A DNA stretch of 64,000 nt, from NCBI RefSeq assembly GCF_016865365.1, contig NZ_AP024469.1, forward strand, positions 2,634,501 to 2,698,500, given 5' to 3'. The number at the start of each line of letters is the position of its first letter. The first letter of the stretch is position 1. The position numbers and the translations under genes were made by a program. Source of the DNA: Geobacter sp. SVR. Lineage in GTDB: Bacteria > Desulfobacterota > Desulfuromonadia > Geobacterales > Pseudopelobacteraceae. Below are positions 1 to 64,000 of this stretch, piece by piece. The notes beneath the pieces were generated by a model that was not told the origin of the DNA, searched no databases, and worked only from the letters and a program-made list of their open reading frames with translations.

Positions 1-596
1 ACCATCTGTGACGGATGCCAGCCATGCCGGACATTGCGCCCAAGCGCCTGCAGCCCTTCCGGACCGGCATCCTTGAAAATCGTCATCAGGAGCGTTTCGC
101 AGAAGGTGCCGTCCTTGTGACCGCGGATGGCCATGCTGTCGGCATATTCCGGTGCGAGCAGGTCCTGCCAGCGTTTCGGAACGGGACGGTTCCCGAGCCG
201 TTTGAGATCGACGACCGGCACCAGCAGGTTCATGGCCAGCATGGTGTAGCATCCGTTCGGATCGCATACGCCCAGCCGGGAGAGATGCCGGTCACCGGCA
301 TAGTGGTTGACGCTGCTGAAAAGACGGGTGTCGATGAAGCGCGACACAAAGGCGGGTTCGAAAAAGCTGTTGAAACCGGGGGAGATGACGATATCCGGCA
401 GCTCGTCGAGGGAGGTGATGGACTCTACCGTATCGTAATACTCTGATTCGATATTGGCGTTACCTTCCAGGCAGTACGTGAGACCCGCAGAATGCTGCGG
501 ATCGAGCGACGCCAGGAAATCCTCGAATGCCTGTTCCAGCGGAACCTTGACCGGACAGGGCAGCAGGGCCAGCAGGTTCAGGCCGGCGCCGTTCAC
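1..596 (-). CDS. ABC-type substrate-binding-like protein (partial)
   Basis: An open frame runs from a GTG start at 596 to the left edge of the window, so the C-terminus is missing; about 198 residues are visible. The stretch LLAPEYADSMAIRG followed by a helix-rich segment resembles iron/phosphate-type periplasmic binding proteins. No signal peptide is visible at this start, so it may be cytosolic or mis-started. The GTG overlaps the stop codon of the upstream ArsC-like gene (GTGA, 594-596), which implies translational coupling. Family assignment is by resemblance only; the ligand is unknown. Confidence 0.6.
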   Translation of the reverse strand, partial: MNGAGLNLLALLPCPVKVPLEQAFEDFLASLDPQHSAGLTYCLEGNANIESEYYDTVESITSLDELPDIVISPGFNSFFEPAFVSRFIDTRLFSSVNHYAGDRHLSRLGVCDPNGCYTMLAMNLLVPVVDLKRLGNRPVPKRWQDLLAPEYADSMAIRGHKDGTFCETLLMTIFKDAGPEGLQALGRNVRHGWHPSQM

Positions 597-1021
597 TGGA
601 CACACTCTGTAGTCTCTGTAGTCGATGCCGAACAGGACTGAAGGTCATCGTGACGCTCCAGCGCCGCCGGGGTGACACCGATCCAGGAGTTGATCTCATC
701 CAGATCAAAGCCGCACTTTCTGCGGACGCCTACCTGCAGTAATGGCCTTCGGATGAGAAGATGGTCCTGGAGCATGGCTGCAAGCGCAGATTCCCTGTCG
801 TATTCGTCAGGATTTACCTCGCCAGTCTTGATACGTGGGGCGTTCTTATTGAACCATTGCTTGAACTGCAGCTCACCGAAATACGACAAGAGCTCGTCGG
901 CAGTCCAGGGATGCTCGAGTATATTGCGGACTTCAACCGTGTGGCCGGCCTCTTTCAAGGTTTCAATCTGTTTCAGACCGGTCAGGCATCCCGGCTTGGT
1001 GAAAAAGATGACGTGCGACAT
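593..1021 (-). CDS. ArsC/Spx-like nitrogenase-associated protein
   Basis: The 142-residue thioredoxin-fold protein begins MSHVIFFTKPGC, with a single N-terminal Cys in the position of the ArsC catalytic cysteine and a C-terminal DEINSWIGVTP segment typical of the ArsC-related 'nitrogenase-associated' (NifO-like) family. The start at 1021 is chosen because GAGG lies 7 bases upstream; a longer frame to 1072 has no ribosome site. It is coupled to the binding-protein-like gene by a 4-base overlap. The exact role is unknown; the family is often found in diazotrophs, but no nif gene is visible here. Confidence 0.75.
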   Translation of the reverse strand: MSHVIFFTKPGCLTGLKQIETLKEAGHTVEVRNILEHPWTADELLSYFGELQFKQWFNKNAPRIKTGEVNPDEYDRESALAAMLQDHLLIRRPLLQVGVRRKCGFDLDEINSWIGVTPAALERHDDLQSCSASTTETTECVQ

Positions 1022-1332
1022 AGTGGTCCTCGCTTGATTGAAGTACTCGCCCTGTTGTTTTATACACGACACGTGCCAAGCAAAAACATCAATGACTATC
1101 GTACGTTATGTGATCATGCGTAAAACGATAGCATCCCTGATGACAACTATTAGGGCAGAGCTGCTACAAAATCGGTCGGACGCGGCATGACCTTGCAGAA
1201 GGGTAATGGTCGGCGGGAAAGACGCTTATCACTCGTAGGCTCCCTGTCTCCGATGATCGGTGCACGGAGAAAATGCACAATACTGTTGACAACAAAACGC
1301 ACAAGTTGTATATGCAACCTATGCGAGAAACC
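1022..1332. other. Divergent intergenic region with inverted repeat
   Basis: The spacer separates the ArsC-like gene (minus) from marR (plus). It holds an inverted repeat with CTATCGT at 1096-1102 and ACGATAG at 1125-1131, 75 to 110 bases upstream of the minus-strand start, a possible regulator site for that gene. The marR promoter and operator lie at its right end and are listed separately. No other gene is visible in it. Confidence 0.45.
1286..1318 (+). promoter_or_regulatory. marR promoter with overlapping operator
   Basis: TTGACA (1286-1291) and TATATG (1309-1314) are separated by 17 bases, a good sigma-70 promoter. The imperfect palindrome GTTGTATATGCAAC (1305-1318) covers the -10 box, and GTTGACAAC (1285-1293) forms a second dyad over the -35 box. 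The reverse complement of the first site recurs at 1790-1803 before the next gene. Inference: MarR binds here and represses its own transcription. Confidence 0.65.
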
Positions 1333-1773
1333 ATGGACAAAGACCGTGCGACAGATGTTGCAGAGCTCATTGCCAGCCAATGCCTGGCCGGCAGGGTACG
1401 GCGGCTGAACCGGGTTGTCACGAACCTGTATGACCGGGCTTTGCAGCCGTACGGGATCAAGATAAACCAGGCAAACATACTGATCAGCCTTCTGGTGCAG
1501 GGGGAAACCCGCCCTGGTGAGATCGGCTCACGGCTGCAGATGGAGAAGTCGACGGTGAGCCGCACACTCGACCGGATGAAAAAGAGCGGCTGGATAGAGA
1601 CCAACGGGACCGGTCCGGGACAAACCGTCCGGATCACCGAAGCAGGCCGGCAATTGATGGTTGATACGCACGACGCGTGGCAGCATGCTCAACGCAAGGC
1701 AACGGAGCTGTTGGGCGAAGACGGAGCCCAAGCGATCCTCGCAATCGTGAAGCGCCTGCGGCAGGCACGATAA
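1333..1773 (+). CDS. MarR-family transcriptional regulator
   Basis: The 146-residue protein has a winged-helix core: INQANILISLLVQGETRPGE, then a recognition helix around QMEKSTVSRTLDRM and a wing near GPGQTVRITEAG. This order is that of MarR regulators. The start at 1333 (MDKDRA) is preferred because the promoter -10 box ends at 1314, so the in-frame ATG at 1321 would be almost leaderless. It heads an operon with an iron-sulfur protein and a CGGC-domain protein, and matching operator-like sites flank it. The effector is unknown; redox or thiol sensing is a guess from the neighbours. Confidence 0.85.
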   Translation: MDKDRATDVAELIASQCLAGRVRRLNRVVTNLYDRALQPYGIKINQANILISLLVQGETRPGEIGSRLQMEKSTVSRTLDRMKKSGWIETNGTGPGQTVRITEAGRQLMVDTHDAWQHAQRKATELLGEDGAQAILAIVKRLRQAR

Positions 1774-1789
1774 TTTTTTTATCCCCAAA

Positions 1790-1803
1790 GTTGCATATAC
1801 AAC
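1790..1803. promoter_or_regulatory. Second MarR operator-like site
   Basis: GTTGCATATACAAC is the exact reverse complement of the site over the marR promoter. It lies 6 bases before the AGGAGG ribosome site of the downstream gene. Inference: the same regulator binds both places, either repressing a second promoter or blocking read-through. Confidence 0.6.
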
Positions 1804-1820
1804 CACATCAGGAGGCACTG

Positions 1821-2681
1821 ATGAAAGAGCTGATCAGGGAAGCAGTTCAGCGTTTGATTGTCGAGAACAAGGGCAACTGGTCCGATTCGCTGTCGGAGCG
1901 CTATTTCGATGAACCGCTGGTTAATTTTGCCTCGGGCGATGACCCGCTGTTCGAGGACTTCAAACAGATCATCGGACCGTGGCACCGCACCCCCAGGGAG
2001 GCGTTCGAGGCCGCCTACGGCGAGGGCAGCTGGCGAGGCGGCACCGTGATCAGTTGGGTCATGCCCTGGAGCAAAGGCCTGCGTGACAGCAACCGCATCT
2101 GCAAGGAGCGGCCGTCGCTCGAATGGACCCAGGCTTATTTTCTGAGTTCCAAAATGCTGCAGAAGCAGGTGCGTACGTCACTGCTGGCTGAACTGGCAGA
2201 ATACGGTCATCGCGGAGTGGCGCCGGCCGATGCCGATTGGTTCAGCATCGTTGACTCCCCTTCCGGCAAATCGTCCACTTGGTCGGAACGGCATGCAGGG
2301 TATGTTGCCGGACTCGGCACCTTTGGCCTGAACGACGCTTTCATCAGTGAAAAAGGGATGGCCGTTGTGCTCAATTCGGTGGTGATCGATGCCGTTCTGC
2401 CGTCGGACAGCCGGGCTGCCGCTTCTCATCAGGCCAATTGCCTGTTCTATGCCACCGGCGGCTGCGGCGCCTGTATCGCACGCTGCCCGGTCAATGCCAT
2501 ATCCCGCAGCACTGGACACGACAAGAACATCTGCATGATGTTCGGATATGGCCCGGAATCCAACCAACTCGCCGCGGAGCGTGGAGTGCAGGGGCCTGCC
2601 GGCTGCGCGCTCTGTCAGGTCGGCGTACCGTGCGAGAGCAGAAACCCATCACACTCTTTGAAGCAGCACACCACCCCATAA
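1821..2681 (+). CDS. Epoxyqueuosine-reductase-related double [4Fe-4S] protein
   Basis: The 286-residue protein has a QueG-like layout: an N-terminal domain, a central HAGYVAGLGTFGLND segment, and a C-terminal bis-[4Fe-4S] domain with CGACIARCP, a lone Cys in NICMMF, and CALCQVGVPC. These cysteines fit two clusters. True QueG proteins are longer and carry further C-terminal repeats, so this is more likely a relative with another substrate. AGGAGG lies 6 bases before the ATG. It is 13 bases from the CGGC-domain gene and is presumably controlled by the MarR protein just upstream. Confidence 0.7.
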   Translation: MKELIREAVQRLIVENKGNWSDSLSERYFDEPLVNFASGDDPLFEDFKQIIGPWHRTPREAFEAAYGEGSWRGGTVISWVMPWSKGLRDSNRICKERPSLEWTQAYFLSSKMLQKQVRTSLLAELAEYGHRGVAPADADWFSIVDSPSGKSSTWSERHAGYVAGLGTFGLNDAFISEKGMAVVLNSVVIDAVLPSDSRAAASHQANCLFYATGGCGACIARCPVNAISRSTGHDKNICMMFGYGPESNQLAAERGVQGPAGCALCQVGVPCESRNPSHSLKQHTTP

Positions 2682-2694
2682 AGGAGAAAACACC

Positions 2695-3144
2695 ATGGCC
2701 CGTATCGGCATCATTACCTGTGCCAACATGACCAACGATTTGGCCTGCTCTTCAGCCGGCTGTCTGGAGGACAGCCATGCCGGCAAAGGGAAATTCACAC
2801 AGTATCAAGAACGCGGAGGTGCGCAGGTTATCGGCATCATAAGCTGTTCCGGCTGCCCCACCTTGCGGGCACCGGAGAAGATTCTGCGTCGCGTGCGGAC
2901 ACTGGCGGCCAGCGGGGTGGAGGCGATTCACTTTGCCTACTGCCTTGAAAGAAACTGCCCATTCAAAAACAAGTATCGGCAGATCCTGCAGGCTGAATTC
3001 CCCGAGATCGCGTTTGTGAGCGGCACCCACGAGATACCCGAAGAGAGGGGGGCTGAAGTGGACCAATTCGTGAAAAAAGCGCTTTGTCAGCAGAGCCTGT
3101 CCATGGCGGATCTGATAGAGAGGAGAAGGCACGAGGGGGTGTGA
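2695..3144 (+). CDS. CGGC-domain protein
   Basis: The 149-residue cysteine-rich protein carries ACSSAGCLED near residue 25, SCSGCP near residue 50 and a CLERNCPFKNKY segment, matching the CGGC domain (PF08821), which is thought to bind metal or an iron-sulfur centre. AAAGGAG precedes the ATG. It is the last gene of the MarR operon and is followed by a strong hairpin at 3245. Function is unknown; pairing with a two-cluster ferredoxin-like protein suggests an electron-transfer or metal-handling role. Confidence 0.75.
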   Translation: MARIGIITCANMTNDLACSSAGCLEDSHAGKGKFTQYQERGGAQVIGIISCSGCPTLRAPEKILRRVRTLAASGVEAIHFAYCLERNCPFKNKYRQILQAEFPEIAFVSGTHEIPEERGAEVDQFVKKALCQQSLSMADLIERRRHEGV

Positions 3145-3244
3145 TCCCTTGTGAAACAGCTGCCAGCCCCACAGCCGCTCGGCAGAGAGCGATGATTCGC
3201 AATCCTGGCAGCGTTCATCGGCAGCTAAAGAAAACGGCAAGCAC

Positions 3245-3278
3245 AAAACCCCGGTGCCTACACGGCGACCGGGGTTTT
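3245..3278 (+). terminator. Rho-independent terminator after CGGC gene
   Basis: AAAACCCCGGT (3245-3255) pairs perfectly with ACCGGGGTTTT (3268-3278) around a 12-base loop, ending in a short T run. A near copy of this hairpin and its right flank occurs at 8941, at the other end of the efflux operon. Confidence 0.8.
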
Positions 3279-3512
3279 GCATTTCCGGCGGTACCGCCGA
3301 ATAATCGGGGTATTTTTCGGATCAGCTGCGTGGGAGCCAGGAGCTCATCCCAATAATGCGCCTGCCCGTGTCAGGATAGATAGGGTTGTACCCTCCCCTA
3401 TTCTTCAGACGAGACCACCATTCGATTTTCTGAATATTCCCTGCAATTTACGATTCTTAAGTCAATCAACATCACAAACACACCATACATGGAGTACCTC
3501 AAAATTATCGTC

Positions 3513-3549
3513 TTGACTTTTCAATCCCAAAAATCAAATAATAATTTGA
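3513..3549 (+). promoter_or_regulatory. tetR-efflux promoter with 16-base operator dyad
   Basis: TTGACT (3513-3518) and AATAAT (3537-3542) are 18 bases apart. The -10 box lies inside a perfect inverted repeat, TCAAAT-AATA-ATTTGA (3534-3549), the expected kind of target for the TetR protein encoded 30 bases downstream. Autorepression is inferred. Confidence 0.6.
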
Positions 3550-3578
3550 AATATATGTTTGACTTTCCGGGAGACCAT

Positions 3579-4220
3579 ATGGCCAGCAAAAAATCAGAGG
3601 CTAAGAAGGAAAGGCTGCTGACGGTGGCAGGCGACGTTTTTATGGAAAAAGGATTCCGCGACGCTACGGTAGCCGAAATCTGCACACGGGCGGCGGCTAA
3701 TATATCCGCCGTGAATTATCACTTCGGCAGCAAGGAAGCCCTCTATCAGGAGGCATGGCGCCATTCGTTCGCCGAATCCCTCAAGGCCTACCCGATGGAT
3801 GGGGGGGTCAGTGAAACCGCTCCGGCCGAAGAGCGGTTGCGGGGCCGGCTAACGGCCCTGATCCGGCGCATTGCCGACGAGACCAACAAAGACTTCTTCA
3901 TTGCCCAGATGGAGATGATGACCCCTACCGGCCTGTTGCGGGAAGTCATGACGACCGAGCTGGTCCCCATGCGACAGCAGACCCTCGCTCTTGTCCGGGA
4001 ACTGCTGGGACCGAAAGCTTCCGAAGAGCAGGTTCACTATTGCGAAATGAGCATCATCAGCATGTGCATTCATCCCATCGTGATGCAGCGGATTGCCACG
4101 CGAAGCAAGGACACGGCCCTGCGGCCGATAATCGAAGACATCACGGCCTTTGCCGATCATGTGGTCATGTTTGCCCTGGCCGGCATCAATGCAATTCGCA
4201 GTACAGGAAACACACCATGA
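3579..4220 (+). CDS. TetR-family regulator (CecR-like)
   Basis: The 213-residue protein has an N-terminal helix-turn-helix: GFRDATVAEICTRAAANIS, then AVNYHFGSKEALY, the TetR signature. The C-terminal part resembles the DUF1956/CecR ligand domain. The start at 3579 follows a GGGAGA site; upstream in-frame Met codons lie in the promoter. Its stop overlaps macA (ATGA, 4217-4220), so regulator and pump are co-transcribed. It probably represses the whole operon and is released by a pump substrate. Confidence 0.88.
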   Translation: MASKKSEAKKERLLTVAGDVFMEKGFRDATVAEICTRAAANISAVNYHFGSKEALYQEAWRHSFAESLKAYPMDGGVSETAPAEERLRGRLTALIRRIADETNKDFFIAQMEMMTPTGLLREVMTTELVPMRQQTLALVRELLGPKASEEQVHYCEMSIISMCIHPIVMQRIATRSKDTALRPIIEDITAFADHVVMFALAGINAIRSTGNTP

Positions 4221-5407
4221 AAGCGCCCCAAAAGAAGACCGTCATAGTCGGCATCATTGTCACTCTCCTGGTGACGGCTGGGATTGCTGCTGCCAAGAAG
4301 TTTTTTGCACCGCAGAAGATCACCTACATCACCGCACCAACAACACCCATGGACCTGGAGGAAAGCGTGCTCGCCACCGGCATCCTGAAGGCTTTCAAGA
4401 CCGTAGCGGTCGGGGCCCAGGTCAATGGACAGCTGAAGACCCTCCATGTCGCGTTGGGAGACAAGGTGAAAAAGGGACAACTGCTGGCGGAGATCGACCC
4501 GGTTCTCCCGCAGAACACCCTCAAGGATGCCGAGGCGCAGGTGGATAACCTGCAGGCCCAGAAACGATCGAAACAGGCCTTGCTGAAGCAGTACGAGTTT
4601 GCCTACCAGCGCCAGAGCCAGATGAATGCCAAGGATGCCGGTTCCAAGGCTGACCTGGAGGTCGCGCAAGCTCAACTGGAGAGCACACGGCACGATATCT
4701 CCTCCCTGGAGGCTCAGATCAGGAAAGCGATCATTGCCGTCGATACCGCCAGGGCAAACCTCGGCTACACCCGTATTCATGCTCCCATCGACGGAACGGT
4801 TATTTCCATCGACACCGAAGAGGGACAGACCGTGGTATCGAACCAGACGGCCACGACGATTCTGACCCTGGCTACCCTGGACACCATGACAGTGAAGGCC
4901 AAAATCTCCGAAGCGGACGTGACCCGAGTCAAGCCGGGCCTGCCGACCTACTTCACCCTGCTAGGTGACGGCGATACCCGCTATTACGGAAAACTGCGGG
5001 CCATCGAACCCGCTCCGGTATCGAACGGGACCACGACTGCCGGGACCGGCAGCACCGGCAGCTCCAGCTCGGCCATTTACTACTACGGGCTTTTCGAGGT
5101 GCCCAATCCTGACAATACGCTCAAGGTGTCGATGACAACGCAGGTGGCGGTGGTACTGAATCAGGCCAAGCAAACGCTCTGCATACCGGTTTCAGCTCTC
5201 GGAGAAAAGCGGAACGATGGGAAGACGACCGTGAGGGTGCTGGTGGGGGAACAGGCGGAGACCCGGACCATCCGCACCGGCATGTCGAACAATGTCCAGA
5301 TTCAGGTTCTGGATGGACTGAAAGAGGGCGAAAAAGTCATCATTGGCGACAGTTCCAGCCTGCCGAAAACCGATTCGAACAGGATGCCCCCTCCGGGGAG
5401 ACGGTAA
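4217..5407 (+). CDS. macA: MacA-type efflux periplasmic adaptor
   Basis: The 396-residue adaptor has one N-terminal membrane segment (about residues 10-28), a lipoyl half motif around GAQVNGQLKTLHV, a long coiled-coil hairpin (about 100-195), the second half motif near GYTRIHAPIDGTV, and a beta-barrel domain with a Gly/Thr/Ser-rich loop before YYYGLFEV, as in MacA. It joins the inner-membrane MacB ATPase to the outer-membrane channel. The start overlaps the tetR stop by 4 bases. Confidence 0.92.
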   Translation: MKAPQKKTVIVGIIVTLLVTAGIAAAKKFFAPQKITYITAPTTPMDLEESVLATGILKAFKTVAVGAQVNGQLKTLHVALGDKVKKGQLLAEIDPVLPQNTLKDAEAQVDNLQAQKRSKQALLKQYEFAYQRQSQMNAKDAGSKADLEVAQAQLESTRHDISSLEAQIRKAIIAVDTARANLGYTRIHAPIDGTVISIDTEEGQTVVSNQTATTILTLATLDTMTVKAKISEADVTRVKPGLPTYFTLLGDGDTRYYGKLRAIEPAPVSNGTTTAGTGSTGSSSSAIYYYGLFEVPNPDNTLKVSMTTQVAVVLNQAKQTLCIPVSALGEKRNDGKTTVRVLVGEQAETRTIRTGMSNNVQIQVLDGLKEGEKVIIGDSSSLPKTDSNRMPPPGRR

Positions 5408-5409
5408 TC

Positions 5410-7368
5410 ATGGGAAAGCGGTTACTTGAAATACACGGCCTGGTGCGTCGTTTCCCGACGGGCGACCAAGAAATCGAAGTCCTCAAAGGGATTGATCTAT
5501 CCATCAATGCCGGCGAGATGGTAGCCATTGTCGGTGCTTCCGGTTCGGGTAAATCGACGCTGATGAATATCCTTGGCTGTCTGGACCGCCCCAGTGAGGG
5601 GAGCTACCGGATCGACGGACGGGAGACCGGCAGCCTTTCCGATGAAGAACTGGCCAGCCTCAGGCGGGACTACTTCGGTTTCATCTTCCAGCGCTATCAC
5701 CTGCTGCCGCACCTGACTGCCACCCAAAATGCCGAGATACCGGCCATATATGCAGGGATCAAAAAACATGCACGCCAGGAACGGGCTCATCAACTTTTAG
5801 AACGGCTGGGACTTGCCGACCGGTGCGAGCATCGTCCAAATCAGCTTTCGGGTGGGCAGCAGCAGCGGGTCAGCATTGCCAGGGCGCTGATGAACGGTGG
5901 CGACGTCATTCTGGCCGATGAACCGACCGGCGCACTGGATAGCAAGAGCGGCAGGGAAATGATGGCGGTCCTGCATGAATTGCATGCCAGTGGCCACACC
6001 ATCATCCTGGTCACCCACGATCAGCAGGTGGCACACCATGCCGAACGGATCATCGAGATCAGCGACGGCATGATTGTCCGGGACCAGCTCAACCCGGAAC
6101 GACAGGCCATCACGACTGCCACGCTACCGGCGAAAGTTTCGGCAGGGCAGTCGACCAACATGCTTCAGGCTTATTGGGGAAGATTTGCCGAGGCTTTCAA
6201 GATGGCCCTTATCGCCATGGTGTCGCACCGCATGAGGACCTTGTTGACCATGCTGGGGATCATCATCGGTATCACCTCGGTGGTTTCGGTGGTGGCGCTT
6301 GGGCAGGGGGCGCAGCAAAAGGTGATCAAGGACATCAGCGCCATGGGAACGAATGTCATCGACATCAATCCCGGAAAGGACTGGGGAGACGAAGATGCCG
6401 CAAGTATCCAGACCCTCGTGCAGTCCGATCTGGACGCGTTGAAGGCCCAGGTGTATGTGGACAGCGCCTCGCCCGCGACCGGAGGAAGCCAGTTGCTTCG
6501 TTACCGCAACGCTACCGCCACTGCTTCGGTGAACGGCGTGAGTGAGCAGTACTTCCGCGTCAAAGGATATGAGATCGCCGACGGCGTCGCCTTCAGCACC
6601 GATGACGTGAAACAGCAGGCCCAAGTGGTGGTGATCGACCAGAATACCCGCAAGAAGTTCTTCTCCAGTGAAGACCCCATCGGCACGATCCTCTTCATCG
6701 GTGAACTCCCCTGCCGAGTCGTCGGCGTCACCAGGGAAAAGGACGGCCCCATGGGGAACAGCTCGAACCTTCAGGTCTGGATACCCTACAGTGCAGCCAT
6801 GAACCGGTTGCTCGGGCAGCAGTATTTCAGTTCCATCACGGTTCGGGTCAAAGACGGCATCTCCAACCAGATTGCGGAGCAGAGCATCACAAAGCTGGTC
6901 ACGCAGCGTCACGGCCGCAAGGACTTCTACACCAACAGCAGCGACAGCATCATGAAAACCATCAACAAGACCACCACGACACTGAAGCTGATGATTTCGG
7001 CGATTGCCGTCATATCTCTCATCGTCGGCGGCATCGGCGTCATGAACATCATGCTGGTATCGGTCACGGAGCGAACCCACGAGATCGGCATCCGGAGGGC
7101 GGTTGGGGCACGCCAGGAGGACATCATGCAGCAATTCCTGATAGAGTCGGTCCTGGTGTGTCTCTTGGGGGGGATGGTCGGCATCGTCTGCTCCTGGGGA
7201 GTCGGCAAGGTATTCTCCCTCTTCGTTACCAGCTTCGCCATGCAGTTTTCCCTCATGTCCATTGCCTCGGCATTTCTCTGTTCAACACTGATCGGCGTCA
7301 TCTTCGGCTTCCTGCCGGCGCGCAATGCGGCGCGGCTGGACCCGATCGAAGCGCTGGCACGGGAGTAG
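5410..7368 (+). CDS. macB: MacB-type ABC transporter (ATPase-permease)
   Basis: The 652-residue protein has an ABC ATPase domain (about 1-225) with Walker A GASGSGKST, signature LSGGQQQRVS and Walker B VILADEPTGALD, then a membrane segment near 280 (MLGIIIGITSVVSV), a large periplasmic domain and three C-terminal helices (FtsX-like, MNIMLVSVTERTHEIGIRRA). This is the complete MacB layout. It powers mechanical export of macrolide-, peptide- or lipid-like substrates through the adaptor and TolC-like channel. Two bases separate it from macA. Confidence 0.94.
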   Translation: MGKRLLEIHGLVRRFPTGDQEIEVLKGIDLSINAGEMVAIVGASGSGKSTLMNILGCLDRPSEGSYRIDGRETGSLSDEELASLRRDYFGFIFQRYHLLPHLTATQNAEIPAIYAGIKKHARQERAHQLLERLGLADRCEHRPNQLSGGQQQRVSIARALMNGGDVILADEPTGALDSKSGREMMAVLHELHASGHTIILVTHDQQVAHHAERIIEISDGMIVRDQLNPERQAITTATLPAKVSAGQSTNMLQAYWGRFAEAFKMALIAMVSHRMRTLLTMLGIIIGITSVVSVVALGQGAQQKVIKDISAMGTNVIDINPGKDWGDEDAASIQTLVQSDLDALKAQVYVDSASPATGGSQLLRYRNATATASVNGVSEQYFRVKGYEIADGVAFSTDDVKQQAQVVVIDQNTRKKFFSSEDPIGTILFIGELPCRVVGVTREKDGPMGNSSNLQVWIPYSAAMNRLLGQQYFSSITVRVKDGISNQIAEQSITKLVTQRHGRKDFYTNSSDSIMKTINKTTTTLKLMISAIAVISLIVGGIGVMNIMLVSVTERTHEIGIRRAVGARQEDIMQQFLIESVLVCLLGGMVGIVCSWGVGKVFSLFVTSFAMQFSLMSIASAFLCSTLIGVIFGFLPARNAARLDPIEALARE

Positions 7369-7375
7369 TCACGGT

Positions 7376-8761
7376 ATGACACTATATTCGACCTCCAGGT
7401 ACATCCTCATATTTGCAGTTTCCCTGGCACTGGGAGGGTGCGGCGGGCTGCTCCCCCGCAGCCGGTATGTCACACCGGACGTATCAGTGCCGCAGCAATG
7501 GCAGACGTCATCGGTCACCGGCTCATCCGTTGCCACCAAAGAGCAGTGGTGGCGGGATTTCAATAATCCGACCCTGAGCGGATTGATCGAGCGGGCGCTC
7601 AAGACCAACAACGACCTTGCAGCTGCCACAATCAAGGTCAAACGCGCCCAGCTTTCTGCCAAACTCACCAATACCAACCTGACACCAACGGTTTCAGCCA
7701 GTGCGAATGGAAGCTATCTGCGCGACCTGAACACCCGAACCGAGACAAAGTCAAGCGGCATTACCGGCACGGCAAGTTACGAAATCGATCTGTGGGGGAA
7801 ATTGGCAAGCGCTCGTGATGTCAGCACATGGGAAGCCGAAGCAACCGAGTCTGACCGCCGGAGCACCGCCTTGTCTCTGATTGGCACGGTTGCCACCAAC
7901 TACTGGACCATCGCCTATCTGAACGAACGGATTGCCACCGTTGAAGCGAGTATCGCATACGCCGAAAAGATCCTCGAGCTGGTGGAGGTGAAATATCAGG
8001 CCGGCTCTGTTTCTGCCTTGGATAAGGTGCAGGCGCAGCAGACCATTGCCAGTCAAAAAGCACAACAGACGCAACTCCGGCAACAGCGGACCGAAGCGCG
8101 TAACGCACTTGCAATTCTCTTTGACCAAGCACCGGAAAACATGCTGGCGGAACTGCAGCGCCTGCCATCCGGATCGCTTCCGCACGTTGATGCAGGTCTG
8201 CCGGCCAGCCTTCTGGCCCAACGCCCCGATCTTCAGGCAGCGGAACTCCGGCTAAAAAAATACCTGGCCAGTGTTGATAATACCCGTGCCAGCTATTATC
8301 CCAGCTTTACTCTTACCGGTTCCCTGGGAACAAGCAGCACGAGCCTTACCGATGTCATCAGGAATCCGTTTGCAGCATTGGGCGTCGGATTGACGCTGCC
8401 GTTCATCCAATGGAACACCATGAAGCTGAACGTAGAGATCGCCAAGACCGACTACGAGGAAGCGGTGGTGAACTTCAGACAGACTCTCTATTCCGCTCTG
8501 AGCGATGTCGAGAATGCCCTGTCCGCTCGTATCAATTATGCTGAGGAAGTCAGGCAGACGGAGGAGTCTCTTGTATTGGCACGAAAAGCGGAGGAAATTG
8601 CTGAAATCCGCTATCGCTCGGGAGCAACAGCGCTTCAGTCATGGCTGGATGCGCAGGAGAGCCGACGGGATGCCGAAAGGGCGCTGGCGCTAGCCCGGCT
8701 GGGCCAGCTCAAAAACTGCATGACGCTTTACCAGGCACTCGGAGGCACCATGAAATTGTAA
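7376..8761 (+). CDS. NodT/TolC-type outer-membrane efflux lipoprotein
   Basis: The 461-residue protein begins with a lipoprotein signal peptide ending in lipobox LGGC (Cys 22), followed by two OEP repeats (around SYEIDLWGKLASARD and GVGLTLPFIQWNTMK). Lipidated channels of this type belong to the NodT group. The ATG at 7376 lies 7 bases after the macB stop; an earlier frame overlaps macB without a ribosome site. It completes the tripartite pump. Confidence 0.92.
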   Translation: MTLYSTSRYILIFAVSLALGGCGGLLPRSRYVTPDVSVPQQWQTSSVTGSSVATKEQWWRDFNNPTLSGLIERALKTNNDLAAATIKVKRAQLSAKLTNTNLTPTVSASANGSYLRDLNTRTETKSSGITGTASYEIDLWGKLASARDVSTWEAEATESDRRSTALSLIGTVATNYWTIAYLNERIATVEASIAYAEKILELVEVKYQAGSVSALDKVQAQQTIASQKAQQTQLRQQRTEARNALAILFDQAPENMLAELQRLPSGSLPHVDAGLPASLLAQRPDLQAAELRLKKYLASVDNTRASYYPSFTLTGSLGTSSTSLTDVIRNPFAALGVGLTLPFIQWNTMKLNVEIAKTDYEEAVVNFRQTLYSALSDVENALSARINYAEEVRQTEESLVLARKAEEIAEIRYRSGATALQSWLDAQESRRDAERALALARLGQLKNCMTLYQALGGTMKL

Positions 8762-8940
8762 AAGAGGCTGGGAGGGAGAGCGGGAGTTTTGTGTTCCTAT
8801 CCCATTGGTGCATACAAGTCGCTTAGGCTAAATAGCTGACATACTGCATTCCGGACAGTTACGGCTGGGGAACGAATCCGTTTATTCCTGAGAGGTGCGG
8901 TACCTGAGGCTCAGACAGGGATGCGGAATCCCGAAACGTC

Positions 8941-8978
8941 AAACCCCGGTAGCCAACAAAGGCAACCGGGGTTTTGCT
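8941..8978 (+). terminator. Terminator after efflux operon
   Basis: AAACCCCGGT (8941-8950) pairs with ACCGGGGTTT (8965-8974), followed by TTGCTTTTT. It is a near copy of the hairpin at 3245. The 179 bases between the efflux gene and this hairpin contain no visible gene. Confidence 0.75.
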
Positions 8979-9043
8979 TTTTCAATGGCGCTGCCGAATG
9001 ACTCGAACAGCGCCTCCTCGCCATGGCGAATGCTGTTTCTGTT

Positions 9044-9274
9044 TCAGTACTCCCGGACCGGCTCAGCGATCGGGCAATCGGGATTGCGGTTGATGTGCAC
9101 GAAGTGCGCGCCGCACCGGTCACCGGCAATGTGCGGACGGACCGGCCTGCCGCATTTCGGGCATTCAAAGGCAAGTGTCCTTCGTTGGGCGGGCGTGTGG
9201 GAGTCCCTGATGGCCAGGGCCTTTTCGACCGGGATGATATGCCCGAAAAACTTACACTCTGTTGCCATACTCAT
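9044..9274 (-). CDS. Small zinc-ribbon-like protein
   Basis: The 76-residue protein has CPKCGRPVRPH, then a downstream RCGAHFVHINRNPDC segment, a Cys/His pattern like the N-terminal zinc region of CoiA-type proteins. The start at 9274 (MSMATEC) is chosen because GGAGGG lies about 6 bases upstream. Function is unknown; nucleic-acid binding is possible. It stands alone between the efflux terminator and a phosphoesterase gene. Confidence 0.6.
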   Translation of the reverse strand: MSMATECKFFGHIIPVEKALAIRDSHTPAQRRTLAFECPKCGRPVRPHIAGDRCGAHFVHINRNPDCPIAEPVREY

Positions 9275-9547
9275 TGATTCCCTCCCGTGGAAAACTAAAC
9301 GGTGTTGCATATCCGATACATTTACCATTATCAGGCGCCCGGGTCCACACCTATTCAATTAGATACACTTGAAACAACAGATCTGCCGGGAACGTTCCGG
9401 CACCCTGTTCCGTAAGACTTTTTGCAGGCAGGCGTGAGTCGCAGACGGGGCATATCGCTGCCGCAAAGGCACTGGAATCGACGGAGAACGCCGTTCCTGA
9501 TGGCCCCTTGTGCCTGGGCGCAGCGTGCAATTGACAGGGGTGAGTCG

Positions 9548-10456
9548 TTATTCGCCCCCCCAGGTACCGAAACCGCTATCCGGCGGGGACACTGTCTGTC
9601 CTGACGAGGGGGGAGATGCTGGGCGGGAGGGCTTGGGAAGCCTGCCCGGAGCTGCCGGCGCGGCAGAGGGTATCTCCGCTGAGCTGGCCTGCGGAGGCTG
9701 TTTGGTCATCGGCCGCTTGCCCAGGGGAATGATACCCATCTTCAGGTCGAGGAGCGCGATTTCATCAAACAGGCAGGTATACTCGATCCCGTTCTGGCGC
9801 CCTTTCCAGTTGACGTGGAAATGCCCGAAAATCCAGTGCCGCGGCTGTACCAGAGGGCGGAGATCGGCAAGCATATGTTCTGTGGGATCGCTGAGGTCGT
9901 TGCGGCTGTGGATCGGCAGGAGGAACTTTATGTCCGGCGGGCAGGTGTGAGTCAGAAACACGTCCACCGGCCCCTGGCCGGCGGCGTTTCGGGTTGCCTG
10001 GACATCGGTCCCGGTCGGCACTTCGTCTTCGAACCAGCTTTCACCCGGGACCCTCTTGTGCCGGTCGATGGAACGGGCGCCCCCCAGGCAGAGAATGCTG
10101 CGGCCGTCGATGGTGTAGCGCTCGCCCCTCTGCAGATAGTAGACGTTATCGGCAGCTTTCCCGACAGTGCCGCCAAAGCGCTGCTCCAGGGGGAGCGAAC
10201 GCAAGCGGGGCATGTGTTCGTGGTTGCCGTCAATGAACAGTGTCGTCCACGGCCTGCGCGACAGCCAGTCGAGCTGCACCTGCTCCTGCCTGGTAAGGCC
10301 CCCGTGGGCATAGATCATCTGGAAATCTCCCGCAACGATGATGAAGTCGTCACGATCCAGGACCTCCCCTTCGGGAAAGGATTCCGGGGCAAAACGATGG
10401 ATGCCTCGTTCACCATGCAGGTCGCCGGTAAACAGAAGTGCCATGCATAATTCCAT
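9548..10456 (-). CDS. Calcineurin-like metallophosphoesterase
   Basis: The 302-residue protein carries the metal-binding series GDLHG (residue 11), GDF (about 43), GNHEH (about 76), and THTCPPD and GHFH further on. After about residue 245 a Pro/Ser/Ala-rich tail replaces any known domain. Such proteins hydrolyse phosphomono- or diesters; the substrate cannot be told. The start could also be Met 5 at 10444; neither has a strong ribosome site. It has no obvious operon partner. Confidence 0.85.
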   Translation of the reverse strand: MELCMALLFTGDLHGERGIHRFAPESFPEGEVLDRDDFIIVAGDFQMIYAHGGLTRQEQVQLDWLSRRPWTTLFIDGNHEHMPRLRSLPLEQRFGGTVGKAADNVYYLQRGERYTIDGRSILCLGGARSIDRHKRVPGESWFEDEVPTGTDVQATRNAAGQGPVDVFLTHTCPPDIKFLLPIHSRNDLSDPTEHMLADLRPLVQPRHWIFGHFHVNWKGRQNGIEYTCLFDEIALLDLKMGIIPLGKRPMTKQPPQASSAEIPSAAPAAPGRLPKPSRPASPPSSGQTVSPPDSGFGTWGGE

Positions 10457-10540
10457 ACCATGACAGGCGTTTCCTTGTCAAAAACAACAGGAGTGCCGGG
10501 GATCGGTGGGCAGCCAAGCCGGAGAAATAGCCTGTTCACA

Positions 10541-10574
10541 ATAACCCCCGCCCGGCGTCCCGGGCAGGGGTTAT
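10541..10574 (-). terminator. Hairpin between two minus-strand genes
   Basis: ATAACCCC-C-GCCCGG (10541-10555) pairs with CCGGGC-A-GGGGTTAT (10560-10574) around a 4-base loop with one internal mismatch. It lies about 50 bases beyond the stop of the gene ending at 10626. The trailing T run is weak. Confidence 0.55.
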
Positions 10575-10625
10575 CAGACGGCAGGGATGCAAAAGCCAGT
10601 CTACCCAAGCTTCCGGGCAGTTCCG

Positions 10626-11222
10626 TTATTTGGTCTGCCCGGCCTTTTCCACTGCTACCGCCAGGGCCTGGTAATAACTGATCTCCACCTGATCCCCCTT
10701 CTTGATTTCGCCTTTCCGGATCTTTTCCAGGTTCTCAGGGTCGCGTACCTTGACATCCACGCTATTGCCTTCCGGACCCATAAGGGTCACCATGGTGCCG
10801 TCATCGGAGATCTTATCGATGGTGGTAACGGCGGTCACCAGCCGCTGAATCGATCTGCCCGGCATCTCTGCTTTGGGCTCACGCCCGGTCGATTCCTGCA
10901 CCGTTATGCTCGGTGTTGCCTTGGTTTTCCTCAGCTTCACCGTAATCGCCTCCTGATAGGTCGCTTTCACCAGATCGCCCGGCTTTACCCGGTCAAGTGT
11001 GGTAACGGACCTCTCCAGGGTTAAGGTGCGCTCCTTTCCGTCGGGCAGAGCCAGAGTGATGGTGCGCTTCTCCGGATCCACCGCCTTCACTGTGCCGGTT
11101 ACCGATACCGTATCCCGGGAGATAACCTTGCCCGGGTTTTCCTGCGTTCCGTCCGATGCCATTGCAAGGACCGGCAGCGCCAGGATTGCCGCCACACAAA
11201 AGCCAGCCGTCAGTGTTTTCAT
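10626..11222 (-). CDS. Exported protein of unknown function
   Basis: The 198-residue protein starts at 11222, with GGAGTGAAATC just before it, and has a signal peptide of about 22 residues ending in AMA. The mature part holds two similar beta-rich halves: VTGTVKAVDPEKRTITL...KPGDLVKATYQEA and VTAVTTIDKISDDGTMVTL...KKGDQVEISYYQA. This suggests an internal duplication of a small barrel. I do not recognise a named family; it is probably periplasmic. Confidence 0.75.
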   Translation of the reverse strand: MKTLTAGFCVAAILALPVLAMASDGTQENPGKVISRDTVSVTGTVKAVDPEKRTITLALPDGKERTLTLERSVTTLDRVKPGDLVKATYQEAITVKLRKTKATPSITVQESTGREPKAEMPGRSIQRLVTAVTTIDKISDDGTMVTLMGPEGNSVDVKVRDPENLEKIRKGEIKKGDQVEISYYQALAVAVEKAGQTK

Positions 11223-11528
11223 GATTTCACTCCTTTCATTGCCGGGTTTATTCGCGATGAAATTTTTTGACACATGATGTGCATTCCCAAATGCGTGCCA
11301 ACGCTGCAGAGAAGGAAAAAAATCAGATAATCAATGGATTGGAAGGCTTTGTGAAAGGAGGGAGAAAGAAAGGGACTCTGGCTGGGACGGGATATCGTCT
11401 TCAGGACGACATCCCGTCTTCAGCAGCGACAGATGGGTTCCGACCAGCAAGGAGGCATCTTTGCTCGAAGATGGAGATACGAGCGGCACCGGATCAGCGG
11501 CAGTCCTTCCGGTTCGCAGTTCAGCGGC
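11223..11528. other. Intergenic with hairpin downstream of nikR
   Basis: No gene is visible. The stretch contains the hairpin GACGGGATATCGTC (11386-11399) / GACGACATCCCGTC (11405-11418), 14-base arms with one mismatch, about 110 bases beyond the nikR stop. It lacks a clear T run. The right end, next to 11222, holds the minus-strand leader of the exported protein. Confidence 0.45.
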
Positions 11529-11945
11529 CTACAATTCTTCGCCGCTGGTCGTCATCACCAGCTTCCCGTGCTTGACCCCTTTGACACCGATCAGCTCATT
11601 GGCGATGCGCTTGACGTCCCGTACGGCGCCCCGCAGCACCAGCACCTCCAGACAGTTATGGGGGTCGAGGTGAACGTGCAGGGAGGAGATGATCCGGTCA
11701 TGATGCGAATGTTGGTGTTCGGTCAGCTTTTCCGAGAGGTCGCGCACATGGTGATTGTAGACCAGGGTAATCGTGCCGACAGCCTCCTGGTCCTCTGCCT
11801 GGCAGTGCTCGTCCACCAGCGAGGCCCTGATCATGTCGCGGATTGCCTCGGAACGGTTCATATAGCTCTTCTGCTGGATAAGCTGCTCAAAACTCTCCAG
11901 CAGTTTTTCATCCAGCGACACTCCGAAACGTACCGTTTTCCCCAT
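11529..11945 (-). CDS. nikR: Nickel-responsive regulator NikR
   Basis: The 138-residue protein has a ribbon-helix-helix DNA-binding domain ([20 protein letters not shown]) and an ACT-like nickel domain with the His/Cys site in [14 protein letters not shown] followed by [11 protein letters not shown], as in characterised NikR. The start at 11945 follows GGAGGG. It represses nickel uptake when Ni(II) is bound. It is divergent from a nickel-type ECF transporter gene, and a NikR-like operator lies between them. Confidence 0.93.
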
Positions 11946-12096
11946 TGCGACTCCCTCCTCGTTCAATCTCACGGTAAATGTGAATCCATCCGGAAACGAT
12001 ACCGTACCATCGTCTTTTTATATAGCAGGGTCGGGTAAAAAGAGTCAAAGGTTCGCGTTTCGCTTGTAATACTTTTTGATCCGGTGTATGAGTTCA

Positions 12097-12137
12097 GTGT
12101 TACCAATTTCAGTTTCGTAACATTTATATGATATAAT
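12097..12137 (+). promoter_or_regulatory. NikR operator and nikMN promoter
   Basis: GTGTTAC (12097-12103), 13 bases, then GTAACAT (12117-12123) form an inverted repeat. This matches the GTGTTAC-N13/14-GTAACAC NikR motif reported, as I recall, for deltaproteobacteria. A perfect TATAAT (12132-12137) starts 8 bases after it, so bound NikR would cover the -35 region of the transporter promoter. Confidence 0.75.
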
Positions 12138-12224
12138 TGGCGTCAGATGCCGTGCATCACCGGGCATGTCACCCGATGATTCCGGTTCTATGCGCACCAT
12201 TTTCTTCTGGGAGGAAACAACGAC

Positions 12225-13262
12225 ATGCATATGGCAGACGCTCTCCTGTCACCAACCGTCGGCGGAGCAATGTGGGCGGCAACGGCTGGCGCCATAGCTT
12301 ACAGCTCGGCCAAGGTCCGCAACGACTTCGACGAGAAGAAGGTCCCGCTGATGGGGGTGCTGGGCGCCTTCCTGTTCGCTGCCCAGATGGTGAATTTCAC
12401 CATTCCTGCCACCGGCTCCAGCGGGCATCTCGGCGGGGGGCTGCTGCTGTCGATTCTGCTCGGTCCGCATGCCGCACTGCTCACCATTGCCTCCGTACTG
12501 GTGGTGCAGGCGCTGTTCTTTGCGGATGGCGGCCTGCTGGCCCTGGGGTGCAACATCTTCAACATGGGCATTGTTCCCGCTTTCATAGTCTATCCCCTCT
12601 TCTACCGGAAGTTTGCGGGCACAAGCCCGGGTCCCGGCCGCCTGAAAGCGGCCATAATCGTCTCGGCCCTGATCGGCTTGCAATTGGGCCCCTTCTGTGT
12701 CGTGCTGGAGACATGGCTGTCAGGGGTCTCCTCATTGCCCTTTGGCACCTTTTTGCTGTTGATGCAGCCGATACACCTGCCCATCGGCGTGGCCGAAGGG
12801 ATCATAACCGCCTCGATCGTCTCCTTCCTGCACAAGGCCCGGCCCGAGATCCTGGCAGACTCATCCGGGGAACGGAGCTATTCCTTCCGCTCAATCGCCC
12901 TGACCCTTCTGGTTGCTGCCCTGCTCACCGGAGGCGTGCTGTCCTGGTACGCATCGAAGAATCCCGATGGTCTTGAGTGGGCCATCGCAAAGGTGACAGG
13001 CACGGAGGACCTCAAGGGGCCGGAGCAGGGGCTGCATGGTCTGCTGGCCTCCATCCAGGAGCGGATCGCCTTTCTCCCTGACTACACCTTCAGAAAGCCC
13101 AAGCCGGAGACACAAGGAGCTGCCGCATCACACGGACCGGACAGGAACGGCGAAGGGAACAAACTCGGTACGAGTGCCTCCGGAATCATTGGTGGAATCA
13201 TCACCCTCACCATCGTTTTCCTGGTAGGGTTCGTGCTGAAGAGACGCTCGCCGGCCCTGTAG
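12225..13262 (+). CDS. cbiM: ECF nickel/cobalt transporter, CbiM-CbiN-type fusion (NikMN)
   Basis: The 345-residue protein begins MHMADALLSP; the N-terminal Met-His is the metal ligand of CbiM/NikM, which supports the start at 12225 (GGGAGGAAAC upstream). About seven membrane segments fill residues 1-215. A CbiN/PDGLE-type region follows (NPDGLEWAIAKVTG, about 250) with a final membrane helix near 320-340. The NikR site upstream points to nickel. A terminator follows, so the Q and O subunits (energising membrane protein and ATPase) are not in this operon. Confidence 0.9.
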   Translation: MHMADALLSPTVGGAMWAATAGAIAYSSAKVRNDFDEKKVPLMGVLGAFLFAAQMVNFTIPATGSSGHLGGGLLLSILLGPHAALLTIASVLVVQALFFADGGLLALGCNIFNMGIVPAFIVYPLFYRKFAGTSPGPGRLKAAIIVSALIGLQLGPFCVVLETWLSGVSSLPFGTFLLLMQPIHLPIGVAEGIITASIVSFLHKARPEILADSSGERSYSFRSIALTLLVAALLTGGVLSWYASKNPDGLEWAIAKVTGTEDLKGPEQGLHGLLASIQERIAFLPDYTFRKPKPETQGAAASHGPDRNGEGNKLGTSASGIIGGIITLTIVFLVGFVLKRRSPAL

Positions 13263-13311
13263 TTCCAGCAGCGAGGGTGCCGCCGTCCCCTCCACTGTTT
13301 CGCTTGAAAAT

Positions 13312-13345
13312 AAAAGGACCCGGTCGTGTCGGCCGGGTCCTTTTT
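13312..13345 (+). terminator. Terminator after nikMN
   Basis: AAAAGGACCCGG (13312-13323) pairs perfectly with CCGGGTCCTTTT (13333-13344), followed by T residues. It ends transcription about 50 bases after the nikMN stop. Confidence 0.88.
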
Positions 13346-13483
13346 CGCGCGGTGCCGGATGGCCCCAGTCCAGCCGATCAGCAGGAAAACTTTCGGCGAA
13401 TCGGAACCAGGCCACTTGAAAAGCGGAGGAAACGCAGTAACCTTTGAACAATCGGCATCAAAAACGAACGTTGGAGGCTATGG

Positions 13484-13702
13484 ATGGCTACCTGCGAATA
13501 TTCATCTACCTGCTTCTTCTTCAATGAAACAATGGACGAAATGCCCAGAACCGCCGACTTTTTCAGGGAAACCTTCTGCATGGGCAAATCCGCCCGATGC
13601 GCCAGATTCAAGCTTTCCAAGTCAGCCGGCATCGAGAAGGTGCCCGACTATCTGGCCCCCTTTTCACTGAGGGGCCCCAAATGCTTTTGCGGGCTGCACT
13701 AG
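13484..13702 (+). CDS. Small cysteine-containing protein, Geobacter-type
   Basis: The 72-residue protein begins MATCEYSSTCFFFNETM; GGAGG lies 6 bases upstream. I recall small Geobacter proteins with the same CEY-x3-C-x-FFN start, a central FC-x-G-x3-RCARF segment and a conserved EKVP. Six cysteines (4, 10, 32, 39, 67, 69) could bind metal or form disulfides, but there is no signal peptide. The function is unknown. It is monocistronic, downstream of the nikMN terminator. Confidence 0.7.
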   Translation: MATCEYSSTCFFFNETMDEMPRTADFFRETFCMGKSARCARFKLSKSAGIEKVPDYLAPFSLRGPKCFCGLH

Positions 13703-14080
13703 TTCCCAATCCACCCGAACAATCCGTCACGGTCCAGGGGGGCGGTTGCTCCCCTGCGTAATTCCCACCTGACCGGAATAAGATTCCCCTCCCCATGTAT
13801 ACCTTCGACAGGCCACAGCTAATTCCCCACGAGAGGCCCGGACATCCACCCATTCAGCGCCTGCCGTTTATCGATCCGGATAAGTAGACCACGCTCACGA
13901 AAAGGACCGGCACGGAAGATTTTGCCTACCGTGGCGTGCCGGGTCGCAGAAAAGCAGATTTCAGGTACCCGGACGGAGTCGTGAAAGAGGCGGCCTTGCC
14001 CGGAAAAGGGCTGGTGGTATACTAGTTTCAGCGGAGTATCTGTGATGGCACCATATCAGGAGGCGTGGAAGGAGGTCGTC
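13703..14080 (+). promoter_or_regulatory. Intergenic with promoter of the small PilZ gene
   Basis: No gene is visible in this spacer. Near its end TTGCCC (13996-14001) and TATACT (14018-14023) with 16 bases between form a likely promoter, and GGAGG ends about 6 bases before the ATG at 14081. The C-rich part near 13730-13860 shows nothing recognisable. Confidence 0.5.
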
Positions 14081-14341
14081 ATGAGTCACTCCAGACGGGA
14101 AGGAGCCAGGGTCAGGTATTACGAGCAGTACGTGCTCAATTACCATGGTAAAAACTTCAACTGTTTCCTGGAGAACTTCTCAACATCCGGCATGCTGGTG
14201 ATCTGTGAGCAGATCAGCGATGAAAGCATCGTGCCGGGAGACGACTGCACCGTTACCCTGTCGGTTGCCCCCCCCAGCGAAATCAGATGCAAAGTTGCCC
14301 GTCAACACCATAACCAGCTCGGGCTCGAATTTTCCCGGTAA
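14081..14341 (+). CDS. Small PilZ-domain protein
   Basis: The 86-residue single-domain protein has SRREGARVRYYEQY at its N-terminus, the RxxxR-like arm, and an ENFSTSGML stretch in the place of the D/NxSxxG motif, so it has the elements for c-di-GMP binding. It closely resembles the PilZ protein at 47735. It converges on the PilZ and CheX genes that follow on the other strand. Probably a c-di-GMP effector for motility or surface behaviour. Confidence 0.82.
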   Translation: MSHSRREGARVRYYEQYVLNYHGKNFNCFLENFSTSGMLVICEQISDESIVPGDDCTVTLSVAPPSEIRCKVARQHHNQLGLEFSR

Positions 14342-14377
14342 CTGCCCGATCATCCCGGAAGTCCGGACAAGGGACTG

Positions 14378-15016
14378 TCAATCGCCATCCTCGAGCAGGA
14401 ACGGCGGGCACGGGTACTCGATATCGTCTTCGATGAACTTGATGCCGATACCGGGGATCCGGTTGTTTTTGCCCCAGGGATGACGCCAGCAGACCTCTCC
14501 GGACATCACCCGCTCCTGCCCCTTGAACAGAAGCCATACCCGTTCCCCGACCTGCCATTGGCAGGCGCTGTAGACGAAACATCCCCCGTTGGAAATATTC
14601 AGCGTCACAACCTTTTCGAAAGGCTCGAAATCGCTGCGTTTCGAGATATACACCCCGGCATGGATGACCACCCTGGGGCTTCTCCGGATAACCCGGGGCT
14701 GAATGGACAGGCACTGCCGGAGAAATCCGTCCAGGGTCATGTTCCTGCCCAGCATCTTGATCTCGTTTTCGACCACCTTGAATTTCGCATGGGCATAAAG
14801 CTGGATCAGATCGTTGGTTTCCTGCTTTTCTGCTGCCGTGGCTCGAGCGGAGGTGACCATTTCCAGCAGGATTCCCGAGACGGGAGTTTCCCTCAGGAGC
14901 CCGGGCAGCTCTGCCAGGGAAGAGAGCGCGATTGCCGCGCCTCCGGCTGCCTCCACCGCCCGCACAACAATCTCCCTGTTCAGCTCGCTTTTTGCTATTA
15001 CGACCAATGTCGTCAT
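14378..15016 (-). CDS. Receiver-like/PilZ two-domain protein
   Basis: The 212-residue protein has an N-terminal TTLVVIAKSELNREIVVRAVE domain that resembles a receiver fold but lacks the usual acidic pocket and phospho-Asp, so it is probably not phosphorylated. A C-terminal PilZ domain (about 110-205) carries RRSPRVVIHAGV and NISNGGCF. It starts 5 bases after the cheX stop, so the two are translated together. The role may be to join c-di-GMP level to CheX-linked signalling. Confidence 0.75.
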   Translation of the reverse strand: MTTLVVIAKSELNREIVVRAVEAAGGAAIALSSLAELPGLLRETPVSGILLEMVTSARATAAEKQETNDLIQLYAHAKFKVVENEIKMLGRNMTLDGFLRQCLSIQPRVIRRSPRVVIHAGVYISKRSDFEPFEKVVTLNISNGGCFVYSACQWQVGERVWLLFKGQERVMSGEVCWRHPWGKNNRIPGIGIKFIEDDIEYPCPPFLLEDGD

Positions 15017-15021
15017 TCAGG

Positions 15022-15528
15022 CTATTCCGTTTCCAAAACGATGCTGAGGATGAACCATTCCGACTGGACGTCGAACAGGAGCGTGAGCGTATCCTGCGGG
15101 TTGCCGACGGATATCACGTATTCCTTGCCGTTCACGACCGACGGGGTGGACAGTCTGACGTCGTTGCCGGCCCGGGTAAGGTGCTGCTTGAAGGAGCCGG
15201 CCAGCATATTGGCAATCTCGCCCAATGCATCATTGACATCCGGTCCTATTTCCGTCACTTCCATTCCCAGCATCCGGGAGGTGAAGCTCATGGCCAGGCT
15301 GTGCGTTGCATGCAGGCTGACCATGCCGTTATAGGCGCCGGCCAGTCCAACCATGGCAGTGACACAATCGTTGAAATGCTTGACTGGATCGACCACGTGC
15401 GGCACATGCAGCACATCATCGATATCCACCATGGTGGTGAACACTTCGCTCACATCAGCCGTTACAAGCCTGATGAGCTCATCTTCGCTGATCCCCAGTG
15501 CTGCGGTTATCAAAGGATTGAAACCCAT
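15022..15528 (-). CDS. cheX: CheX-like chemotaxis phosphatase
   Basis: The 168-residue protein has the CheX/CheC fold signature, including DVNDALGEIANMLAG with the ExxN (E-I-A-N) catalytic pair that removes phosphate from CheY. AAGGAG precedes the ATG at 15528. It is the first gene of a two-gene operon with the PilZ protein. No che genes adjoin it, so it serves a CheY or other receiver encoded elsewhere. Confidence 0.85.
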   Translation of the reverse strand: MGFNPLITAALGISEDELIRLVTADVSEVFTTMVDIDDVLHVPHVVDPVKHFNDCVTAMVGLAGAYNGMVSLHATHSLAMSFTSRMLGMEVTEIGPDVNDALGEIANMLAGSFKQHLTRAGNDVRLSTPSVVNGKEYVISVGNPQDTLTLLFDVQSEWFILSIVLETE

Positions 15529-15965
15529 GCCGTTCTCCTTTTCGGTTTGCTGCCCTCGTGCTTTTCAACTGCAATCCGCCTGTTTGTAGCACGAGTTGGT
15601 GCCTTGTATCAATATCTGGCGTATCGTTTCCATCAAACATATCATTAAGACAACATACCCATTCGGAGCGCCATGTCGGGTACGGCAGCGCGACGGGATG
15701 CTTATGCCGAAAAAAACAAGAGAATGTAGGCTTGGGTGAGGTGTGAGGTGCCGGACCGGGAGTAGTTCGTCACACACTGAAGCACCCCCTGGCCCGGCCT
15801 GAACAGCCTGTACCATCGCATCCCCTGTTCAGGGGCACAAAAAGAAAAAGGCCCGGGGTTGCATCAGTGGGCTCTTTGTATCACATCGGATGTTTTTTTT
15901 ATTTTCAGCTTTGCTCTTGACCACCTCGGAGATTATACGCTATAGTGCCGGAGTTCATCCGTTAC
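15529..15965 (+). promoter_or_regulatory. Intergenic with hairpin and tRNA-Leu promoter
   Basis: No protein gene is visible. It holds the hairpin CCTGAACAG (15798-15806) / CTGTTCAGG (15835-15843) with a 28-base loop, an A-rich then T-rich stretch to 15900, and a promoter for the tRNA with TTGACC (15917-15922), 18 bases, and TATAGT (15941-15946). The hairpin could belong to a small RNA, but nothing else supports that. Confidence 0.5.
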
Positions 15966-16052
15966 GCCGGAGTGGTGAAATTGGTAGACGCACTGGACTC
16001 AAAATCCAGCGGGGGCAACCCCATGCCGGTTCGACCCCGGCCTCCGGCACCA
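15966..16052 (+). tRNA. tRNA-Leu (CAA)
   Basis: Acceptor GCCGGAG (15966-15972) pairs with CTCCGGC (16042-16048), followed by discriminator A and encoded CCA. The anticodon stem CTGGA/TCCAG encloses loop CTCAAAA, giving anticodon CAA. A long variable arm, as in class II tRNAs, explains the 87-base length. Confidence 0.96.
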
Positions 16053-16088
16053 AAAGATAGACCAGACAAGGGATCATACAAAAAAAGA

Positions 16089-16118
16089 TTGACACTGCAG
16101 AACCGATCTGGTAGTAAT
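16089..16118 (+). promoter_or_regulatory. Promoter of tRNA-Ala
   Basis: TTGACA (16089-16094) and a TAGTAAT stretch (16112-16118) at 17-18 bases lie just upstream of tRNA-Ala, so the two adjacent tRNA genes can be transcribed separately. Confidence 0.55.
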
Positions 16119-16135
16119 AGGTTTCCTTTAAACGT

Positions 16136-16211
<76 letters not shown>

Positions 16212-16219
16212 AAAATCAC

Positions 16220-16252
16220 AAGGGTTACGCTGACCAGCGTAACCCTTTTTTT
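16220..16252 (+). terminator. Terminator after tRNA-Ala
   Basis: AAGGGTTACGCT (16220-16231) pairs with AGCGTAACCCTT (16236-16247) around a 4-base loop and runs into T residues. Confidence 0.92.
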
Positions 16253-16366
16253 TGTGGAAATTATCCATACACCATCACACCGCTTCCACTTCCCTCAAGG
16301 CCAATGCCCGGGAACACACTCTTCCCCGGCTTCCGAAAAAACCGCCAAGACAATTCACAACTCAGC

Positions 16367-17305
16367 TCAGTATATCAGCAGATGCAGCAGGCCGCGTATC
16401 ACGATCCCCGCTGCCGCTCCGACGATTGCCGGCCGCACCACCGAGGCACAGCGGGCGCCGGCCGAGACGAGCACAGCAACACCGACCAGGTCGCAAGGAT
16501 TGGTGAGAAAGCCGGCCATGCGATTCAGTTCAAGAGGGGTTATGGCGCCTTCCTTCAGGAGATTCAGCGTGACCCCCATCATGGCAGTGCCCCCTGCCAG
16601 GTATTTGGTGGCAAGCGGCAGCACGGCCACGGCCGGGAAACCGATCAGTGCGAACAAGGGAGACAGCACAGTCTCGATCAGTGCAATGGCCCCGGTGGAC
16701 TTGAGGATGTTCACCAGAAATATGGCCAACACCAGCATCGGAACAGCACCGAGAATCACCTGCACCGCCTCCTGCCCCCCTACGATCATCAGGTTCAGGA
16801 TTGACGTCCTGCGTCCCGTTTCTCCGGAGGATAAAGGGACACCGGCAGCGACAGCGTCATCGCCCGCCGACCGGGCGAACCAGTAGTAGGTCAGAGCGGC
16901 GGCGGCCAACCCGCCGGCAAGGGATGTCAGCAGGATCGTACCGAGGTCCAGCCCCACTGCTATCATGGGAAACACGACATTGGCCTGGGACATGGTCAGG
17001 ACCATGGCCAGAGTGGCGGCGATCTGCCGGCGGGGGGTGCCGTCCTTCTCCATGATCGTCAGGGTGGCAAGCGGAGCGGCAAAACTTACGAACAGCAGCT
17101 GCAGGATCGCAAAGGCTCCCGCGCCGGGAACGCCGAACAGCCGCAACACCGGCCGCACTATCCGCGCGATCAGAGCCAGAAGTCCACGCGCCTCGACCAC
17201 CTTCATCAGGGCCATCATGACTACCAGCATCGGCAGCAGTATGTAGAGAGCCAGATCGAGGGCCGACTTTCCCGACTGCAGAATTATCTTGATCGCTTCT
17301 TCCAA
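16367..17305 (-). CDS. Gate-domain (nucleoside recognition) membrane protein
   Basis: The 312-residue protein has about eight hydrophobic segments and two nucleoside-recognition Gate halves (around AFAILQLLFVSFAAPLATLT and VLPLATKYLAGGTAMMGV), like SpmA/SpmB-related permeases. The start codon appears to be TTG at 17305, after AGGAG and 10 bases; an ATG-started form would lose the first helix. It begins 50 bases after the fapA-like stop, so it may be in one transcript with it. The substrate is unknown. Confidence 0.75.
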   Translation of the reverse strand: MEEAIKIILQSGKSALDLALYILLPMLVVMMALMKVVEARGLLALIARIVRPVLRLFGVPGAGAFAILQLLFVSFAAPLATLTIMEKDGTPRRQIAATLAMVLTMSQANVVFPMIAVGLDLGTILLTSLAGGLAAAALTYYWFARSAGDDAVAAGVPLSSGETGRRTSILNLMIVGGQEAVQVILGAVPMLVLAIFLVNILKSTGAIALIETVLSPLFALIGFPAVAVLPLATKYLAGGTAMMGVTLNLLKEGAITPLELNRMAGFLTNPCDLVGVAVLVSAGARCASVVRPAIVGAAAGIVIRGLLHLLIY

Positions 17306-17355
17306 GGCCTTACGACTCCTGCTGCCGTTCCGGGATCTGCATAGACAGCATCTCT

Positions 17356-18834
17356 TCAGCGCATGTCATACAAAACGACCGATTCGTTGAAATGCCTGCT
17401 TCTGATAAAGGCCATCTCCAGGTCGCAGGCCTTGACGTCGAGAGCGGTCATGGCAAGAATGCGCAGCCCCCCATCGATGGTGTTCTCAATGATGCTGAGC
17501 GGTCCGGAATGCTCATCGAGTCTCTGTTTCGGCGTCATGCCAAGGTGTACGAAGGTGTTGTCGTACATGATCCCCTTGACGTTGAGCTTCGGATTGGCTG
17601 CCTGTTCCGAGCGGTTGCGGATGGCAATCAATCGTTCCGACAGTGCCATTGCCCCCTTGCGCAGCTCTTCCAGCTCCAGGAACGAACAGGCCTGTTTCAT
17701 GCGAGCGCTGTTTTCCTCCTGCTCGTGAAGCAGCCGTTCGAACTCGGCCATTTCCCGGTAGTCGATGCCTGCATTGAAGGTGGTCTTGACCGATGCCGGC
17801 GATCCTGCCTTCTTGGTCTCAATCCCTCCCAGGGCGGTATAGCAGCCCCCCGCAACAGCCCCCCGGTTCACCATGATTTTTCCGAGGGTGCTGACCTGAC
17901 AATTATGGAGTTCCACATCGATGACCAGGTCCCCGGCGCACTCGACAGTGCAATCGTGTATGAAATTGGCCGTAATCGACCCGCCGCACCGGATGGAGCC
18001 CTTCTCCTGCCCGGCCATCCCGCAGAAGGCGATGTCCCCTTCACTGACGATGGAGCAGGCACCGATATTGCCGTTGACGCGCAGTCCTTTGATGGCGGTG
18101 ATGTTGAAGCCATCGAGCACATCCCCTCGCACCTCGACGAAACCGTTGAACACGATCGAGCCGACCCGGAAATCCACGTCACCCGCAACGACGTACTCCT
18201 GGGCAACTGAAATTTCACCCAGAGCAAGACATACCCGGCCGGCAATTTCGGCGATGAGCAGGCTGCCCTCTTCGCTGGTGCGAATGCCGTTGCCCACCTT
18301 GAGATCCAGCGCTTTTCCGGGCTGGGATGCAAGCATCTCCCCCGTCACCCCTTTGCCAGGTGTTCCGGGCTCGGGCGGGATGATGCGCGCAATCTCGTCA
18401 CCGGGCATGACATTAATGAAGGTCTGAACATTATGGAGATCGATGTTGGCGGAATCGTCACTTTCATGGGTATCGACCACCGACGGTTGAGCCAGGTAGG
18501 AGAGCCAGCCGTTTTCACCCTTCTCCGGCGTCACCCCTGCGGCTATCAGCACCATGGAAAGCGTACGCCCGGCGCCAGCCTCGGCCAGAAATTCCTCCAG
18601 CGCTTCAGGAATGACCCCTTCGGTAATGCCCGCTTCGGTGAGATATCCCAGCAGGGCATCCCTGGTAATACCGCTGTCAGGCCCCTGGGGTACGTAACTG
18701 CAGCGGCACTCCAGTCTGCTGCCTGAAATCCAGACATACAGGCGATAGCCGGAGCCCTGGAATTCCCTGCCCGCAATGCTCCTCCGCAGGGCTTCATCCG
18801 TATCTGAAAAGGTAGCGGAGAATGGAGTATCCAT
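17356..18834 (-). CDS. FapA-family (DUF342) polymer-forming protein
   Basis: The 492-residue protein has the DUF342 layout: an N-terminal domain, a central right-handed beta-helix (about residues 165-340, with repeats such as VVAGDVDFRVGSIVFNG and GNIGACSIVSEGDI), then a coiled-coil (around MAEFERLLHEQEENSARMK) and a short C-terminal beta part. Such proteins occur in bacteria with signalling or motility links; the role is unclear. The start at 18834 follows AAGGAG. It may be co-transcribed with the permease gene downstream. Confidence 0.85.
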   Translation of the reverse strand: MDTPFSATFSDTDEALRRSIAGREFQGSGYRLYVWISGSRLECRCSYVPQGPDSGITRDALLGYLTEAGITEGVIPEALEEFLAEAGAGRTLSMVLIAAGVTPEKGENGWLSYLAQPSVVDTHESDDSANIDLHNVQTFINVMPGDEIARIIPPEPGTPGKGVTGEMLASQPGKALDLKVGNGIRTSEEGSLLIAEIAGRVCLALGEISVAQEYVVAGDVDFRVGSIVFNGFVEVRGDVLDGFNITAIKGLRVNGNIGACSIVSEGDIAFCGMAGQEKGSIRCGGSITANFIHDCTVECAGDLVIDVELHNCQVSTLGKIMVNRGAVAGGCYTALGGIETKKAGSPASVKTTFNAGIDYREMAEFERLLHEQEENSARMKQACSFLELEELRKGAMALSERLIAIRNRSEQAANPKLNVKGIMYDNTFVHLGMTPKQRLDEHSGPLSIIENTIDGGLRILAMTALDVKACDLEMAFIRSRHFNESVVLYDMR

Positions 18835-19017
18835 GAAAGCTCCTTGTGCGGATCTTTGACACGATTTAATTAGCACCAACGACAGCAAAGAAGCAAATTT
18901 TTTCGGTCTCAGGCCGGGAGAAACCGAAGCAGCTCCCCAGCCGGGAAAATATATCCACCCACCTCAAATCTAGCTTGACTTGGTCCCATGTTTCAGTATA
19001 TAGAAAGGGACTCGAAT

Positions 19018-19094
19018 GGTGGCTATGGTGAAGCGGTCAACACTTACGACTGTGACTCGTACATTCGAGGGTTCGAATCCCTCTAGCCACCCCA
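19018..19094 (+). tRNA. tRNA-His (GTG)
   Basis: The extra G at 19018 (position -1, opposite C73) precedes acceptor GTGGCTA (19019-19025), which pairs with TAGCCAC (19084-19090); CCA is encoded. The anticodon arm TACGA-CTGTGAC-TCGTA gives GTG. A promoter TTGACT (18975-18980) with TATATA (18997-19002) lies just upstream. Confidence 0.96.
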
Positions 19095-19102
19095 AAAAAT
19101 CG

Positions 19103-19131
19103 AAAGCCACGTCAAACGACGTGGCTTTTTT
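19103..19131 (+). terminator. Terminator after tRNA-His
   Basis: AAAGCCACGTC (19103-19113) pairs with GACGTGGCTTT (19118-19128), then T residues. The stem could also serve the minus-strand gene ending at 19143. Confidence 0.9.
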
Positions 19132-19142
19132 CGTTTCAGGAC

Positions 19143-20525
19143 CTAGCCCACCTCGGCATAGTCCCGGATGCGGAACTCGGCTCCCAGCGAGTCGGCCAGC
19201 CTGCGGCAGGCCTCGATGTCGATTCCCGGCACAGTCACGGCGCTGGCCACCACGGTCGGAATGTGTTGTTGCGCCTGGCGAATGAAATCGCACATTCCTT
19301 CGAACCCGGCCTGGCCGAACGGGGTGTTGCACAAACGTTCGTAGGTCTCCGCGTCAGGCGCATTGAGGCTGACGGAGATGCTATCCACCAGCCCCGCCAG
19401 CTCCGGCAGGATATTGCGGCCATGCACCAGATTGGCTTGTCCGTCGGTATTGATTCGAACGCGATAGCCGCGCTGCTTCATGGCAGCGGCCACCTGCTTG
19501 ACCAGATCGAGCCGGATCAGCGACTCGCCGTAACCGCAGAAAACCACCTCGTCGATCCCCTGCGGCTCCCCTATGGCCGCCATCACCTCCTCGTAGGAAG
19601 GTTCCCCGTCCAGCAGCAGGTTGTGCCCCTTGACGGTGAAATCATCGAATTTTGCGCAGAAGGAGCAGCGGTTGGAACAGCGGTTGGTGATGTTCAGGTA
19701 GAGCGAATTCCTGATCATGTAGGCGATCTTGGTGGACTGGTCCCACAGCCGGATGCCGAACAGGTCGCGCACATTCTTGGTGGTGATGCGGGCCACGTCG
19801 GACAGGGTCAGCCCCTTCACCTCGGCCACCCGTTCCGCTGCCAGACGCACGTGGGCCGGTTCGTTGCGCTTGCCGCGATGCGGGACCGGCGACAGGTAGG
19901 GGCAGTCGGTTTCCACCAGCATGCGATCGATGCTGGTGGCCCGCACCACCTCCCGCAGCGCGTCGTTGGCGGGATAGGTGACGGTGCCGGGGATGGAAAT
20001 GTAAAACCCCATTGCAATCGCCTCGGCCGCCATGGCGGTATCACCCGAAAAGCAGTGCAGCACCCCGCTGTTCACCCTCTCCTCCTTGAGACAGGCCAGC
20101 ACCTGCTCATGAGCATCGCGGTCGTGAACGATGACCGGCTTGTCCAGCTCGCGTGCCAGGCGCAGCAGGCGGCGGAAGACCGTCTCCTGCTCGTCGCGGG
20201 GGGAGCGGTCCCGGAAAAAATCCAGACCGATCTCGCCGATGGCCACCACTTTGGGGCTGGAGAGCGCCAGCTCCCGGATCTCGTCGTAGCACTTTTCGGT
20301 CACCCCGGCGGCATCATGGGGGTGAATACCGACCGCAGCGTACAGGTGGGGATATTTGTCTGCCAGGGCCACCGACTCGCGGCTCGACTCGATATCCGTT
20401 CCGACCACCAGCATGGCAGCCACTCCGGCATCGGAGGCGCGCTGCAGCATCTGCTCGAAATCATCGGCATAATCGCGGTAATAGACATGGGTATGTGAAT
20501 CAATCAGGGTAATGGTGTCGTTCAT
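19143..20525 (-). CDS. TatD-type hydrolase fused to a radical SAM domain
   Basis: Residues 1-258 are a TatD metal-dependent hydrolase: DSHTHVYY, AVGIHPHD, GEIGLDF, VIVHDRDA, HCFSGD and ETDCPYLSP are the metal and active-site motifs. Residues 270-460 are a radical SAM domain with C283-x3-C287-x2-C290 and VVFCGYGES near 328. These match two families usually encoded by neighbouring genes (TatD and the TatD-linked rSAM protein). Here they are one chain with no stop or frame change between them. The reaction is unknown. Confidence 0.88.
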   Translation of the reverse strand: MNDTITLIDSHTHVYYRDYADDFEQMLQRASDAGVAAMLVVGTDIESSRESVALADKYPHLYAAVGIHPHDAAGVTEKCYDEIRELALSSPKVVAIGEIGLDFFRDRSPRDEQETVFRRLLRLARELDKPVIVHDRDAHEQVLACLKEERVNSGVLHCFSGDTAMAAEAIAMGFYISIPGTVTYPANDALREVVRATSIDRMLVETDCPYLSPVPHRGKRNEPAHVRLAAERVAEVKGLTLSDVARITTKNVRDLFGIRLWDQSTKIAYMIRNSLYLNITNRCSNRCSFCAKFDDFTVKGHNLLLDGEPSYEEVMAAIGEPQGIDEVVFCGYGESLIRLDLVKQVAAAMKQRGYRVRINTDGQANLVHGRNILPELAGLVDSISVSLNAPDAETYERLCNTPFGQAGFEGMCDFIRQAQQHIPTVVASAVTVPGIDIEACRRLADSLGAEFRIRDYAEVG

Positions 20526-20559
20526 GTGGGTACCTATCTATAAATTCTCTTCAAATCTG

Positions 20560-20660
20560 CCACGGAGGCACGGAGAAAACCAGGGACTGGGGACTGGGGA
20601 CCGGGGACCGGTAAATTCAAAACAGCTTGAGCCGCTCTCACTTTCTCTGTGTCTCTGTGG
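20560..20660. repeat. Intergenic inverted repeat with short tandem core
   Basis: CCACGGAGGCACGGAGAAA (20560-20578) faces TTTCTCTGTGTCTCTGTGG (20642-20660), an imperfect inverted repeat of 19-base arms. Between them lies a 7-base tandem array of GGGGACT/GGGGACC units (about 20584-20612). The whole sits in the 155-base gap between truD and the TatD fusion. It resembles repeats seen in other Geobacter spacers. Confidence 0.6.
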
Positions 20661-20680
20661 TAGAAGTTTTGAAGTTTCAA

Positions 20681-21907
20681 TCAAAAGGCCTTGGTGATCT
20701 CCCGGATCACGCTGGTGGCATAGCTCCCCTTCGGCAGGCTGAACTCCAGCAGCATGGTGCCACTCTCCACAGAACAGCGGGGCTCGCCCAGCGGCACCCG
20801 CAAGGGGCGGCGCTCACCCTCCATGACCAGCCCCTTGCCGAGATCGAAGACTTCCGGAGACAACCCTTCCTCAGCCAGCAGCTGTTGCTCGTCAGCCAGG
20901 ATATCCCCCGCAGGCCATTTCATCCTGGTCCCGAAAAGCGGGCCGGTGGCGGATATTTCGAAGCGAGCCGCGCGGGGCGCCTCCCGGGAGGCATCATCCA
21001 CCAGGAAGCAGGCGCCGTTGTCGTGTTTCCAGGCCAGATCGCCGGCCACCACTTGGTCGATGCCGCTCAGCCTCCGCTCCACGACACGATCGAACAGGCT
21101 GGACTGGCAAGCGGACAGGTACAGCTTCTTCAGGCGCGGATGCACGACGGCAAAGGCCTTTTCCCACTCCTGCGGGCGGGTTGCCAGCCGCCTCAGGATA
21201 TCCCGCTCCCCCTGGCAGTGCCGGGGCATCAGGCGCAGGGCTCCGGCCAGGTCCCCCTGCCGGTAGGCCTCGATGGCGGCTCTCCAATCGGCATCCCGCA
21301 CCGCCTGTGGCTCTCCCAGCAGGCACTCCACGGCTGCCTGCCAGTCGCGGCGCAGCATGGCCTTGCCGATCAGGTGTGAATTGCCCTGGGCACCATAGCG
21401 CTGAAAGCCGAACCGGTTCGGCACACCTCGCTCCTCAAGCAACGCAATGACCGCCGGGGCGGTTTCGGCGGCCGAGGCGATTACATCACGTACGGCGATG
21501 CGGAAGCGGTTGCCCTTGAGGTGCCCCAGCCGCAGCTTATTGCCGTGGCGCGCAGCAGCGATCACCCGCACCCCGTTCAGGTCGCGGCCAACAACATCTT
21601 CGGGCCGGATGCGCTGCAGGGAAATCATCTGGCGGGTGATGCCGACGCTGTCCTTCATACCGGCATAGCCGATATCCCGCTCCGGAGTGCGCAGTTCCCG
21701 GGCCACCCGGCGGATGGCCTCCAGGGTCGTCATGCCGCGCTTCTCGATGGTCAGATAGACATGCTCTCCCTCTCCGCACGGCTCATAGGCCGGAAGCTCG
21801 GTGACGACGAAATCCTCCGGAGACTCCTTGATGGTACCGCCGGTCTCGGGGATGCCGGCCGTCAGGTATCCCGCCACGCCCGGCAAAGAATTGCTCTGCG
21901 CCGGCAT
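20681..21907 (-). CDS. truD: tRNA pseudouridine(13) synthase TruD
   Basis: The 408-residue protein makes pseudouridine at position 13 of tRNA-Glu. The catalytic motif GYAGMKDSVGITRQ contains Asp 86; the segment NRFGFQRYGAQGNSH begins the second conserved block (TRUD domain, about 150-350). Length fits the family. The ATG overlaps the trmL stop by one base (TGATG), so the two tRNA-modification genes are coupled. Confidence 0.95.
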   Translation of the reverse strand: MPAQSNSLPGVAGYLTAGIPETGGTIKESPEDFVVTELPAYEPCGEGEHVYLTIEKRGMTTLEAIRRVARELRTPERDIGYAGMKDSVGITRQMISLQRIRPEDVVGRDLNGVRVIAAARHGNKLRLGHLKGNRFRIAVRDVIASAAETAPAVIALLEERGVPNRFGFQRYGAQGNSHLIGKAMLRRDWQAAVECLLGEPQAVRDADWRAAIEAYRQGDLAGALRLMPRHCQGERDILRRLATRPQEWEKAFAVVHPRLKKLYLSACQSSLFDRVVERRLSGIDQVVAGDLAWKHDNGACFLVDDASREAPRAARFEISATGPLFGTRMKWPAGDILADEQQLLAEEGLSPEVFDLGKGLVMEGERRPLRVPLGEPRCSVESGTMLLEFSLPKGSYATSVIREITKAF

Positions 21908-22383
21908 CAGGCGATCCTCCCGGTCTGGCGCAGGGCCTCGTACAGCACGATGCCGGCCGAGGTGGACAGGTTCAGGCTGCGCACGGTATTGGCCGGCATG
22001 GGGATGGTGATGGCAGTATCGGGATTGGCGGCAATGACTTCAGCCGGCAACCCCTTGGTCTCCTTGCCGAAGACGATGAAATCCCCCGGCCTGAACCCGG
22101 CCGCGAGAAAGCTGCGGGCAACCTTCGTGGTAAGATAGAAGAAGCGGCCATTCGGAAAGGCTGCCTTCAGTTGATCGAGCGACTGCCATATGCGCACCTC
22201 CACGCTGGACCAGTAATCCAGGCCGGCCCGCTTCAATTGCCGGTCGTCGATGGAAAAGCCGAGCGGCTCCACCAGGTGCAGGACCGTGCCGGTGGCAGCG
22301 CAGAGGCGGGCGATGTTGCCGGTATTGGGGGGGATCTCCGGCTCGACCAGGACAATATGGAAGGGGGATTCGAACAAGGACAC
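21907..22383 (-). CDS. trmL: tRNA (cytidine/uridine-2'-O)-methyltransferase TrmL-type
   Basis: The 158-residue SPOUT methyltransferase has EPEIPPNTGNIARL, FGKETKGLP and PMPANTVRSLNLSTS, the three TrmL/TrmH motifs that form the knotted SAM site. TrmL methylates position 34 of leucine tRNAs. The GTG at 22383 (VSLFESPF) is preferred over a longer frame to 22509 because AAAGG lies just upstream and the product is then of family length. Confidence 0.92.
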   Translation of the reverse strand: MSLFESPFHIVLVEPEIPPNTGNIARLCAATGTVLHLVEPLGFSIDDRQLKRAGLDYWSSVEVRIWQSLDQLKAAFPNGRFFYLTTKVARSFLAAGFRPGDFIVFGKETKGLPAEVIAANPDTAITIPMPANTVRSLNLSTSAGIVLYEALRQTGRIA

Positions 22384-22759
22384 ATGAACCTTTCTTGCAG
22401 GGCGCCGGAAGGCAGACTGCCTAAAAACTGAACGACGGACAACTGGACCCACCCGAGCCGGAAGGGGCCTTGAAGACCGGCGCAGGTACGGAAGCGCCTG
22501 ATTCGGCACCTGTTCAAAAGTAATACACTCATCGACCTAAATCAACAGCCGAGTGATTCCCGCCAAGGAGAGAAGCCGGCTCCGGCAGCGTAATTCCGGC
22601 CCTGAACGCATTGTGCCGCGACACGCGTATACAGGTTTTTGCGCTTCCCTCTCTTGCATTTTTTCGCCCGGGACGCTAGTATGCTCGTTCTTGCAGGCGT
22701 ACCGCTTACGCATTCGTCAGAACCATTCACTGTCATCACATCGGATATCGGAGAGCGCA
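22384..22759 (+). promoter_or_regulatory. Intergenic with likely serA promoter
   Basis: No gene is visible between trmL and serA. TTGCAT (22654-22659) and TAGTAT (22677-22682), 17 bases apart, lie about 75 bases before serA. No riboswitch or attenuator is recognisable. Confidence 0.4.
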
Positions 22760-24385
22760 ATGAAGATTATCGTTACGGATGAAGTATCGGCCGAAGGGCT
22801 CGCCCTGCTGACGCAGGAGCCCCGCATTCAGCTCGACGTCAGGCTGGGTCTCGAAAAGGAACAGCTGCTCGAAATCATCGGCGATTACGAGGTCATCATT
22901 ACCCGCAGCGGCACCACCGTGGACAAAGACCTGCTGAACGCCGGGCGCAAGCTGAAGATCGTGGCCCGGGCAGGTGTTGGCATCGACAACGTTGACGTCG
23001 ATTACGCCAGCTCCAAAGGGGTGATCGTGGTGAACGCCCCCTTCGGCAACACCAACAGTGCGGCCGAGCATACCATGGCACTGCTGCTCTCCTTCTGCCG
23101 CAACGTCACCATTGCCAACTCCAGCCTCAAATCGGGCGAGTGGAAGCGCGCCCCCTTCACCGGTCACGAACTCAAGGGCAAACTGGCCGGGGTGATCGGC
23201 CTGGGAAAGGTCGGCGGCCGTGTTGCCACGCGCCTGAAAGCCTTCGAGTGCGAGGTGTTGGCCTGCGATCCGTATATCTCCGTGAAACGCGCCAATGACC
23301 TGGGGGTCAAGCTGGTTTCCCACGAAGAGATCTACAAGAACTGCGACATCATCACCGTTCACACGCCGCTCAACGACGAGACCCGCGACATGATCGGCCC
23401 CAAGGAATTCAGCCTGATGAAGAGCGGCGTCATTATCCTCAACGTGGCCCGCGGCGGCATCATCAATGAACAGGCGCTCCTGGACAACCTGCTCAACGGC
23501 AAGGTCATCGGCGGTGCCGTGGACGTCTGGAGCGAGGAGCCCCCCAAGTCGGAGCATGTAAAACAGCTGATCGCCAGCAACCGGCTGGTGGTGACCCCCC
23601 ATCTGGGGGCCAACACCTTCGAGGCCCAGGTAAACGTGGCGGTGGATGTTTCCCGCGAAATTATCAACTACCTGGACGACAAACCGCTGGAGAACGCCGT
23701 CAACATCCCGCGCTTCGACCTGGCGCTGATGGACCAGATGCGGCCGTTCCTCAACCTGATGAACGTCATGTGCGATTTCGGCGTCCAGATTCTCGACGGA
23801 AACCCGGAAAAGCTCACCCTTTCCTACGCCGGTAACATCGCCCACTACGACTGTTCTCCGCTGACCGTCTGCGGCCTCTCCACCCTGCTGAACCGCATGG
23901 TGGACCAGGATGTGAACATGGTCAACGCCTCCCTGATCGCCGAGCAGATGGGCATTGTGGTGGAGGAAACCAAAACCACCCACTCGGATGCCTTTTCGAA
24001 CGTCATCACCCTGATCGCCGAAAGCGGCGGCAAGCGGCGCCTGATTTCGGGCACACTCTTCGAAGGCGCTCCCCGTATCGTGCGCCTGCGCAACTACACC
24101 ATGGATTTTGCCCCTGAAGAGCACATGCTGCTGCTGCATTACGCCGACCGCCCCGGCATGATCGGCAAAATCGGCACCATCATGGGCACCCACGACATCA
24201 ACATCGCCTCCCTGAACCTGGGACGCAGCGAAAAGAAAGGGGAGGCCATGGTAATCCTGTCCGTGGATTCGGCGGTACCATCCCATGTCGTCGACGAAAT
24301 CAGGGCCGCCACCGAAGCAACCTTCATCAGGGCGCTGCACATGCGGGCCGGAGCATGCTCGCGCAGTTGCAGCTGCGGCGCCTAG
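22760..24385 (+). CDS. serA: D-3-phosphoglycerate dehydrogenase
   Basis: The 541-residue enzyme oxidises 3-phosphoglycerate to start serine synthesis. It has a catalytic/NAD domain (GLGKVGGRVA near 155; catalytic HLGA near 280), an allosteric substrate-binding domain and a C-terminal ACT domain (about 468-530, HYADRPGMIGKIG). The end is unusual: after EATFIRALHM there is a 13-residue Cys-rich tail, RAGACSRSCSCGA. Lgt follows after 13 bases. Confidence 0.95.
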   Translation: MKIIVTDEVSAEGLALLTQEPRIQLDVRLGLEKEQLLEIIGDYEVIITRSGTTVDKDLLNAGRKLKIVARAGVGIDNVDVDYASSKGVIVVNAPFGNTNSAAEHTMALLLSFCRNVTIANSSLKSGEWKRAPFTGHELKGKLAGVIGLGKVGGRVATRLKAFECEVLACDPYISVKRANDLGVKLVSHEEIYKNCDIITVHTPLNDETRDMIGPKEFSLMKSGVIILNVARGGIINEQALLDNLLNGKVIGGAVDVWSEEPPKSEHVKQLIASNRLVVTPHLGANTFEAQVNVAVDVSREIINYLDDKPLENAVNIPRFDLALMDQMRPFLNLMNVMCDFGVQILDGNPEKLTLSYAGNIAHYDCSPLTVCGLSTLLNRMVDQDVNMVNASLIAEQMGIVVEETKTTHSDAFSNVITLIAESGGKRRLISGTLFEGAPRIVRLRNYTMDFAPEEHMLLLHYADRPGMIGKIGTIMGTHDINIASLNLGRSEKKGEAMVILSVDSAVPSHVVDEIRAATEATFIRALHMRAGACSRSCSCGA

Positions 24386-24398
24386 GCCACATCCGATC

Positions 24399-25175
24399 AT
24401 GCAGTTTCCATCAATCGATCCCGTCTTCCTTCGCATCGGCCCGCTCCAGTTCCGCTGGTACGGGCTGATGTACATCCTGGGCTTCATCGCCACCTACTTC
24501 ATCCTGCGGGGGGAAAGCGCCAGGAAGCGGCTCTCCCTTTCCCGGGACGACATTGCCGACCTGGTCTTCTATGGAGCCATGGGGGTGGTGCTGGGGGGAC
24601 GGCTCGGTTACATCCTGTTCTACAACCTCGGTTTTTACCTGACCCACCCGCTCAGGGTCTTTGCCGTCTGGGAGGGGGGCATGTCCTTCCACGGCGGGTT
24701 CCTGGGGGTCATCCTGGCCTTTGTCCTGTTCAGCCGCCGCAGAAAAGTCCCTTTCTGGACCCTGATCGACATGGCCGCCCTGTGCGCGCCGGTCGGGCTG
24801 GGGTTGGGCAGGCTCGGCAACTTCATCAACGGCGAGCTGTACGGCAGACCCACCGATGTTCCCTGGGGCATGGTATTTCCCAACGGCGGCAGTCAGCCCC
24901 GGCACCCGTCCCAGCTCTACGAAGCGTTCCTGGAAGGACTGGTCCTGTTCCTGATCGTGCGCTTTGCAGGCCGGAGATCTGCACGAACCGGCGTGGCGGC
25001 CTGGTCCTTTGTTGCCGGGTACGGCCTGTTCCGCTTCATCATCGAATTCTTCCGCGAGCCCGACGCTCAACTCGGCATCTTCTGGGGATACCTTTCCATG
25101 GGGCAGCTCCTCAGTCTGCCGATGTTCCTGCTGGGCACCTTCATGGTGTTCAGGATTTCCCGCTCCAATCCCTGA
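24399..25175 (+). CDS. lgt: Prolipoprotein diacylglyceryl transferase
   Basis: The 258-residue inner-membrane enzyme transfers diacylglycerol to the lipobox Cys of prolipoproteins. It has several membrane helices and the Lgt motifs FHGGFLGVI, GLGRLGNFINGELYGRPTD and RHPSQLYEAFLEG. The ATG at 24399 gives the usual FPSIDPVFLRIGPLQFRWYG start. It lies 13 bases after serA, with no hairpin between. Confidence 0.95.
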   Translation: MQFPSIDPVFLRIGPLQFRWYGLMYILGFIATYFILRGESARKRLSLSRDDIADLVFYGAMGVVLGGRLGYILFYNLGFYLTHPLRVFAVWEGGMSFHGGFLGVILAFVLFSRRRKVPFWTLIDMAALCAPVGLGLGRLGNFINGELYGRPTDVPWGMVFPNGGSQPRHPSQLYEAFLEGLVLFLIVRFAGRRSARTGVAAWSFVAGYGLFRFIIEFFREPDAQLGIFWGYLSMGQLLSLPMFLLGTFMVFRISRSNP

Positions 25176-25344
25176 CAGATCCGTCCTCGTATCAACTCTC
25201 GCCGTTGTAATTCAAACTTTTTCTGTCCCTCTCTTATTCGTAGGAGAGGGGTATGTTGCCGGCAGTTCAGCGTCTTTCCGAGATCTTCCTCTGCCCTCGA
25301 ACCGGGGGAGAAGCGTGAGTTATGCTTCCACAGCCTGCAAAGGA

Positions 25345-25374
25345 TTGAAAACGTCCGGTTAAACGGTATATAAT
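25345..25374 (+). promoter_or_regulatory. Ferritin promoter
   Basis: TTGAAA (25345-25350) and a perfect TATAAT (25369-25374) with 18 bases between lie 47 bases before the ferritin start. No clear iron-regulator box is visible. Confidence 0.65.
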
Positions 25375-25420
25375 CGCTTTCATGCCTATATAATTGATCG
25401 TACCAAGGAGGATGCCCAGC

Positions 25421-25942
25421 ATGATCAGCAAGAAAATGGCCGATGCGATTAACAAACACATGAACCTCGAACTCCATTCCGCCCACCTGTACCTTTCCAT
25501 GTCATCCTGCGCCAACGCGCTCGGGCTGAAGGGAGCTGCCACCTGGTTCAGCGTACAGTACCGGGAAGAAATGGCCCATTTTTTCAAGTTTTATACCTAC
25601 CTGATCGACCAGGGGGAGAACATCGAGCTGCTGGCGGGAAAAGCGGTTCCGAATCAATACAAGACGCTGCTGGAGATGGTCGAGAAAACCCTGGTCCACG
25701 AGCAGCTCATCACCAAATGCATCAACGATCTGAGCGAGCAGGCGGTCAAGGAAAAGGATCATGCCACCCAGATCTTTCTGCAATGGTTCGTCACCGAGCA
25801 GATAGAGGAAGAGAACAACGACCGCGATCTGATAGCCAAGCTGAAGATGGTCGGAGACAACGGATACGGAATCCTGATGATCGACGCAGAAATGGGACAG
25901 CGGGTTTTTACTCCCCCTCCGGGAACGACCGTGATGATCTGA
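25421..25942 (+). CDS. ftnA: Ferritin
   Basis: The 173-residue four-helix protein stores iron. Ferroxidase-site residues E17, E49/E50 and H53 are in place (NLELHSAHLYL and YREEMAHFF), with E-rich helix EQIEEENND further on. AAGGAGG precedes the ATG. It is followed after one base by a small Cys protein, so they form an operon. Confidence 0.94.
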   Translation: MISKKMADAINKHMNLELHSAHLYLSMSSCANALGLKGAATWFSVQYREEMAHFFKFYTYLIDQGENIELLAGKAVPNQYKTLLEMVEKTLVHEQLITKCINDLSEQAVKEKDHATQIFLQWFVTEQIEEENNDRDLIAKLKMVGDNGYGILMIDAEMGQRVFTPPPGTTVMI

Positions 25943-25943
25943 G

Positions 25944-26174
25944 ATGAAGATACGATTCTGCGAGCACAACAAAGGCAAAGGCAAGGTTTTCCGGCGGCTT
26001 CAGGAAGAATTTCCCGACCTGAACGTCAAGATAAAGAGCTGCGTCAAGCAGTGCGGCGCCTGCCGGGAAATGCCCATGGCAACCGTGGACGGTAAAAAGG
26101 TTACCGGTCACGACGGCGACCATCTCTACAAGAAGCTCGTCACGATCCTTTCCGAAAAGCGGAAGAAAGACTGA
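25944..26174 (+). CDS. DUF1450 small cysteine protein
   Basis: The 76-residue protein begins MKIRFCEHN and has SCVKQCGACREMP and DGKKVTGHD, the DUF1450 (YuzB-like) pattern of one early and three clustered cysteines, which probably bind metal or an iron-sulfur centre. It starts one base after the ferritin stop, suggesting a role in iron handling, though none is proved for the family. Confidence 0.75.
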   Translation: MKIRFCEHNKGKGKVFRRLQEEFPDLNVKIKSCVKQCGACREMPMATVDGKKVTGHDGDHLYKKLVTILSEKRKKD

Positions 26175-26208
26175 AGCAGCGGCTGCACAGATTATCCGCA
26201 CAAACAAC

Positions 26209-26252
26209 GCCGGCAGTCCCCCTCATGGTTCGAGGGTTCCCGGACTGCCGGC
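26209..26252 (+). terminator. Hairpin after ferritin operon
   Basis: GCCGGCAGTCC (26209-26219) pairs perfectly with GGACTGCCGGC (26242-26252), with an inner CCCTC/GAGGG stem. There is no T run, so it may act as a processing or weak termination signal. Confidence 0.55.
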
Positions 26253-26307
26253 ACCGCATTGTACACTTCCTAAAACGGCCGGCCGGGGCAAAATCTCCGA
26301 GCCGGCC

Positions 26308-26679
26308 TCAAATCGTCGGCTTATCCTTTTCAACTACCGCGCGCAACAGATGCTCCAGCACCTCCACCACCGTACCGGGAATGATCTGGTAGGTCTCCTT
26401 GCTGGGACCATAGTTTACCTTGTTGACGACGTCGATGGCCCGGTCGAGCATGAAACGGTGATTCACGGTGTCGATGCGTTTGGTGGCCAGCACCACTCGC
26501 CCGTCCTCGCACAGGCAGCCGTCATTGACCTGTGTCCAACCATTGGTGAGGGGCTTGATGCTCGAGGTATCGACAAAATAGGTGCAGCCGTCCTGGGATT
26601 CGCTGTAGGCCTGCCATGATCCCTCTTCAGCGCACACGGTTGCTGCCGTCAGGAGTATGATCGCGATTATCAGCTTCAT
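26308..26679 (-). CDS. Exported surface-adhesin-E-like protein
   Basis: The 123-residue protein has a signal peptide (about 17 residues, ending VCA). The mature part begins EEGSWQAYSES and has a CTYFVDTSSIKPL stretch; this WxxYxxs...YxDxxSI arrangement resembles the surface-adhesin protein E domain found in many Geobacter exported proteins. Three Cys in the mature part may form disulfides. The start at 26679 follows GGAGAG. The role is unknown. Confidence 0.7.
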   Translation of the reverse strand: MKLIIAIILLTAATVCAEEGSWQAYSESQDGCTYFVDTSSIKPLTNGWTQVNDGCLCEDGRVVLATKRIDTVNHRFMLDRAIDVVNKVNYGPSKETYQIIPGTVVEVLEHLLRAVVEKDKPTI

Positions 26680-27049
26680 CCTTCTCTCCTTTCCTGCTGC
26701 GGAGAGCAGGGGCACCCCGCAGTGCGAACCGAAAACAGTTCCGATTCGAGAAAAAGAAACGATCGCGCATGAAAAAGGCCGAGCTGCCGGAAAGAGATCT
26801 CTCCGGTAGCTCGGCCTCTTCGCAGAAGATCCGGAAGCTTTCCGCACCCCTCTCACGAAGGGTCAGCTTTTCGAAAGATCCAGACTCACGGTTTTATATC
26901 AGCGTAACAATTCACCGTCCCGTGTCAATTCGGGGTTAGTCCTGTCTTTGATGTCAATTGCCCGTCGTCTTCACGAACGTGCGTCAACGGAGGCGCCAGT
27001 CAGGGGAAAGAGTGGCAGCGGGTAACCTGGGATTTATTTGAGCCGGACG
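26680..27049. other. Intergenic between two minus-strand genes
   Basis: It contains the terminator of the DUF1540 gene at 26776-26817 and the leader of the adhesin-like gene. The remaining part (about 26880-27049) shows no gene or repeat. Confidence 0.45.
26776..26817 (-). terminator. Terminator after DUF1540 gene
   Basis: On the minus strand AGGCCGAGCT-a-CCGGA pairs with TCCGG-c-AGCTCGGCCT (26776-26817; 10- and 5-base arms around one mismatch) and is followed by TTTTTC. Confidence 0.75.
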
Positions 27050-27343
27050 TTATCTGAGTTTGAACGTCGTGCAGTCGGCATGCCCCTGATGCTGGCTAAC
27101 CTTGATGCTCGGGGCGGAACACTCGAAAGAGCTGTTGAACGAACAATCCTTCACCTTACAGGCCCCCACGCCGCCAGTCATATCCGATACTCCCCCCTTT
27201 GGGGAGGCATGCAGGTAGGTATCACAGCGGGCACAGGTCTCCGGACCTCCGACGGTCACCGCCATCGTATGGCACTGCCGGTTTGCATTGTATGCGCAAT
27301 CTGTCACTTCACACGCAGATATTGTTGGCATTTTCATGGTCAT
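27050..27343 (-). CDS. DUF1540 cysteine-repeat protein (copy 1)
   Basis: The 97-residue protein has two DUF1540 units: CEVTDCAYNANRQC with TCARCDTY, and CKVKDCSFNSSFEC with a final C. The Cys pattern (C-x4-C-x6-C) is typical of small metal-binding proteins. GAGGAGG lies before the ATG at 27343. A paralogue of the same length is at 59988. The role is unknown. Confidence 0.8.
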   Translation of the reverse strand: MTMKMPTISACEVTDCAYNANRQCHTMAVTVGGPETCARCDTYLHASPKGGVSDMTGGVGACKVKDCSFNSSFECSAPSIKVSQHQGHADCTTFKLR

Positions 27344-27475
27344 AAGGATCCTCCTCGGCCGCCACTCTTTCACTTACACTTGTATCACCGGCCACAGGCT
27401 AGTCAAGGCCCCCTTCCCTTCGTTCCGTTCCGCCCGTCCTGAAATTGACTGTCCCCGGAAGTACGATACACTGAA

Positions 27476-27541
27476 GCAGGTTGAGGTTAGGGTTGAGGTT
27501 AAGATTCCCCCTCTCAACCGTAACCTCAGCCTTAACCTGAA
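27476..27541. repeat. GGTTGAGG-type inverted repeat (copy 1)
   Basis: AGGTTGAGGTTAGGGTTGAGG starts at 27478 and continues into TTAAG; the reverse arm TCTCAACC...AACCTCAGCC...TTAACCTG (27511-27540) pairs imperfectly with it. It ends just upstream of the bacterioferritin ribosome site. Related repeats are at 34779 and 35319. Confidence 0.65.
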
Positions 27542-27562
27542 TTTCTCCTCCGGAGGTGATCG

Positions 27563-28030
27563 ATGAAGGGACACGAGAAGATCATTGAACATCTGAACAT
27601 GCGTCTGGCCGAGGAACTGACCGCCATCAACCAGTACATGGTCCATTCGGAAATGTGCGCCAATTGGAACTATGAGCGGCTGCACGAGGTGATCGAAAAA
27701 CGGGCCATCGAAGAGATGCGGCATGCGGAGAAGCTGATCGCCCGCATCCTGTTCCTGGAGGGGCGCCCCATTGTCAGCGATCTGGGAAGGATGCACATCG
27801 GCGACATGGTGCCGAAGATGCATGCAAACGACCTGGATGCCGAAACGATCGCCATCAGGGGCTACAACGAGAGCATCCGGTTGGCTGTCGAACTGGGGGA
27901 TAACGGTACCCGCGACCTGCTCCAGTCGATCCTGAATGCGGAGGAGGAGCACGTGGACTGGATCGAGGCCCAGCTCGACCAGATCCAGCAGGTCGGGCAG
28001 GAGAATTACCTCACGGAGCAGATCGTATAG
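27563..28030 (+). CDS. bfr: Bacterioferritin
   Basis: The 155-residue four-helix protein stores iron with haem. Met 52, the haem ligand in E. coli Bfr, is in place in EEMRHAEKLIARILFLEG, as are E18, E51 and H54 of the ferroxidase site; EEEHVDWIE is the C-terminal iron helix. GGAGG precedes the ATG. With the ferritin at 25421 the cell has two iron stores within 3 kb. Confidence 0.94.
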   Translation: MKGHEKIIEHLNMRLAEELTAINQYMVHSEMCANWNYERLHEVIEKRAIEEMRHAEKLIARILFLEGRPIVSDLGRMHIGDMVPKMHANDLDAETIAIRGYNESIRLAVELGDNGTRDLLQSILNAEEEHVDWIEAQLDQIQQVGQENYLTEQIV

Positions 28031-28049
28031 GAACACCTCCAACGGAACG

Positions 28050-28095
28050 CGGATTTACACGGATGTGAGGACACCTCCCTATCCGTGTAAATCCG
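28050..28095. repeat. Inverted repeat between bfr and the oxidoreductase
   Basis: CGGATTTACACGGAT (28050-28064) and ATCCGTGTAAATCCG (28081-28095) are perfect 15-base inverted arms with a 16-base loop. It lies between two convergent genes, where it could end both, but has no T run and resembles intergenic repeats of Geobacter. Confidence 0.7.
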
Positions 28096-28142
28096 TTCGT
28101 ATCGGAGACATTTCCCCGGCCTGCTCTTCTTCAGTCGAAATA

Positions 28143-29105
28143 TCAGGGCACGAGCACGATCTTGCCGAACGTGCTTGCCTCGATGACGGCATGATGCGCG
28201 GTGGCAGCCTCGGCCAGCGGCAATTCCCTGCTCACCACCGGCCGTAAAGTACCGTTCTCCAGCCCGGCGGCAAAAGCGGCATGCATGCTGGCCAGATCGG
28301 CCTTGCTGGCATTGTAGAGCGTCATGCCCAGGATGCTGGCCTCGCGCCCCATGGCTGTGCGCGGATCGATCTCCACCCTGCCGCGGCTGCCGATCACCAC
28401 CACTCTGCCGCCGGTTGCCACGATATTGAGATCATGGTCCAGATTCACGTTCGCCAGCATCTCGAGGACCACATCGATCCCCTTGCCGCAGGTCAGGTCC
28501 TGCAGGTCATCCAGGTATCCCTCTTCGCGATGGTTCAGCACATGATGGGCTCCCTGCGCCAGCACTAACGCCCTTCCCTCCTCGCTTCCGACCGTTCCGA
28601 TCACCCGCATGCCCGCGCTGCATGCCAACTGCACTGCCGCCAGACCGACGCCGCCGCTGGCGCCATGCACCAGCACCGTTTCGCCGGCACGGGCCTTGGC
28701 CCGCTGGAACAGTGCCCGATAGGCGGCGCCATAGGGGACACCGATGGCCGCCCCCTGGGCGAAGCTGACACCATCGGGCAGCGGTCGGGTCTGGAACTCC
28801 TCGCACAGCACCTCTTCGGCATAGGTCCCGCTCAGCGACGAGGAGTTGTACACCCGCTGACCGACCGTGCGGTGCTTGATCCCCTCCCCTGTTTTCACGA
28901 TCACACCGGCCGCATCCTGACCGGGAGTATAGGGCAGTTTGAGGTCGGGGCGGTAGAGCCCGGACCGGATGTAGGTATCGACCGGATTGACGCCAACAGC
29001 CTTGACACTGACGACGACCTGTCCCGGACCCGGGGAAAGTTCGGGAACCTCTTCAAGCTTCATCTCTTCGGGTGGACCGAAGGCATGTACGCGAATGGCT
29101 TTCAT
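28143..29105 (-). CDS. Zinc-less quinone-oxidoreductase-type MDR protein
   Basis: The 320-residue NADPH-binding enzyme of the medium-chain dehydrogenase family has MKAIRVHAFGPPEEMK at its start, a VGVNPVDTYIRSGLY segment and nucleotide motif HGASGGVGLAAVQLA near 150. The catalytic-zinc Cys is replaced, as in quinone oxidoreductases. GGAGG precedes the ATG at 29105; a longer frame to 29411 has no support. The acceptor is unknown. Confidence 0.88.
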   Translation of the reverse strand: MKAIRVHAFGPPEEMKLEEVPELSPGPGQVVVSVKAVGVNPVDTYIRSGLYRPDLKLPYTPGQDAAGVIVKTGEGIKHRTVGQRVYNSSSLSGTYAEEVLCEEFQTRPLPDGVSFAQGAAIGVPYGAAYRALFQRAKARAGETVLVHGASGGVGLAAVQLACSAGMRVIGTVGSEEGRALVLAQGAHHVLNHREEGYLDDLQDLTCGKGIDVVLEMLANVNLDHDLNIVATGGRVVVIGSRGRVEIDPRTAMGREASILGMTLYNASKADLASMHAAFAAGLENGTLRPVVSRELPLAEAATAHHAVIEASTFGKIVLVP

Positions 29106-29319
29106 CGCTGTCCTCCTTTGTGTCGACTGATCTCCATTGTATATTGTACCATTTAAATCTCTCTTTCTTCGCGGCAGGAAACCGTTCATCCAGGCTATTG
29201 GGGCCGCAGAACGTTTCCGAAGGCTGGTGGTGCAGGAGCCGGTTTCTATTATACTTTTGAAAAGATGCCCCTTTCCGGAACGGAGAGGGGCATCTACCGG
29301 ATCGGAGAGGAACGATACC

Positions 29320-30108
29320 ATGGACAGGGCAACCTTGATGGACGCAGCGGCAATCAATCTTGGTATCGGCCTGGCAACCGGCCTGATGGCCTTTGCCCAC
29401 TGCCTTGGCATGTGCGGAGGATTCGTGGTGAACCTGTCGCTGGAACGGGACAGGAGCCGGATGATCGCCGGCCAGCTGTCATGGCACGCCGGCAGGATCT
29501 GCAGCTACACCCTGCTCGGCGCCGCAGCCGGGTTTGCCGGGGGGCATATACAGTCTCTGGCCATCGGACATGCGCGTTTTCAGCACCTGTTCGGATACGC
29601 GGCCGGAGCAGTGATCGTGCTGATGGGATTGAGCCTCCTGGGGCTGCTGCCGGTCGGCAGGAACGCCGGGAGCGACGAAAGCCTCCTGTCGGCCGTGTGC
29701 CGGCGGCTGTTCTCCTCCCCCACTCCGGGAGCGGCATTGCTGATGGGAATAGTGGCCGGCCTGCTCCCCTGCCCGATCTCACTGGCGCTTCTGACCTATG
29801 CGCTGCAGTCGGGCTCGGTGGTCGTCGGGATGGCACTCATGGGGGGGCTCGGCATCGGTACCCTGCTGCCGCTGCTGCTGCTCGGCCTGGCCAACCGGCT
29901 GGGGGGGCTGCACCGGCGCAGATGGAGCGCCCGGATCGGAGGGGGAGCCCTGGTGCTGATGGGGGTGCTGATCATGGCCCGGGGAACGGGGATCTGCCAC
30001 CGGCTCCTCGGCTGTCCTACCGGGCCGGCCATCCCCCGATCGATTGCGGCCGGGGAGCACCCTCGGTGCTGCCCCGATACGAAAGCGGTGAACGGCAATG
30101 ACCGCTGA
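29320..30108 (+). CDS. SafE/UreH-type membrane protein (copper-related)
   Basis: The 262-residue protein has about six membrane helices in two halves. The first carries AHCLGMCGGF and the second GLLPCPISLAL, the paired motifs of the UreH-like/DsbD-like family (PF13386). Such genes sit beside copper P-ATPases needed for cbb3 oxidase assembly, as here. A Cys-rich C-terminal tail (HPRCCPD) follows. It overlaps the ATPase gene by 11 bases. A role in copper delivery is inferred. Confidence 0.8.
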   Translation: MDRATLMDAAAINLGIGLATGLMAFAHCLGMCGGFVVNLSLERDRSRMIAGQLSWHAGRICSYTLLGAAAGFAGGHIQSLAIGHARFQHLFGYAAGAVIVLMGLSLLGLLPVGRNAGSDESLLSAVCRRLFSSPTPGAALLMGIVAGLLPCPISLALLTYALQSGSVVVGMALMGGLGIGTLLPLLLLGLANRLGGLHRRRWSARIGGGALVLMGVLIMARGTGICHRLLGCPTGPAIPRSIAAGEHPRCCPDTKAVNGNDR

Positions 30109-32164
30109 AGCAGTGGCAGGGGTGTGCGCACAATGCGGCCTGCCGGTGAAGGTGCGCAGCGGCGGTGCGGCGGCGGACATCTTCTGCTGCCATGCCTGCC
30201 GGCTGGTCGCGTTGATCGTCGGCAGACAGGAACAGGGAGAGCTGGCCTGGAACCTGCTCCGGCTGGGGGTCGGCACACTCCTGGCCATGAATGTCATGAT
30301 GGTTTCGCTGCTCTTGTATGCCGGCAGCGTGGCAGAGGAGAACATTCCGGTCTTCCGGCTGGTGCTGCTGGGGCTGTCGGGACTGGCTCTGGCGACCCTG
30401 CTGCCCCAGTTCATACGGGGGGCGGCCCGGGAATTGGCTGAAAAGCGGATGAGCCTGGATCTCCTGATCGCAAGCGGTTCCCTGGCGGCCTTTTGCGTCA
30501 GCTCGGTCAGCACCCTGCGAGGTAATGGGGAGATCTATTTCGACACCGCCACCATGCTGCCGGTGCTGGTAACCATGGGCCGGATCGTCGAATCCACGGC
30601 AAAAACGCGGGCAGGAGAGCTGCTGCACAGCCTTGAGACGCTGCTGCCGGCTGGTGCACTGCGCATGACCGGCACAGGCGCCGTCGAGGTTCCGCTCGAC
30701 CGGCTGCGCCCCGGAGACCTGATCCGCATCAGGCCGGGCGAGCGGGTTGCGGTGGATGGCCGGATCGTAGAGGGGACCACCACCATCGAGGAGGCCGCCT
30801 TTACCGGCGAATTTCTTCCCCGGCATTGCGAACCGGGGGACCGGGTGATTGCCGGCACGGTCAATGGCAGCGGCCCCCTGCTGGTTGAGGCGGAGCGGAC
30901 CGGGAAAGAGCTCCTGCTCCACGGCATCATCGCCATGATCGACGGCGCCTGGCGTTGCCCTTCCCGGGCGGAGCGGCTGGCCGAACGACTGGCAACGCGC
31001 TTCATTCCCCTGGTCCTGGCCGTGGCATGCGGTTCGGCATTGACATGGTGCCTGATGGGGAACCCTGCCCGGGGATGGCTGGCCGCCCTATCGGTACTGG
31101 TGGTGGCCTGCCCGTGCACCATGGGCATTGCAACGCCGCTGGCCACTTCACTGGCCATTGCACGGGCCGCCAAGGCGGGCATCGTGGTACGCGGCGGTGC
31201 GGTCATGGAACGGCTCGGCAGCCTCGACCTGCTGTTTTTCGACAAGACCGGCACGCTTACCACCGGCCAGCCGGCCATTCTGTCGGTCTGCCGTCTCGAT
31301 CCGCTGGTCACGGAGGAGGAACTGCTGGGGCGGCTGGCAACACTGGAAAGCGCCAGTGAGCATACGCTCGGCAAGGCAGTGGTCAGGGAAGCACATACCC
31401 GTTCGATCCAACTCGGCTCGGTGAGCGATGTACGGACGTATCCCGGTGCCGGCATCTGCGGGCAGGTGCTGTGGCAGGGTAAAACGGCATCAGTAACCGC
31501 CGGGAGTGCCGCATTCACCGGTGCTGAAACGGCAGGGGACCCGGCCGCAGCCGGTACCATCATCGAAGTGGCGTGGGACGGCGTCAACCGCGGCCGGATT
31601 CTGCTGGCCGATACGGTCCGCACGGATGCCGCGGAATGCGTCAGGGTGCTCCATGAATGTGGCATCACCTGTACGTTGCTGTCGGGCGATCGCCATGCCT
31701 CTGCCGCAGCGGTCGCACGCCGGGCCGGTATAACGCAGGTGGAAGCACCCTGCAGCCCGGCCGGAAAACTGGCAGCCATCACGGCTGCGGGTGCGCGGCA
31801 GATAGTGGCCATGGTGGGGGACGGCATCAATGACGCCCCGGCCCTGGCTGCCGCCCACGCCGGGATCGCCTTCGGCGGCGGTCCGGACCTGACCCGGCAC
31901 TCGGCCACTGTCGTCATATTCTCCGACCGTCTTGACCAGGTTGCCTGGCTTATCCGGCTCAGCCGCCACACCCGCGCCATCATCGGCGGCAACTTTGCCT
32001 GGAGCTTCGGCTACAACACCGTTGCCATGGCCTCCGCTGCTGCGGGACTGCTTCACCCTCTGTTGGCTGCCGCTGCCATGGTGGTTTCCAGCGTTACGGT
32101 GCTGGTGAATTCGATGCGCCTCATGCGCTTTCCGGACCCCAAGCGCTTCATTGATAGCAATTAA
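30098..32164 (+). CDS. ccoI: Copper-type P1B ATPase (CcoI/FixI-like)
   Basis: The 688-residue pump has an N-terminal metal site C10-x2-C13 and C30-C31-x2-C34 (PF12156-like) instead of a normal HMA domain, then TGE (236), the ion motif CPC (338-340), DKTGTLT (phospho-Asp 382) and GDGINDAP (574-581). CPC and the N-terminal site indicate copper; CcoI/FixI pumps load cbb3 oxidase. The P1B SEHP motif reads SEHT here (residue 423), an unusual change in the ATP-binding loop. A cbb3-like oxidase lies 3 kb away. Confidence 0.88.
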   Translation: MTAEAVAGVCAQCGLPVKVRSGGAAADIFCCHACRLVALIVGRQEQGELAWNLLRLGVGTLLAMNVMMVSLLLYAGSVAEENIPVFRLVLLGLSGLALATLLPQFIRGAARELAEKRMSLDLLIASGSLAAFCVSSVSTLRGNGEIYFDTATMLPVLVTMGRIVESTAKTRAGELLHSLETLLPAGALRMTGTGAVEVPLDRLRPGDLIRIRPGERVAVDGRIVEGTTTIEEAAFTGEFLPRHCEPGDRVIAGTVNGSGPLLVEAERTGKELLLHGIIAMIDGAWRCPSRAERLAERLATRFIPLVLAVACGSALTWCLMGNPARGWLAALSVLVVACPCTMGIATPLATSLAIARAAKAGIVVRGGAVMERLGSLDLLFFDKTGTLTTGQPAILSVCRLDPLVTEEELLGRLATLESASEHTLGKAVVREAHTRSIQLGSVSDVRTYPGAGICGQVLWQGKTASVTAGSAAFTGAETAGDPAAAGTIIEVAWDGVNRGRILLADTVRTDAAECVRVLHECGITCTLLSGDRHASAAAVARRAGITQVEAPCSPAGKLAAITAAGARQIVAMVGDGINDAPALAAAHAGIAFGGGPDLTRHSATVVIFSDRLDQVAWLIRLSRHTRAIIGGNFAWSFGYNTVAMASAAAGLLHPLLAAAAMVVSSVTVLVNSMRLMRFPDPKRFIDSN

Positions 32165-32234
32165 AACAGCATGAAGCATATTGGAGCACAATGTCGCGAG
32201 ATGATATCCGGACACGGATGGGAGGCAATACCGT

Positions 32235-33215
32235 GTGAAAAACGGGAAGAAGCTGGTCATCCTGACAGCCCTGGCTGCCAACCTGCTGATTGCCGCCACC
32301 AAATTCGGCGCTGCCTGGTGGACCGGCAGCTCGGCCATATTGTCCGAGGGGGTCCATTCCCTGGTGGATACCGGGGATCAGGTGCTGCTGCTGTATGGCA
32401 TGCGGCAGGCACTGCGGCCGCCGGATGAGGAGTTCCCCTTTGGGCACGGCAAGGAGATCTACTTCTGGAGCTTCGTCGTCTCGATCCTGATCTTTTCGCT
32501 GGGCGCCGGCATCTCCATCTATGAAGGCATCCTGCACCTTCTGCACCCGGCCCGCCTGGAAAATGCCTCTGTCAATTACGTGATCATCGCCATGGCCATG
32601 GCATTCGAAGGCATCTCCTGGCTGGTTTCGCTGCGCCAGTTTCGCCGCGGCAAGAAACCGGAGGTGGGGTATGTTCAGGCAATCATGCAGGGCAAGGACC
32701 CTTCGCTGTTCCTGGTGCTGCTGGAGGACTCGGCCGCCATGCTGGGACTCCTGGCGGCGCTGGCCGGCATCATGCTGACGCAGGTGACCTCCAATCCCAT
32801 CTACGACGGCGGCGCCTCGGTCGTGATCGGACTCATTCTGGGAGGGACCGCCATACTGCTGGCACGCGAAACCAAGGGGCTGCTGGTGGGCGAGGCGGCT
32901 GACCGCGAAGCGGTGCGGATGATCAGGGAGATTGTGTCGGCAGGCGAGCACATCGAGCATGTCAACGAGGTGCTGACCCTCCACATGGGGCCGGACTACG
33001 TCGTTGCCGCCATCAGCCTCGGCTTCCGGGACGACATCCCGGCCGGCGACGTGGAACAGACCATCAAGAGGCTGGAAGAGACCATCAAGGAGCGGGTCCC
33101 GGAGGTGCAGAAGGTATTCATCAAGGCCGAGCCCGACCGCCGCAGACGTACCAGGGTGAGGAAAAAAAGGCGCAACGGTTACCGGCGCGGTATGACAGGT
33201 TTCATCCTCGCTTGA
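32235..33215 (+). CDS. Cation diffusion facilitator transporter
   Basis: The 326-residue protein has six membrane segments and the CDF site GVHSLVDTGDQV in helix 2 and LEDSAAMLG in helix 5, with FPFGHGKE between; a cytosolic CDF C-terminal domain follows. It exports divalent metal such as Zn, Fe or Mn. The start is a GTG at 32235 after GGGAGGC. The C-terminus ends in a very basic tail (RRRRTRVRKKRR). Confidence 0.88.
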   Translation: MKNGKKLVILTALAANLLIAATKFGAAWWTGSSAILSEGVHSLVDTGDQVLLLYGMRQALRPPDEEFPFGHGKEIYFWSFVVSILIFSLGAGISIYEGILHLLHPARLENASVNYVIIAMAMAFEGISWLVSLRQFRRGKKPEVGYVQAIMQGKDPSLFLVLLEDSAAMLGLLAALAGIMLTQVTSNPIYDGGASVVIGLILGGTAILLARETKGLLVGEAADREAVRMIREIVSAGEHIEHVNEVLTLHMGPDYVVAAISLGFRDDIPAGDVEQTIKRLEETIKERVPEVQKVFIKAEPDRRRRTRVRKKRRNGYRRGMTGFILA

Positions 33216-33329
33216 GAACGCCCCTTTGGCGCATGTGCGCCTCTCGCGAAGACGCCGAGACAAACAGCCGCTACTGACAGCAGAAGACGCAGCACTGGCT
33301 GCGCAGCTCACAGTGATCGCAGCCGCGAC

Positions 33330-33779
33330 TCAGGCCACCTTCTCCAGCTCCTCCGCCTTTCTTTTGATCCGCTCCAGCTCATCGTTGAAGCTGTCCTCAA
33401 GGAACTGGTCGGGCCGGACCGTCCCTTCGCGATGCCCTTCCTTCATTTCGAGCATCAGCTTGATATCCAGGTGCAGCGGCGCCATCGGGTTCTGGGTCGA
33501 GGTTCCCAGTACCTGGGTGTCGATGGTGCCGACATAGTCGGGATGTTCCAGCAGCTCGCTGTGGATGGTCCAGTGTTCGTCCTCCACGGTGATCCGTTCG
33601 CGGATGAGCAGGCCGTCCATGCGCATCTCCCGGATCACGCCGTCCGGAAACCGCTCCAGCACCCGCGACTCGTTCACGCGGGAATCGTACAACTGGGGAT
33701 GCTCGATCCTGTCCAGCAACAGGTTCCAGACCGTGTCCAGTTGGGCATGCACCACGGTTTTAAGGGATGTGGTCAGCAT
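33330..33779 (-). CDS. SRPBCC (AtaL-like) protein
   Basis: The 149-residue protein starts MLTTSLKTVVHAQLDTVWNL and has the START-like fold pattern of the AtaL-like/DUF1857 family (LERFPDGVIREM, NPMAPLHLDIKLM). Such proteins have a hydrophobic cavity for a small ligand. The ligand is unknown. It stands alone just downstream of the respiratory operon, on the same strand. Confidence 0.75.
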   Translation of the reverse strand: MLTTSLKTVVHAQLDTVWNLLLDRIEHPQLYDSRVNESRVLERFPDGVIREMRMDGLLIRERITVEDEHWTIHSELLEHPDYVGTIDTQVLGTSTQNPMAPLHLDIKLMLEMKEGHREGTVRPDQFLEDSFNDELERIKRKAEELEKVA

Positions 33780-33917
33780 GGCAATGTCTCCTTTCGTGTT
33801 CCAGTTCGTAACTCCCCCTGTCCCCTTAAGGCCCTGTGGGCTCTCTTATCCTAAGAGGGGGGGAAGGTGCTATCGGGACAGTGCCGGAAATTCCGTCGGG
33901 AAGCCCGCCGAAGCGTT

Positions 33918-33940
33918 CCTCCCCTTGGGCTAAGGGGAGG
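33918..33940. repeat. Hairpin downstream of the respiratory operon
   Basis: CCTCCCCTT (33918-33926) pairs with AAGGGGAGG (33932-33940). It lies 10 bases beyond the last gene of the operon; a similar CTTATCCTAAGAGG stretch occurs near 33847. It may end transcription, though no T run follows. Confidence 0.5.
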
Positions 33941-33950
33941 ACAGGAGGGG

Positions 33951-34457
33951 TTACGACCCCGTTTTCCCACTCCCCAGCCACCGCACGTACTGCACCAGGT
34001 ACCAGCGGTGCCCCGGCGGCACCACCCGCTCCAGCACCGGCTCATGCCCAATGCCGGTCAGCATGGCCCGCAGCAGTTGGCCGTCGCCATACCGGCCGAT
34101 CCTGGCGGAATGGAGGTCGGCCGGCACCGGCTGATAGCTTTGGCCGACCGGACCATCGCCAGCCCCTTGTTCGCCGTGGCAGAACACGCAGTAGTAATGA
34201 TAATAGATCCGGCCCCGCTCCCGGTTGGTGCTGCTGCTCTCCAGCGGGCTTACGTCCCGGGCCGCCTGCCCGGCCTCGGGCAGACGGTCAGGGGGCTCCA
34301 CGGTGGCCACCCCGGCCGGAAGGGGGGGCAGGATGGCCTGAAAGGCGCGGATGTGCGGCTGCACCGTCATGCGGGGGCCGTTGTACAACACGACCGCGTA
34401 GAGCCCGGCCAGGAACAGGACAAACAGCGCCACTACTGCGAGAATGGCTTTTTTCAT
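33951..34457 (-). CDS. Membrane-anchored monohaem cytochrome c (ActE or CcoP-like)
   Basis: The 168-residue protein has an N-terminal membrane anchor (about 5-25) and one haem-binding CVFCH in RGRIYYHYYCVFCHGEQGAGDG, with Met ligands further on. The motif suits ActE of alternative complex III and also CcoP-type domains. It is the last gene of the operon and overlaps the previous stop by ATGA. It would pass electrons from the quinol-oxidising complex to the oxidase. Confidence 0.8.
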   Translation of the reverse strand: MKKAILAVVALFVLFLAGLYAVVLYNGPRMTVQPHIRAFQAILPPLPAGVATVEPPDRLPEAGQAARDVSPLESSSTNRERGRIYYHYYCVFCHGEQGAGDGPVGQSYQPVPADLHSARIGRYGDGQLLRAMLTGIGHEPVLERVVPPGHRWYLVQYVRWLGSGKTGS

Positions 34458-34762
34458 CGGTTCGGACCCTGTTCGCCCGGTGGCTCGGCGCCAGGCCGGG
34501 ACGGGTTGAGCGGTTGCGCCTCCGGCAGTTTGTGAATCTGGCGCGGAGGCTTGGCATTGCTCCGCGGAAGGTCGGTGGAGTAGATCGACTCTGCCGGCGT
34601 ATCGGGCAGTTGCCCGAAATCCCAGATACGGACGGTGTCGGGCACCACATGATAGACCAGCAGCCCATAACCGGCCAGCGCAGCGCTGAACAGCACAATG
34701 ATTACCCATTCCCACGGATGGGGCAGTTCCTGGTCTTCCTCGTACCGTTTCGGCTCTTCCAT
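34454..34762 (-). CDS. CcoP N-terminal-like membrane anchor protein
   Basis: The 102-residue protein has one membrane helix after EPKRYEEDQELPHPWEWV. This acidic-ELP-x-PWW-like stretch resembles the N-terminal region of CcoP (PF14715), which holds CcoP in the cbb3 complex. No haem motif is present; the next gene supplies one. GGAGG precedes the ATG at 34762. I read it as a split CcoP: anchor and cytochrome on two chains. Confidence 0.6.
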   Translation of the reverse strand: MEEPKRYEEDQELPHPWEWVIIVLFSAALAGYGLLVYHVVPDTVRIWDFGQLPDTPAESIYSTDLPRSNAKPPRQIHKLPEAQPLNPSRPGAEPPGEQGPNR

Positions 34763-34778
34763 GACACCTCCAGGAGAA

Positions 34779-34811
34779 GCAGGTTGAGAAAAATCCTTAA
34801 CCTTAACCTGC
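34779..34811. repeat. GGTTGAGG-type inverted repeat (copy 2)
   Basis: GCAGGTTGAG (34779-34788) pairs with CTTAACCTGC (34802-34811) with one mismatch. It fills the gap between two operon genes and resembles the repeats at 27476 and 35319. Confidence 0.65.
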
Positions 34812-34818
34812 CTCTCAC

Positions 34819-35097
34819 TCACCACGTCGGTGCATGCCGTCCTGCCGAGCAGAGATACAGCAGGGTAAAGGCACTGCAGGCAATTATCAACAGGACGATG
34901 GTCCAGGGCATGAAGCTCGTGAGCCATCTGACAAAGCTGACCGGCCCGGTGATACGCAACTTTTCGGCTTGGGCCTCCTGCTGCCGGGGTCGCCACAGGG
35001 CGGTGCAGTTCAGCCAGAACAGCAGCACCAGGGCAGCGCCCGACAGCAGGGCCACCACAATCCACTGGTGCTGCTGCACGTACAGGTTGAGCATCAT
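34819..35097 (-). CDS. Small two-helix membrane protein in oxidase operon
   Basis: The 92-residue protein has two membrane helices (about 12-30 and 62-82) and no haem motif or known domain. It overlaps the CcoS-like gene by ATGA, so it is made with the oxidase. It may be an accessory subunit or assembly factor of the complex; I do not recognise a family. Confidence 0.6.
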   Translation of the reverse strand: MMLNLYVQQHQWIVVALLSGAALVLLFWLNCTALWRPRQQEAQAEKLRITGPVSFVRWLTSFMPWTIVLLIIACSAFTLLYLCSAGRHAPTW

Positions 35098-35294
35098 CGT
35101 AATCCCCTCCCCTCTGAGGCACTTCCGGCCATGTCCCGCGCCACTGGGATCCCGCTCTCCAGTGCCAGGTAGCGCGCCCGTTCCTGGTCCGTGAACTGCC
35201 GGCTGCGCACCGCCCAGACCAGGATGCCGGCGATGCTGACGATCATCAGCGCCAGGAAACCGATCCAGATGCAGAGGATAAGTGTTTCTTCCAT
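35094..35294 (-). CDS. ccoS: CcoS-like oxidase assembly protein
   Basis: The 66-residue protein has one membrane helix ending ILVWAVRSRQFTDQERARYL, very similar to the FLWAVRSGQFDD segment of CcoS. CcoS is needed for cofactor insertion into cbb3 oxidase. GAGGG precedes the ATG. The position between oxidase genes supports the call. Confidence 0.7.
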   Translation of the reverse strand: MEETLILCIWIGFLALMIVSIAGILVWAVRSRQFTDQERARYLALESGIPVARDMAGSASEGRGLR

Positions 35295-35318
35295 GGTGTC
35301 CCTCGTGAGATCAGGGTG

Positions 35319-35366
35319 AGGTCAAGGTTGAGGTTGAGGGAAATTCTTAACCTTAACCTCAACCTT
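35319..35366. repeat. GGTTGAGG-type inverted repeat (copy 3), inside a coding end
   Basis: AAGGTTGAGGTTGAGG (35324-35339) pairs, with one mismatch, with CCTTAACCTCAACCTT (35351-35366). It overlaps the last 15 or so codons and the stop of the CcoO-cytochrome gene, which end in a charged KVEVKVKNF stretch. Confidence 0.7.
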
Positions 35367-36365
35367 AGCTTCGTCCTCTCCCTGTCCTTTCCGGTCCGGT
35401 GGCCGGTAGGGGTTCCGCCACTCCTCCTCGTAGGAGGCGTCGATGCCGCGCGGTTCCATGTTGGCGTCGGTATATCCCAGAAACGATACCCCCAGATAGT
35501 TGGCCAGATCCCAGATCTTCTCCGATTCCAGGTGCGTCTTGAAGTAGGGCATCCCGGTGCCGGTGATGCCGTTCATGATCTGGTAGTAGAATATGCCGCC
35601 GATATAGCGGTTCTCCACCAGGTTGCGGCGCAGGGTGGTGAAATTGAGCGGCGGGGGGCTGAGAAAGCGGGCTGCCGGCCCCTGGCCGTCACCGATGGGG
35701 CCGTGGCAGTTGATGCAGAACTCCTGGTAGATCCGCTTGCCCCGCTGCAGGCCGGCCTGGCTGGCCGGATAGGGATTCGGCATCCGCTGCCATACCTCGG
35801 GCACCTGGCTGTGCAGCCAGGCGATGTTCCGATCCGGCCCGGCATTGAAGGCCGCCACGGCCGGCTCTTTCCAGGTGGCCTGCCGGGTGGTGCGCACGTC
35901 GGCCATCCTGCCCCCCAGGTACTGGACATAGGCGGTCAACTGCCGGATCCGCTCATCGCCCAGGAATTCCCAGGAGGGCATCAGCGAGATCGGACCGGTG
36001 AAGCGGGGATTGGTGAAATGCGCCCTGTGCCAGTCGTCCGGATGCTCTCCCCCCTGTTGGGAAAGGTCCGGTCCGGTCCGCTCGGAACCGAGAATGGCAG
36101 GCTCCTGGCCGACATAGTCGCCGCTTTGGGCAATGCGCTCGGCACCGATATCCCAGTCGTTGACCCGTATGTAGAGCGAATGGCAGTAGCTGCAGCCGTT
36201 CTGCACATACAGCCGGTGCCCGGCCTGCTCTTCCGGCGTCATGGGGCGCCAGATCTCGGAAGGGGTCTCCTTCATGGTCAGGGCCGGCAGACCGGCAATG
36301 ATGAAGGCCGAAGCCCAGAAGACCAAGAGAGCGCCGACAATCAGCAGACCGGGGGTCATCTTCAT
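35322..36365 (-). CDS. ccoO: CcoO-like subunit fused to a second cytochrome c domain
   Basis: The 347-residue protein has an N-terminal membrane anchor, then a CcoO domain with haem motif CSYCH and RTGPDLSQQGG and DDWHRAHFTNPR, all typical of CcoO. A second c-type domain follows from about 205 with CINCH in RGKRIYQEFCINCHGPIGDG. CcoO is normally monohaem; the extra domain resembles that of CcoP. The start overlaps ccoN by ATGA and follows GGAGGAGG. The last residues are coded by an intergenic-type repeat. Confidence 0.88.
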   Translation of the reverse strand: MKMTPGLLIVGALLVFWASAFIIAGLPALTMKETPSEIWRPMTPEEQAGHRLYVQNGCSYCHSLYIRVNDWDIGAERIAQSGDYVGQEPAILGSERTGPDLSQQGGEHPDDWHRAHFTNPRFTGPISLMPSWEFLGDERIRQLTAYVQYLGGRMADVRTTRQATWKEPAVAAFNAGPDRNIAWLHSQVPEVWQRMPNPYPASQAGLQRGKRIYQEFCINCHGPIGDGQGPAARFLSPPPLNFTTLRRNLVENRYIGGIFYYQIMNGITGTGMPYFKTHLESEKIWDLANYLGVSFLGYTDANMEPRGIDASYEEEWRNPYRPPDRKGQGEDEAKVEVKVKNFPQPQP

Positions 36366-37747
36366 GCGGCCTCCTCCACCTGCACCTCGTCCAGGGCCGG
36401 CTCCCTTCCGCCGATGAGCGTCATGACCACGTTGTACAGCCCGACCAGGGCTCCGCTCAGGATAAAGAGCCCCAGCGCCGCCCGCGAGACATAGTACGGT
36501 GCCAGGAGCGGCAGCACCCGGTAGACCGTCTCACCGTTGTTCCAGGAGCCCCCCTGGACCAGGCCGGCTGCTGTCAGCACCAGGAAGAAGCCGGTCAGGC
36601 CGAAGGTGATCAGCCCGAACTGCAGGCTGACCAGCCGGTTGGAATGGAGCGGTCGGCCGGTGACGAGCGGCAGGATGTGCCACATGGCCCCCAGGGCGAT
36701 ATAGCCCCCGAATCCCAGCATGGCGATGTGGGCGTGGCCCACGGTCCAGTTGTTGAAATGGGTGACCCGCTGCAGGTAGGGCAGCGATTGCAGCGGCCCC
36801 TGGATGCAGGTGAGCAGGTACCAGGCAATGCCCCCCATCACCAGCCGCCCGGCCGGATCGGCCCACATCTGCATCCCCTTCTGACGGGTCGTCATCCACA
36901 GGTTCAGCACTACGATGGAAACCGGCACCACCATGGCAATGGAATCCACCACCGAAACCGCCTTGAGCCAGTTCGGAATGGGCGACTGCAGCACGTGGTG
37001 CCCGCCGATATGGGTGTAGAGCGCCACCAGCAGCCAAAAGCCCAACAGCGACAGAGTGTGGGAATTCAGCGGAGTGCGGGCCACCCGCGGGATCACAAAA
37101 TATGCGGCCCCGGTGGCCAGGGGGGTGATCAGCAGGCCGGGCAGGTTGTGCCCCCAGAACCAGAGGAAGATGGAATCGATCAGCCCGGGCATGGCCCCGG
37201 TCTGGGGGTGCCACATGACATTGCCGATGGGGTAGTTGCCGGCGGTCCACAGGAAGGTGGCCATGAAATACCAGACCGAAACGTACAACTGGTCCTCGGT
37301 GCGGTTGACGATGGTCATGACCAGGTTGTAGATCAAGAGCACCACTGCCAGCATCAGCGCCACATCGGCCCACCAGACGTACTCGTTGTATTCCCGCCCC
37401 TGGGTATAGCCGAAGGAGAAGCAGAGCGGCCCGCTCAGTATGACCAGGTTCCAGAGCGCAAAGCTGACCCAGGCCAGCGGCTCGGACCAGAGCCGGGTCT
37501 TGAGCAGGGCCGGAACGTAGTACAGCCCGCAGCCGATCAGCATGGTGCCGACAAAGCCGTACAGCATGGTGTTGACATGGATCGGCCGTTCCCGTCCGAA
37601 CACTAGCCAGGAGATGTTGGAGAAGAACTCCGGCGACACCAGGTGGATGGCAGACACCATCCCATACAGTGCCCCCACCACGAACCAGACCGCGCCGGCC
37701 AGCATGAAGCCGATTGATACAGATTGAGGCTTATTGAGCGTGATCAT
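36362..37747 (-). CDS. ccoN: cbb3-type haem-copper oxidase catalytic subunit
   Basis: The 461-residue, twelve-helix subunit reduces O2 at a haem b/CuB site. Haem ligand His is in RPIHVNTMLYGF, CuB ligands in WGHNLPG and GGHHVLQ, and the low- and high-spin haem His pair in VGHAHIAMLG. A Tyr in ALYTHIGGHH sits as the cross-linked Tyr of cbb3 enzymes. The start at 37747 follows AAGGA. It is co-transcribed with alternative complex III genes. Confidence 0.92.
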   Translation of the reverse strand: MITLNKPQSVSIGFMLAGAVWFVVGALYGMVSAIHLVSPEFFSNISWLVFGRERPIHVNTMLYGFVGTMLIGCGLYYVPALLKTRLWSEPLAWVSFALWNLVILSGPLCFSFGYTQGREYNEYVWWADVALMLAVVLLIYNLVMTIVNRTEDQLYVSVWYFMATFLWTAGNYPIGNVMWHPQTGAMPGLIDSIFLWFWGHNLPGLLITPLATGAAYFVIPRVARTPLNSHTLSLLGFWLLVALYTHIGGHHVLQSPIPNWLKAVSVVDSIAMVVPVSIVVLNLWMTTRQKGMQMWADPAGRLVMGGIAWYLLTCIQGPLQSLPYLQRVTHFNNWTVGHAHIAMLGFGGYIALGAMWHILPLVTGRPLHSNRLVSLQFGLITFGLTGFFLVLTAAGLVQGGSWNNGETVYRVLPLLAPYYVSRAALGLFILSGALVGLYNVVMTLIGGREPALDEVQVEEAA

Positions 37748-37799
37748 TTGAAAATCCTTGGAAAAACGTATGACAAATCCACGTAGAAAACCAAACTGC

Positions 37800-37910
37800 A
37801 ATGGAACGCAGAAACGGCGGTACAGGCGGATACAGTCAGATCATGAACTGGTTGTTTGTAAAGCATCAATCTGCCTTTTCCAGCTTTTTCCGCCTGTACC
37901 GCGTTCCATT
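37800..37910. repeat. Long inverted repeat between actA and ccoN
   Basis: AATGGAACGC (37800-37809) and CGGTACAGGCGGA (37818-37830) pair with TCCGCCTGTACCG (37889-37901) and GCGTTCCATT (37901-37910), leaving an 8-base insertion in the left arm and a 58-base centre. It fills the 191-base space separating the oxidase and complex III halves of the operon. Confidence 0.8.
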
Positions 37911-37938
37911 CTCTTTGCTTTTTCTTCATTTTCCCACC

Positions 37939-38481
37939 TCACCGATGACAGGTGAAACAATCATGGGTCGCCTTGTTCTCCCGGTGGCACTGGATGCAGA
38001 AGCCCATCTCGAACTTCTGCGCCGGCACCACCCGGTCCATCAGGGCCACGTTGCCGTGGCAGCGGCTGCAGTCGATCCCCTTGACCAGGTGCACGGCATG
38101 GTTGAAGTAGACGAACTCCGGCAGCCAGTTGACCCGCTGCCAGACCACCGGACGGCCGCTGCGGTAATGCTCCCGCAGCAGGGCGATGTACGGATGGGTC
38201 CTGATGATCCTGCTGTGGCATAACAGACAGGTCTCCAGCGGAGGAATGCCGGCCCGTGCCGTGCTCAGCACCTGGGAATGGCACATCAGGCAGCTGATGG
38301 TCTTGGTGTGTGCGTGCACGCGATGGCTGAAGGGGATCGGCTGACGCTGCCCCAGGTCGACCGGATACAGCCGGTCCAGCAGCATCAGGGCGCTCAGCGC
38401 ACCCAGCAACAGTACCGCCAGCGCGGCCAGGGGGCGTCCCCAGGAACTCTCATGCTGTCTGCCCTTACGGTCAGAGGCCAT
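37939..38481 (-). CDS. actA: ActA-like pentahaem cytochrome c
   Basis: The 180-residue protein has one membrane anchor (about 20-38) and five CxxCH motifs (CLMCH, CLLCH, CSRCH, CIQCH, CFTCH), the number found in ActA of alternative complex III. ActA takes electrons from ActB and hands them on. The start at 38481 overlaps the ActF second half by 11 bases. Here it lies after actF, not at the head of the operon as is usual. Confidence 0.88.
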   Translation of the reverse strand: MASDRKGRQHESSWGRPLAALAVLLLGALSALMLLDRLYPVDLGQRQPIPFSHRVHAHTKTISCLMCHSQVLSTARAGIPPLETCLLCHSRIIRTHPYIALLREHYRSGRPVVWQRVNWLPEFVYFNHAVHLVKGIDCSRCHGNVALMDRVVPAQKFEMGFCIQCHRENKATHDCFTCHR

Positions 38482-39103
38482 CTCGTCGGTCCCCGCACAG
38501 GTACTCCGGCGGCATGCGCCGCTGGAACTGATCCAGCCCCAGGGCCAGCAGTCCGGCAAACGCCGCTGTCGTTGCACACTCCAACAGGCCGAAGCGCAGC
38601 TCCGGTTCAAAGGTGGGAGCCACCAGCCACCAGCGCTCGATCCACATGCCGGCCAGCACCAGCAGCGCGATGCACCCCAGGGAGCAGCGGTTGCGCTTGG
38701 CCCATTCGGTCAGCAGCATCACCAGCGGCCCCAGATAGACCACAACCAGAAGCAGATAACCGACCGACCTCCAGCCTCCGGAGCCCATCCGAGCCAGGGG
38801 AAAACGCACCTCGTGCGGCAGGTTCTCGTACCAGATCGGCATCAGATGCGAGTACATCAGGTACACGGTCATCAGGCTGAAGGCCACGATCAGCTTGCCC
38901 AAGTCGTGGCGCTGCTGCTCGTCGGCATCCGGCAGCAGCACTGACAGGAAGGCCCAGCCGGTGACGGCGATATACAGGCCTGACATGAAAAAGTATCCCC
39001 CTGCCAGGGTGCTGTACCATTTCGGGTCGAGCGCCATCACAAGATCCATGCCCAACAGGGAGAACACCAGGCTGTAGACCAGCACCAGGATTCCCCCGGT
39101 CAC
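38471..39103 (-). CDS. actF: ActF, C-terminal half (quinol-site membrane subunit)
   Basis: The 210-residue, about five-helix protein contains VMALDPKWYSTLAGGYFFMSG and SHLMPIWYENLPHE, which match the second half of ActF/ActC-type quinol subunits. The start is GTG at 39103, overlapping the stop of the first half (GTGA). Normal ActF is a single chain of about 400 residues, so the gene is split in two coupled pieces; a sequencing error is also possible. Confidence 0.8.
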   Translation of the reverse strand: MTGGILVLVYSLVFSLLGMDLVMALDPKWYSTLAGGYFFMSGLYIAVTGWAFLSVLLPDADEQQRHDLGKLIVAFSLMTVYLMYSHLMPIWYENLPHEVRFPLARMGSGGWRSVGYLLLVVVYLGPLVMLLTEWAKRNRCSLGCIALLVLAGMWIERWWLVAPTFEPELRFGLLECATTAAFAGLLALGLDQFQRRMPPEYLCGDRRDGL

Positions 39104-39555
39104 GCGCGCCCCCTGCGCCGCTCCGACAGATAACGCCAGGCAATTCCCCAGAACAGGCACAGCAGCGCCAGATCGCGGCCGAACACAAAGGTGTTGTGCA
39201 GCCATAATCCCTGGTGATGGCCGACGGCATGCCAGGGGGACCAGCGCGGGCTGCCGGCCCAGAGCAGCACCAAAGCCAGGATCGACGGAATCGCAAAGGA
39301 GACCCCCGCTGCGGCGATCCGTTCCAGCGAAGCATGCCAGCGGCCGTTGCAGGCCCGGACAATGGCAGGCCAGACCACCAACCCTCCGGCCAGGGAGGTG
39401 AAGAAGATGAAATTCACCAGCAGCACGCGCCAGGCCCGCGCTTCATCCTGGCCGGTGACCTCCAGCAGCCAGACCACCCCTCCCCCCAGCACCACCAGGC
39501 TCCAGACCAGGTTCCTGAGCGCATATGGACTGCCGGCCGGCTCATTGATGGACAT
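39100..39555 (-). CDS. actF: ActF, N-terminal half
   Basis: The 151-residue protein has four membrane helices and ends SERRRGRA at a TGA. It matches the first third of ActF in position and hydropathy. It overlaps the actC-actD gene by 14 bases with GGAG just upstream, and its stop overlaps the GTG of the second half. The two pieces together give about 360 residues. Confidence 0.75.
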   Translation of the reverse strand: MSINEPAGSPYALRNLVWSLVVLGGGVVWLLEVTGQDEARAWRVLLVNFIFFTSLAGGLVVWPAIVRACNGRWHASLERIAAAGVSFAIPSILALVLLWAGSPRWSPWHAVGHHQGLWLHNTFVFGRDLALLCLFWGIAWRYLSERRRGRA

Positions 39556-41422
39556 GCATCTCCTCCGGCGAATAGTTCTCCAGCAGCCCCGGCAGCAGCT
39601 CCAACTGGACCGGGGTGCAGCGGATCAGCAGTCCGAAGCGGTCGCGGCTGAAGCGAGGGTCGTAGAACGGGGACAGCGTCCGGCGGTACAGCCGGGCATG
39701 CAGCACCAGGCCCAGTAAGTTGGCTAGGCAGCCCAGCAGGATCGTGCCTTCGAAAGCGATCACGCAGAAAGGGATCAGCGAGACCGACGGCTTGCCCCCC
39801 ACAATGAGGTTGTTGACCTGAGCAGTGCCGATCGCCAGCCAGAATCCGCCTGCCAGCCCGGCCAGCGCCCCTGCCAGGGTCCAGAAGCGCACCGGGCTTT
39901 TGGGCCTCCGCATGACCCGCTCCACCTCCTCAAGCTTGACCGGTGAAAATGTCTCCATATCCCGGTATCCGGCATCGCAGGCCCCTTTCACCGCTTCCAG
40001 CACCCGGCCGGCGTTGGAAAAGATCGCCATCACCGACGGATGAGGAGTATCCGCACCCTCTCCGATCCGCACCTGGCAGCAATCCGTGGCGCTGGTCTCG
40101 CGTTCCACGAGCCGTGTCTTGAGCTCGCTCAAGGGAATGGTGGGGAGAAATTTGCTGAATCCGAAAAACCACAGGGAAAAGAAGCCGAACGCGCCAAGGG
40201 TTATGCTCAGCTCCACCCAGGTGGGCTGATAGCTGCCCCAGTTCTGCGGCAGGAAGTCATGCACCAGGGAGGTGAAGATGATGAACAGCCTCTCGAACCA
40301 CATGCCGACATTGATCAGGAGCGAGAAGCAGAACAGGAAGACATAGCTGGTGCGTATTTTTTTGAACAGGAACAGCCAGGGGACCAGGACGTTGAACGTT
40401 ACGGTCATCCAGTACATCCAGGAGGGGGAGCCGGTCATGCGCCACCGGTAAAACTGCCATTCGAAGCGGTCTCCCGAGTACCAGGCGATAAAGGCCTCCA
40501 TGGCATAGGCATAGCCCACGATGGTGGCGGTCAGGATCAGGGTCTTGGCGATCATCTCGAAATGGTGCAGAGTGATCAGCCGTTCCAGGTGCAGCAGCTT
40601 GCGCATGGGGATCAGCAAGGTCAGCACCATGGCCAGCCCGGAATGGATCGCGCCCGCCACGAAGTAGGGGGGGAAGATGGTGCTGTGCCAGCCAGGCAGC
40701 AGGCTGGTGGCGAAGTCCCAGGAGACCACCGAATGGACCGAAACCACCAGGGGGGTGGCCAGGGCCGCAAAATAGAGGTAAGAGCGGCCGTAATGGAGCC
40801 ACTGGCTCCCCTGCCCAGCCCACCCCAGTGCCAGGATGCCGTAGATCCTGGTGCGGATATGGTCCGGTCCCAGGGTCTGCGCGTAGCGGTCCCGGGCCGC
40901 TGCCAGGTCCGGGATCAGCCCCACCCCCCAGAAGATCAGACTTACCGTGAAATAGGTACTGACCGCGCAGACATCCCATACCAGTGGGCTGTAGAAATTG
41001 GGCCAGATCTGGCGCTGAGAGGGATAGGGAATGATATAGTAGAAGGCCCACAGCCGTCCCAGGTGGATCATCGGAAAGAGCCCGGCGGTCATCACGGCAA
41101 AGATGGTCATGGCCTCCGAGGAGCGCGAGACCGGGTCGCGCCAGTGGGCGCGCAGCAGGTAGAGAATGGCTGAAATGAGGGTGCCGGAATGGGCGATCCC
41201 GACCCAGAACACGAAGTTGGTGATATAGACCGCCCAGCCCACCGGCCGGTTCAGTCCGGTCACTCCCATGCCCTGCTGCAGCTGGTAGACCCACACCAGA
41301 GCCGCATAGCCGACGATCCCGGCAAGCACCAGTACCGCTATCAGGTACGGCCGGCGCGGCTTGCGCATGGCATTCAGGACATCGTCGTTTATGTCGCCGT
41401 AGCTGAGACCTTCCACCGGCAC
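39542..41422 (-). CDS. actC: ActC-ActD fusion protein
   Basis: Residues 1-440 are ActC, an NrfD-type membrane protein with about ten helices that holds a quinol site (IAHSGTLISAILYLLR, FPMIHLGRLW, HYGRSYLYFAAL). After a linker (441-463), residues 464-626 are ActD (DUF3341): HPSVMAIFSNAGRVLEAV, then two helices and FGLLIRCTP. These are separate genes in most alternative complex III operons. A repeat separates it from actB. Confidence 0.9.
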   Translation of the reverse strand: MPVEGLSYGDINDDVLNAMRKPRRPYLIAVLVLAGIVGYAALVWVYQLQQGMGVTGLNRPVGWAVYITNFVFWVGIAHSGTLISAILYLLRAHWRDPVSRSSEAMTIFAVMTAGLFPMIHLGRLWAFYYIIPYPSQRQIWPNFYSPLVWDVCAVSTYFTVSLIFWGVGLIPDLAAARDRYAQTLGPDHIRTRIYGILALGWAGQGSQWLHYGRSYLYFAALATPLVVSVHSVVSWDFATSLLPGWHSTIFPPYFVAGAIHSGLAMVLTLLIPMRKLLHLERLITLHHFEMIAKTLILTATIVGYAYAMEAFIAWYSGDRFEWQFYRWRMTGSPSWMYWMTVTFNVLVPWLFLFKKIRTSYVFLFCFSLLINVGMWFERLFIIFTSLVHDFLPQNWGSYQPTWVELSITLGAFGFFSLWFFGFSKFLPTIPLSELKTRLVERETSATDCCQVRIGEGADTPHPSVMAIFSNAGRVLEAVKGACDAGYRDMETFSPVKLEEVERVMRRPKSPVRFWTLAGALAGLAGGFWLAIGTAQVNNLIVGGKPSVSLIPFCVIAFEGTILLGCLANLLGLVLHARLYRRTLSPFYDPRFSRDRFGLLIRCTPVQLELLPGLLENYSPEEMHVHQ

Positions 41423-41444
41423 CTCCGGGGTAACGAGAAACGTC

Positions 41445-41530
41445 CAAGTCCCCCTTTAAAAAAGGGGGATTTAGGGGGATTTCGCCTTTGATCATAAATC
41501 CCCCCCAGCCCCCCTTTTTCAAAGGGGGGA
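41445..41530. repeat. CCCCCTTT-type double hairpin repeat
   Basis: TCCCCCTTTaaaAAAGGGGGA (about 41449-41469) and CCCCCCTTTTTCAAAGGGGGG (about 41510-41529) are two hairpins joined by GGATTTAGGGGGATTT and AAATCCCCCCC stretches that pair with each other. This kind of A/G-C hairpin is widespread in spacers of many bacteria. It fills the gap between actB and actC-actD. Confidence 0.75.
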
Positions 41531-41537
41531 GTGTGTA

Positions 41538-44492
41538 TCATGCCTCCAGATCCACCTTCCGCAGATAGGTCACCGCCGATTTGGTGTTCAACTCCTCCAG
41601 CACGTGATAACGTCGCGGATCGCTGCGGGTCAGCCGGGACACCCGGGACTGGGGATCGAGCAGATCGCCGAAGGCGAAGACCTTGGTTGGACAGGACTGC
41701 ATGCAGGCAGTTTCGATCTCGCCGTCGCGGATTTTACGGTTCTCACGCTTGGCGCGGTACTCGGCCCGGCGGATGCGCTGCACGCAGAAAGTGCATTTTT
41801 CCATCACCCCCCTGCTACGCACCGTTACCTCGGGATTCAACTGCAGATCCAGCGGGGGGCGCCATTCTATGTTGATCCAGTTGAACCGGCGCACCTTGTA
41901 GGGACAGTTGTTGGAACAGTAGCGCGTACCGATGCAGCGGTTGTAGATCTGGGCATTCAGCCCCTCCTCGTTGTGCATGGCTGCAAAGACCGGGCAGACC
42001 GGCTCGCAGGGGGCTGCATCGCAGTGCTGGCACAAAAGCGGCAGCCAGCCGTAGCGCAGGGAGCTGTCCGGCTTGCGGTAGGGGGCTACCCGCAGCCAAG
42101 CCATTTCCCGGCCGTTGCCCACCCCCTTGCCAACCCCTTCCCTTCCGATCACCGGGATGTTGTTCTCGGCGTAACAGGCCACCGCACAGGCCCCGCAGCC
42201 GATGCAGCGCTGCAGGTCGATCACCATTGCCCAGCGGTGTTTCAGATACTCCCGCTTGGGATACATGTCCCTGTCGGCACGATAGCCCTCGGGCAGCGGC
42301 AGGACCAGTTCCTCCCCCTCCCCCGGCTTCATGCCGCTCACCACCGAGAGCGGCATCCATTGGAGGATCTGCCGGTCGAACTGTTCCCGGACCGGTACGG
42401 TGTGAACCGGCGCATTCTCGCTCAGCGCTCCCACCCGGCTGATGCGGCAGATACCGAAGGTGCCCATGGCGGCGACAGGAGCAAGGCTGAAGGCATTTAC
42501 CCCGATGTCCCGGGCAGTGCCTCCCAGTGCCTGGTGCCCCTGCCCGAAGGCCAGGGCCGCCGTGTGCCGGGTCACCTCATGGCTGATCCTGACCGATGCG
42601 CGGACCGTTCCGGCCGGGGTGGCGAGTTCTACCAGGTCCCCTGCTTTCAGCCCCAGAGCAGCCGCTTTTCCGGGATGGATATCGATCCAGCTGCCCCACA
42701 CGAAGGAGGTGATCGGGTCAGGGGCCTCCTGCAGCCAGCCCCGGTTGGCAAGCCGGCCGTCGTACAGCATCAGCGACGGCCACAACCAGAGCTCGGCCGT
42801 CCCCTCCTCGTTGGCCCCGGTGGAGCTCGTCGTCTCAGCCGCAAAAAGACCGACTGCCGAGGGTTTCGGAGCGACCGCCGCTGCCGGAGGGGGAGTTTTC
42901 CATGCTCCTCCGTTGCGCAGCACATCGGTAAAGAAGGTTCCGGCCGGAACCTGCGGCGCCAGCTCGTTGCGCATCCCCTCCCAGCGCTGCCGCAGCCAGC
43001 TCTCGAAGCTGGCCGGGCGTCGGCCGGAGGGGCTCCGGGAGAGCGGCCTGCCGGCCCGTCTCGCCAGGTCGAGCAGTATGTCGCCGGCCGAGCGCGTATC
43101 GTACAGCCGCCCCATGGTGGGCTGCATGATACCATGCATGTCGCGGTGCGGCTCATAATCTCCCCAGGATTCCAGAGGGCTGTCCACCGGCAGGACCCAC
43201 TCCGCCATCCGGGCTGTTTCGTCCAGCATGGTGCCCAGGTGCACCACCGTTCCGACCCGTTCCAGGAGCGGGATCGAGGCAGGCCGGGTGTAGGCCGGGT
43301 TGGTATCGTGCACGAACAGGATGTCGCGCGGCCCGAGAGAGTCCAGAAAGCCTTGCAGGTCCGCTTCAACGGCAGCATTGGACAGGGCGTGGGGACGGGA
43401 AAAATCGACGGTCCGACCGATGCGGCCGGTGGCATAGTTCAGCAGGGCCGCAGCACCGGCGGTCTGGACTGCAGGCGCTCCGGCGCTGCCGGTGGGGCCG
43501 GCCAGGGCCACCGCCCCGCCGGCCTCGGCGAAACGCCGGGCAAGCTGCGTCACTGTTCGATTGGAAATGCCGGGAATGCTTCCTCCGGCGGACAACAGCT
43601 TTTCGATAGCCGGCTTCAACGACGAGAGATCGTTTTTGCTCCAGCCCTGCTCGATGATCTCCCGGAGCAACGCCGCCGCAACCAGCCGCTCGCAACCGGG
43701 GGGGACCTGGATGAATTCATCGGCATTGGCAGCGGTCATGGAAAGCCGCGGTCCCACGTACACCATTCGCCCCGGACGCGCTGCCCGGCCGGAAACGTTC
43801 TGCTGCTCCAGGTAGGCATGCATAGCCGAAAACTGGGCGGCAAAGGATACCGGAGAGATCCAGGTTTCCAGGAAATCGGCAGCCAGGCTGAGCACCAGAT
43901 CGCATTTCTCTATGTCGTAGTACGGGATCAGCGGGAGACCAAAGAGCTGCTGGTGGGCGGTTTTGAGCGGTTCGAAACTGAAGGGTTCGTAAAACAGCAG
44001 GCGATCCGAACCAAAGGCAGCGGTGAATCGCTGCATCACCTCTGCCAGGGCTCCGGTCTGCAGGCTGGAAAGCAGCGCCACGCGGCCCCCGGCTTTCAGC
44101 CTGCCGGCAATGGCCGACAAGGCCTCTTCCCAGGTGCTGCTGCGGAACTCCTTGCCATGGCGGCCGATGACCCCCTGTACCCGGTCCGGGTCGTACAGTC
44201 CCTGCAGGGAGGATTGTCCGCGAGCGCACAGACCGCCGCGGTTGACGGGATGGGACGGGTTTCCCTCGGCCTTGGTGACCCGGCCGTCGCGATGCCACAG
44301 GTGCGTGCCGCAGCCGGCCGGACATTCGCGGCAGGTGGTGGCAAACAACGTCCACTCTCCGGGAACGGTATGCTCGGCGGGGATCACCTGGGGGATCAGC
44401 GTGTTGACCACTTTGCGCTGGGGGGTAGTTGCCAGCGCAATGCCGCTTCCTCCGGTAAGCCACAGAAAGGTGCGTCGGGAGATCTTGCTCAT
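41538..44492 (-). CDS. actB: ActB: molybdopterin-like plus ferredoxin-like subunit
   Basis: The 984-residue periplasmic protein starts with a Tat signal (SRRTFLWLTGG). Residues 45-720 are a molybdopterin-oxidoreductase-like domain; it keeps a C54-x2-C57-x3-C61-x27-C89 motif. From about 770 comes an iron-sulfur part: CIGCGACAVACY, CQHCDAAPCEPVCP, CIGTRYCSNNCPYK and CTFCVQRI, as in ActB. AGGAG precedes the ATG. It heads the operon; electrons from quinol pass through its clusters to ActA. Confidence 0.9.
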   Translation of the reverse strand: MSKISRRTFLWLTGGSGIALATTPQRKVVNTLIPQVIPAEHTVPGEWTLFATTCRECPAGCGTHLWHRDGRVTKAEGNPSHPVNRGGLCARGQSSLQGLYDPDRVQGVIGRHGKEFRSSTWEEALSAIAGRLKAGGRVALLSSLQTGALAEVMQRFTAAFGSDRLLFYEPFSFEPLKTAHQQLFGLPLIPYYDIEKCDLVLSLAADFLETWISPVSFAAQFSAMHAYLEQQNVSGRAARPGRMVYVGPRLSMTAANADEFIQVPPGCERLVAAALLREIIEQGWSKNDLSSLKPAIEKLLSAGGSIPGISNRTVTQLARRFAEAGGAVALAGPTGSAGAPAVQTAGAAALLNYATGRIGRTVDFSRPHALSNAAVEADLQGFLDSLGPRDILFVHDTNPAYTRPASIPLLERVGTVVHLGTMLDETARMAEWVLPVDSPLESWGDYEPHRDMHGIMQPTMGRLYDTRSAGDILLDLARRAGRPLSRSPSGRRPASFESWLRQRWEGMRNELAPQVPAGTFFTDVLRNGGAWKTPPPAAAVAPKPSAVGLFAAETTSSTGANEEGTAELWLWPSLMLYDGRLANRGWLQEAPDPITSFVWGSWIDIHPGKAAALGLKAGDLVELATPAGTVRASVRISHEVTRHTAALAFGQGHQALGGTARDIGVNAFSLAPVAAMGTFGICRISRVGALSENAPVHTVPVREQFDRQILQWMPLSVVSGMKPGEGEELVLPLPEGYRADRDMYPKREYLKHRWAMVIDLQRCIGCGACAVACYAENNIPVIGREGVGKGVGNGREMAWLRVAPYRKPDSSLRYGWLPLLCQHCDAAPCEPVCPVFAAMHNEEGLNAQIYNRCIGTRYCSNNCPYKVRRFNWINIEWRPPLDLQLNPEVTVRSRGVMEKCTFCVQRIRRAEYRAKRENRKIRDGEIETACMQSCPTKVFAFGDLLDPQSRVSRLTRSDPRRYHVLEELNTKSAVTYLRKVDLEA

Positions 44493-44594
44493 CGGCTGCT
44501 CCTGGCCGAACGGTTCCGAGTGTAGCGATCGATGGAAGTGTGAGCGGATCTGTACCGGAAATGCTTATTATTTTCTTAGCAAGTTACCCGGGGA

Positions 44595-44658
44595 TGTCAA
44601 CCTAGGAACCGGCAGCCGATCGGAGAACGATTGACAGGGAGCCCCCACGGCTTAGACT
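44595..44658. promoter_or_regulatory. Divergent promoters for actB operon and ThDP enzyme
   Basis: On the minus strand TTGACA (44600-44595) with TAAGAA 16 bases further could serve the actB operon. On the plus strand TTGACA (44631-44636) with TAGACT (44653-44658), 16 bases apart, could serve the gene at 44715. No FNR or ArcA-type dyad is obvious. Confidence 0.45.
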
Positions 44659-44714
44659 TTTAGTAACGCTGAGAGGCGGGTGCAAAAAACTGTGCCCGAA
44701 CGGGGGAATCGAAC

Positions 44715-46505
44715 ATGGCAACCACAAGCGACTATCTGGTACAGCGGCTGTACGACTGGGGAGTGCGCAGGGTGTACGGATATCCCGGAGACGGTATCAA
44801 CGGCGTGATGGGAGCCTTGGGGCGGGCCGTGGAAAAGGTGGAGTTCGTCCAGGTCCGCCACGAGGAAGAGGCGGCCTTCATGGCCTGCGCCCATGCCAAA
44901 TTCACCGGCCAGGTCGGCATCTGCATCGCAACCTCCGGTCCGGGGGCCATCCATCTCCTGAACGGCCTCTACGATGCCCGGCTGGACCACCAGTCGGTGG
45001 TGGCCATTGTCGGCCAGCAGGCCACCAGCGCCATCGGAGCCGATTTCCAGCAGGAAGTGGACCTGCTCTCCCTGTTCAAGGATGTTGCCGGCCAGTACGT
45101 ACACATGGCCAGCAACCCGGCCCAGGTGCGGCACCTGATCGATCGCGCCCTGCGGATCGCCCTGGCCGAACGGACCGTCACCTGCGTGATCCTGCCCAAT
45201 GACATCCAGGAGATGGATGCGATCCCCTCTCCGGAACGGAAACACGGCACCACTTTTACCGGGCTCGGCTTCAGCAGGCCGGAGATCGTACCGAAGCGCG
45301 ACGATCTGCGGAGGGCGGCGGAGGTGCTCAATTCCGGCAGCAAGGTGGCCATCCTGGTGGGTGCCGGAGCCCTGGGAGCGGCGGAAGAGGTGATCGAAAC
45401 TGCGGAGCGGCTGGGGGCCGGAGTGGCCAAGGCCCTGCTCGGCAAGGCGGTCCTGCCGGACAGCCTCCCCTTTGTTACCGGGTCCATCGGGCTTTTGGGC
45501 ACCAGGCCGAGCTGGGACATGATGTCGGAGTGCGACACCCTGCTGATGATCGGCAGCGGTTTCCCCTATGCCGAGTTTCTCCCTCGGGAAGGCAGGGCGC
45601 GCGGCGTCCAGATCGATATAAACCCGCGCATGCTCGGCCTGCGTTATCCGATGGAAGTGAACCTCCAGGGAGATGCCATCCTGACGCTCAGGGCCCTGGT
45701 GCCGCTGTTGGAGCGGAAAAACGACCGGCAGTGGCGCGAATCGATCGTGAAGAATGTCTCCGAGTGGTGGCAGATCACCGAGGCACGCGCCATGGCCGAG
45801 GCGAACCCCATCAATCCCCAGCGGCTGTTCTGGGAGCTCTCTCCGCAGTTGCCGGACCGGTGCATTCTCACCTGTGATTCCGGCACCGCGGCCGGGTGGT
45901 TTGCCCGGGACCTGCGCATCAGGCCCGGCATGATGGCCTCCCTGTCAGGGGGACTGGCAACCATGTGTCCGGGGGTGCCCTATGCCATTGCGGCCAAGAT
46001 GAATTATCCCGACCGGCCGGTAATCGCCCTGGTCGGTGACGGTGCCATGCAGATGCTGGGCATCAACGGGCTGATCACCATTGCCAGGCAGTGGAAGAAC
46101 TGGAGCAACCCCAGCTTGGTGATCATGGTGCTGAACAACCTGGATCTCAATATGGTGACCTGGGAGCAGCGGGTTATGAGCGGAGCCCCCAAGTTCAGCA
46201 ATTCACAGGAGGTGCCCCCTTTCAACTATGCCCGGTACGCGGACATGCTCGGTCTGGAGGGGTTGGAGATAACCAAGCCGGAGCAGATCGCCGCGGTATG
46301 GCAGACCGCCCTGTCCGCCCGGCGGCCGGTGGTGATCGATGCCCACTGCGACCCGGATGTGCCGCCGCTGCCGCCGCATGTCACCATGGAGCAGGCCAGG
46401 AGCTTCATGATGTCGATTCTGAAGGGGGATCCGAACCGGGGGGGCATTGTCAGGCAGTCGGCCCGGCAGATTGTGGCCGCCCTGCTGGCCAGCAGGGAAA
46501 AATAG
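44715..46505 (+). CDS. ThDP-dependent enzyme, pyruvate oxidase/acetolactate synthase family
   Basis: The 596-residue enzyme has the family's three domains: N-terminal with catalytic Glu in RHEEEAAFMACAHA, a central DHS-like domain, and a C-terminal ThDP site GDGAMQMLGINGL ending in VLNNLDLN. The sequence around TFTGLGFSRPEIV and QQEVDLLSLFKDVAGQY is like PoxB-type pyruvate oxidases. Acetate formation from pyruvate with quinone is plausible beside a respiratory operon, but the substrate is unproven. Confidence 0.82.
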   Translation: MATTSDYLVQRLYDWGVRRVYGYPGDGINGVMGALGRAVEKVEFVQVRHEEEAAFMACAHAKFTGQVGICIATSGPGAIHLLNGLYDARLDHQSVVAIVGQQATSAIGADFQQEVDLLSLFKDVAGQYVHMASNPAQVRHLIDRALRIALAERTVTCVILPNDIQEMDAIPSPERKHGTTFTGLGFSRPEIVPKRDDLRRAAEVLNSGSKVAILVGAGALGAAEEVIETAERLGAGVAKALLGKAVLPDSLPFVTGSIGLLGTRPSWDMMSECDTLLMIGSGFPYAEFLPREGRARGVQIDINPRMLGLRYPMEVNLQGDAILTLRALVPLLERKNDRQWRESIVKNVSEWWQITEARAMAEANPINPQRLFWELSPQLPDRCILTCDSGTAAGWFARDLRIRPGMMASLSGGLATMCPGVPYAIAAKMNYPDRPVIALVGDGAMQMLGINGLITIARQWKNWSNPSLVIMVLNNLDLNMVTWEQRVMSGAPKFSNSQEVPPFNYARYADMLGLEGLEITKPEQIAAVWQTALSARRPVVIDAHCDPDVPPLPPHVTMEQARSFMMSILKGDPNRGGIVRQSARQIVAALLASREK

Positions 46506-46600
46506 CGCCATTAAACCCTGGATAAAACATTACCGCGATTGTTCTTTTGCAGTGATCGGCGGCTGCGACGGGCTGCTCGTATCCGGCGATTTTGCCATGA

Positions 46601-47083
46601 GCCGGACCGATCGTCATTCGTTGGCAGCCTCGGCTGCCGTATCGGAGGGGGGCGGAGGTGTTCGTGCAGTTCTTCGGTGGCCAGACCATGGACGCTGCCC
46701 TGCTGCTCATGCCGATGACCGGCTTCATCGCCTTTGGCGATCCGCGCATGGTGCGCACCGTGGACGCCATCCGGGAAGAACTGTGTCAAAACGGCTTTGT
46801 GCGGCGGTACGGCCCGGCTGCTGCAGGCCTGCCGGAGCCGGAAGGGGTATTTCTGGCCTGTTCGTTCTGGCTGGCCGAATGCCTGTCCCGGCAGGGGCGC
46901 ATGAAGGAGGTACATGAAGTCTTCGACCGGGCGCTCTCCACCGGCAATGAACTGGAGCTGTTTTCCGAGCAGTTCGATCCCGTGACCGGGGAACTGTGCG
47001 GCAATTTCTCCCAGGGACTGACCCACCTCTCGCTGATATCGGCAGCCATGGCCCTGGACAGGATATCCGTCGCCTGGAAATAG
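46601..47083 (+). pseudogene. GH15 glucoamylase C-terminal remnant
   Basis: From 46658 a GTG-started frame gives about 141 residues: FVQFFGGQTMDAALLLMPMTGF, FGDPRMVRTVDAI, EGVFLACSFWLAECLSRQGR and EQFDPVTGELCGNFSQGLTH. These are C-terminal motifs of GH15 glucoamylase/trehalase-like enzymes (normally about 600 residues). The upstream frame is open only back to 46601 and is not GH15-like. The 95 bases before that adjoin the ThDP gene. So the 5' three quarters are missing, probably by deletion. Confidence 0.75.
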
Positions 47084-47109
47084 CCGGTCCGCCCCGGGCG
47101 GCCTTCAGA

Positions 47110-47580
47110 TCATTTTTCCACCTCTGCCCCGCTCATCGCATTCACCGTAAAGACGCTGCGCCATTCGATCCCATTATCGTCTCCGCCGCCGTCGCTTCCG
47201 CGGTAATGGAGCATGAACCGGAGCGTATCCCCCTGACTCATCGCCGCCACATTGGGCAGTTTCAGGCCAAAGGGGACCACATCGTCCTGTCGGGAATACT
47301 GCGGGACCGGGAACACGGTGGCATGCGAACGGTCTTTTCCGTCCGGTGCGACCAGGTCCACCGTCACCTCGATCTCATCGATGGAGGCATAGCGGACATT
47401 GCGCAGCAGACCGTCGATGACGACGCCATCGCCGGGCTGAGAGGTTTTCCAGGCCACATGATAATCGAAATCCCGGTGATTGAACGGATAGGCGCCGAGA
47501 TCCCGCTGCACCACATATTGTGTACTGCAGGCCTGGAGAGCGAACATTGCCAGCATCAACAGTATTGTAATGATCCTCAT
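47110..47580 (-). CDS. Lipoprotein of unknown function
   Basis: The 156-residue protein has a lipoprotein signal ending in lipobox LQAC (Cys 18). The mature part is beta-rich and starts STQYVVQRDLGAYPF. GGAGG lies before the ATG at 47580. I do not recognise a family; a periplasm-facing envelope role is likely. Confidence 0.75.
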   Translation of the reverse strand: MRIITILLMLAMFALQACSTQYVVQRDLGAYPFNHRDFDYHVAWKTSQPGDGVVIDGLLRNVRYASIDEIEVTVDLVAPDGKDRSHATVFPVPQYSRQDDVVPFGLKLPNVAAMSQGDTLRFMLHYRGSDGGGDDNGIEWRSVFTVNAMSGAEVEK

Positions 47581-47734
47581 GGTGAATGACCTCCGTGACT
47601 TCAATTGTATCATTCCATAACGGTAAAACGAGAGAGAAGGCCTTTTCACTTCCTGACCGTTTCATTCTCTTGTCATTCCCGAACCCGGATGAGATAATAA
47701 AGCAGAACAGGGTCCTGCCTGAAGGAGGCTTCAT

Positions 47735-48001
47735 ATGGGTTCGCGCAGACATGGCGAAAGAATCAACAGTTTCGAGAAATGCGTCTTAAATCACAACGGC
47801 AGGAGTATCCAGTGTTACCTGGAGGATATCTCCATTTCCGGCGTGCTGGTGAATTGCTACGACGTCTCGATGGAAAACATCCGTCTGGGAGATGTGTGCA
47901 CCATCGATCTGGCCGATGATCCCAAAATCACCCATCGCGAGGTCAAATGCAGCGTTACCCGCTTCACAACCACCCAGATCGGGTTGCAGTTCACCTACTG
48001 A
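47735..48001 (+). CDS. Small PilZ-domain protein
   Basis: The 88-residue protein begins GSRRHGERINSFEKC and has LEDISISGVLVNC, the RxxxR and D/NxSxxG elements for c-di-GMP binding. AAGGAGG precedes the ATG. It is a close relative of the PilZ protein at 14081. It converges on the diguanylate cyclase gene, with a shared terminator. Confidence 0.82.
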   Translation: MGSRRHGERINSFEKCVLNHNGRSIQCYLEDISISGVLVNCYDVSMENIRLGDVCTIDLADDPKITHREVKCSVTRFTTTQIGLQFTY

Positions 48002-48087
48002 CGGTATCCGCGCGGCCGGAAAGGTCGCGGTGCGCATGATACGGACGAACCCAGGGTCTCTGTGAGGATTTGTGCATCACCACGAAG

Positions 48088-48120
48088 AACAGGCCGCTTT
48101 TCCTGCAAAAGCGGCCTGTT
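48088..48120. terminator. Two-way terminator between pilZ and cyclase
   Basis: AACAGGCCGCTTTT (48088-48101) pairs perfectly with AAAAGCGGCCTGTT (48107-48120). It lies between two convergent genes and can serve both. Confidence 0.88.
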
Positions 48121-48124
48121 TGCG

Positions 48125-49096
48125 TTACGAAAGAGCCAAACCGGCAGAGAAATTGCTGCCGTTATAGCGGAACGTCTCCCGCTGAAGGTCCAAGCGGCAC
48201 GAACTCACCCGGTTGCGCCCCTCCTTTTTGGCGGCATACAGGGCCTGATCCGCCTGCTCGGCTATGGCAACGTACGACTCTCCCGGCGAGGGGGTCATGC
48301 TGGCCACACCGACGCTGATGGTTACCCGGCTCGATACTTCCGAAGACTCGTGCGGTATCTGCAGGGCCTCCACCTCGTGGCGCAACTCTTCCGCCACCAG
48401 CAGGGCCCCGGCGGCATCGGTTTCCGGCAGGATGCAGGCGAACTCCTCCCCTCCGTAGCGCGCCGCCATGTCCGAGGGCCTTTTCAGGGTTTCCACAAGC
48501 TTCAGCGCAACCTTCCGCAGACATTCGTCGCCGGCCACATGCCCGTAGCCGTCATTGAAAAGCTTGAAATAATCGATATCGATCATGACCAGTGAGATCG
48601 TTGTTCCCGAGCGCAGAGCCCGCCTCCATTCCTGATCGAGATACTGGTCGAAGCGTCTGCGGTTGGCCACGCCGGTCAGGCCGTCCGCCAGGCAGATGTT
48701 TTCCAGCAGGTCGCGATGCCGTTTCAGCTCCAGATGATTGCGGATCCTGGCCCGGACTATGGCCTGGTTGATCGGCTTGTTGACGTAGTCGATGGCCCCG
48801 ATCTCCAGCCCCCTGGCCTCGTCTTCCTCGTGGTTCATGGCGGTCACGAAGATCACCGGTATGGACCTGGTGAGCGGGTCCTGCTTAAGTCTGGAGCAGA
48901 CCTCGTAGCCGTCCACATCCGGCATCATGACATCCAGCAGGATCAGGTCCGGCAGTTGCGAACAGGCGAGTTCAATGCCGTCCGTTCCGTTCAGCGCGAA
49001 CAGCACCTCGCACTCCCCCCCCATCAGTTCGCCGAGTATCTCGATGTTGACCGGCGTATCGTCGATTATCAGCAGTTTTTGCCGTCTGTTCAGCAT
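48125..49096 (-). CDS. Response-regulator diguanylate cyclase (REC-GGDEF)
   Basis: The 323-residue protein has a receiver domain (1-125; IDDTPVNIEI, phospho-Asp in LILLDVMMPDVDG, Lys in NKPI) and a GGDEF domain (about 155-315) with YGGEEF and an inhibitory RPSD site. It makes c-di-GMP when phosphorylated. The start at 49096 is preceded by GGAGAGAAGG. It begins 10 bases after the hybrid kinase stop, so that kinase's HPt domain is the likely phosphodonor. Confidence 0.92.
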   Translation of the reverse strand: MLNRRQKLLIIDDTPVNIEILGELMGGECEVLFALNGTDGIELACSQLPDLILLDVMMPDVDGYEVCSRLKQDPLTRSIPVIFVTAMNHEEDEARGLEIGAIDYVNKPINQAIVRARIRNHLELKRHRDLLENICLADGLTGVANRRRFDQYLDQEWRRALRSGTTISLVMIDIDYFKLFNDGYGHVAGDECLRKVALKLVETLKRPSDMAARYGGEEFACILPETDAAGALLVAEELRHEVEALQIPHESSEVSSRVTISVGVASMTPSPGESYVAIAEQADQALYAAKKEGRNRVSSCRLDLQRETFRYNGSNFSAGLALS

Positions 49097-49106
49097 TCCT
49101 TCTCTC

Positions 49107-52106
49107 CTATCCCAGTTCCAGTCCGAGCGCGCCGGCCACTTTCTCGACGGTTCCGCGGGCACTCACGAAATCAAGTTTTGCAAGGCAGGTCTCGATCTGC
49201 CGCATTTCCTCCTCCAGGTGTGTCCCCAGCAGTTCCCCGGACAGGGCAGCCGCCTGTTTCCTCGCTTCCATGCTGTTCCGCTTCAGGAGGGCGTAAAAGT
49301 CGCTCAACAGGGGACCGAGGGTATCCGGGTCCACGGTCCGCCGTTCCTCTCCCGCATCCTTCTGCAGGGAAGGCTCCTCCGGCAATCCGCTCCCCTCCAA
49401 TGGCGGCAGTGCTTCCATCATCTCCTGCATGGCGTAGTCCAACTGCTCCAGAAGCTGGGGCGCATCCGTCCCTCCGCGCTCCAGAGCCTCTTCCAGCGCC
49501 GCAGCTGTCTTGTAGATCTCACCTGCGGACAGGTTGCCGGCAATCCCCTTCAGGGTGTGGATCATGCGGCGGGCAGCCATACGATCTCCTCCCTTCAGCG
49601 CGCCACGGATCTCCCCGGCTGCCGTGCCGTGGCTTTCGCGGAAATCGTGCAGCAGTTTCACGCACAGCGGTAGATTTCCACGCAGCCGCTCCAGCAATTC
49701 GGCCCAGTCGATGCCCGGCACGGACATCGGCAGTCCCGGCTCCTTCGGTGTTTCAGCAGTGCAGGGGCACGCGCCATGCCGGCTGTCGGAAGTACCGGTC
49801 CAGCGCAGCAGGGCTTCGGTCACGCGGTCGACATCGATCGGCTTGGAAAGATGGTCGTTCATGCCGGCGGCCAGGCACCGTTCCCGTTCCTCCCTCATGG
49901 CATGGGCGGTCATGGCAATGATTGGGAGGTTCTGGCCTCCGGCCTCTTTCCTGATGCGGCTGGTGGCCTCGTAGCCGTCCATGACCGGCATCTGGATGTC
50001 CATCAGGACAGCGGCGAAGCGGGAGGGGTCGCTGCCGATCATCTCAACCGCCTCGCGGCCGTTGACCGCCGTAACAACGATGATACCCATGGCTTCCAGT
50101 ATCTCCTGGCCCACCTGCATGTTGATGGGATTGTCCTCCACCAGCAGGATGCGCTTCCCGGCCAGTCCCGTACTATCGGGCGCCTCCCCGGGAAACCTGC
50201 TGCCGGCGGGGTCCCGCTGTGACCGATGGGGTGCGCCGTAGAACAGGTCGCTGATAGTATCGAACAGTACCGATTGATTGACCGGTTTGATCAGAAACCC
50301 GTCGATGCCGGCATCCTCGGCGCGCCGAATCAGTTCTTCCCGTCCGAAGGCGGTAACCATGATCACCGTGGGGGGATCGAGCAGCCGGGGATCGGATTTG
50401 ATCCTGATGGTGGCTTCGACTCCGTCCATGCCCGGCATGCGCCAGTCCATGAATACCAGCCGATAGCCGCCGTCTCCCTCCGCAGCATAGGCTACCCTTC
50501 TAAGCTCCTGTAGCGCTTCGGCCCCGCTCGCCACCGTGGTGACCCTGAAGGACATGCAGGTCAGGTACGACTTGAGGATCTCGCGGGCACTCTCGTTATC
50601 GTCCACCACCAGCACCCTGGCACCCTGCAGTTCGACCGGGGGCTGTTGTACGCGGCCGGAAGGAAGCATATGCCGGCCGAAGACGGCGGTGAACGTGAAC
50701 TCGCTCCCCCTGCCCGGCTCACTGCGAACCGCGATCTCGCCCTGCATCATGTGGACCAGTTGTCTGCAGATGGAGAGTCCCAGCCCGGTGCCGCCGTACT
50801 TGCGGGTCGATGAGCTGTCCGCCTGGCTGAAAGGACGGAACAGCCGCGCCGTCTGTTCCTCGGTCATACCGATGCCGCTGTCGCGCACGGTGAAGCGCAG
50901 GATCACGGGACCAGCCCCCCCTTCTTCGCGCTCCAGCCGGACGGCAATCAGGATCTCGCCCTGCTCGGTAAACTTGATCGCGTTGCCGGCCAGATTTATC
51001 AGCACCTGTCCGAGCCGCAGCGGGTCGCCCAGCAACTGGTCCGGCAGGCGCGGGTCCAGATCGAACAGCACCTCCAGTCCCTTGGCGTGGGCCTTTTCCC
51101 CCACAACGCCAGCCAGATTCTCCAGCACGTCATCCAGACGGAAAGGGACCGACTCCATCTCGAGTTTTCCGGCCTCGATCTTGGAAAAATCCAGGATGTC
51201 ATTGATGATGGTGAGCAGCGACAGGGCTGCGGACTGGATCTTGGAGACATAATCCCGCTGCTTGGCATTCAGATCGGTCCGGAGCGCCAGGTGCGACATG
51301 CCGATGACGGCATTCATGGGGGTACGGATTTCATGGCTCATGTTGGCCAGAAATTCGCTCTTGGCCCGGTTGGCAGCCTCTGCGGCATCGTGGGCCCGCC
51401 GCAGTGCCTCCTCGTCCTGTTTGCTCCGTTTCACGTTGCGCCGCACAATCAGCAGCGAGAATGAGCCAAACCCCAGAAAAGCCGCCAGAGCCACACCGAC
51501 GAATATCTTCGTATAGTCGGCAAGCCGGGCATTTGCCCTGCTGCGCTGCAGCAGAAGGGTATTTTCCTCCCTCCGCATGGCATCCACGATCCTGTCCACC
51601 TCGTCCATCACCTTTTGGGCCTCGCCGCTTTTGACGGCGGCCACGGCAGCTTCGAGACCGTTCTGTCTCCGCAGGACAATCCTGTCGTGCAACGCCTCCA
51701 TCTCCCGTGAAATCACCGGCACGAGCAGTTCCAGCCTCGCCTGCTGGCCTTTGTTGTCCTTGGTCAGCGTGCGAAGTTCCTTCAGCCGGAGTGGGATTTT
51801 GTCCGTGGAAGCGCGGTAAGGCGCCAGATAGGCCTCGTCTCCGGTGATGATGTAGCCGCGTTCACCGCGTTGGGCATCCTTGAGCAGTGAAAACACCTCT
51901 TCGATCTCTCTCAGCACCTCGTGGGTATGCTCGACCCACTCGGCGGTTTCGATCAGACGAATGGTGCTGTAACAGGAGACCAGGGCCGTGGCGATGATGA
52001 TGGCAAAGGCCACACTGTAGGTGAAGAGTATCTTGTTGTTCGTTGAAAGGTTCATGGGCCACCGTGATCGCCCGTTCAGGGCGTTATTGCCGCTCGTAAT
52101 ACGCAT
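49107..52106 (-). CDS. Hybrid histidine kinase (CHASE3-HK-REC-REC-HPt)
   Basis: The roughly 999-residue membrane kinase has two membrane helices flanking a CHASE3-type sensor (about 50-200), a HisKA domain (His 258 in [12 protein letters not shown]), HATPase, two receivers ([28 protein letters not shown]) and a C-terminal HPt ([12 protein letters not shown]). The start is uncertain among 52124, 52106 and 52055; 52106 has GGGGAA. Probably an envelope sensor feeding the adjacent REC-GGDEF protein. Confidence 0.9.
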
Positions 52107-52404
52107 GTGCGCTTCCCCGTCCATACCGGACAAGGCTCGCTACAAAACGGCGATGAATTAATGAGAAAGGGAAGTTTATGACATTTCGAAAAAAAAAGAC
52201 AGGAAAACTACGGTGATGCCGCTGCGGGGCCGTGCTCGAAAGGTACCGGGGATCAGTGGCTGGTATTCACAGGCGCTTCAATGTCAGACTCCCTCCTGCG
52301 ATCGGATATCGGAACTGCCCGACAAGGCGCGCAGCCCGCGGCGTGTTCATCCTGCCGGGGCGCCACTCAGAAGGAAAAACGATCGAAAATCCCGGTAATT
52401 TGGC

Positions 52405-53760
52405 TCAGCCGGAATCCCTTTCTGATCTTTCGGTCTGGCCGGCCAGTTCTATTCTGAATTCCGCCCCCTGACCGGTATTACGTACCGTCAGGCTGCCATG
52501 CATGTTTTTTTCAATGATGGTTTTGGACATGAACAGGCCGATGCCGGTGCCTTTCTCGTCACCCTTGGTAGTGAAGTAAGGATCGAAAATCCGCTTGATG
52601 ATCTCTGCCGGTATGCCTCCGGCGTTGTCGGCCAGCGTTACCACTGTCCGGCCCAGCTCGCTGAAGGCCCTGATGGTGATCACCGGTTCGGGCACCTGGC
52701 GTTCAGCCAGGGCGTCACATGCATTCGTCAGGAGATTCAGGACAGCCTGGGAGAACTCGTTGGGAAAACCACCCGCCTGAAGCCCCTCCTCGCACTGCAG
52801 ATCAACCGTCACCCGTTGTTCCCTGAGACCGGCCTCCGCCATGGAAAGGCTGATTTGCAGCAAGCGCTTCAGATCGAAAACGACCCAGGCCTTGTCCACC
52901 TTGAAGAATTCCCTGAAATCGTCGATGGTCCGGGACATGTGGGCGATGACTTTCATGGCGTGGCTGACCATCTCGTCCAGAAACTCCTTGGTGAAGGAGC
53001 CCATCTCGTACTCCATCAGCAGGCTCTGGAACATCAGGCCGAGGCCGTTCAGTGGCTGGCGCCACTGATGAGCGATGTTGCCGATCATCTCTCCCATGGC
53101 GGCCATTCTGCTCTGCTGCAGAAGCAGTTTCTCCTGCAGGCGCAGCTCTTCCGCCCCTTTCAGGCGTTGCTCTATCTCACTGCTCAGCTCAGCGGTCCGC
53201 TCCTGCACGCGGGTCTCCAGATCCTCCTTGACTGCCTGCAATTCCCGCTCGGTCCGTTTTCGGTCGCTGATGTCGATTACCGCAGTCCGGTAAAGAGTCG
53301 AGCGGCTACGGTAATCGGCCACCGATGTGCTGGAAAGTTCCACATCCATTTCACTCCCGTTTTTGTGCCTCAGACGCACCTCGGTCACCACCCGCTGATG
53401 GCTCCTGCTGCAACGGCCCAGGTGTTCCAGGAAGGGACTGAGCTGTGAAGTGGAGGCCAGGATGCCGGTAAAGGGCGTTTCCATCAGGAAGCGCTGGTCA
53501 TGGCCGACCATCCGGGCGAAGGTACTGTTGCTCTCCCGGATCAACCCATTGCGGGTCAGGGTCACATAGCCGAGGGGTGCATAATCGTACAGGTCGGCGT
53601 AACGGTCGCGGGATTCCTCCAGCAGGCGCTGGGTCTCTCTCAGGTGCCGGGTGAGTGTCTCCAGTTCGGCTTCATGATCGCCCGTTCCGAACGGGGTTTC
53701 CTCTGGAGCGCCGGGAGAAAGCGCCCTCCCTTCCACTTTTTTGCCGTTTCGCTGTGCCAT
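52405..53760 (-). CDS. PAS-domain sensor histidine kinase
   Basis: The 451-residue soluble kinase has an N-terminal coiled coil, a PAS domain (about 50-170), a second coiled coil, a HisKA-like region with AHQWRQPLN (His near 230) and a HATPase with DNAGGIPAEI and TTKGDEKGTGIGL. The ATG overlaps the stop of the CheB-CheR gene (TAATG), so both are made together. No receiver is attached; the partner is unknown. Confidence 0.9.
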   Translation of the reverse strand: MAQRNGKKVEGRALSPGAPEETPFGTGDHEAELETLTRHLRETQRLLEESRDRYADLYDYAPLGYVTLTRNGLIRESNSTFARMVGHDQRFLMETPFTGILASTSQLSPFLEHLGRCSRSHQRVVTEVRLRHKNGSEMDVELSSTSVADYRSRSTLYRTAVIDISDRKRTERELQAVKEDLETRVQERTAELSSEIEQRLKGAEELRLQEKLLLQQSRMAAMGEMIGNIAHQWRQPLNGLGLMFQSLLMEYEMGSFTKEFLDEMVSHAMKVIAHMSRTIDDFREFFKVDKAWVVFDLKRLLQISLSMAEAGLREQRVTVDLQCEEGLQAGGFPNEFSQAVLNLLTNACDALAERQVPEPVITIRAFSELGRTVVTLADNAGGIPAEIIKRIFDPYFTTKGDEKGTGIGLFMSKTIIEKNMHGSLTVRNTGQGAEFRIELAGQTERSERDSG

Positions 53761-56696
53761 TAGCTTAGCTGCTCCTCGTCGATGGCAATCAATATCTTTT
53801 CGGCCCCCTCGGCACCCTGAATCCTTCGCCCGTTGATCAGCACGCGCCTGTTCCCTATCTGCATGATGAAATTATCAAATGAGGACTTTTCCGGAAGCAC
53901 CTCATCAAGCAGCCTGCGCAGCTGCGGATCGTACCATTGCCCCTGCTGCAGTTTATAGAAGTAGTTCCCGGTCGTCTCCTGGGGGGTGGTATGGAAGCGC
54001 TCATAATAGGCACGATTGGCCCTCTCTACCTTCAGGTCGGGGGTAAGCAGCAGCAAAGACTCCCGCAGGGTCTCGAAGACCGCATCCATGAACAGATGCT
54101 GCTCCTGCATATGCTCCATGCTTTGCTTCATCTCACTGATGTCCACCAGGGACATGACCACCCCGTCGAGCCTTCTGTCCACGGTCAGGTAGGGGCGCAG
54201 CCTGAGCTGGAACCAGCGCCCCCCTCCCCCCTGCACCTCCAACTCCCGCGCCTCCAGTGTCTCCACCACACTGCCGATCTGCCCCTCCAGATCCGGAAAG
54301 GTCGTGCTGAGTCGCAGATCGGAGAGCGGCCGTCCCACGTCGGACGGTATCAGGTTGAGGAGCTTTTCTGCAGTCGGATTGAAGCGTCGGATGCGCAGGT
54401 CGGTGCTGAGCATGATAACCGGCAGACTGACGTTGTTCAGCACATTCAGAAGATCGTTGTTGACCTGGCTCAACTCCATATTGCGCGTCTGCAACTCCTC
54501 GTTGACCGTGATCAACTCCTCGTTGGTGGACTGCAGTTCCTCCTTGGCGGTCTCCAGTTCCTCGTTGGTCGACTGCAGTTCTTCGTTGCCGGACTGGATC
54601 TCCTCTACCGCGGCCCGGAATTCCTCATTCATCGATTCCTTTTCCTCCAAGGCCGACTGGAGATATTCCCGCGTGGTCTGCAGTTCATGGCGCAGGTGCT
54701 CGATCTGTCGCTGCTCGCGTTTGCGGTCCGATTTCGGCTCTTCCCGGGCCACCACGGCCGACAGGGATTCGCGGAACACCACCAGAAAGTAGCGCGGCTT
54801 GGCGACATTGGGTGGACGGACCGGCACCACGTCCAGATCGACCCTCCGCTCGCTCCCATCCATCTGCATCACGACATCCCTCTGGTGAACCGGCAGGTTC
54901 TGCTTGCGTGCCCGGGCCACCAGTGAGTGCACTGCCAACAGAAGCCCTTCCCGCAACATTTTGGCCAGGTTCAGACTGGCAGCCCCGGAAACCGGCTCGA
55001 TGAACGAGCCGGTCTTCCCCCGAAACTGGATGATGTCCATCTGGTCGTTGATCAGCACCGTGGCCGGGGCATAGGAGCCGAGTATGATCCGGTCGGCTTC
55101 CCGCTGTACGTCGAATTCGGTAGTCAAAGTCCCGGCCGGCTTCTTACCCGGTCCGGGACGTTCCTCGTAAAGGGGGGGCTGAAACTCGTGCTTGCCGCGA
55201 TAGTCGACCGCTTTTTTCTGATAGATCTTGAAACGCCTGTCCATCAAAGTGAAGATGTTTCCGAATCCACCAGTGCTTTCGGACGAACCGAGGACCAGAA
55301 ATCCGTCGTGATTGAGGGCGTAGTGAAAGGTGGGAAGGATCTTCTTCTGCAGCGCAGGCATCAGATAGATCAGCACATTGCGGCAACTGATCAGGTCCAT
55401 CCTTGAAAACGGGGGATCCCTGGTCAGGTCCTGGCGGGCGAAGATGCACAGGTCGCGCAGATTCTTGCTGATCTGGTAACCTCCTTCGCACCTGATGAAA
55501 AAACGGTTGAGACGTTCCTTGGAAACTTCGTTGGTAATGCTTTCCGGGTAGATGCCGGTGCGAGCCCGCTCGATGGTCTGATCGCTGACATCGGTGGCAA
55601 ATATCTGGATCGGGTTGCGCAGCGATAATTCATCCGCCACCTCCAACAGACAAATGCCCAGCGAATAGGGTTCTTCCCCGGTCGAACAGCCCGGCACCCA
55701 AACTCTGATCGGGCTACCCGCCGGTTTCCGCCTGAGCAAATCGGGGAGAATTTTCTCTTTCAGCGTCTCGAAGATTTCCGGATCGCGGAAAAAACTGGTG
55801 ACGTTGATCAGCAGGTCATTGGCCAGTGCCTCCTGCTCGGAAGTATTCTTCTTCAGAAAGTTGATATACGCGGTCAGCGTCTCGATCCTGGCCACCATCA
55901 TTCGGCGGGTGATCCTGCGATGGATGGTGCTCGGCTTGTAACTGGAAAAATCGATCCCGCTGATCGCCAGCAGCATCCTGAAAATGGCAGCCGTATCGGC
56001 ATCGGGCTTGGATGGCAGTTCTTGGTCCTGCTCATCCGGCAGGAGCATTGGATATTTGGCGACCCGGGCCAACTCCTGGGCAATTCGTGCCGGAGTCAGT
56101 ACAAAATCAACCACGCCGGACTGGATCGCACTTTCGGGCATGTCGGGATAGTGGGCGTTCGTGGGATCCTGGGCGAAAGTCAGCCCTCCGGCGCCCTTGA
56201 CCTCCTTCAGCCCGAGGGTGCCGTCGTTGGCAGTACCGGACAGGATCACACCGATGGAGCGGTTTTTCCACCAAGCCGACATGGTTTTGAAAAACAGGTC
56301 GATCGGCATGAACTTGCCGCTTCCCTGCTCACGCGAAAGCAGCGACAGCTTGCCGTCAATAATGGTCATATAGCGGTTGGGAGGGATCACGTAAAGATTG
56401 TCCGGCTCCAACCGCATCCCATCCTGGGCCTCCTGTACCGTGATAGCGGTCTTGCGCTGGAATATCTGGCTGAGCATGCTCTCGTGGGTCGGGTCCAGAT
56501 GCAGGATGAAAATATAGGTCATGCCGGTTTCGCCGGGCAACGCCTCGATCAGTTCGCTGAAGGCCTCGATGCCGCCGGCCGATGCGCCGATACCGACGAC
56601 GTAGGAGGGATGTCTGAAGTCATTGTCGGACGTTGCCGCTTCAGGAGCCTTCTTGGGTACCGTTTTTTTGCCATTGCTGGCATGCTTCCTGATCAT
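53760..56696 (-). CDS. CheB-CheR-PAS fusion protein
   Basis: The 978-residue protein has a CheB methylesterase domain (about 30-215; GIGASAGGIEAFSEL, HLDPTHESML, LSGTANDGT), a CheR methyltransferase domain (about 230-500; SFFRDPEIF, PGCSTGEEPYSLG), a coiled coil (about 670-760, EELQSTNEELETAKEEL) and two PAS domains. No receiver precedes CheB. Such fusions are common and act outside normal chemotaxis arrays. AAGGGGAAACG lies before the ATG at 56696. Confidence 0.9.
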   Translation of the reverse strand: MIRKHASNGKKTVPKKAPEAATSDNDFRHPSYVVGIGASAGGIEAFSELIEALPGETGMTYIFILHLDPTHESMLSQIFQRKTAITVQEAQDGMRLEPDNLYVIPPNRYMTIIDGKLSLLSREQGSGKFMPIDLFFKTMSAWWKNRSIGVILSGTANDGTLGLKEVKGAGGLTFAQDPTNAHYPDMPESAIQSGVVDFVLTPARIAQELARVAKYPMLLPDEQDQELPSKPDADTAAIFRMLLAISGIDFSSYKPSTIHRRITRRMMVARIETLTAYINFLKKNTSEQEALANDLLINVTSFFRDPEIFETLKEKILPDLLRRKPAGSPIRVWVPGCSTGEEPYSLGICLLEVADELSLRNPIQIFATDVSDQTIERARTGIYPESITNEVSKERLNRFFIRCEGGYQISKNLRDLCIFARQDLTRDPPFSRMDLISCRNVLIYLMPALQKKILPTFHYALNHDGFLVLGSSESTGGFGNIFTLMDRRFKIYQKKAVDYRGKHEFQPPLYEERPGPGKKPAGTLTTEFDVQREADRIILGSYAPATVLINDQMDIIQFRGKTGSFIEPVSGAASLNLAKMLREGLLLAVHSLVARARKQNLPVHQRDVVMQMDGSERRVDLDVVPVRPPNVAKPRYFLVVFRESLSAVVAREEPKSDRKREQRQIEHLRHELQTTREYLQSALEEKESMNEEFRAAVEEIQSGNEELQSTNEELETAKEELQSTNEELITVNEELQTRNMELSQVNNDLLNVLNNVSLPVIMLSTDLRIRRFNPTAEKLLNLIPSDVGRPLSDLRLSTTFPDLEGQIGSVVETLEARELEVQGGGGRWFQLRLRPYLTVDRRLDGVVMSLVDISEMKQSMEHMQEQHLFMDAVFETLRESLLLLTPDLKVERANRAYYERFHTTPQETTGNYFYKLQQGQWYDPQLRRLLDEVLPEKSSFDNFIMQIGNRRVLINGRRIQGAEGAEKILIAIDEEQLS

Positions 56697-56907
56697 CGTT
56701 TCCCCTTCTTTCCATGATACCAATTAAATTGAAAAAAGGCATGAGCGGCAGGTTGAAATCCCGCTGCGTCGCCCCCTTGAGCGGATTCAAAAATAACATA
56801 CCTAATCAAACCGCTTTTTCTTTTGCAACTAAAAAGCAGGGGAGCATGACCTTTTCCTAAAGAGTGATAGGCTTTAGATGGAAGGATCTCGAATCGGGAG
56901 GGGAGGC

Positions 56908-57222
56908 ATGAAGGGAATTCAGCTGTTTCCAGTTACGGTACTGCTTGGCGCGGCGCTGGCAACGCCAGGTATTGCCGCCGTCGACACCGGCCAAGGCTTC
57001 GGCAGTTACAGCGGCGATGCCGGAAGGCGCGGCGGAAGCGAGCGTGAAAAGGCCTGCGCCTGCTGCAGGGACTGCCGCTCCGCCACCCGGGATGTCAAAC
57101 CGCAGCATAACGGCGTACCTGCAACCAACGGCTGCCGCGACTGCTGTGAAAAATGCGGACCGGAAAACCTGCCGACCGATAAGGAGAGAATTCCGGAAAA
57201 GATGAAGCCCGATACGCAATGA
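56908..57222 (+). CDS. Exported Cys-rich small protein
   Basis: The 104-residue protein has a signal peptide of about 24 residues (MKGIQLFPVTVLLGAALATP). The mature part contains two Cys clusters, CACCRDC and CRDCCEKC, seven or more Cys in 40 residues, fit for metal binding or disulfides. GGAGGGGAGG precedes the ATG. I recognise no family. A 273-residue frame on the other strand is judged a shadow. Confidence 0.6.
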   Translation: MKGIQLFPVTVLLGAALATPGIAAVDTGQGFGSYSGDAGRRGGSEREKACACCRDCRSATRDVKPQHNGVPATNGCRDCCEKCGPENLPTDKERIPEKMKPDTQ

Positions 57223-57275
57223 TCCCCCAAAACCACATACAAAGGGGACGCGGAAGAGGCCGGATCTGAACGGAT

Positions 57276-58325
57276 CTACGCACGATTCGACGGTGCGATC
57301 CGAACCCGGCCCGCCTGCCCCTCCTCCCCGTATACCCGATAATGCAGCGGCAGGAACTGGCTGGCCACCCACAGGTTGGTCAGCAGGTGTCTGGTGATGC
57401 AGGAGGTGCTGAAGGAGGATTCGCCGCGCGCGAGCGCCAGGTACGGCACCACCTGGTCCGTCAGATGCGGGTCGAGTACCGCCCCGCTCGACAGATGCCG
57501 GAGCAGTTTGGTCGCTGCCTCGCTGCCCACGGTTTCGGCCGGCTTGCCCCGGGCCCCCAGTGCCGTGAATCCCGCCTGAACCCCTCCCCGCTCGGCACGC
57601 AGGAACAGAAAAGTTCCCTGGCCCGGACCGGGTACATTCATGGCCTCGATCCTGGCCGGATGCAGGTCGTCTCCGCACTTCTCCGCCAGCATCGCCAGAG
57701 CCGCTGCCCGCTGGCGCTCGGCAATGGCCTGCGGCAGATTGCAGACCGCGGAGACACCGCTGATGCGCAGCGGACCAGACGGCGCGCCCGGATTATACGG
57801 TTTAAGATCGGCTTCCGGTATGATCTCCGCCGTGATGCGGCCGCCGCCGTGGGGGTAGAAGCCATAGCCGTCAATGGACAAGCGCAGCTTGGCGTTCAGG
57901 TGATGCAGCATCGGCGTAAATACCTGTGTCACATAGGTCATTGAGGGGCTGCCTGGCACATGGGTGCCCCCCGTCAGAGTCAGGCGGCTGGGGTGGCCGG
58001 CCTGCAGCAGGGGCGGGATCAGGGTCTGCAGCACCAGCGACACGGAGCCGGCCGTGCCGATGTCGAAGGAGAAGATGCCTCCCCGCAAGGAGACGGGGTG
58101 AAAGGTGAGAAAGGTCGAACCGGGTCTGGCCCCTTCCACGCTGGCGTTCGAAATGGCCTGGGCTGCCCGCACCGCCGCCAGATGCTGAGGCATCAGCCCC
58201 GGTTTGTCGCGCTGCCGGCGGATATGAGCGATGCTGAAGGGGCGCCCGGTCAGGCAGGAAAGCGACAGGGCCGTGCGCAGTATCTGTCCGCCCCCCTCGC
58301 CGTAACTGCCGTCGATTTCAAGCAT
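57276..58325 (-). CDS. rtcA: RNA 3'-terminal phosphate cyclase
   Basis: The 349-residue enzyme makes 2',3'-cyclic phosphate ends on RNA. It has DGSYGEGGGQILRTALSLS at the N-terminus, FYPHGGG in the middle and the catalytic-His region ITRHLLTN near 310. GGGAGG lies before the ATG at 58325; a Met at 58343 overlapping the upstream stop is an alternative. No rtcB adjoins it. Confidence 0.93.
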   Translation of the reverse strand: MLEIDGSYGEGGGQILRTALSLSCLTGRPFSIAHIRRQRDKPGLMPQHLAAVRAAQAISNASVEGARPGSTFLTFHPVSLRGGIFSFDIGTAGSVSLVLQTLIPPLLQAGHPSRLTLTGGTHVPGSPSMTYVTQVFTPMLHHLNAKLRLSIDGYGFYPHGGGRITAEIIPEADLKPYNPGAPSGPLRISGVSAVCNLPQAIAERQRAAALAMLAEKCGDDLHPARIEAMNVPGPGQGTFLFLRAERGGVQAGFTALGARGKPAETVGSEAATKLLRHLSSGAVLDPHLTDQVVPYLALARGESSFSTSCITRHLLTNLWVASQFLPLHYRVYGEEGQAGRVRIAPSNRA

Positions 58326-58339
58326 GTCAGCCTCCCGGC

Positions 58340-59467
58340 TCATTGCCATCGCAGCACCAGGGTGCCGTCCTGCTCCATCTCCACCCTGGTGCCGAATCGT
58401 TTCCCCTCCCGGTTCAGCATGTCTCTGAGCCACAGCGTTTCATCACGGTCTGCCCACTGGACCTGGAAGCGCCTGATCCGGGTTGGCTTCATTTTCAGAC
58501 CGGCCAGTCGGCCGGTGTCGGTTTCCACCCGCAGGAAGTACATCAACCCCAACTCACCGCGGAAGTGCTCGTTCCCGCCAATGCCCTCGTAGTCGTTGAT
58601 GAAATCGCCGCAACCGTAGATGATCGGCCGGCCGCCGTATACCTCGATCCCCAGGGGGTGGTGTGACGAATGCCCATGTACGGCATCCGCTCCGGCCCGG
58701 TCGATCAGCCCATGGGCAAACGCGATATGCTCGACGGGAATCGCATAGCCCCAGTTGCCCCCCCAATGGATCGAGACAATCACCACATCTCCGGGGCGCT
58801 TCACCGCCTGCACTGATGCGCCGATTTCAGCCACTGTTCTGCCTGTCAGGTCAGGCAGCAGGTTTACGCCGGGCTTGTCGCGTTCCGCAGCCCAGGCGGA
58901 AGGAATGCCGCTCGTCTCTGAACCGTAACTGAACACGACTACCCTCTTCTTTCCCGGCACTTCGACAATGGCCGGGCCTGCTGCCTCCGCCGAGGTAAGC
59001 CCCGCTCCTGCCGATTTCAGACCCGACCTTTTCAGCACCCGAAGCGTTTCGGACAAACCGGCATAGCCCCAGTCGATGACATGGTTGTTGGCCAGACTGA
59101 CGACATTGATCCCGGCAACGGTCAGGCAGGAGACATTGGCCGGATGCATGCGGTAATTGATCCCTTTGCCGTGCCAGTAGGCCTCACTGGTGGTGATGCT
59201 GGTCTCGAGATTGATGATCCCGGCATCGGGCGGATTTTCCGCGAGGATATCCCGGGCATATCCCCAGACAGTGGCGGGGTCGGTTGCCCGGGGAATCGGC
59301 CCGTTGAGATCCTCGGCCAGTTCCACGTACGTCCTGGCATCGCGGACATACGGTTCGTGAATGCCCGGCGCAGAGGGATGAGGCATGATCTGGTCGATCC
59401 CCCGGCCGGTCATGACGTCGCCGCACATGAAGATCGTTATTGCCGTTCGGGAGAAGGTCCTGTTCAT
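58340..59467 (-). CDS. CapA/PgsA-family protein
   Basis: The 375-residue protein has a metallophosphoesterase-like fold of the CapA family: FMCGDVMTGRG, INLETSITT, SLANNHVIDWG, SIHWGGNWG and GHSSHHPLG. No signal peptide is evident. CapA proteins act in polyglutamate or capsule systems, but many soluble relatives are unstudied. It lies upstream of rtcA, one possible transcript. Confidence 0.85.
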   Translation of the reverse strand: MNRTFSRTAITIFMCGDVMTGRGIDQIMPHPSAPGIHEPYVRDARTYVELAEDLNGPIPRATDPATVWGYARDILAENPPDAGIINLETSITTSEAYWHGKGINYRMHPANVSCLTVAGINVVSLANNHVIDWGYAGLSETLRVLKRSGLKSAGAGLTSAEAAGPAIVEVPGKKRVVVFSYGSETSGIPSAWAAERDKPGVNLLPDLTGRTVAEIGASVQAVKRPGDVVIVSIHWGGNWGYAIPVEHIAFAHGLIDRAGADAVHGHSSHHPLGIEVYGGRPIIYGCGDFINDYEGIGGNEHFRGELGLMYFLRVETDTGRLAGLKMKPTRIRRFQVQWADRDETLWLRDMLNREGKRFGTRVEMEQDGTLVLRWQ

Positions 59468-59524
59468 GTTCCCACTCCACCGGGGTCTCTGGCCCTGAGA
59501 GAACAGCCGGCGACAGGTACAAAA

Positions 59525-59582
59525 AGACGGAGATACGGAGCGCGATCCCACTCACATTGTATCACCCCGTATCCCCGTGTCT
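59525..59582. repeat. Inverted repeat upstream of CapA-like gene
   Basis: AGACGGAGATACGG (59525-59538) pairs imperfectly with CCGTATCCCCGTGTCT (59567-59582). It resembles the CGGAGG-type repeat at 20560. Confidence 0.5.
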
Positions 59583-59605
59583 CGATGGCATGACGCTTGA
59601 GGAGG

Positions 59606-59782
59606 TCAGTGGTGGCGCATGCCCCCCCTGGTTATCATCCTCACCATGCCGACGCTGCCTCTCAGTGCATGCTTGAGCCCGGCTACCGTCCGGCGTGTCA
59701 TGGGGTCCCCCTTACCTGCACGAAACTGACTGGAAACGACCTGATCCCACGTGTGTCCGTTCGACCTGGTGACAGTGTTCAT
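59606..59782 (-). CDS. Small basic protein of unknown function
   Basis: The 58-residue basic protein begins MNTVTRSNGHTWDQVV and contains GLKHALRGSVGMVRMI. AAGGAGG ends 4 bases before the ATG at 59782, the strongest reason to call it a gene. I recognise no family, signal or metal motif. The extended start at 59836 has no ribosome site. Confidence 0.5.
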   Translation of the reverse strand: MNTVTRSNGHTWDQVVSSQFRAGKGDPMTRRTVAGLKHALRGSVGMVRMITRGGMRHH

Positions 59783-59987
59783 CCTTGCCTCCTTGTCATT
59801 GTGTGATACCGGCAACAGTTGCAGGCAGCTCTTCATCAGTATAACTCGGATGCGGCAATGCGCATCCCATCACCCGATTTTGTCCTATGCAGGGAGCAGT
59901 TCCGCCGGGCTCGGCCGGAATTTGACCGTTTCCGCTTCCGCAGTACAATTTGAATCATGGTTCAGACCTTCCAAAAAGGAGCGGATC

Positions 59988-60281
59988 ATGGAGAAAAGTA
60001 TGAGCAGAATCGCCGAATGCGATGTCACCGACTGCGCCTATAACAAGCACAATTCATGTCATACGCTGGCGATTACCGTAGGGGGGCCGGAAGAGTGTCC
60101 GCAGTGCGACACCTATGTCGTCAGCGCGCACAGCGGCGGTATTCCGGATATGCATGGGGGGGTAGGAGCCTGCAAGGTCGCTTCCTGCAAGCATAACGAA
60201 CTGCTGGAGTGCAATGCCTTCACGGTCAAGATCGGCTGGCACCAGAATCATCCGGACTGCAGAACCTTCGAACACAAGTGA
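59988..60281 (+). CDS. DUF1540 cysteine-repeat protein (copy 2)
   Basis: The 97-residue protein has two DUF1540 units (CDVTDCAYNKHNSC with CPQCDTY; CKVASCKHNELLEC), as in the copy at 27050, with which it shares GGVGACKV and the length. The start at 59988 follows AAAAGGAGC. The shared pattern implies the same metal-binding role. Confidence 0.8.
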   Translation: MEKSMSRIAECDVTDCAYNKHNSCHTLAITVGGPEECPQCDTYVVSAHSGGIPDMHGGVGACKVASCKHNELLECNAFTVKIGWHQNHPDCRTFEHK

Positions 60282-60353
60282 CGGTGCAGGCCCGGTTCAC
60301 GGTCCGAGTGCGGCCCTTGTTCCGCATGCCAGACCATCCGGTGAAGCCGGGCT

Positions 60354-61550
60354 TCAGAGCTGTTCCGACTCGGCAGCGGTGTAGGCCGGTAGCACCTGTT
60401 CGGGCGTTTCGTCCGGCTCATGATGGGTGCGCATGAACTGGGCCGCTGCCAGCGACACGACTCCCAGCGCCGCACCGGCCAGGAAGGGAATGCGGTAGTT
60501 GATCATCCACAGGTAGCCCCCCAGGGCGGGCAGGAACACCGCTGCGATATGGTTGATGGTGAACCCCACCGCCATGGAGGAGGCGATGTCCTGTGGTTCG
60601 CCGATCTTCTGGAAATAGGTGCGGATGGCCACTGCAAAATTGAAGAGGATGTTGTCCAGAATGTACATGGCAGCGGCAACGAACCGGGAATCAGTGTAGG
60701 CGTAGGTCAGGAATATCACGATCACACCGGCGTATTCGATCGATGAGATGCGGCGCTCGCCAAAGGAGACGATGGCCTTGCCGATCAACGGATTCAGCAC
60801 CCAGGCCACGGCATTGTTGATGATGAACAGCAGGGTCATCTCACGCACCGAAAAGTGGAACATCTTGACCAGCAGGAAGATCGAGAAGACCATGAAGATC
60901 TGCCGCCGGGCCCCGGACAGGAAGGTCAGTACATAGTAGAGCATGTATTTGCGTTTGAGGACCATCCGCTGCCGCTGGGGCGCCACATCGGGATGGGTCG
61001 GGTCCTGCAGCATACCCCACACCCCGGCCAGGAACACCAGCCCCCCCACCACCAGGAACGTCCCCCGGTACTCCAGGAACAATCCCAATATCCAGATCAG
61101 GATGCCGGACGCGATGCTGGAAGCGGCGGCCAGGCTGCGCAGGCGGCCCATGATGAGCGGTGAGATCCCCTGGGAGAAGTACTGCAGGGTCAGCGACTGG
61201 TTGGTGGTTTCGTAATAATGAAAGCCGAAGCTCATCACTAAAGTGGTGAAGGCCAGACCGGCAAAGGAGGGCAGCAGGCCGGTGATGCCGGTGCCGATTC
61301 CCAGCAGGGCGATGGAGAGCGCCGACAGGCGGTGTTCCTTGATGACCAGCATAACGAACACCGCCAGAAGCGCCAGAAAGCCCGGCACCTCGCGGATGGA
61401 CTGGAGCAGCCCGACCCCGCTGCCGTCCAGCCCGATCACCTCGACCGCGTAGTTGTTGAACAGGATGGTGTATCCCTGCAGCCCGATCATGGAGGCGGCA
61501 GTCATCACAGCCAGAAAGCGGAGCATCGGTTTTTGTTCTGCAGTCAGCAT
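60354..61550 (-). CDS. MFS transporter
   Basis: The 398-residue protein has about twelve membrane helices, with helix 1 at residues 10-30 and a central loop rich in Arg/Lys (APQRQRMVLKRKYML) between halves, as in the major facilitator family. The MIGLQGYTILFNNYAVE start and YFSQGISPLIMGRLRSL segment do not tell the substrate. It is alone on its strand. Confidence 0.85.
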   Translation of the reverse strand: MLTAEQKPMLRFLAVMTAASMIGLQGYTILFNNYAVEVIGLDGSGVGLLQSIREVPGFLALLAVFVMLVIKEHRLSALSIALLGIGTGITGLLPSFAGLAFTTLVMSFGFHYYETTNQSLTLQYFSQGISPLIMGRLRSLAAASSIASGILIWILGLFLEYRGTFLVVGGLVFLAGVWGMLQDPTHPDVAPQRQRMVLKRKYMLYYVLTFLSGARRQIFMVFSIFLLVKMFHFSVREMTLLFIINNAVAWVLNPLIGKAIVSFGERRISSIEYAGVIVIFLTYAYTDSRFVAAAMYILDNILFNFAVAIRTYFQKIGEPQDIASSMAVGFTINHIAAVFLPALGGYLWMINYRIPFLAGAALGVVSLAAAQFMRTHHEPDETPEQVLPAYTAAESEQL

Positions 61551-61776
61551 GGAGGGCCCTTATGGTGAGAAGTATTCCGCTCCGTAAAGAGCGGGCTTCA
61601 TCGGCATTAGCACAAATACTTCCTGCGCGTCAAGCTGCGTTGGCAGCATTACTACCAGCGCATTTCGCCCGGAAAGCGGCCAACCTTGAACCAAGCGACC
61701 CAGCCTCATCAAGGCATCATACGGCGCAATACCTGTCAGCACCCGAGTTACCGGAGATCGGAAAGGAGACACCACC

Positions 61777-62338
61777 ATGACAACGGACAGAATTCTGAAC
61801 GGCGTGAATGTCGATCAGTTCCAGCGTAACGATAGAGCAGGTCAGGCAGCAGCCGGAACTGGCAAAATTCATATTTCGCGCATCCAACAGCTGGATGGGC
61901 GGCACCCACAACAGAGCAACGGTTGAAGGCTTTTACGGCGCAGGTAAGGAAGACACGAGCCGGGCACCCACACATTTTGACATGGACGAACCCCCTATCC
62001 TGCTGGGCGAGAATCGCGGCCCCAACCCGGTGGAATATCTCCTCGTCGCATTGTCCGGTTGCCTCACTACAAGTCTTGTCGCTGTGGCCTCTGCCAAAGG
62101 CGTCAGGCTCGACAGGGTTTCATCCCGGTACCAGGGAACTCTGGATCTGCGCGGTTTTCTCAACATTGCCGATGACGTGAAGGTGGAATACGAAAAGATC
62201 ACGATCCTGTTCAAAATCGAAGGGGATCTCTCCGAATCCGCGAAGGATGAACTGATTAAAGAGGCTCAAAAATTCTCTCCCGTTTTCAATAGCCTGGCGA
62301 AACCAGTGCAATTGGCGGTGCAGTTGGAAAGGCGCTGA
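61777..62338 (+). pseudogene. osmC: OsmC-like protein gene with apparent frameshift
   Basis: From an ATG at 61777 (GGAGACACCACC before it) the frame reads MTTDRILNGVNVDQF, the normal start of this OsmC group, but then diverges and stops near 61924. The remaining protein (QQPELAKFIFR to the end, including FYGAGKEDTSRAPTHFDMDE and ALSGCLTTSLVA) is in the next frame, open from 61808. A single insertion or a 2-base loss near 61800-61840 explains this. It may be real or a sequencing error; a start at 61808 has no ribosome site. Confidence 0.7.
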
Positions 62339-62533
62339 GAGTCTGAAGAGGGACGGATTGCCCGGCTCGCCTGCCGCCTCTTTCACAGGAGCCGTCAGCA
62401 ACGCCGATATCCTCTGTCGTCGCAGGCCTGAACAAGGTGGCAAAAAAACACAAAGGGACAAGGAGAAGGTTGTCAGTGAAAGGAGTGATTAAGTCGAGGC
62501 GAAAGCCTCTGTACAGCTCTGTATCATGAACGA

Positions 62534-62571
62534 AACAAGGGGTTACGGCAATGCCGTAACCCCTTGTTTTT
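62534..62571. terminator. Terminator beside tRNA-Pro
   Basis: AACAAGGGGTTACGGC (62534-62549) pairs perfectly with GCCGTAACCCCTTGTT (62553-62568) around a 3-base loop, with T residues on the plus side. It ends tRNA-Pro transcription on the minus strand and may act both ways. Confidence 0.85.
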
Positions 62572-62572
62572 A

Positions 62573-62649
62573 TGGTCGGTGCGACTGGATTCGAACCAGC
62601 GACCACTAGACCCCCAGTCTAGTGCGCTACCAGGCTGCGCTACGCACCG
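62573..62649 (-). tRNA. tRNA-Pro (GGG)
   Basis: On the minus strand acceptor CGGTGCG (62649-62643) pairs with CGCACCG (62583-62577), then A and encoded CCA. The anticodon arm CTAGA-CTGGGGG-TCTAG gives GGG. TAGCGCAG and GGTTCGAATCC mark the D and T arms. Confidence 0.96.
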
Positions 62650-62652
62650 AAA

Positions 62653-63009
62653 CTATTGCTGCAGTTGATTTTTCAATGCCTGCAGATCAGTTTTGATTTC
62701 TCTCAACAGGCCGATGGGATCGGCGTGGCGAGGGGGTGGGGAAATTTCTTCCGCGAGCAGTTTCCCCCGCGGGGTGATTCTTTGTTTTACACCTGAGATA
62801 GTAAATTTTTCGGCATACAGCAGCCGTTTTACTTCCAGAATCAGGGCGACTTCTTTTTTAGTATACAGCCGTTGTCCGGTACTGCTCTTTTCAGGCTTCA
62901 GAAAATCGAATTCGCTTTCCCAGAAGCGAAGAACCGATGTTTTTACGTCCGCCAGCTGTGCAACTTCTCCGATCTTGAAATACAACTTATCGGGCAGTGC
63001 GATGTTCAT
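62653..63009 (-). CDS. MerR-family regulator
   Basis: The 118-residue protein has a MerR winged helix: [20 protein letters not shown] (about 12-31), then [14 protein letters not shown] short C-terminal coiled coil (about 92-118) follows, with no metal-binding Cys. Such proteins sit beside ihfA in many deltaproteobacteria. It starts 11 bases after the ihfA stop. Confidence 0.9.
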
Positions 63010-63020
63010 ATCTCTTCGGC

Positions 63021-63320
63021 TCAGGCAGCCTCGTCGGTGATGTCGGTGCCGTTGATGGCGTTTTTGAGGACCTGGCTCGGCTTGAACGTCAGGATGCGAC
63101 GGGCAGCGATGGTGATGGTTTCACCGGTCTGGGGGTTGCGTCCCCTGCGGTCTGCCTTCTGTTTTACGACAAAGTTGCCAAAGCCGGCAATCTTGATTTT
63201 CTCGCCTGTTTCCAGTGTATTTTTAATGATACTGAAAACGGTTTCAACCATTTCGGCCGATTCTTTTTTCGAAAAACCGATTTTCTGGTGAATTCTCTCG
63301 ACGATGTCTGCTTTGGTCAT
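63021..63320 (-). CDS. ihfA: Integration host factor alpha
   Basis: The 99-residue DNA-bending protein has the HU/IHF fold with GFGNFVVKQKADRRGRNPQTGE, the conserved arm. The TKADIVERIH start fits the alpha subunit. It lies between pheT and merR, the usual place of ihfA. Confidence 0.93.
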   Translation of the reverse strand: MTKADIVERIHQKIGFSKKESAEMVETVFSIIKNTLETGEKIKIAGFGNFVVKQKADRRGRNPQTGETITIAARRILTFKPSQVLKNAINGTDITDEAA

Positions 63321-63404
63321 ACCATCCTCAATCTGCAGCGTTTTCTTGGCAGTGAACGAAAAGGTGGATTATATAACACAGGGAGACTGGTTGTGCAACA
63401 GTTT

Positions 63405-64000
63405 TTATCTTATTGACAGGTTCAACTTGTTCAGCAGCGCGCTAACTACCTTGCCGTGCAGCGTTTCAATTTCGCTGTCGGTGAGCGTACGCTCGTAGGA
63501 ACGGTAGCGGATGCGTACGGCAATGCTCTTGAAACCTTCCGGAATACCGGTCCCGCGGTACAGGTCGAAAATCTCCACCTGTTCGATCTCCTGGGCCTTG
63601 ATCCCCTTGATGCAATCGATGATGGTCCGTGCCGCTACATCATCAGGAGCCAGCAGGGCGATATCGCGGCTAGTGTCCGGAAAGCGCGACGGAGCCACGA
63701 TAGCACGTCCAGAACGCCCCAGGGCGACCAGCTTTTCGAAATCCAGCTCAAAGCAGTACACCGGCTTTTCCAGCTCAAAGATTTCCTGCACGGTGGGATG
63801 GATCTCACCGACCGAGCCGATACGCTCCCTGCCGGCCATGATGCTGCAGGACTTGCCCGGATGATAGAAGCTCTCCGGCGTGTCGCTCACCCATTTGACG
63901 TTCTCTATATGCAGCGTGTCGAACAGATTTTCCAGGATCCCTTTGGCATCGAAGAAATCGACCGCTCCACGCGCATTACTCCACCCTTCCGGCTCGCGGG
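63405..64000 (-). CDS. pheT: Phenylalanyl-tRNA synthetase beta chain (C-terminal part)
   Basis: The gene enters from the right edge; about 197 residues are seen. GSVGEIHPTVQEIFEL, SRFPDTSRDIALLAPDDV and the final anticodon-binding domain (IFDLYRGTGIPEGFKSIAVRIRYRS) are PheT. Its stop at 63405 lies 84 bases before ihfA. It charges tRNA-Phe with PheS. Confidence 0.95.
   Translation of the reverse strand, partial: REPEGWSNARGAVDFFDAKGILENLFDTLHIENVKWVSDTPESFYHPGKSCSIMAGRERIGSVGEIHPTVQEIFELEKPVYCFELDFEKLVALGRSGRAIVAPSRFPDTSRDIALLAPDDVAARTIIDCIKGIKAQEIEQVEIFDLYRGTGIPEGFKSIAVRIRYRSYERTLTDSEIETLHGKVVSALLNKLNLSIR

Follow-up and report, generated by a model that had tools for sequence, protein, structure and literature searches.

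On the minus strand of the window, by which we mean the whole 64,000-nucleotide stretch of DNA analysed here, positions 19143-20525 hold an open reading frame of 460 aa with an ATG start, in which a TatD hydrolase domain is followed by a radical SAM domain. The plus-strand frame at the same coordinates encodes unrelated sequence. The original prediction had recognised TatD motifs and a radical SAM motif in this one frame, to which we add only the strand, and had placed the latter motif at C283-x3-C287-x2-C290, positions that prove exact. The features of the gene are as follows.

19143..20525, minus strand: TatD–radical SAM fusion protein, 460 aa (profile families, and a frame conserved in other genomes)
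19755..20507, minus strand: TatD hydrolase domain, aa 7-257 (PF01026, TIGR00010; fold match to 6l25_A, rmsd 0.9)
20487..20495, minus strand: HxH metal motif H11-x-H13 of Group II TatD (invariant in 46 fused proteins; group as defined in PMC10085689)
19752..19844, minus strand: last TatD helices, aa 228-258, a candidate docking surface with D243 and R246 (fused-specific conservation; putative interface placement)
19731..19754, minus strand: short linker, aa 258-265 (near-constant spacing in later-fetched frames)
19158..19730, minus strand: radical SAM domain, aa 266-456 (TIGR04038, PF04055, structure model)
19656..19679, minus strand: C283-x3-C287-x2-C290, the [4Fe-4S] cluster motif (invariant in 46 proteins)
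19146..19151, minus strand: C-terminal V459-G460, directly before the stop codon (G is the final residue in all 125 distinct fused proteins that are complete)
19103..19128, minus strand: terminator-like hairpin 3' of the gene, common to tRNA-His on the plus strand (by consensus match only)

Both halves are assigned by curated profile searches. The TatD part matches PF01026 over aa 8-257 (294.5 bits, cut-off 27) and TIGR00010 over aa 7-257 (283.9 bits, cut-off 206), and it carries the Group II HxH motif together with the metal-ligand residue set; against NF007745, the E. coli TatD equivalog, it scores 190.7 bits where 395 are needed. The radical SAM part matches TIGR04038 over aa 266-456, spanning 191 of the 192 profile positions (287.2 bits, cut-off 129.7), and exceeds the gathering score of PF04055 (60.5 bits vs 29.5). 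It thus shows the features that mark membership of TIGR04038, namely the score, the CxxxCxxC motif and a TatD domain in the same frame. One chain carries a complete Group II TatD and a minimal radical SAM core without an added cluster domain. In the source genome, a single contig of 4.7 Mb, the window frame is the only place over the TIGR04038 cut-off, and two of the three TatD places lie outside the fusion gene.

Upstream of the fusion gene, on the same strand, lie trmL and truD. Its 3' end abuts a tRNA-His gene on the opposite strand, with the terminator-like hairpin between them, and a FapA (flagellar assembly protein A) domain protein encoded on the minus strand at 17356-18888 adjoins the tRNA-His gene. 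The stretch between truD and the fusion gene (20549-20676) contains GGGGACT/GGGGACC words, noted by eye, and a 15-nt inverted repeat that is 80% complementary; a repeat search of this stretch gave no direct repeat of at least 10. It may be a dispersed intergenic element.

Distribution and origin of the fusion

The fusion was followed through three overlapping samples (relatives, class and phylum), each of which takes in the window's own genome. Among the relatives, the radical SAM domain is present in 56 of the 57 genomes. Of its 57 places, 56 fall within frames of 459 aa or more; the one shorter frame, of 255 aa, belongs to a second copy in genome G053. The class sample has the domain in 188 of 195 genomes, 186 of them with a match over the cut-off, and the frame reaches at least 459 aa for all among the matches listed. 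In the phylum sample, 58 of 297 genomes have it; the frame is 442 aa or longer at 57 places, and a single one, of 105 aa, begins six bases from a contig end. Of the loci fetched, 141 gave a radical SAM hit, and in 137 of these both domains share one frame; the set includes duplicates (e.g., L001 and L008). The fusion is a real two-part enzyme recurring across a bacterial class, and not an error. The two ways in which the original prediction had been expected to fail are excluded by the independent genomes: a base error joining two genes, and chance occurrence without conserved linkage.

The original prediction had also held that the two families are usually neighbours and had proposed a profile search for fused and separate forms. 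In the loci fetched here the forms are overwhelmingly fused, and none of the 141 has TatD and radical SAM as separate neighbouring genes; the idea of usual adjacency thus finds no counterpart here and goes back only to the NCBIfam family name. The four non-fused loci comprise one that has lost most of its TatD (L103) and three TIGR04100 relatives, found by tblastn on a plasmid and on two faecal "phage" contigs that carry no annotation; a TatD query gave no frame of at least 80 aa in these four loci (E up to 1e-10). Carriage of the fusion by phages or plasmids was considered and set aside: these three relatives all score over the TIGR04100 cut-off, viral contigs yielded no relative of the window's radical SAM domain, and an alignment query gave three weak matches there, at 29-33% identity.

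The surroundings of the three TIGR04100 genes differ. One (L148:3408-5603) lies directly after genes for a TIGR04002 membrane protein and a pyridoxamine kinase, which hints at a vitamin B6-like substrate for this sister family, and another (L149:4130-5594) directly after nadC (nicotinate-nucleotide diphosphorylase); the neighbourhood of the third (L147) is unlike either.

A contig scan returned 181 relatives, and the best 80 of the 181 are for the most part labelled Geobacter relatives or unclassified Deltaproteobacteria. Methanosarcina acetivorans, included as a control genome, has a match over the TIGR04038 cut-off, so the domain reaches archaea. A contig titled Halioglobus sp. (L108) holds a Geobacter-like fusion whose radical SAM half is 68% identical; the contig is probably misplaced. 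One genome of the same family without the fusion (G025, 99% complete) lacks both the radical SAM half and the metG-type TatD, its only TatD match grouping with paralogues. Either G025 can do without the gene or its assembly has missed it.

In each of 14 phylum genomes chosen for lacking the radical SAM domain, a solo TatD, 37-50% identical, is kept. In a TatD tree built from 36 fused and 22 solo rows the two kinds are mixed, with 11 changes, at least two of them forced by well-supported branches. A single origin was considered, and the tree does not choose between one gain with losses and several gains. Larger fusions, suggested by frames of 840-976 aa, were set aside: in L142, the one locus in which such a frame was read, the added stretch overlaps the end of a distinct metG (named by eye) that lies in another frame.

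The second copy in G053, which we matched to L103 by coordinates, keeps about the last 30 TatD residues alone (L103:5833-6594) and represents a natural radical SAM-only form of TIGR04038; its protein, without most of TatD, still ends in EVG. Two nitrogenase-component-like genes (Oxidored_nitro) follow downstream. Just upstream, L103:3300-5477 encodes a 725-aa Cas12u1/Cas12f-like protein (PADLOC, 285.7 and 282.5 bits); no CRISPR-like repeat array was found in L103 2900-6200.

Beyond the window, 97 fusion loci have flanking sequence. Frames found upstream on the same strand include the DNA polymerase III delta subunit (25), PSP1 (25) and thymidylate kinase (tmk, 23), and a metG cluster has 27 frames, 23 of them upstream on the same strand, with a median gap of 27 nt over the cluster; for each of these four, the family name was checked on a single member. 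Upstream in 10 loci lies a cluster judged truD-like by eye, and a TPR-repeat protein is encoded upstream on the same strand in 19, with a median gap of -4 to the fusion frame (e.g., L071:4368-5198). Given the recurrence of metG and its fellow upstream genes, the TatD of the fusion looks like the metG-linked TatD. Small ORFs (20-81 aa) within 450 nt offered no clear candidate for a conserved peptide substrate. Downstream, their clusters reach at most 5 loci, and the four large clusters upstream cover 21, 20, 16 and 14. Three of these four were rejected as the tails of longer TPR, metG and truD-like frames (54 of 55 members); the 16-locus cluster, of whose 16 members 3 fall within a longer frame, resembles a shadow frame of the TPR gene.

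Conserved sites, the junction and the C terminus

Both catalytic residue sets are intact. An alignment of 46 fused proteins shows no variation at the cluster cysteines C283, C287 and C290 or at the TatD residues H11, H13, E98, H134, H157 and D207, the last six being metal ligands in the TatD family. The HxH motif places the window TatD in Group II, as that group is defined in PMC10085689. A further cysteine outside the cluster motif, C330, is invariant even when the TIGR04100 relatives are included.

The junction between the domains is also constrained. In 20 of 23 later-fetched frames the linker spacing is within one residue of that in the window, and the remaining three are 4, 5 and 12 residues longer. 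A comparison of 36 fused with 14 solo TatDs, for which 8 of the 22 solo rows were dropped as paralogue type, reveals fused-specific positions that gather in aa 239-258, where 5 of the 7 positions with a frequency gap of at least 0.5 are found (hypergeometric p 3e-5; regional mean reached in 0 of 500 label shuffles). Since this region was chosen after the scores had been seen and the fused rows are related to one another, the clustering is a pointer and not proof. Within it, all 36 fused TatDs have D243 and none of the 14 solo ones does (one of the 14 is gapped there), and R246 is present in 36 of 36 vs 4 of 14. Across 46 proteins the distances of the two halves are correlated (r = 0.85). Conservation is stronger in the radical SAM half, with a mean pairwise difference of 0.34 vs 0.43 for the TatD half. 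Both halves are acidic (median pI about 5.7).

The fusion model (pLDDT 93.9, pTM 0.83) appears to score higher than would be expected for two loosely tethered domains; modelled alone, the radical SAM half reaches 92.2 and 0.88. As modelled, this second half is a bare radical SAM core. Structural alignment with VIA-align finds its nearest folds in the PFL-activating enzyme (Z 16.3, rmsd 3.1 over 181 aligned residues) and in NifB (Z 16.2, rmsd 2.9 over 178), with viperin, TYW1 and RlmN at Z about 14-15. Foldseek ranks BlsE and the PFL-activating enzyme at the top, and a sequence profile against solved structures ranks MoaA and RlmN there, weakly (E 0.0003-0.0004).

At the C terminus, every one of the 125 distinct complete fused proteins ends in glycine, 124 as VG and one as IG; a 126th, whose C terminus is cut by its contig, was left out of this count. 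The VG tail lies beyond the TIGR04038 match, whose last residue is aa 456 (profile position 191 of 192), and the three TIGR04100 relatives have other endings. Among control proteins encoded by neighbouring genes, for the most part identified by eye, the terminal residue is more variable in MetG (the commonest one in 10 of 27), HolB (10/25), PSP1 (9/25) and Tmk (4/23), and fairly fixed in TPR (13/19 G), TruD (8/10 F) and BioB (11/11 H), the latter three being drawn from narrower sets; in the same comparison the fusion's own cluster ends in G in 98 of 99 rows. The last ten residues have a mean pLDDT of 77 in the fusion model.

Possible functions and comparison with known systems

TatD enzymes are widespread, and their cellular role is still debated. 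We tentatively favour, as a possibility held with considerable reserve, a bifunctional housekeeping enzyme of the Geobacter-like class, in which a TatD phosphodiesterase and a radical SAM domain docked on it would act on the same nucleic acid or nucleotide, perhaps under the control of the terminal glycine. The radical SAM domain would dock on the last TatD helices, which would hold both catalytic sites in fixed relation and direct them at the same nucleic acid or nucleotide substrate. The TatD site would cut a phosphodiester, by 3'-end trimming or by cleavage at abasic sites (both known activities of bacterial TatDs), and the radical SAM site would cleave SAM, its 5'-deoxyadenosyl radical acting, ahead of the cut or following it, on a residue that is damaged or modified. 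The carboxylate of the C-terminal glycine may fold into the radical site and gate SAM cleavage until substrate is bound, much as a C-terminal glycine reportedly gates radical initiation in MoaA (Hover and Yokoyama 2015); drawn by analogy, this gating is the least certain part of the proposal.

A nucleic acid or nucleotide is preferred as the substrate because E. coli TatD, YcfH and, weakly, YjjV have 3'-exonuclease and AP endonuclease activity, as described in PMC10085689, and E. coli TatD acts on ssDNA and RNA according to PMC4176340. The intact, conserved site sets and the near-fixed linker spacing argue for joint work of the two halves, perhaps in the joint reaction on RNA, DNA or a peptide that the original prediction suggested. 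Further points consistent with the favoured reading are the long frames, the confident fusion model, the fused-specific signal in aa 239-258, the co-varying distances, the more conserved radical SAM half, the terminal glycine, and the placing of MoaA and RlmN as nearest, weakly, by profile. Against it, the acidic halves do not speak for nucleic-acid binding, and the TIGR04100 genes, none of them beside TatD in three loci and two of them beside vitamin genes, fit a small-molecule substrate better. The analogy with MoaA is weakened by its poor match (E 0.0003), by the structurally nearer PFL-activating enzyme, NifB, viperin and others, and by the number of terminal glycines, two in MoaA and one here. 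The modest pLDDT of the tail and the fixed last residues of the BioB, TruD and TPR controls count against gating, and the manner in which the region was picked, among related rows, against the docking surface.

We regard as quite improbable the proposal that the protein is a machine with which anaerobes repair a nucleic acid or nucleotide in two steps, where substrate bound by TatD would pull the C-terminal glycine into the radical site and thereby permit SAM cleavage. If it were true, hydrolysis and radical chemistry would be coupled within one polypeptide, a combination for which we know of no characterised enzyme.

The genomic neighbourhood bears on an enzyme linked to tRNA, which we think doubtful. 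Here the TatD domain would act on a tRNA 3' end or aminoacyl ester and the radical SAM half would modify or repair the same tRNA. The TatD is of the metG-near kind, with metG upstream in 23 frames, truD and trmL precede the gene in the window, a truD-like cluster does so in 10 loci, and the nearest solved relatives include RlmN, a methylase of rRNA and tRNA. Also in its favour, DTD3 is a TatD-family D-aminoacyl-tRNA deacylase; a literature search returned no paper with both DTD3 and TatD. The truD context is, however, limited to part of the family, and the recurrence of tmk, the DNA polymerase III delta subunit and PSP1 points to a general housekeeping neighbourhood with nothing specific for tRNA.

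It is also possible, if unlikely, that the substrate is a small molecule, with the radical SAM half making or breaking a vitamin- or nucleotide-like metabolite and TatD hydrolysing its product or precursor. The settings of the TIGR04100 genes beside TIGR04002 and pyridoxamine kinase and beside nadC agree with this, as do the acidic domains and the fold-near viperin, QueE and MoaA, which act on nucleotides or similar small molecules. Yet TIGR04100 is a different family by its curated cut-off, the third locus has another context, and the TatD enzymes with measured activity in PMC10085689 are nucleases.

Rather unlikely, in our judgement, is a joining for co-expression only, in which a standard TatD nuclease and a radical SAM enzyme unrelated to it would have no common substrate. 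G053 does keep a second copy without most of TatD, and the solo TatDs in all 14 chosen genomes without the radical SAM domain imply that TatD works alone. The near-fixed linker, the co-varying distances and the fused-specific conservation at the TatD end speak against such a loose arrangement, as does the lack of separate neighbouring genes in any fetched locus.

We consider it very unlikely that the radical SAM half modifies a protein, either TatD itself or a partner, in the manner of the PFL-activating enzyme. This enzyme and NifB are the nearest folds, but such a fold match is common to many radical SAM families, no conserved partner emerges beyond the housekeeping genes and the TPR-repeat protein of 19 loci, and no clear peptide ORF was found. 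A sequencing error that joined two genes has a negligible probability, with no point found in its support and the same fusion present, free of internal stops, in many independent assemblies.

Returning to the favoured bifunctional enzyme, the link between TatD and radical SAM is already catalogued in NCBIfam as TIGR04038; our additions are the spread of the fused form over the class, the constant C-terminal glycine and a TatD helix with fused-specific residues. A literature search on TatD and radical SAM, with most subscription journals outside its coverage, returned no title on the fusion; papers listed as containing both terms deal, by title, with genome annotation, biofilm mutants and a stress profile. 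The class-wide weld offers a handle on a shared substrate, and the terminal glycine and the candidate docking helix allow single-residue tests of function.

The TatD half closely resembles S. aureus TatD (6l25_A; 44% identity, rmsd 0.9 over 256 columns), and with this and E. coli YcfH, both Group II TatD nucleases, it has the HxH motif and metal-ligand set in common. The fusion differs from these nucleases in its added radical SAM domain and in D243 and, less strictly, R246, which mark fused forms. The radical SAM half belongs to TIGR04038 (tatD_link_rSAM, "TatD family nuclease-associated radical SAM protein"), typed as a subfamily_domain, whose name states no reaction and whose profile match excludes the invariant VG tail of the fused proteins. 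TIGR04100 (rSAM_pair_X) is the same minimal radical SAM domain, its three loci being 33-45% identical to the query, but the window protein scores 184.2 bits against it, under the cut-off of 262, and neither the VKGH motif nor R272 nor the VG tail of the fusion occurs in the three relatives. MoaA (GTP 3',8-cyclase) is the top solved relative by profile, weakly (E 0.00031), and the window protein reaches 33.8 of the 284.05 bits needed for the MoaA family TIGR02666. Unlike MoaA, the fusion has no second cluster domain and ends in a single glycine.
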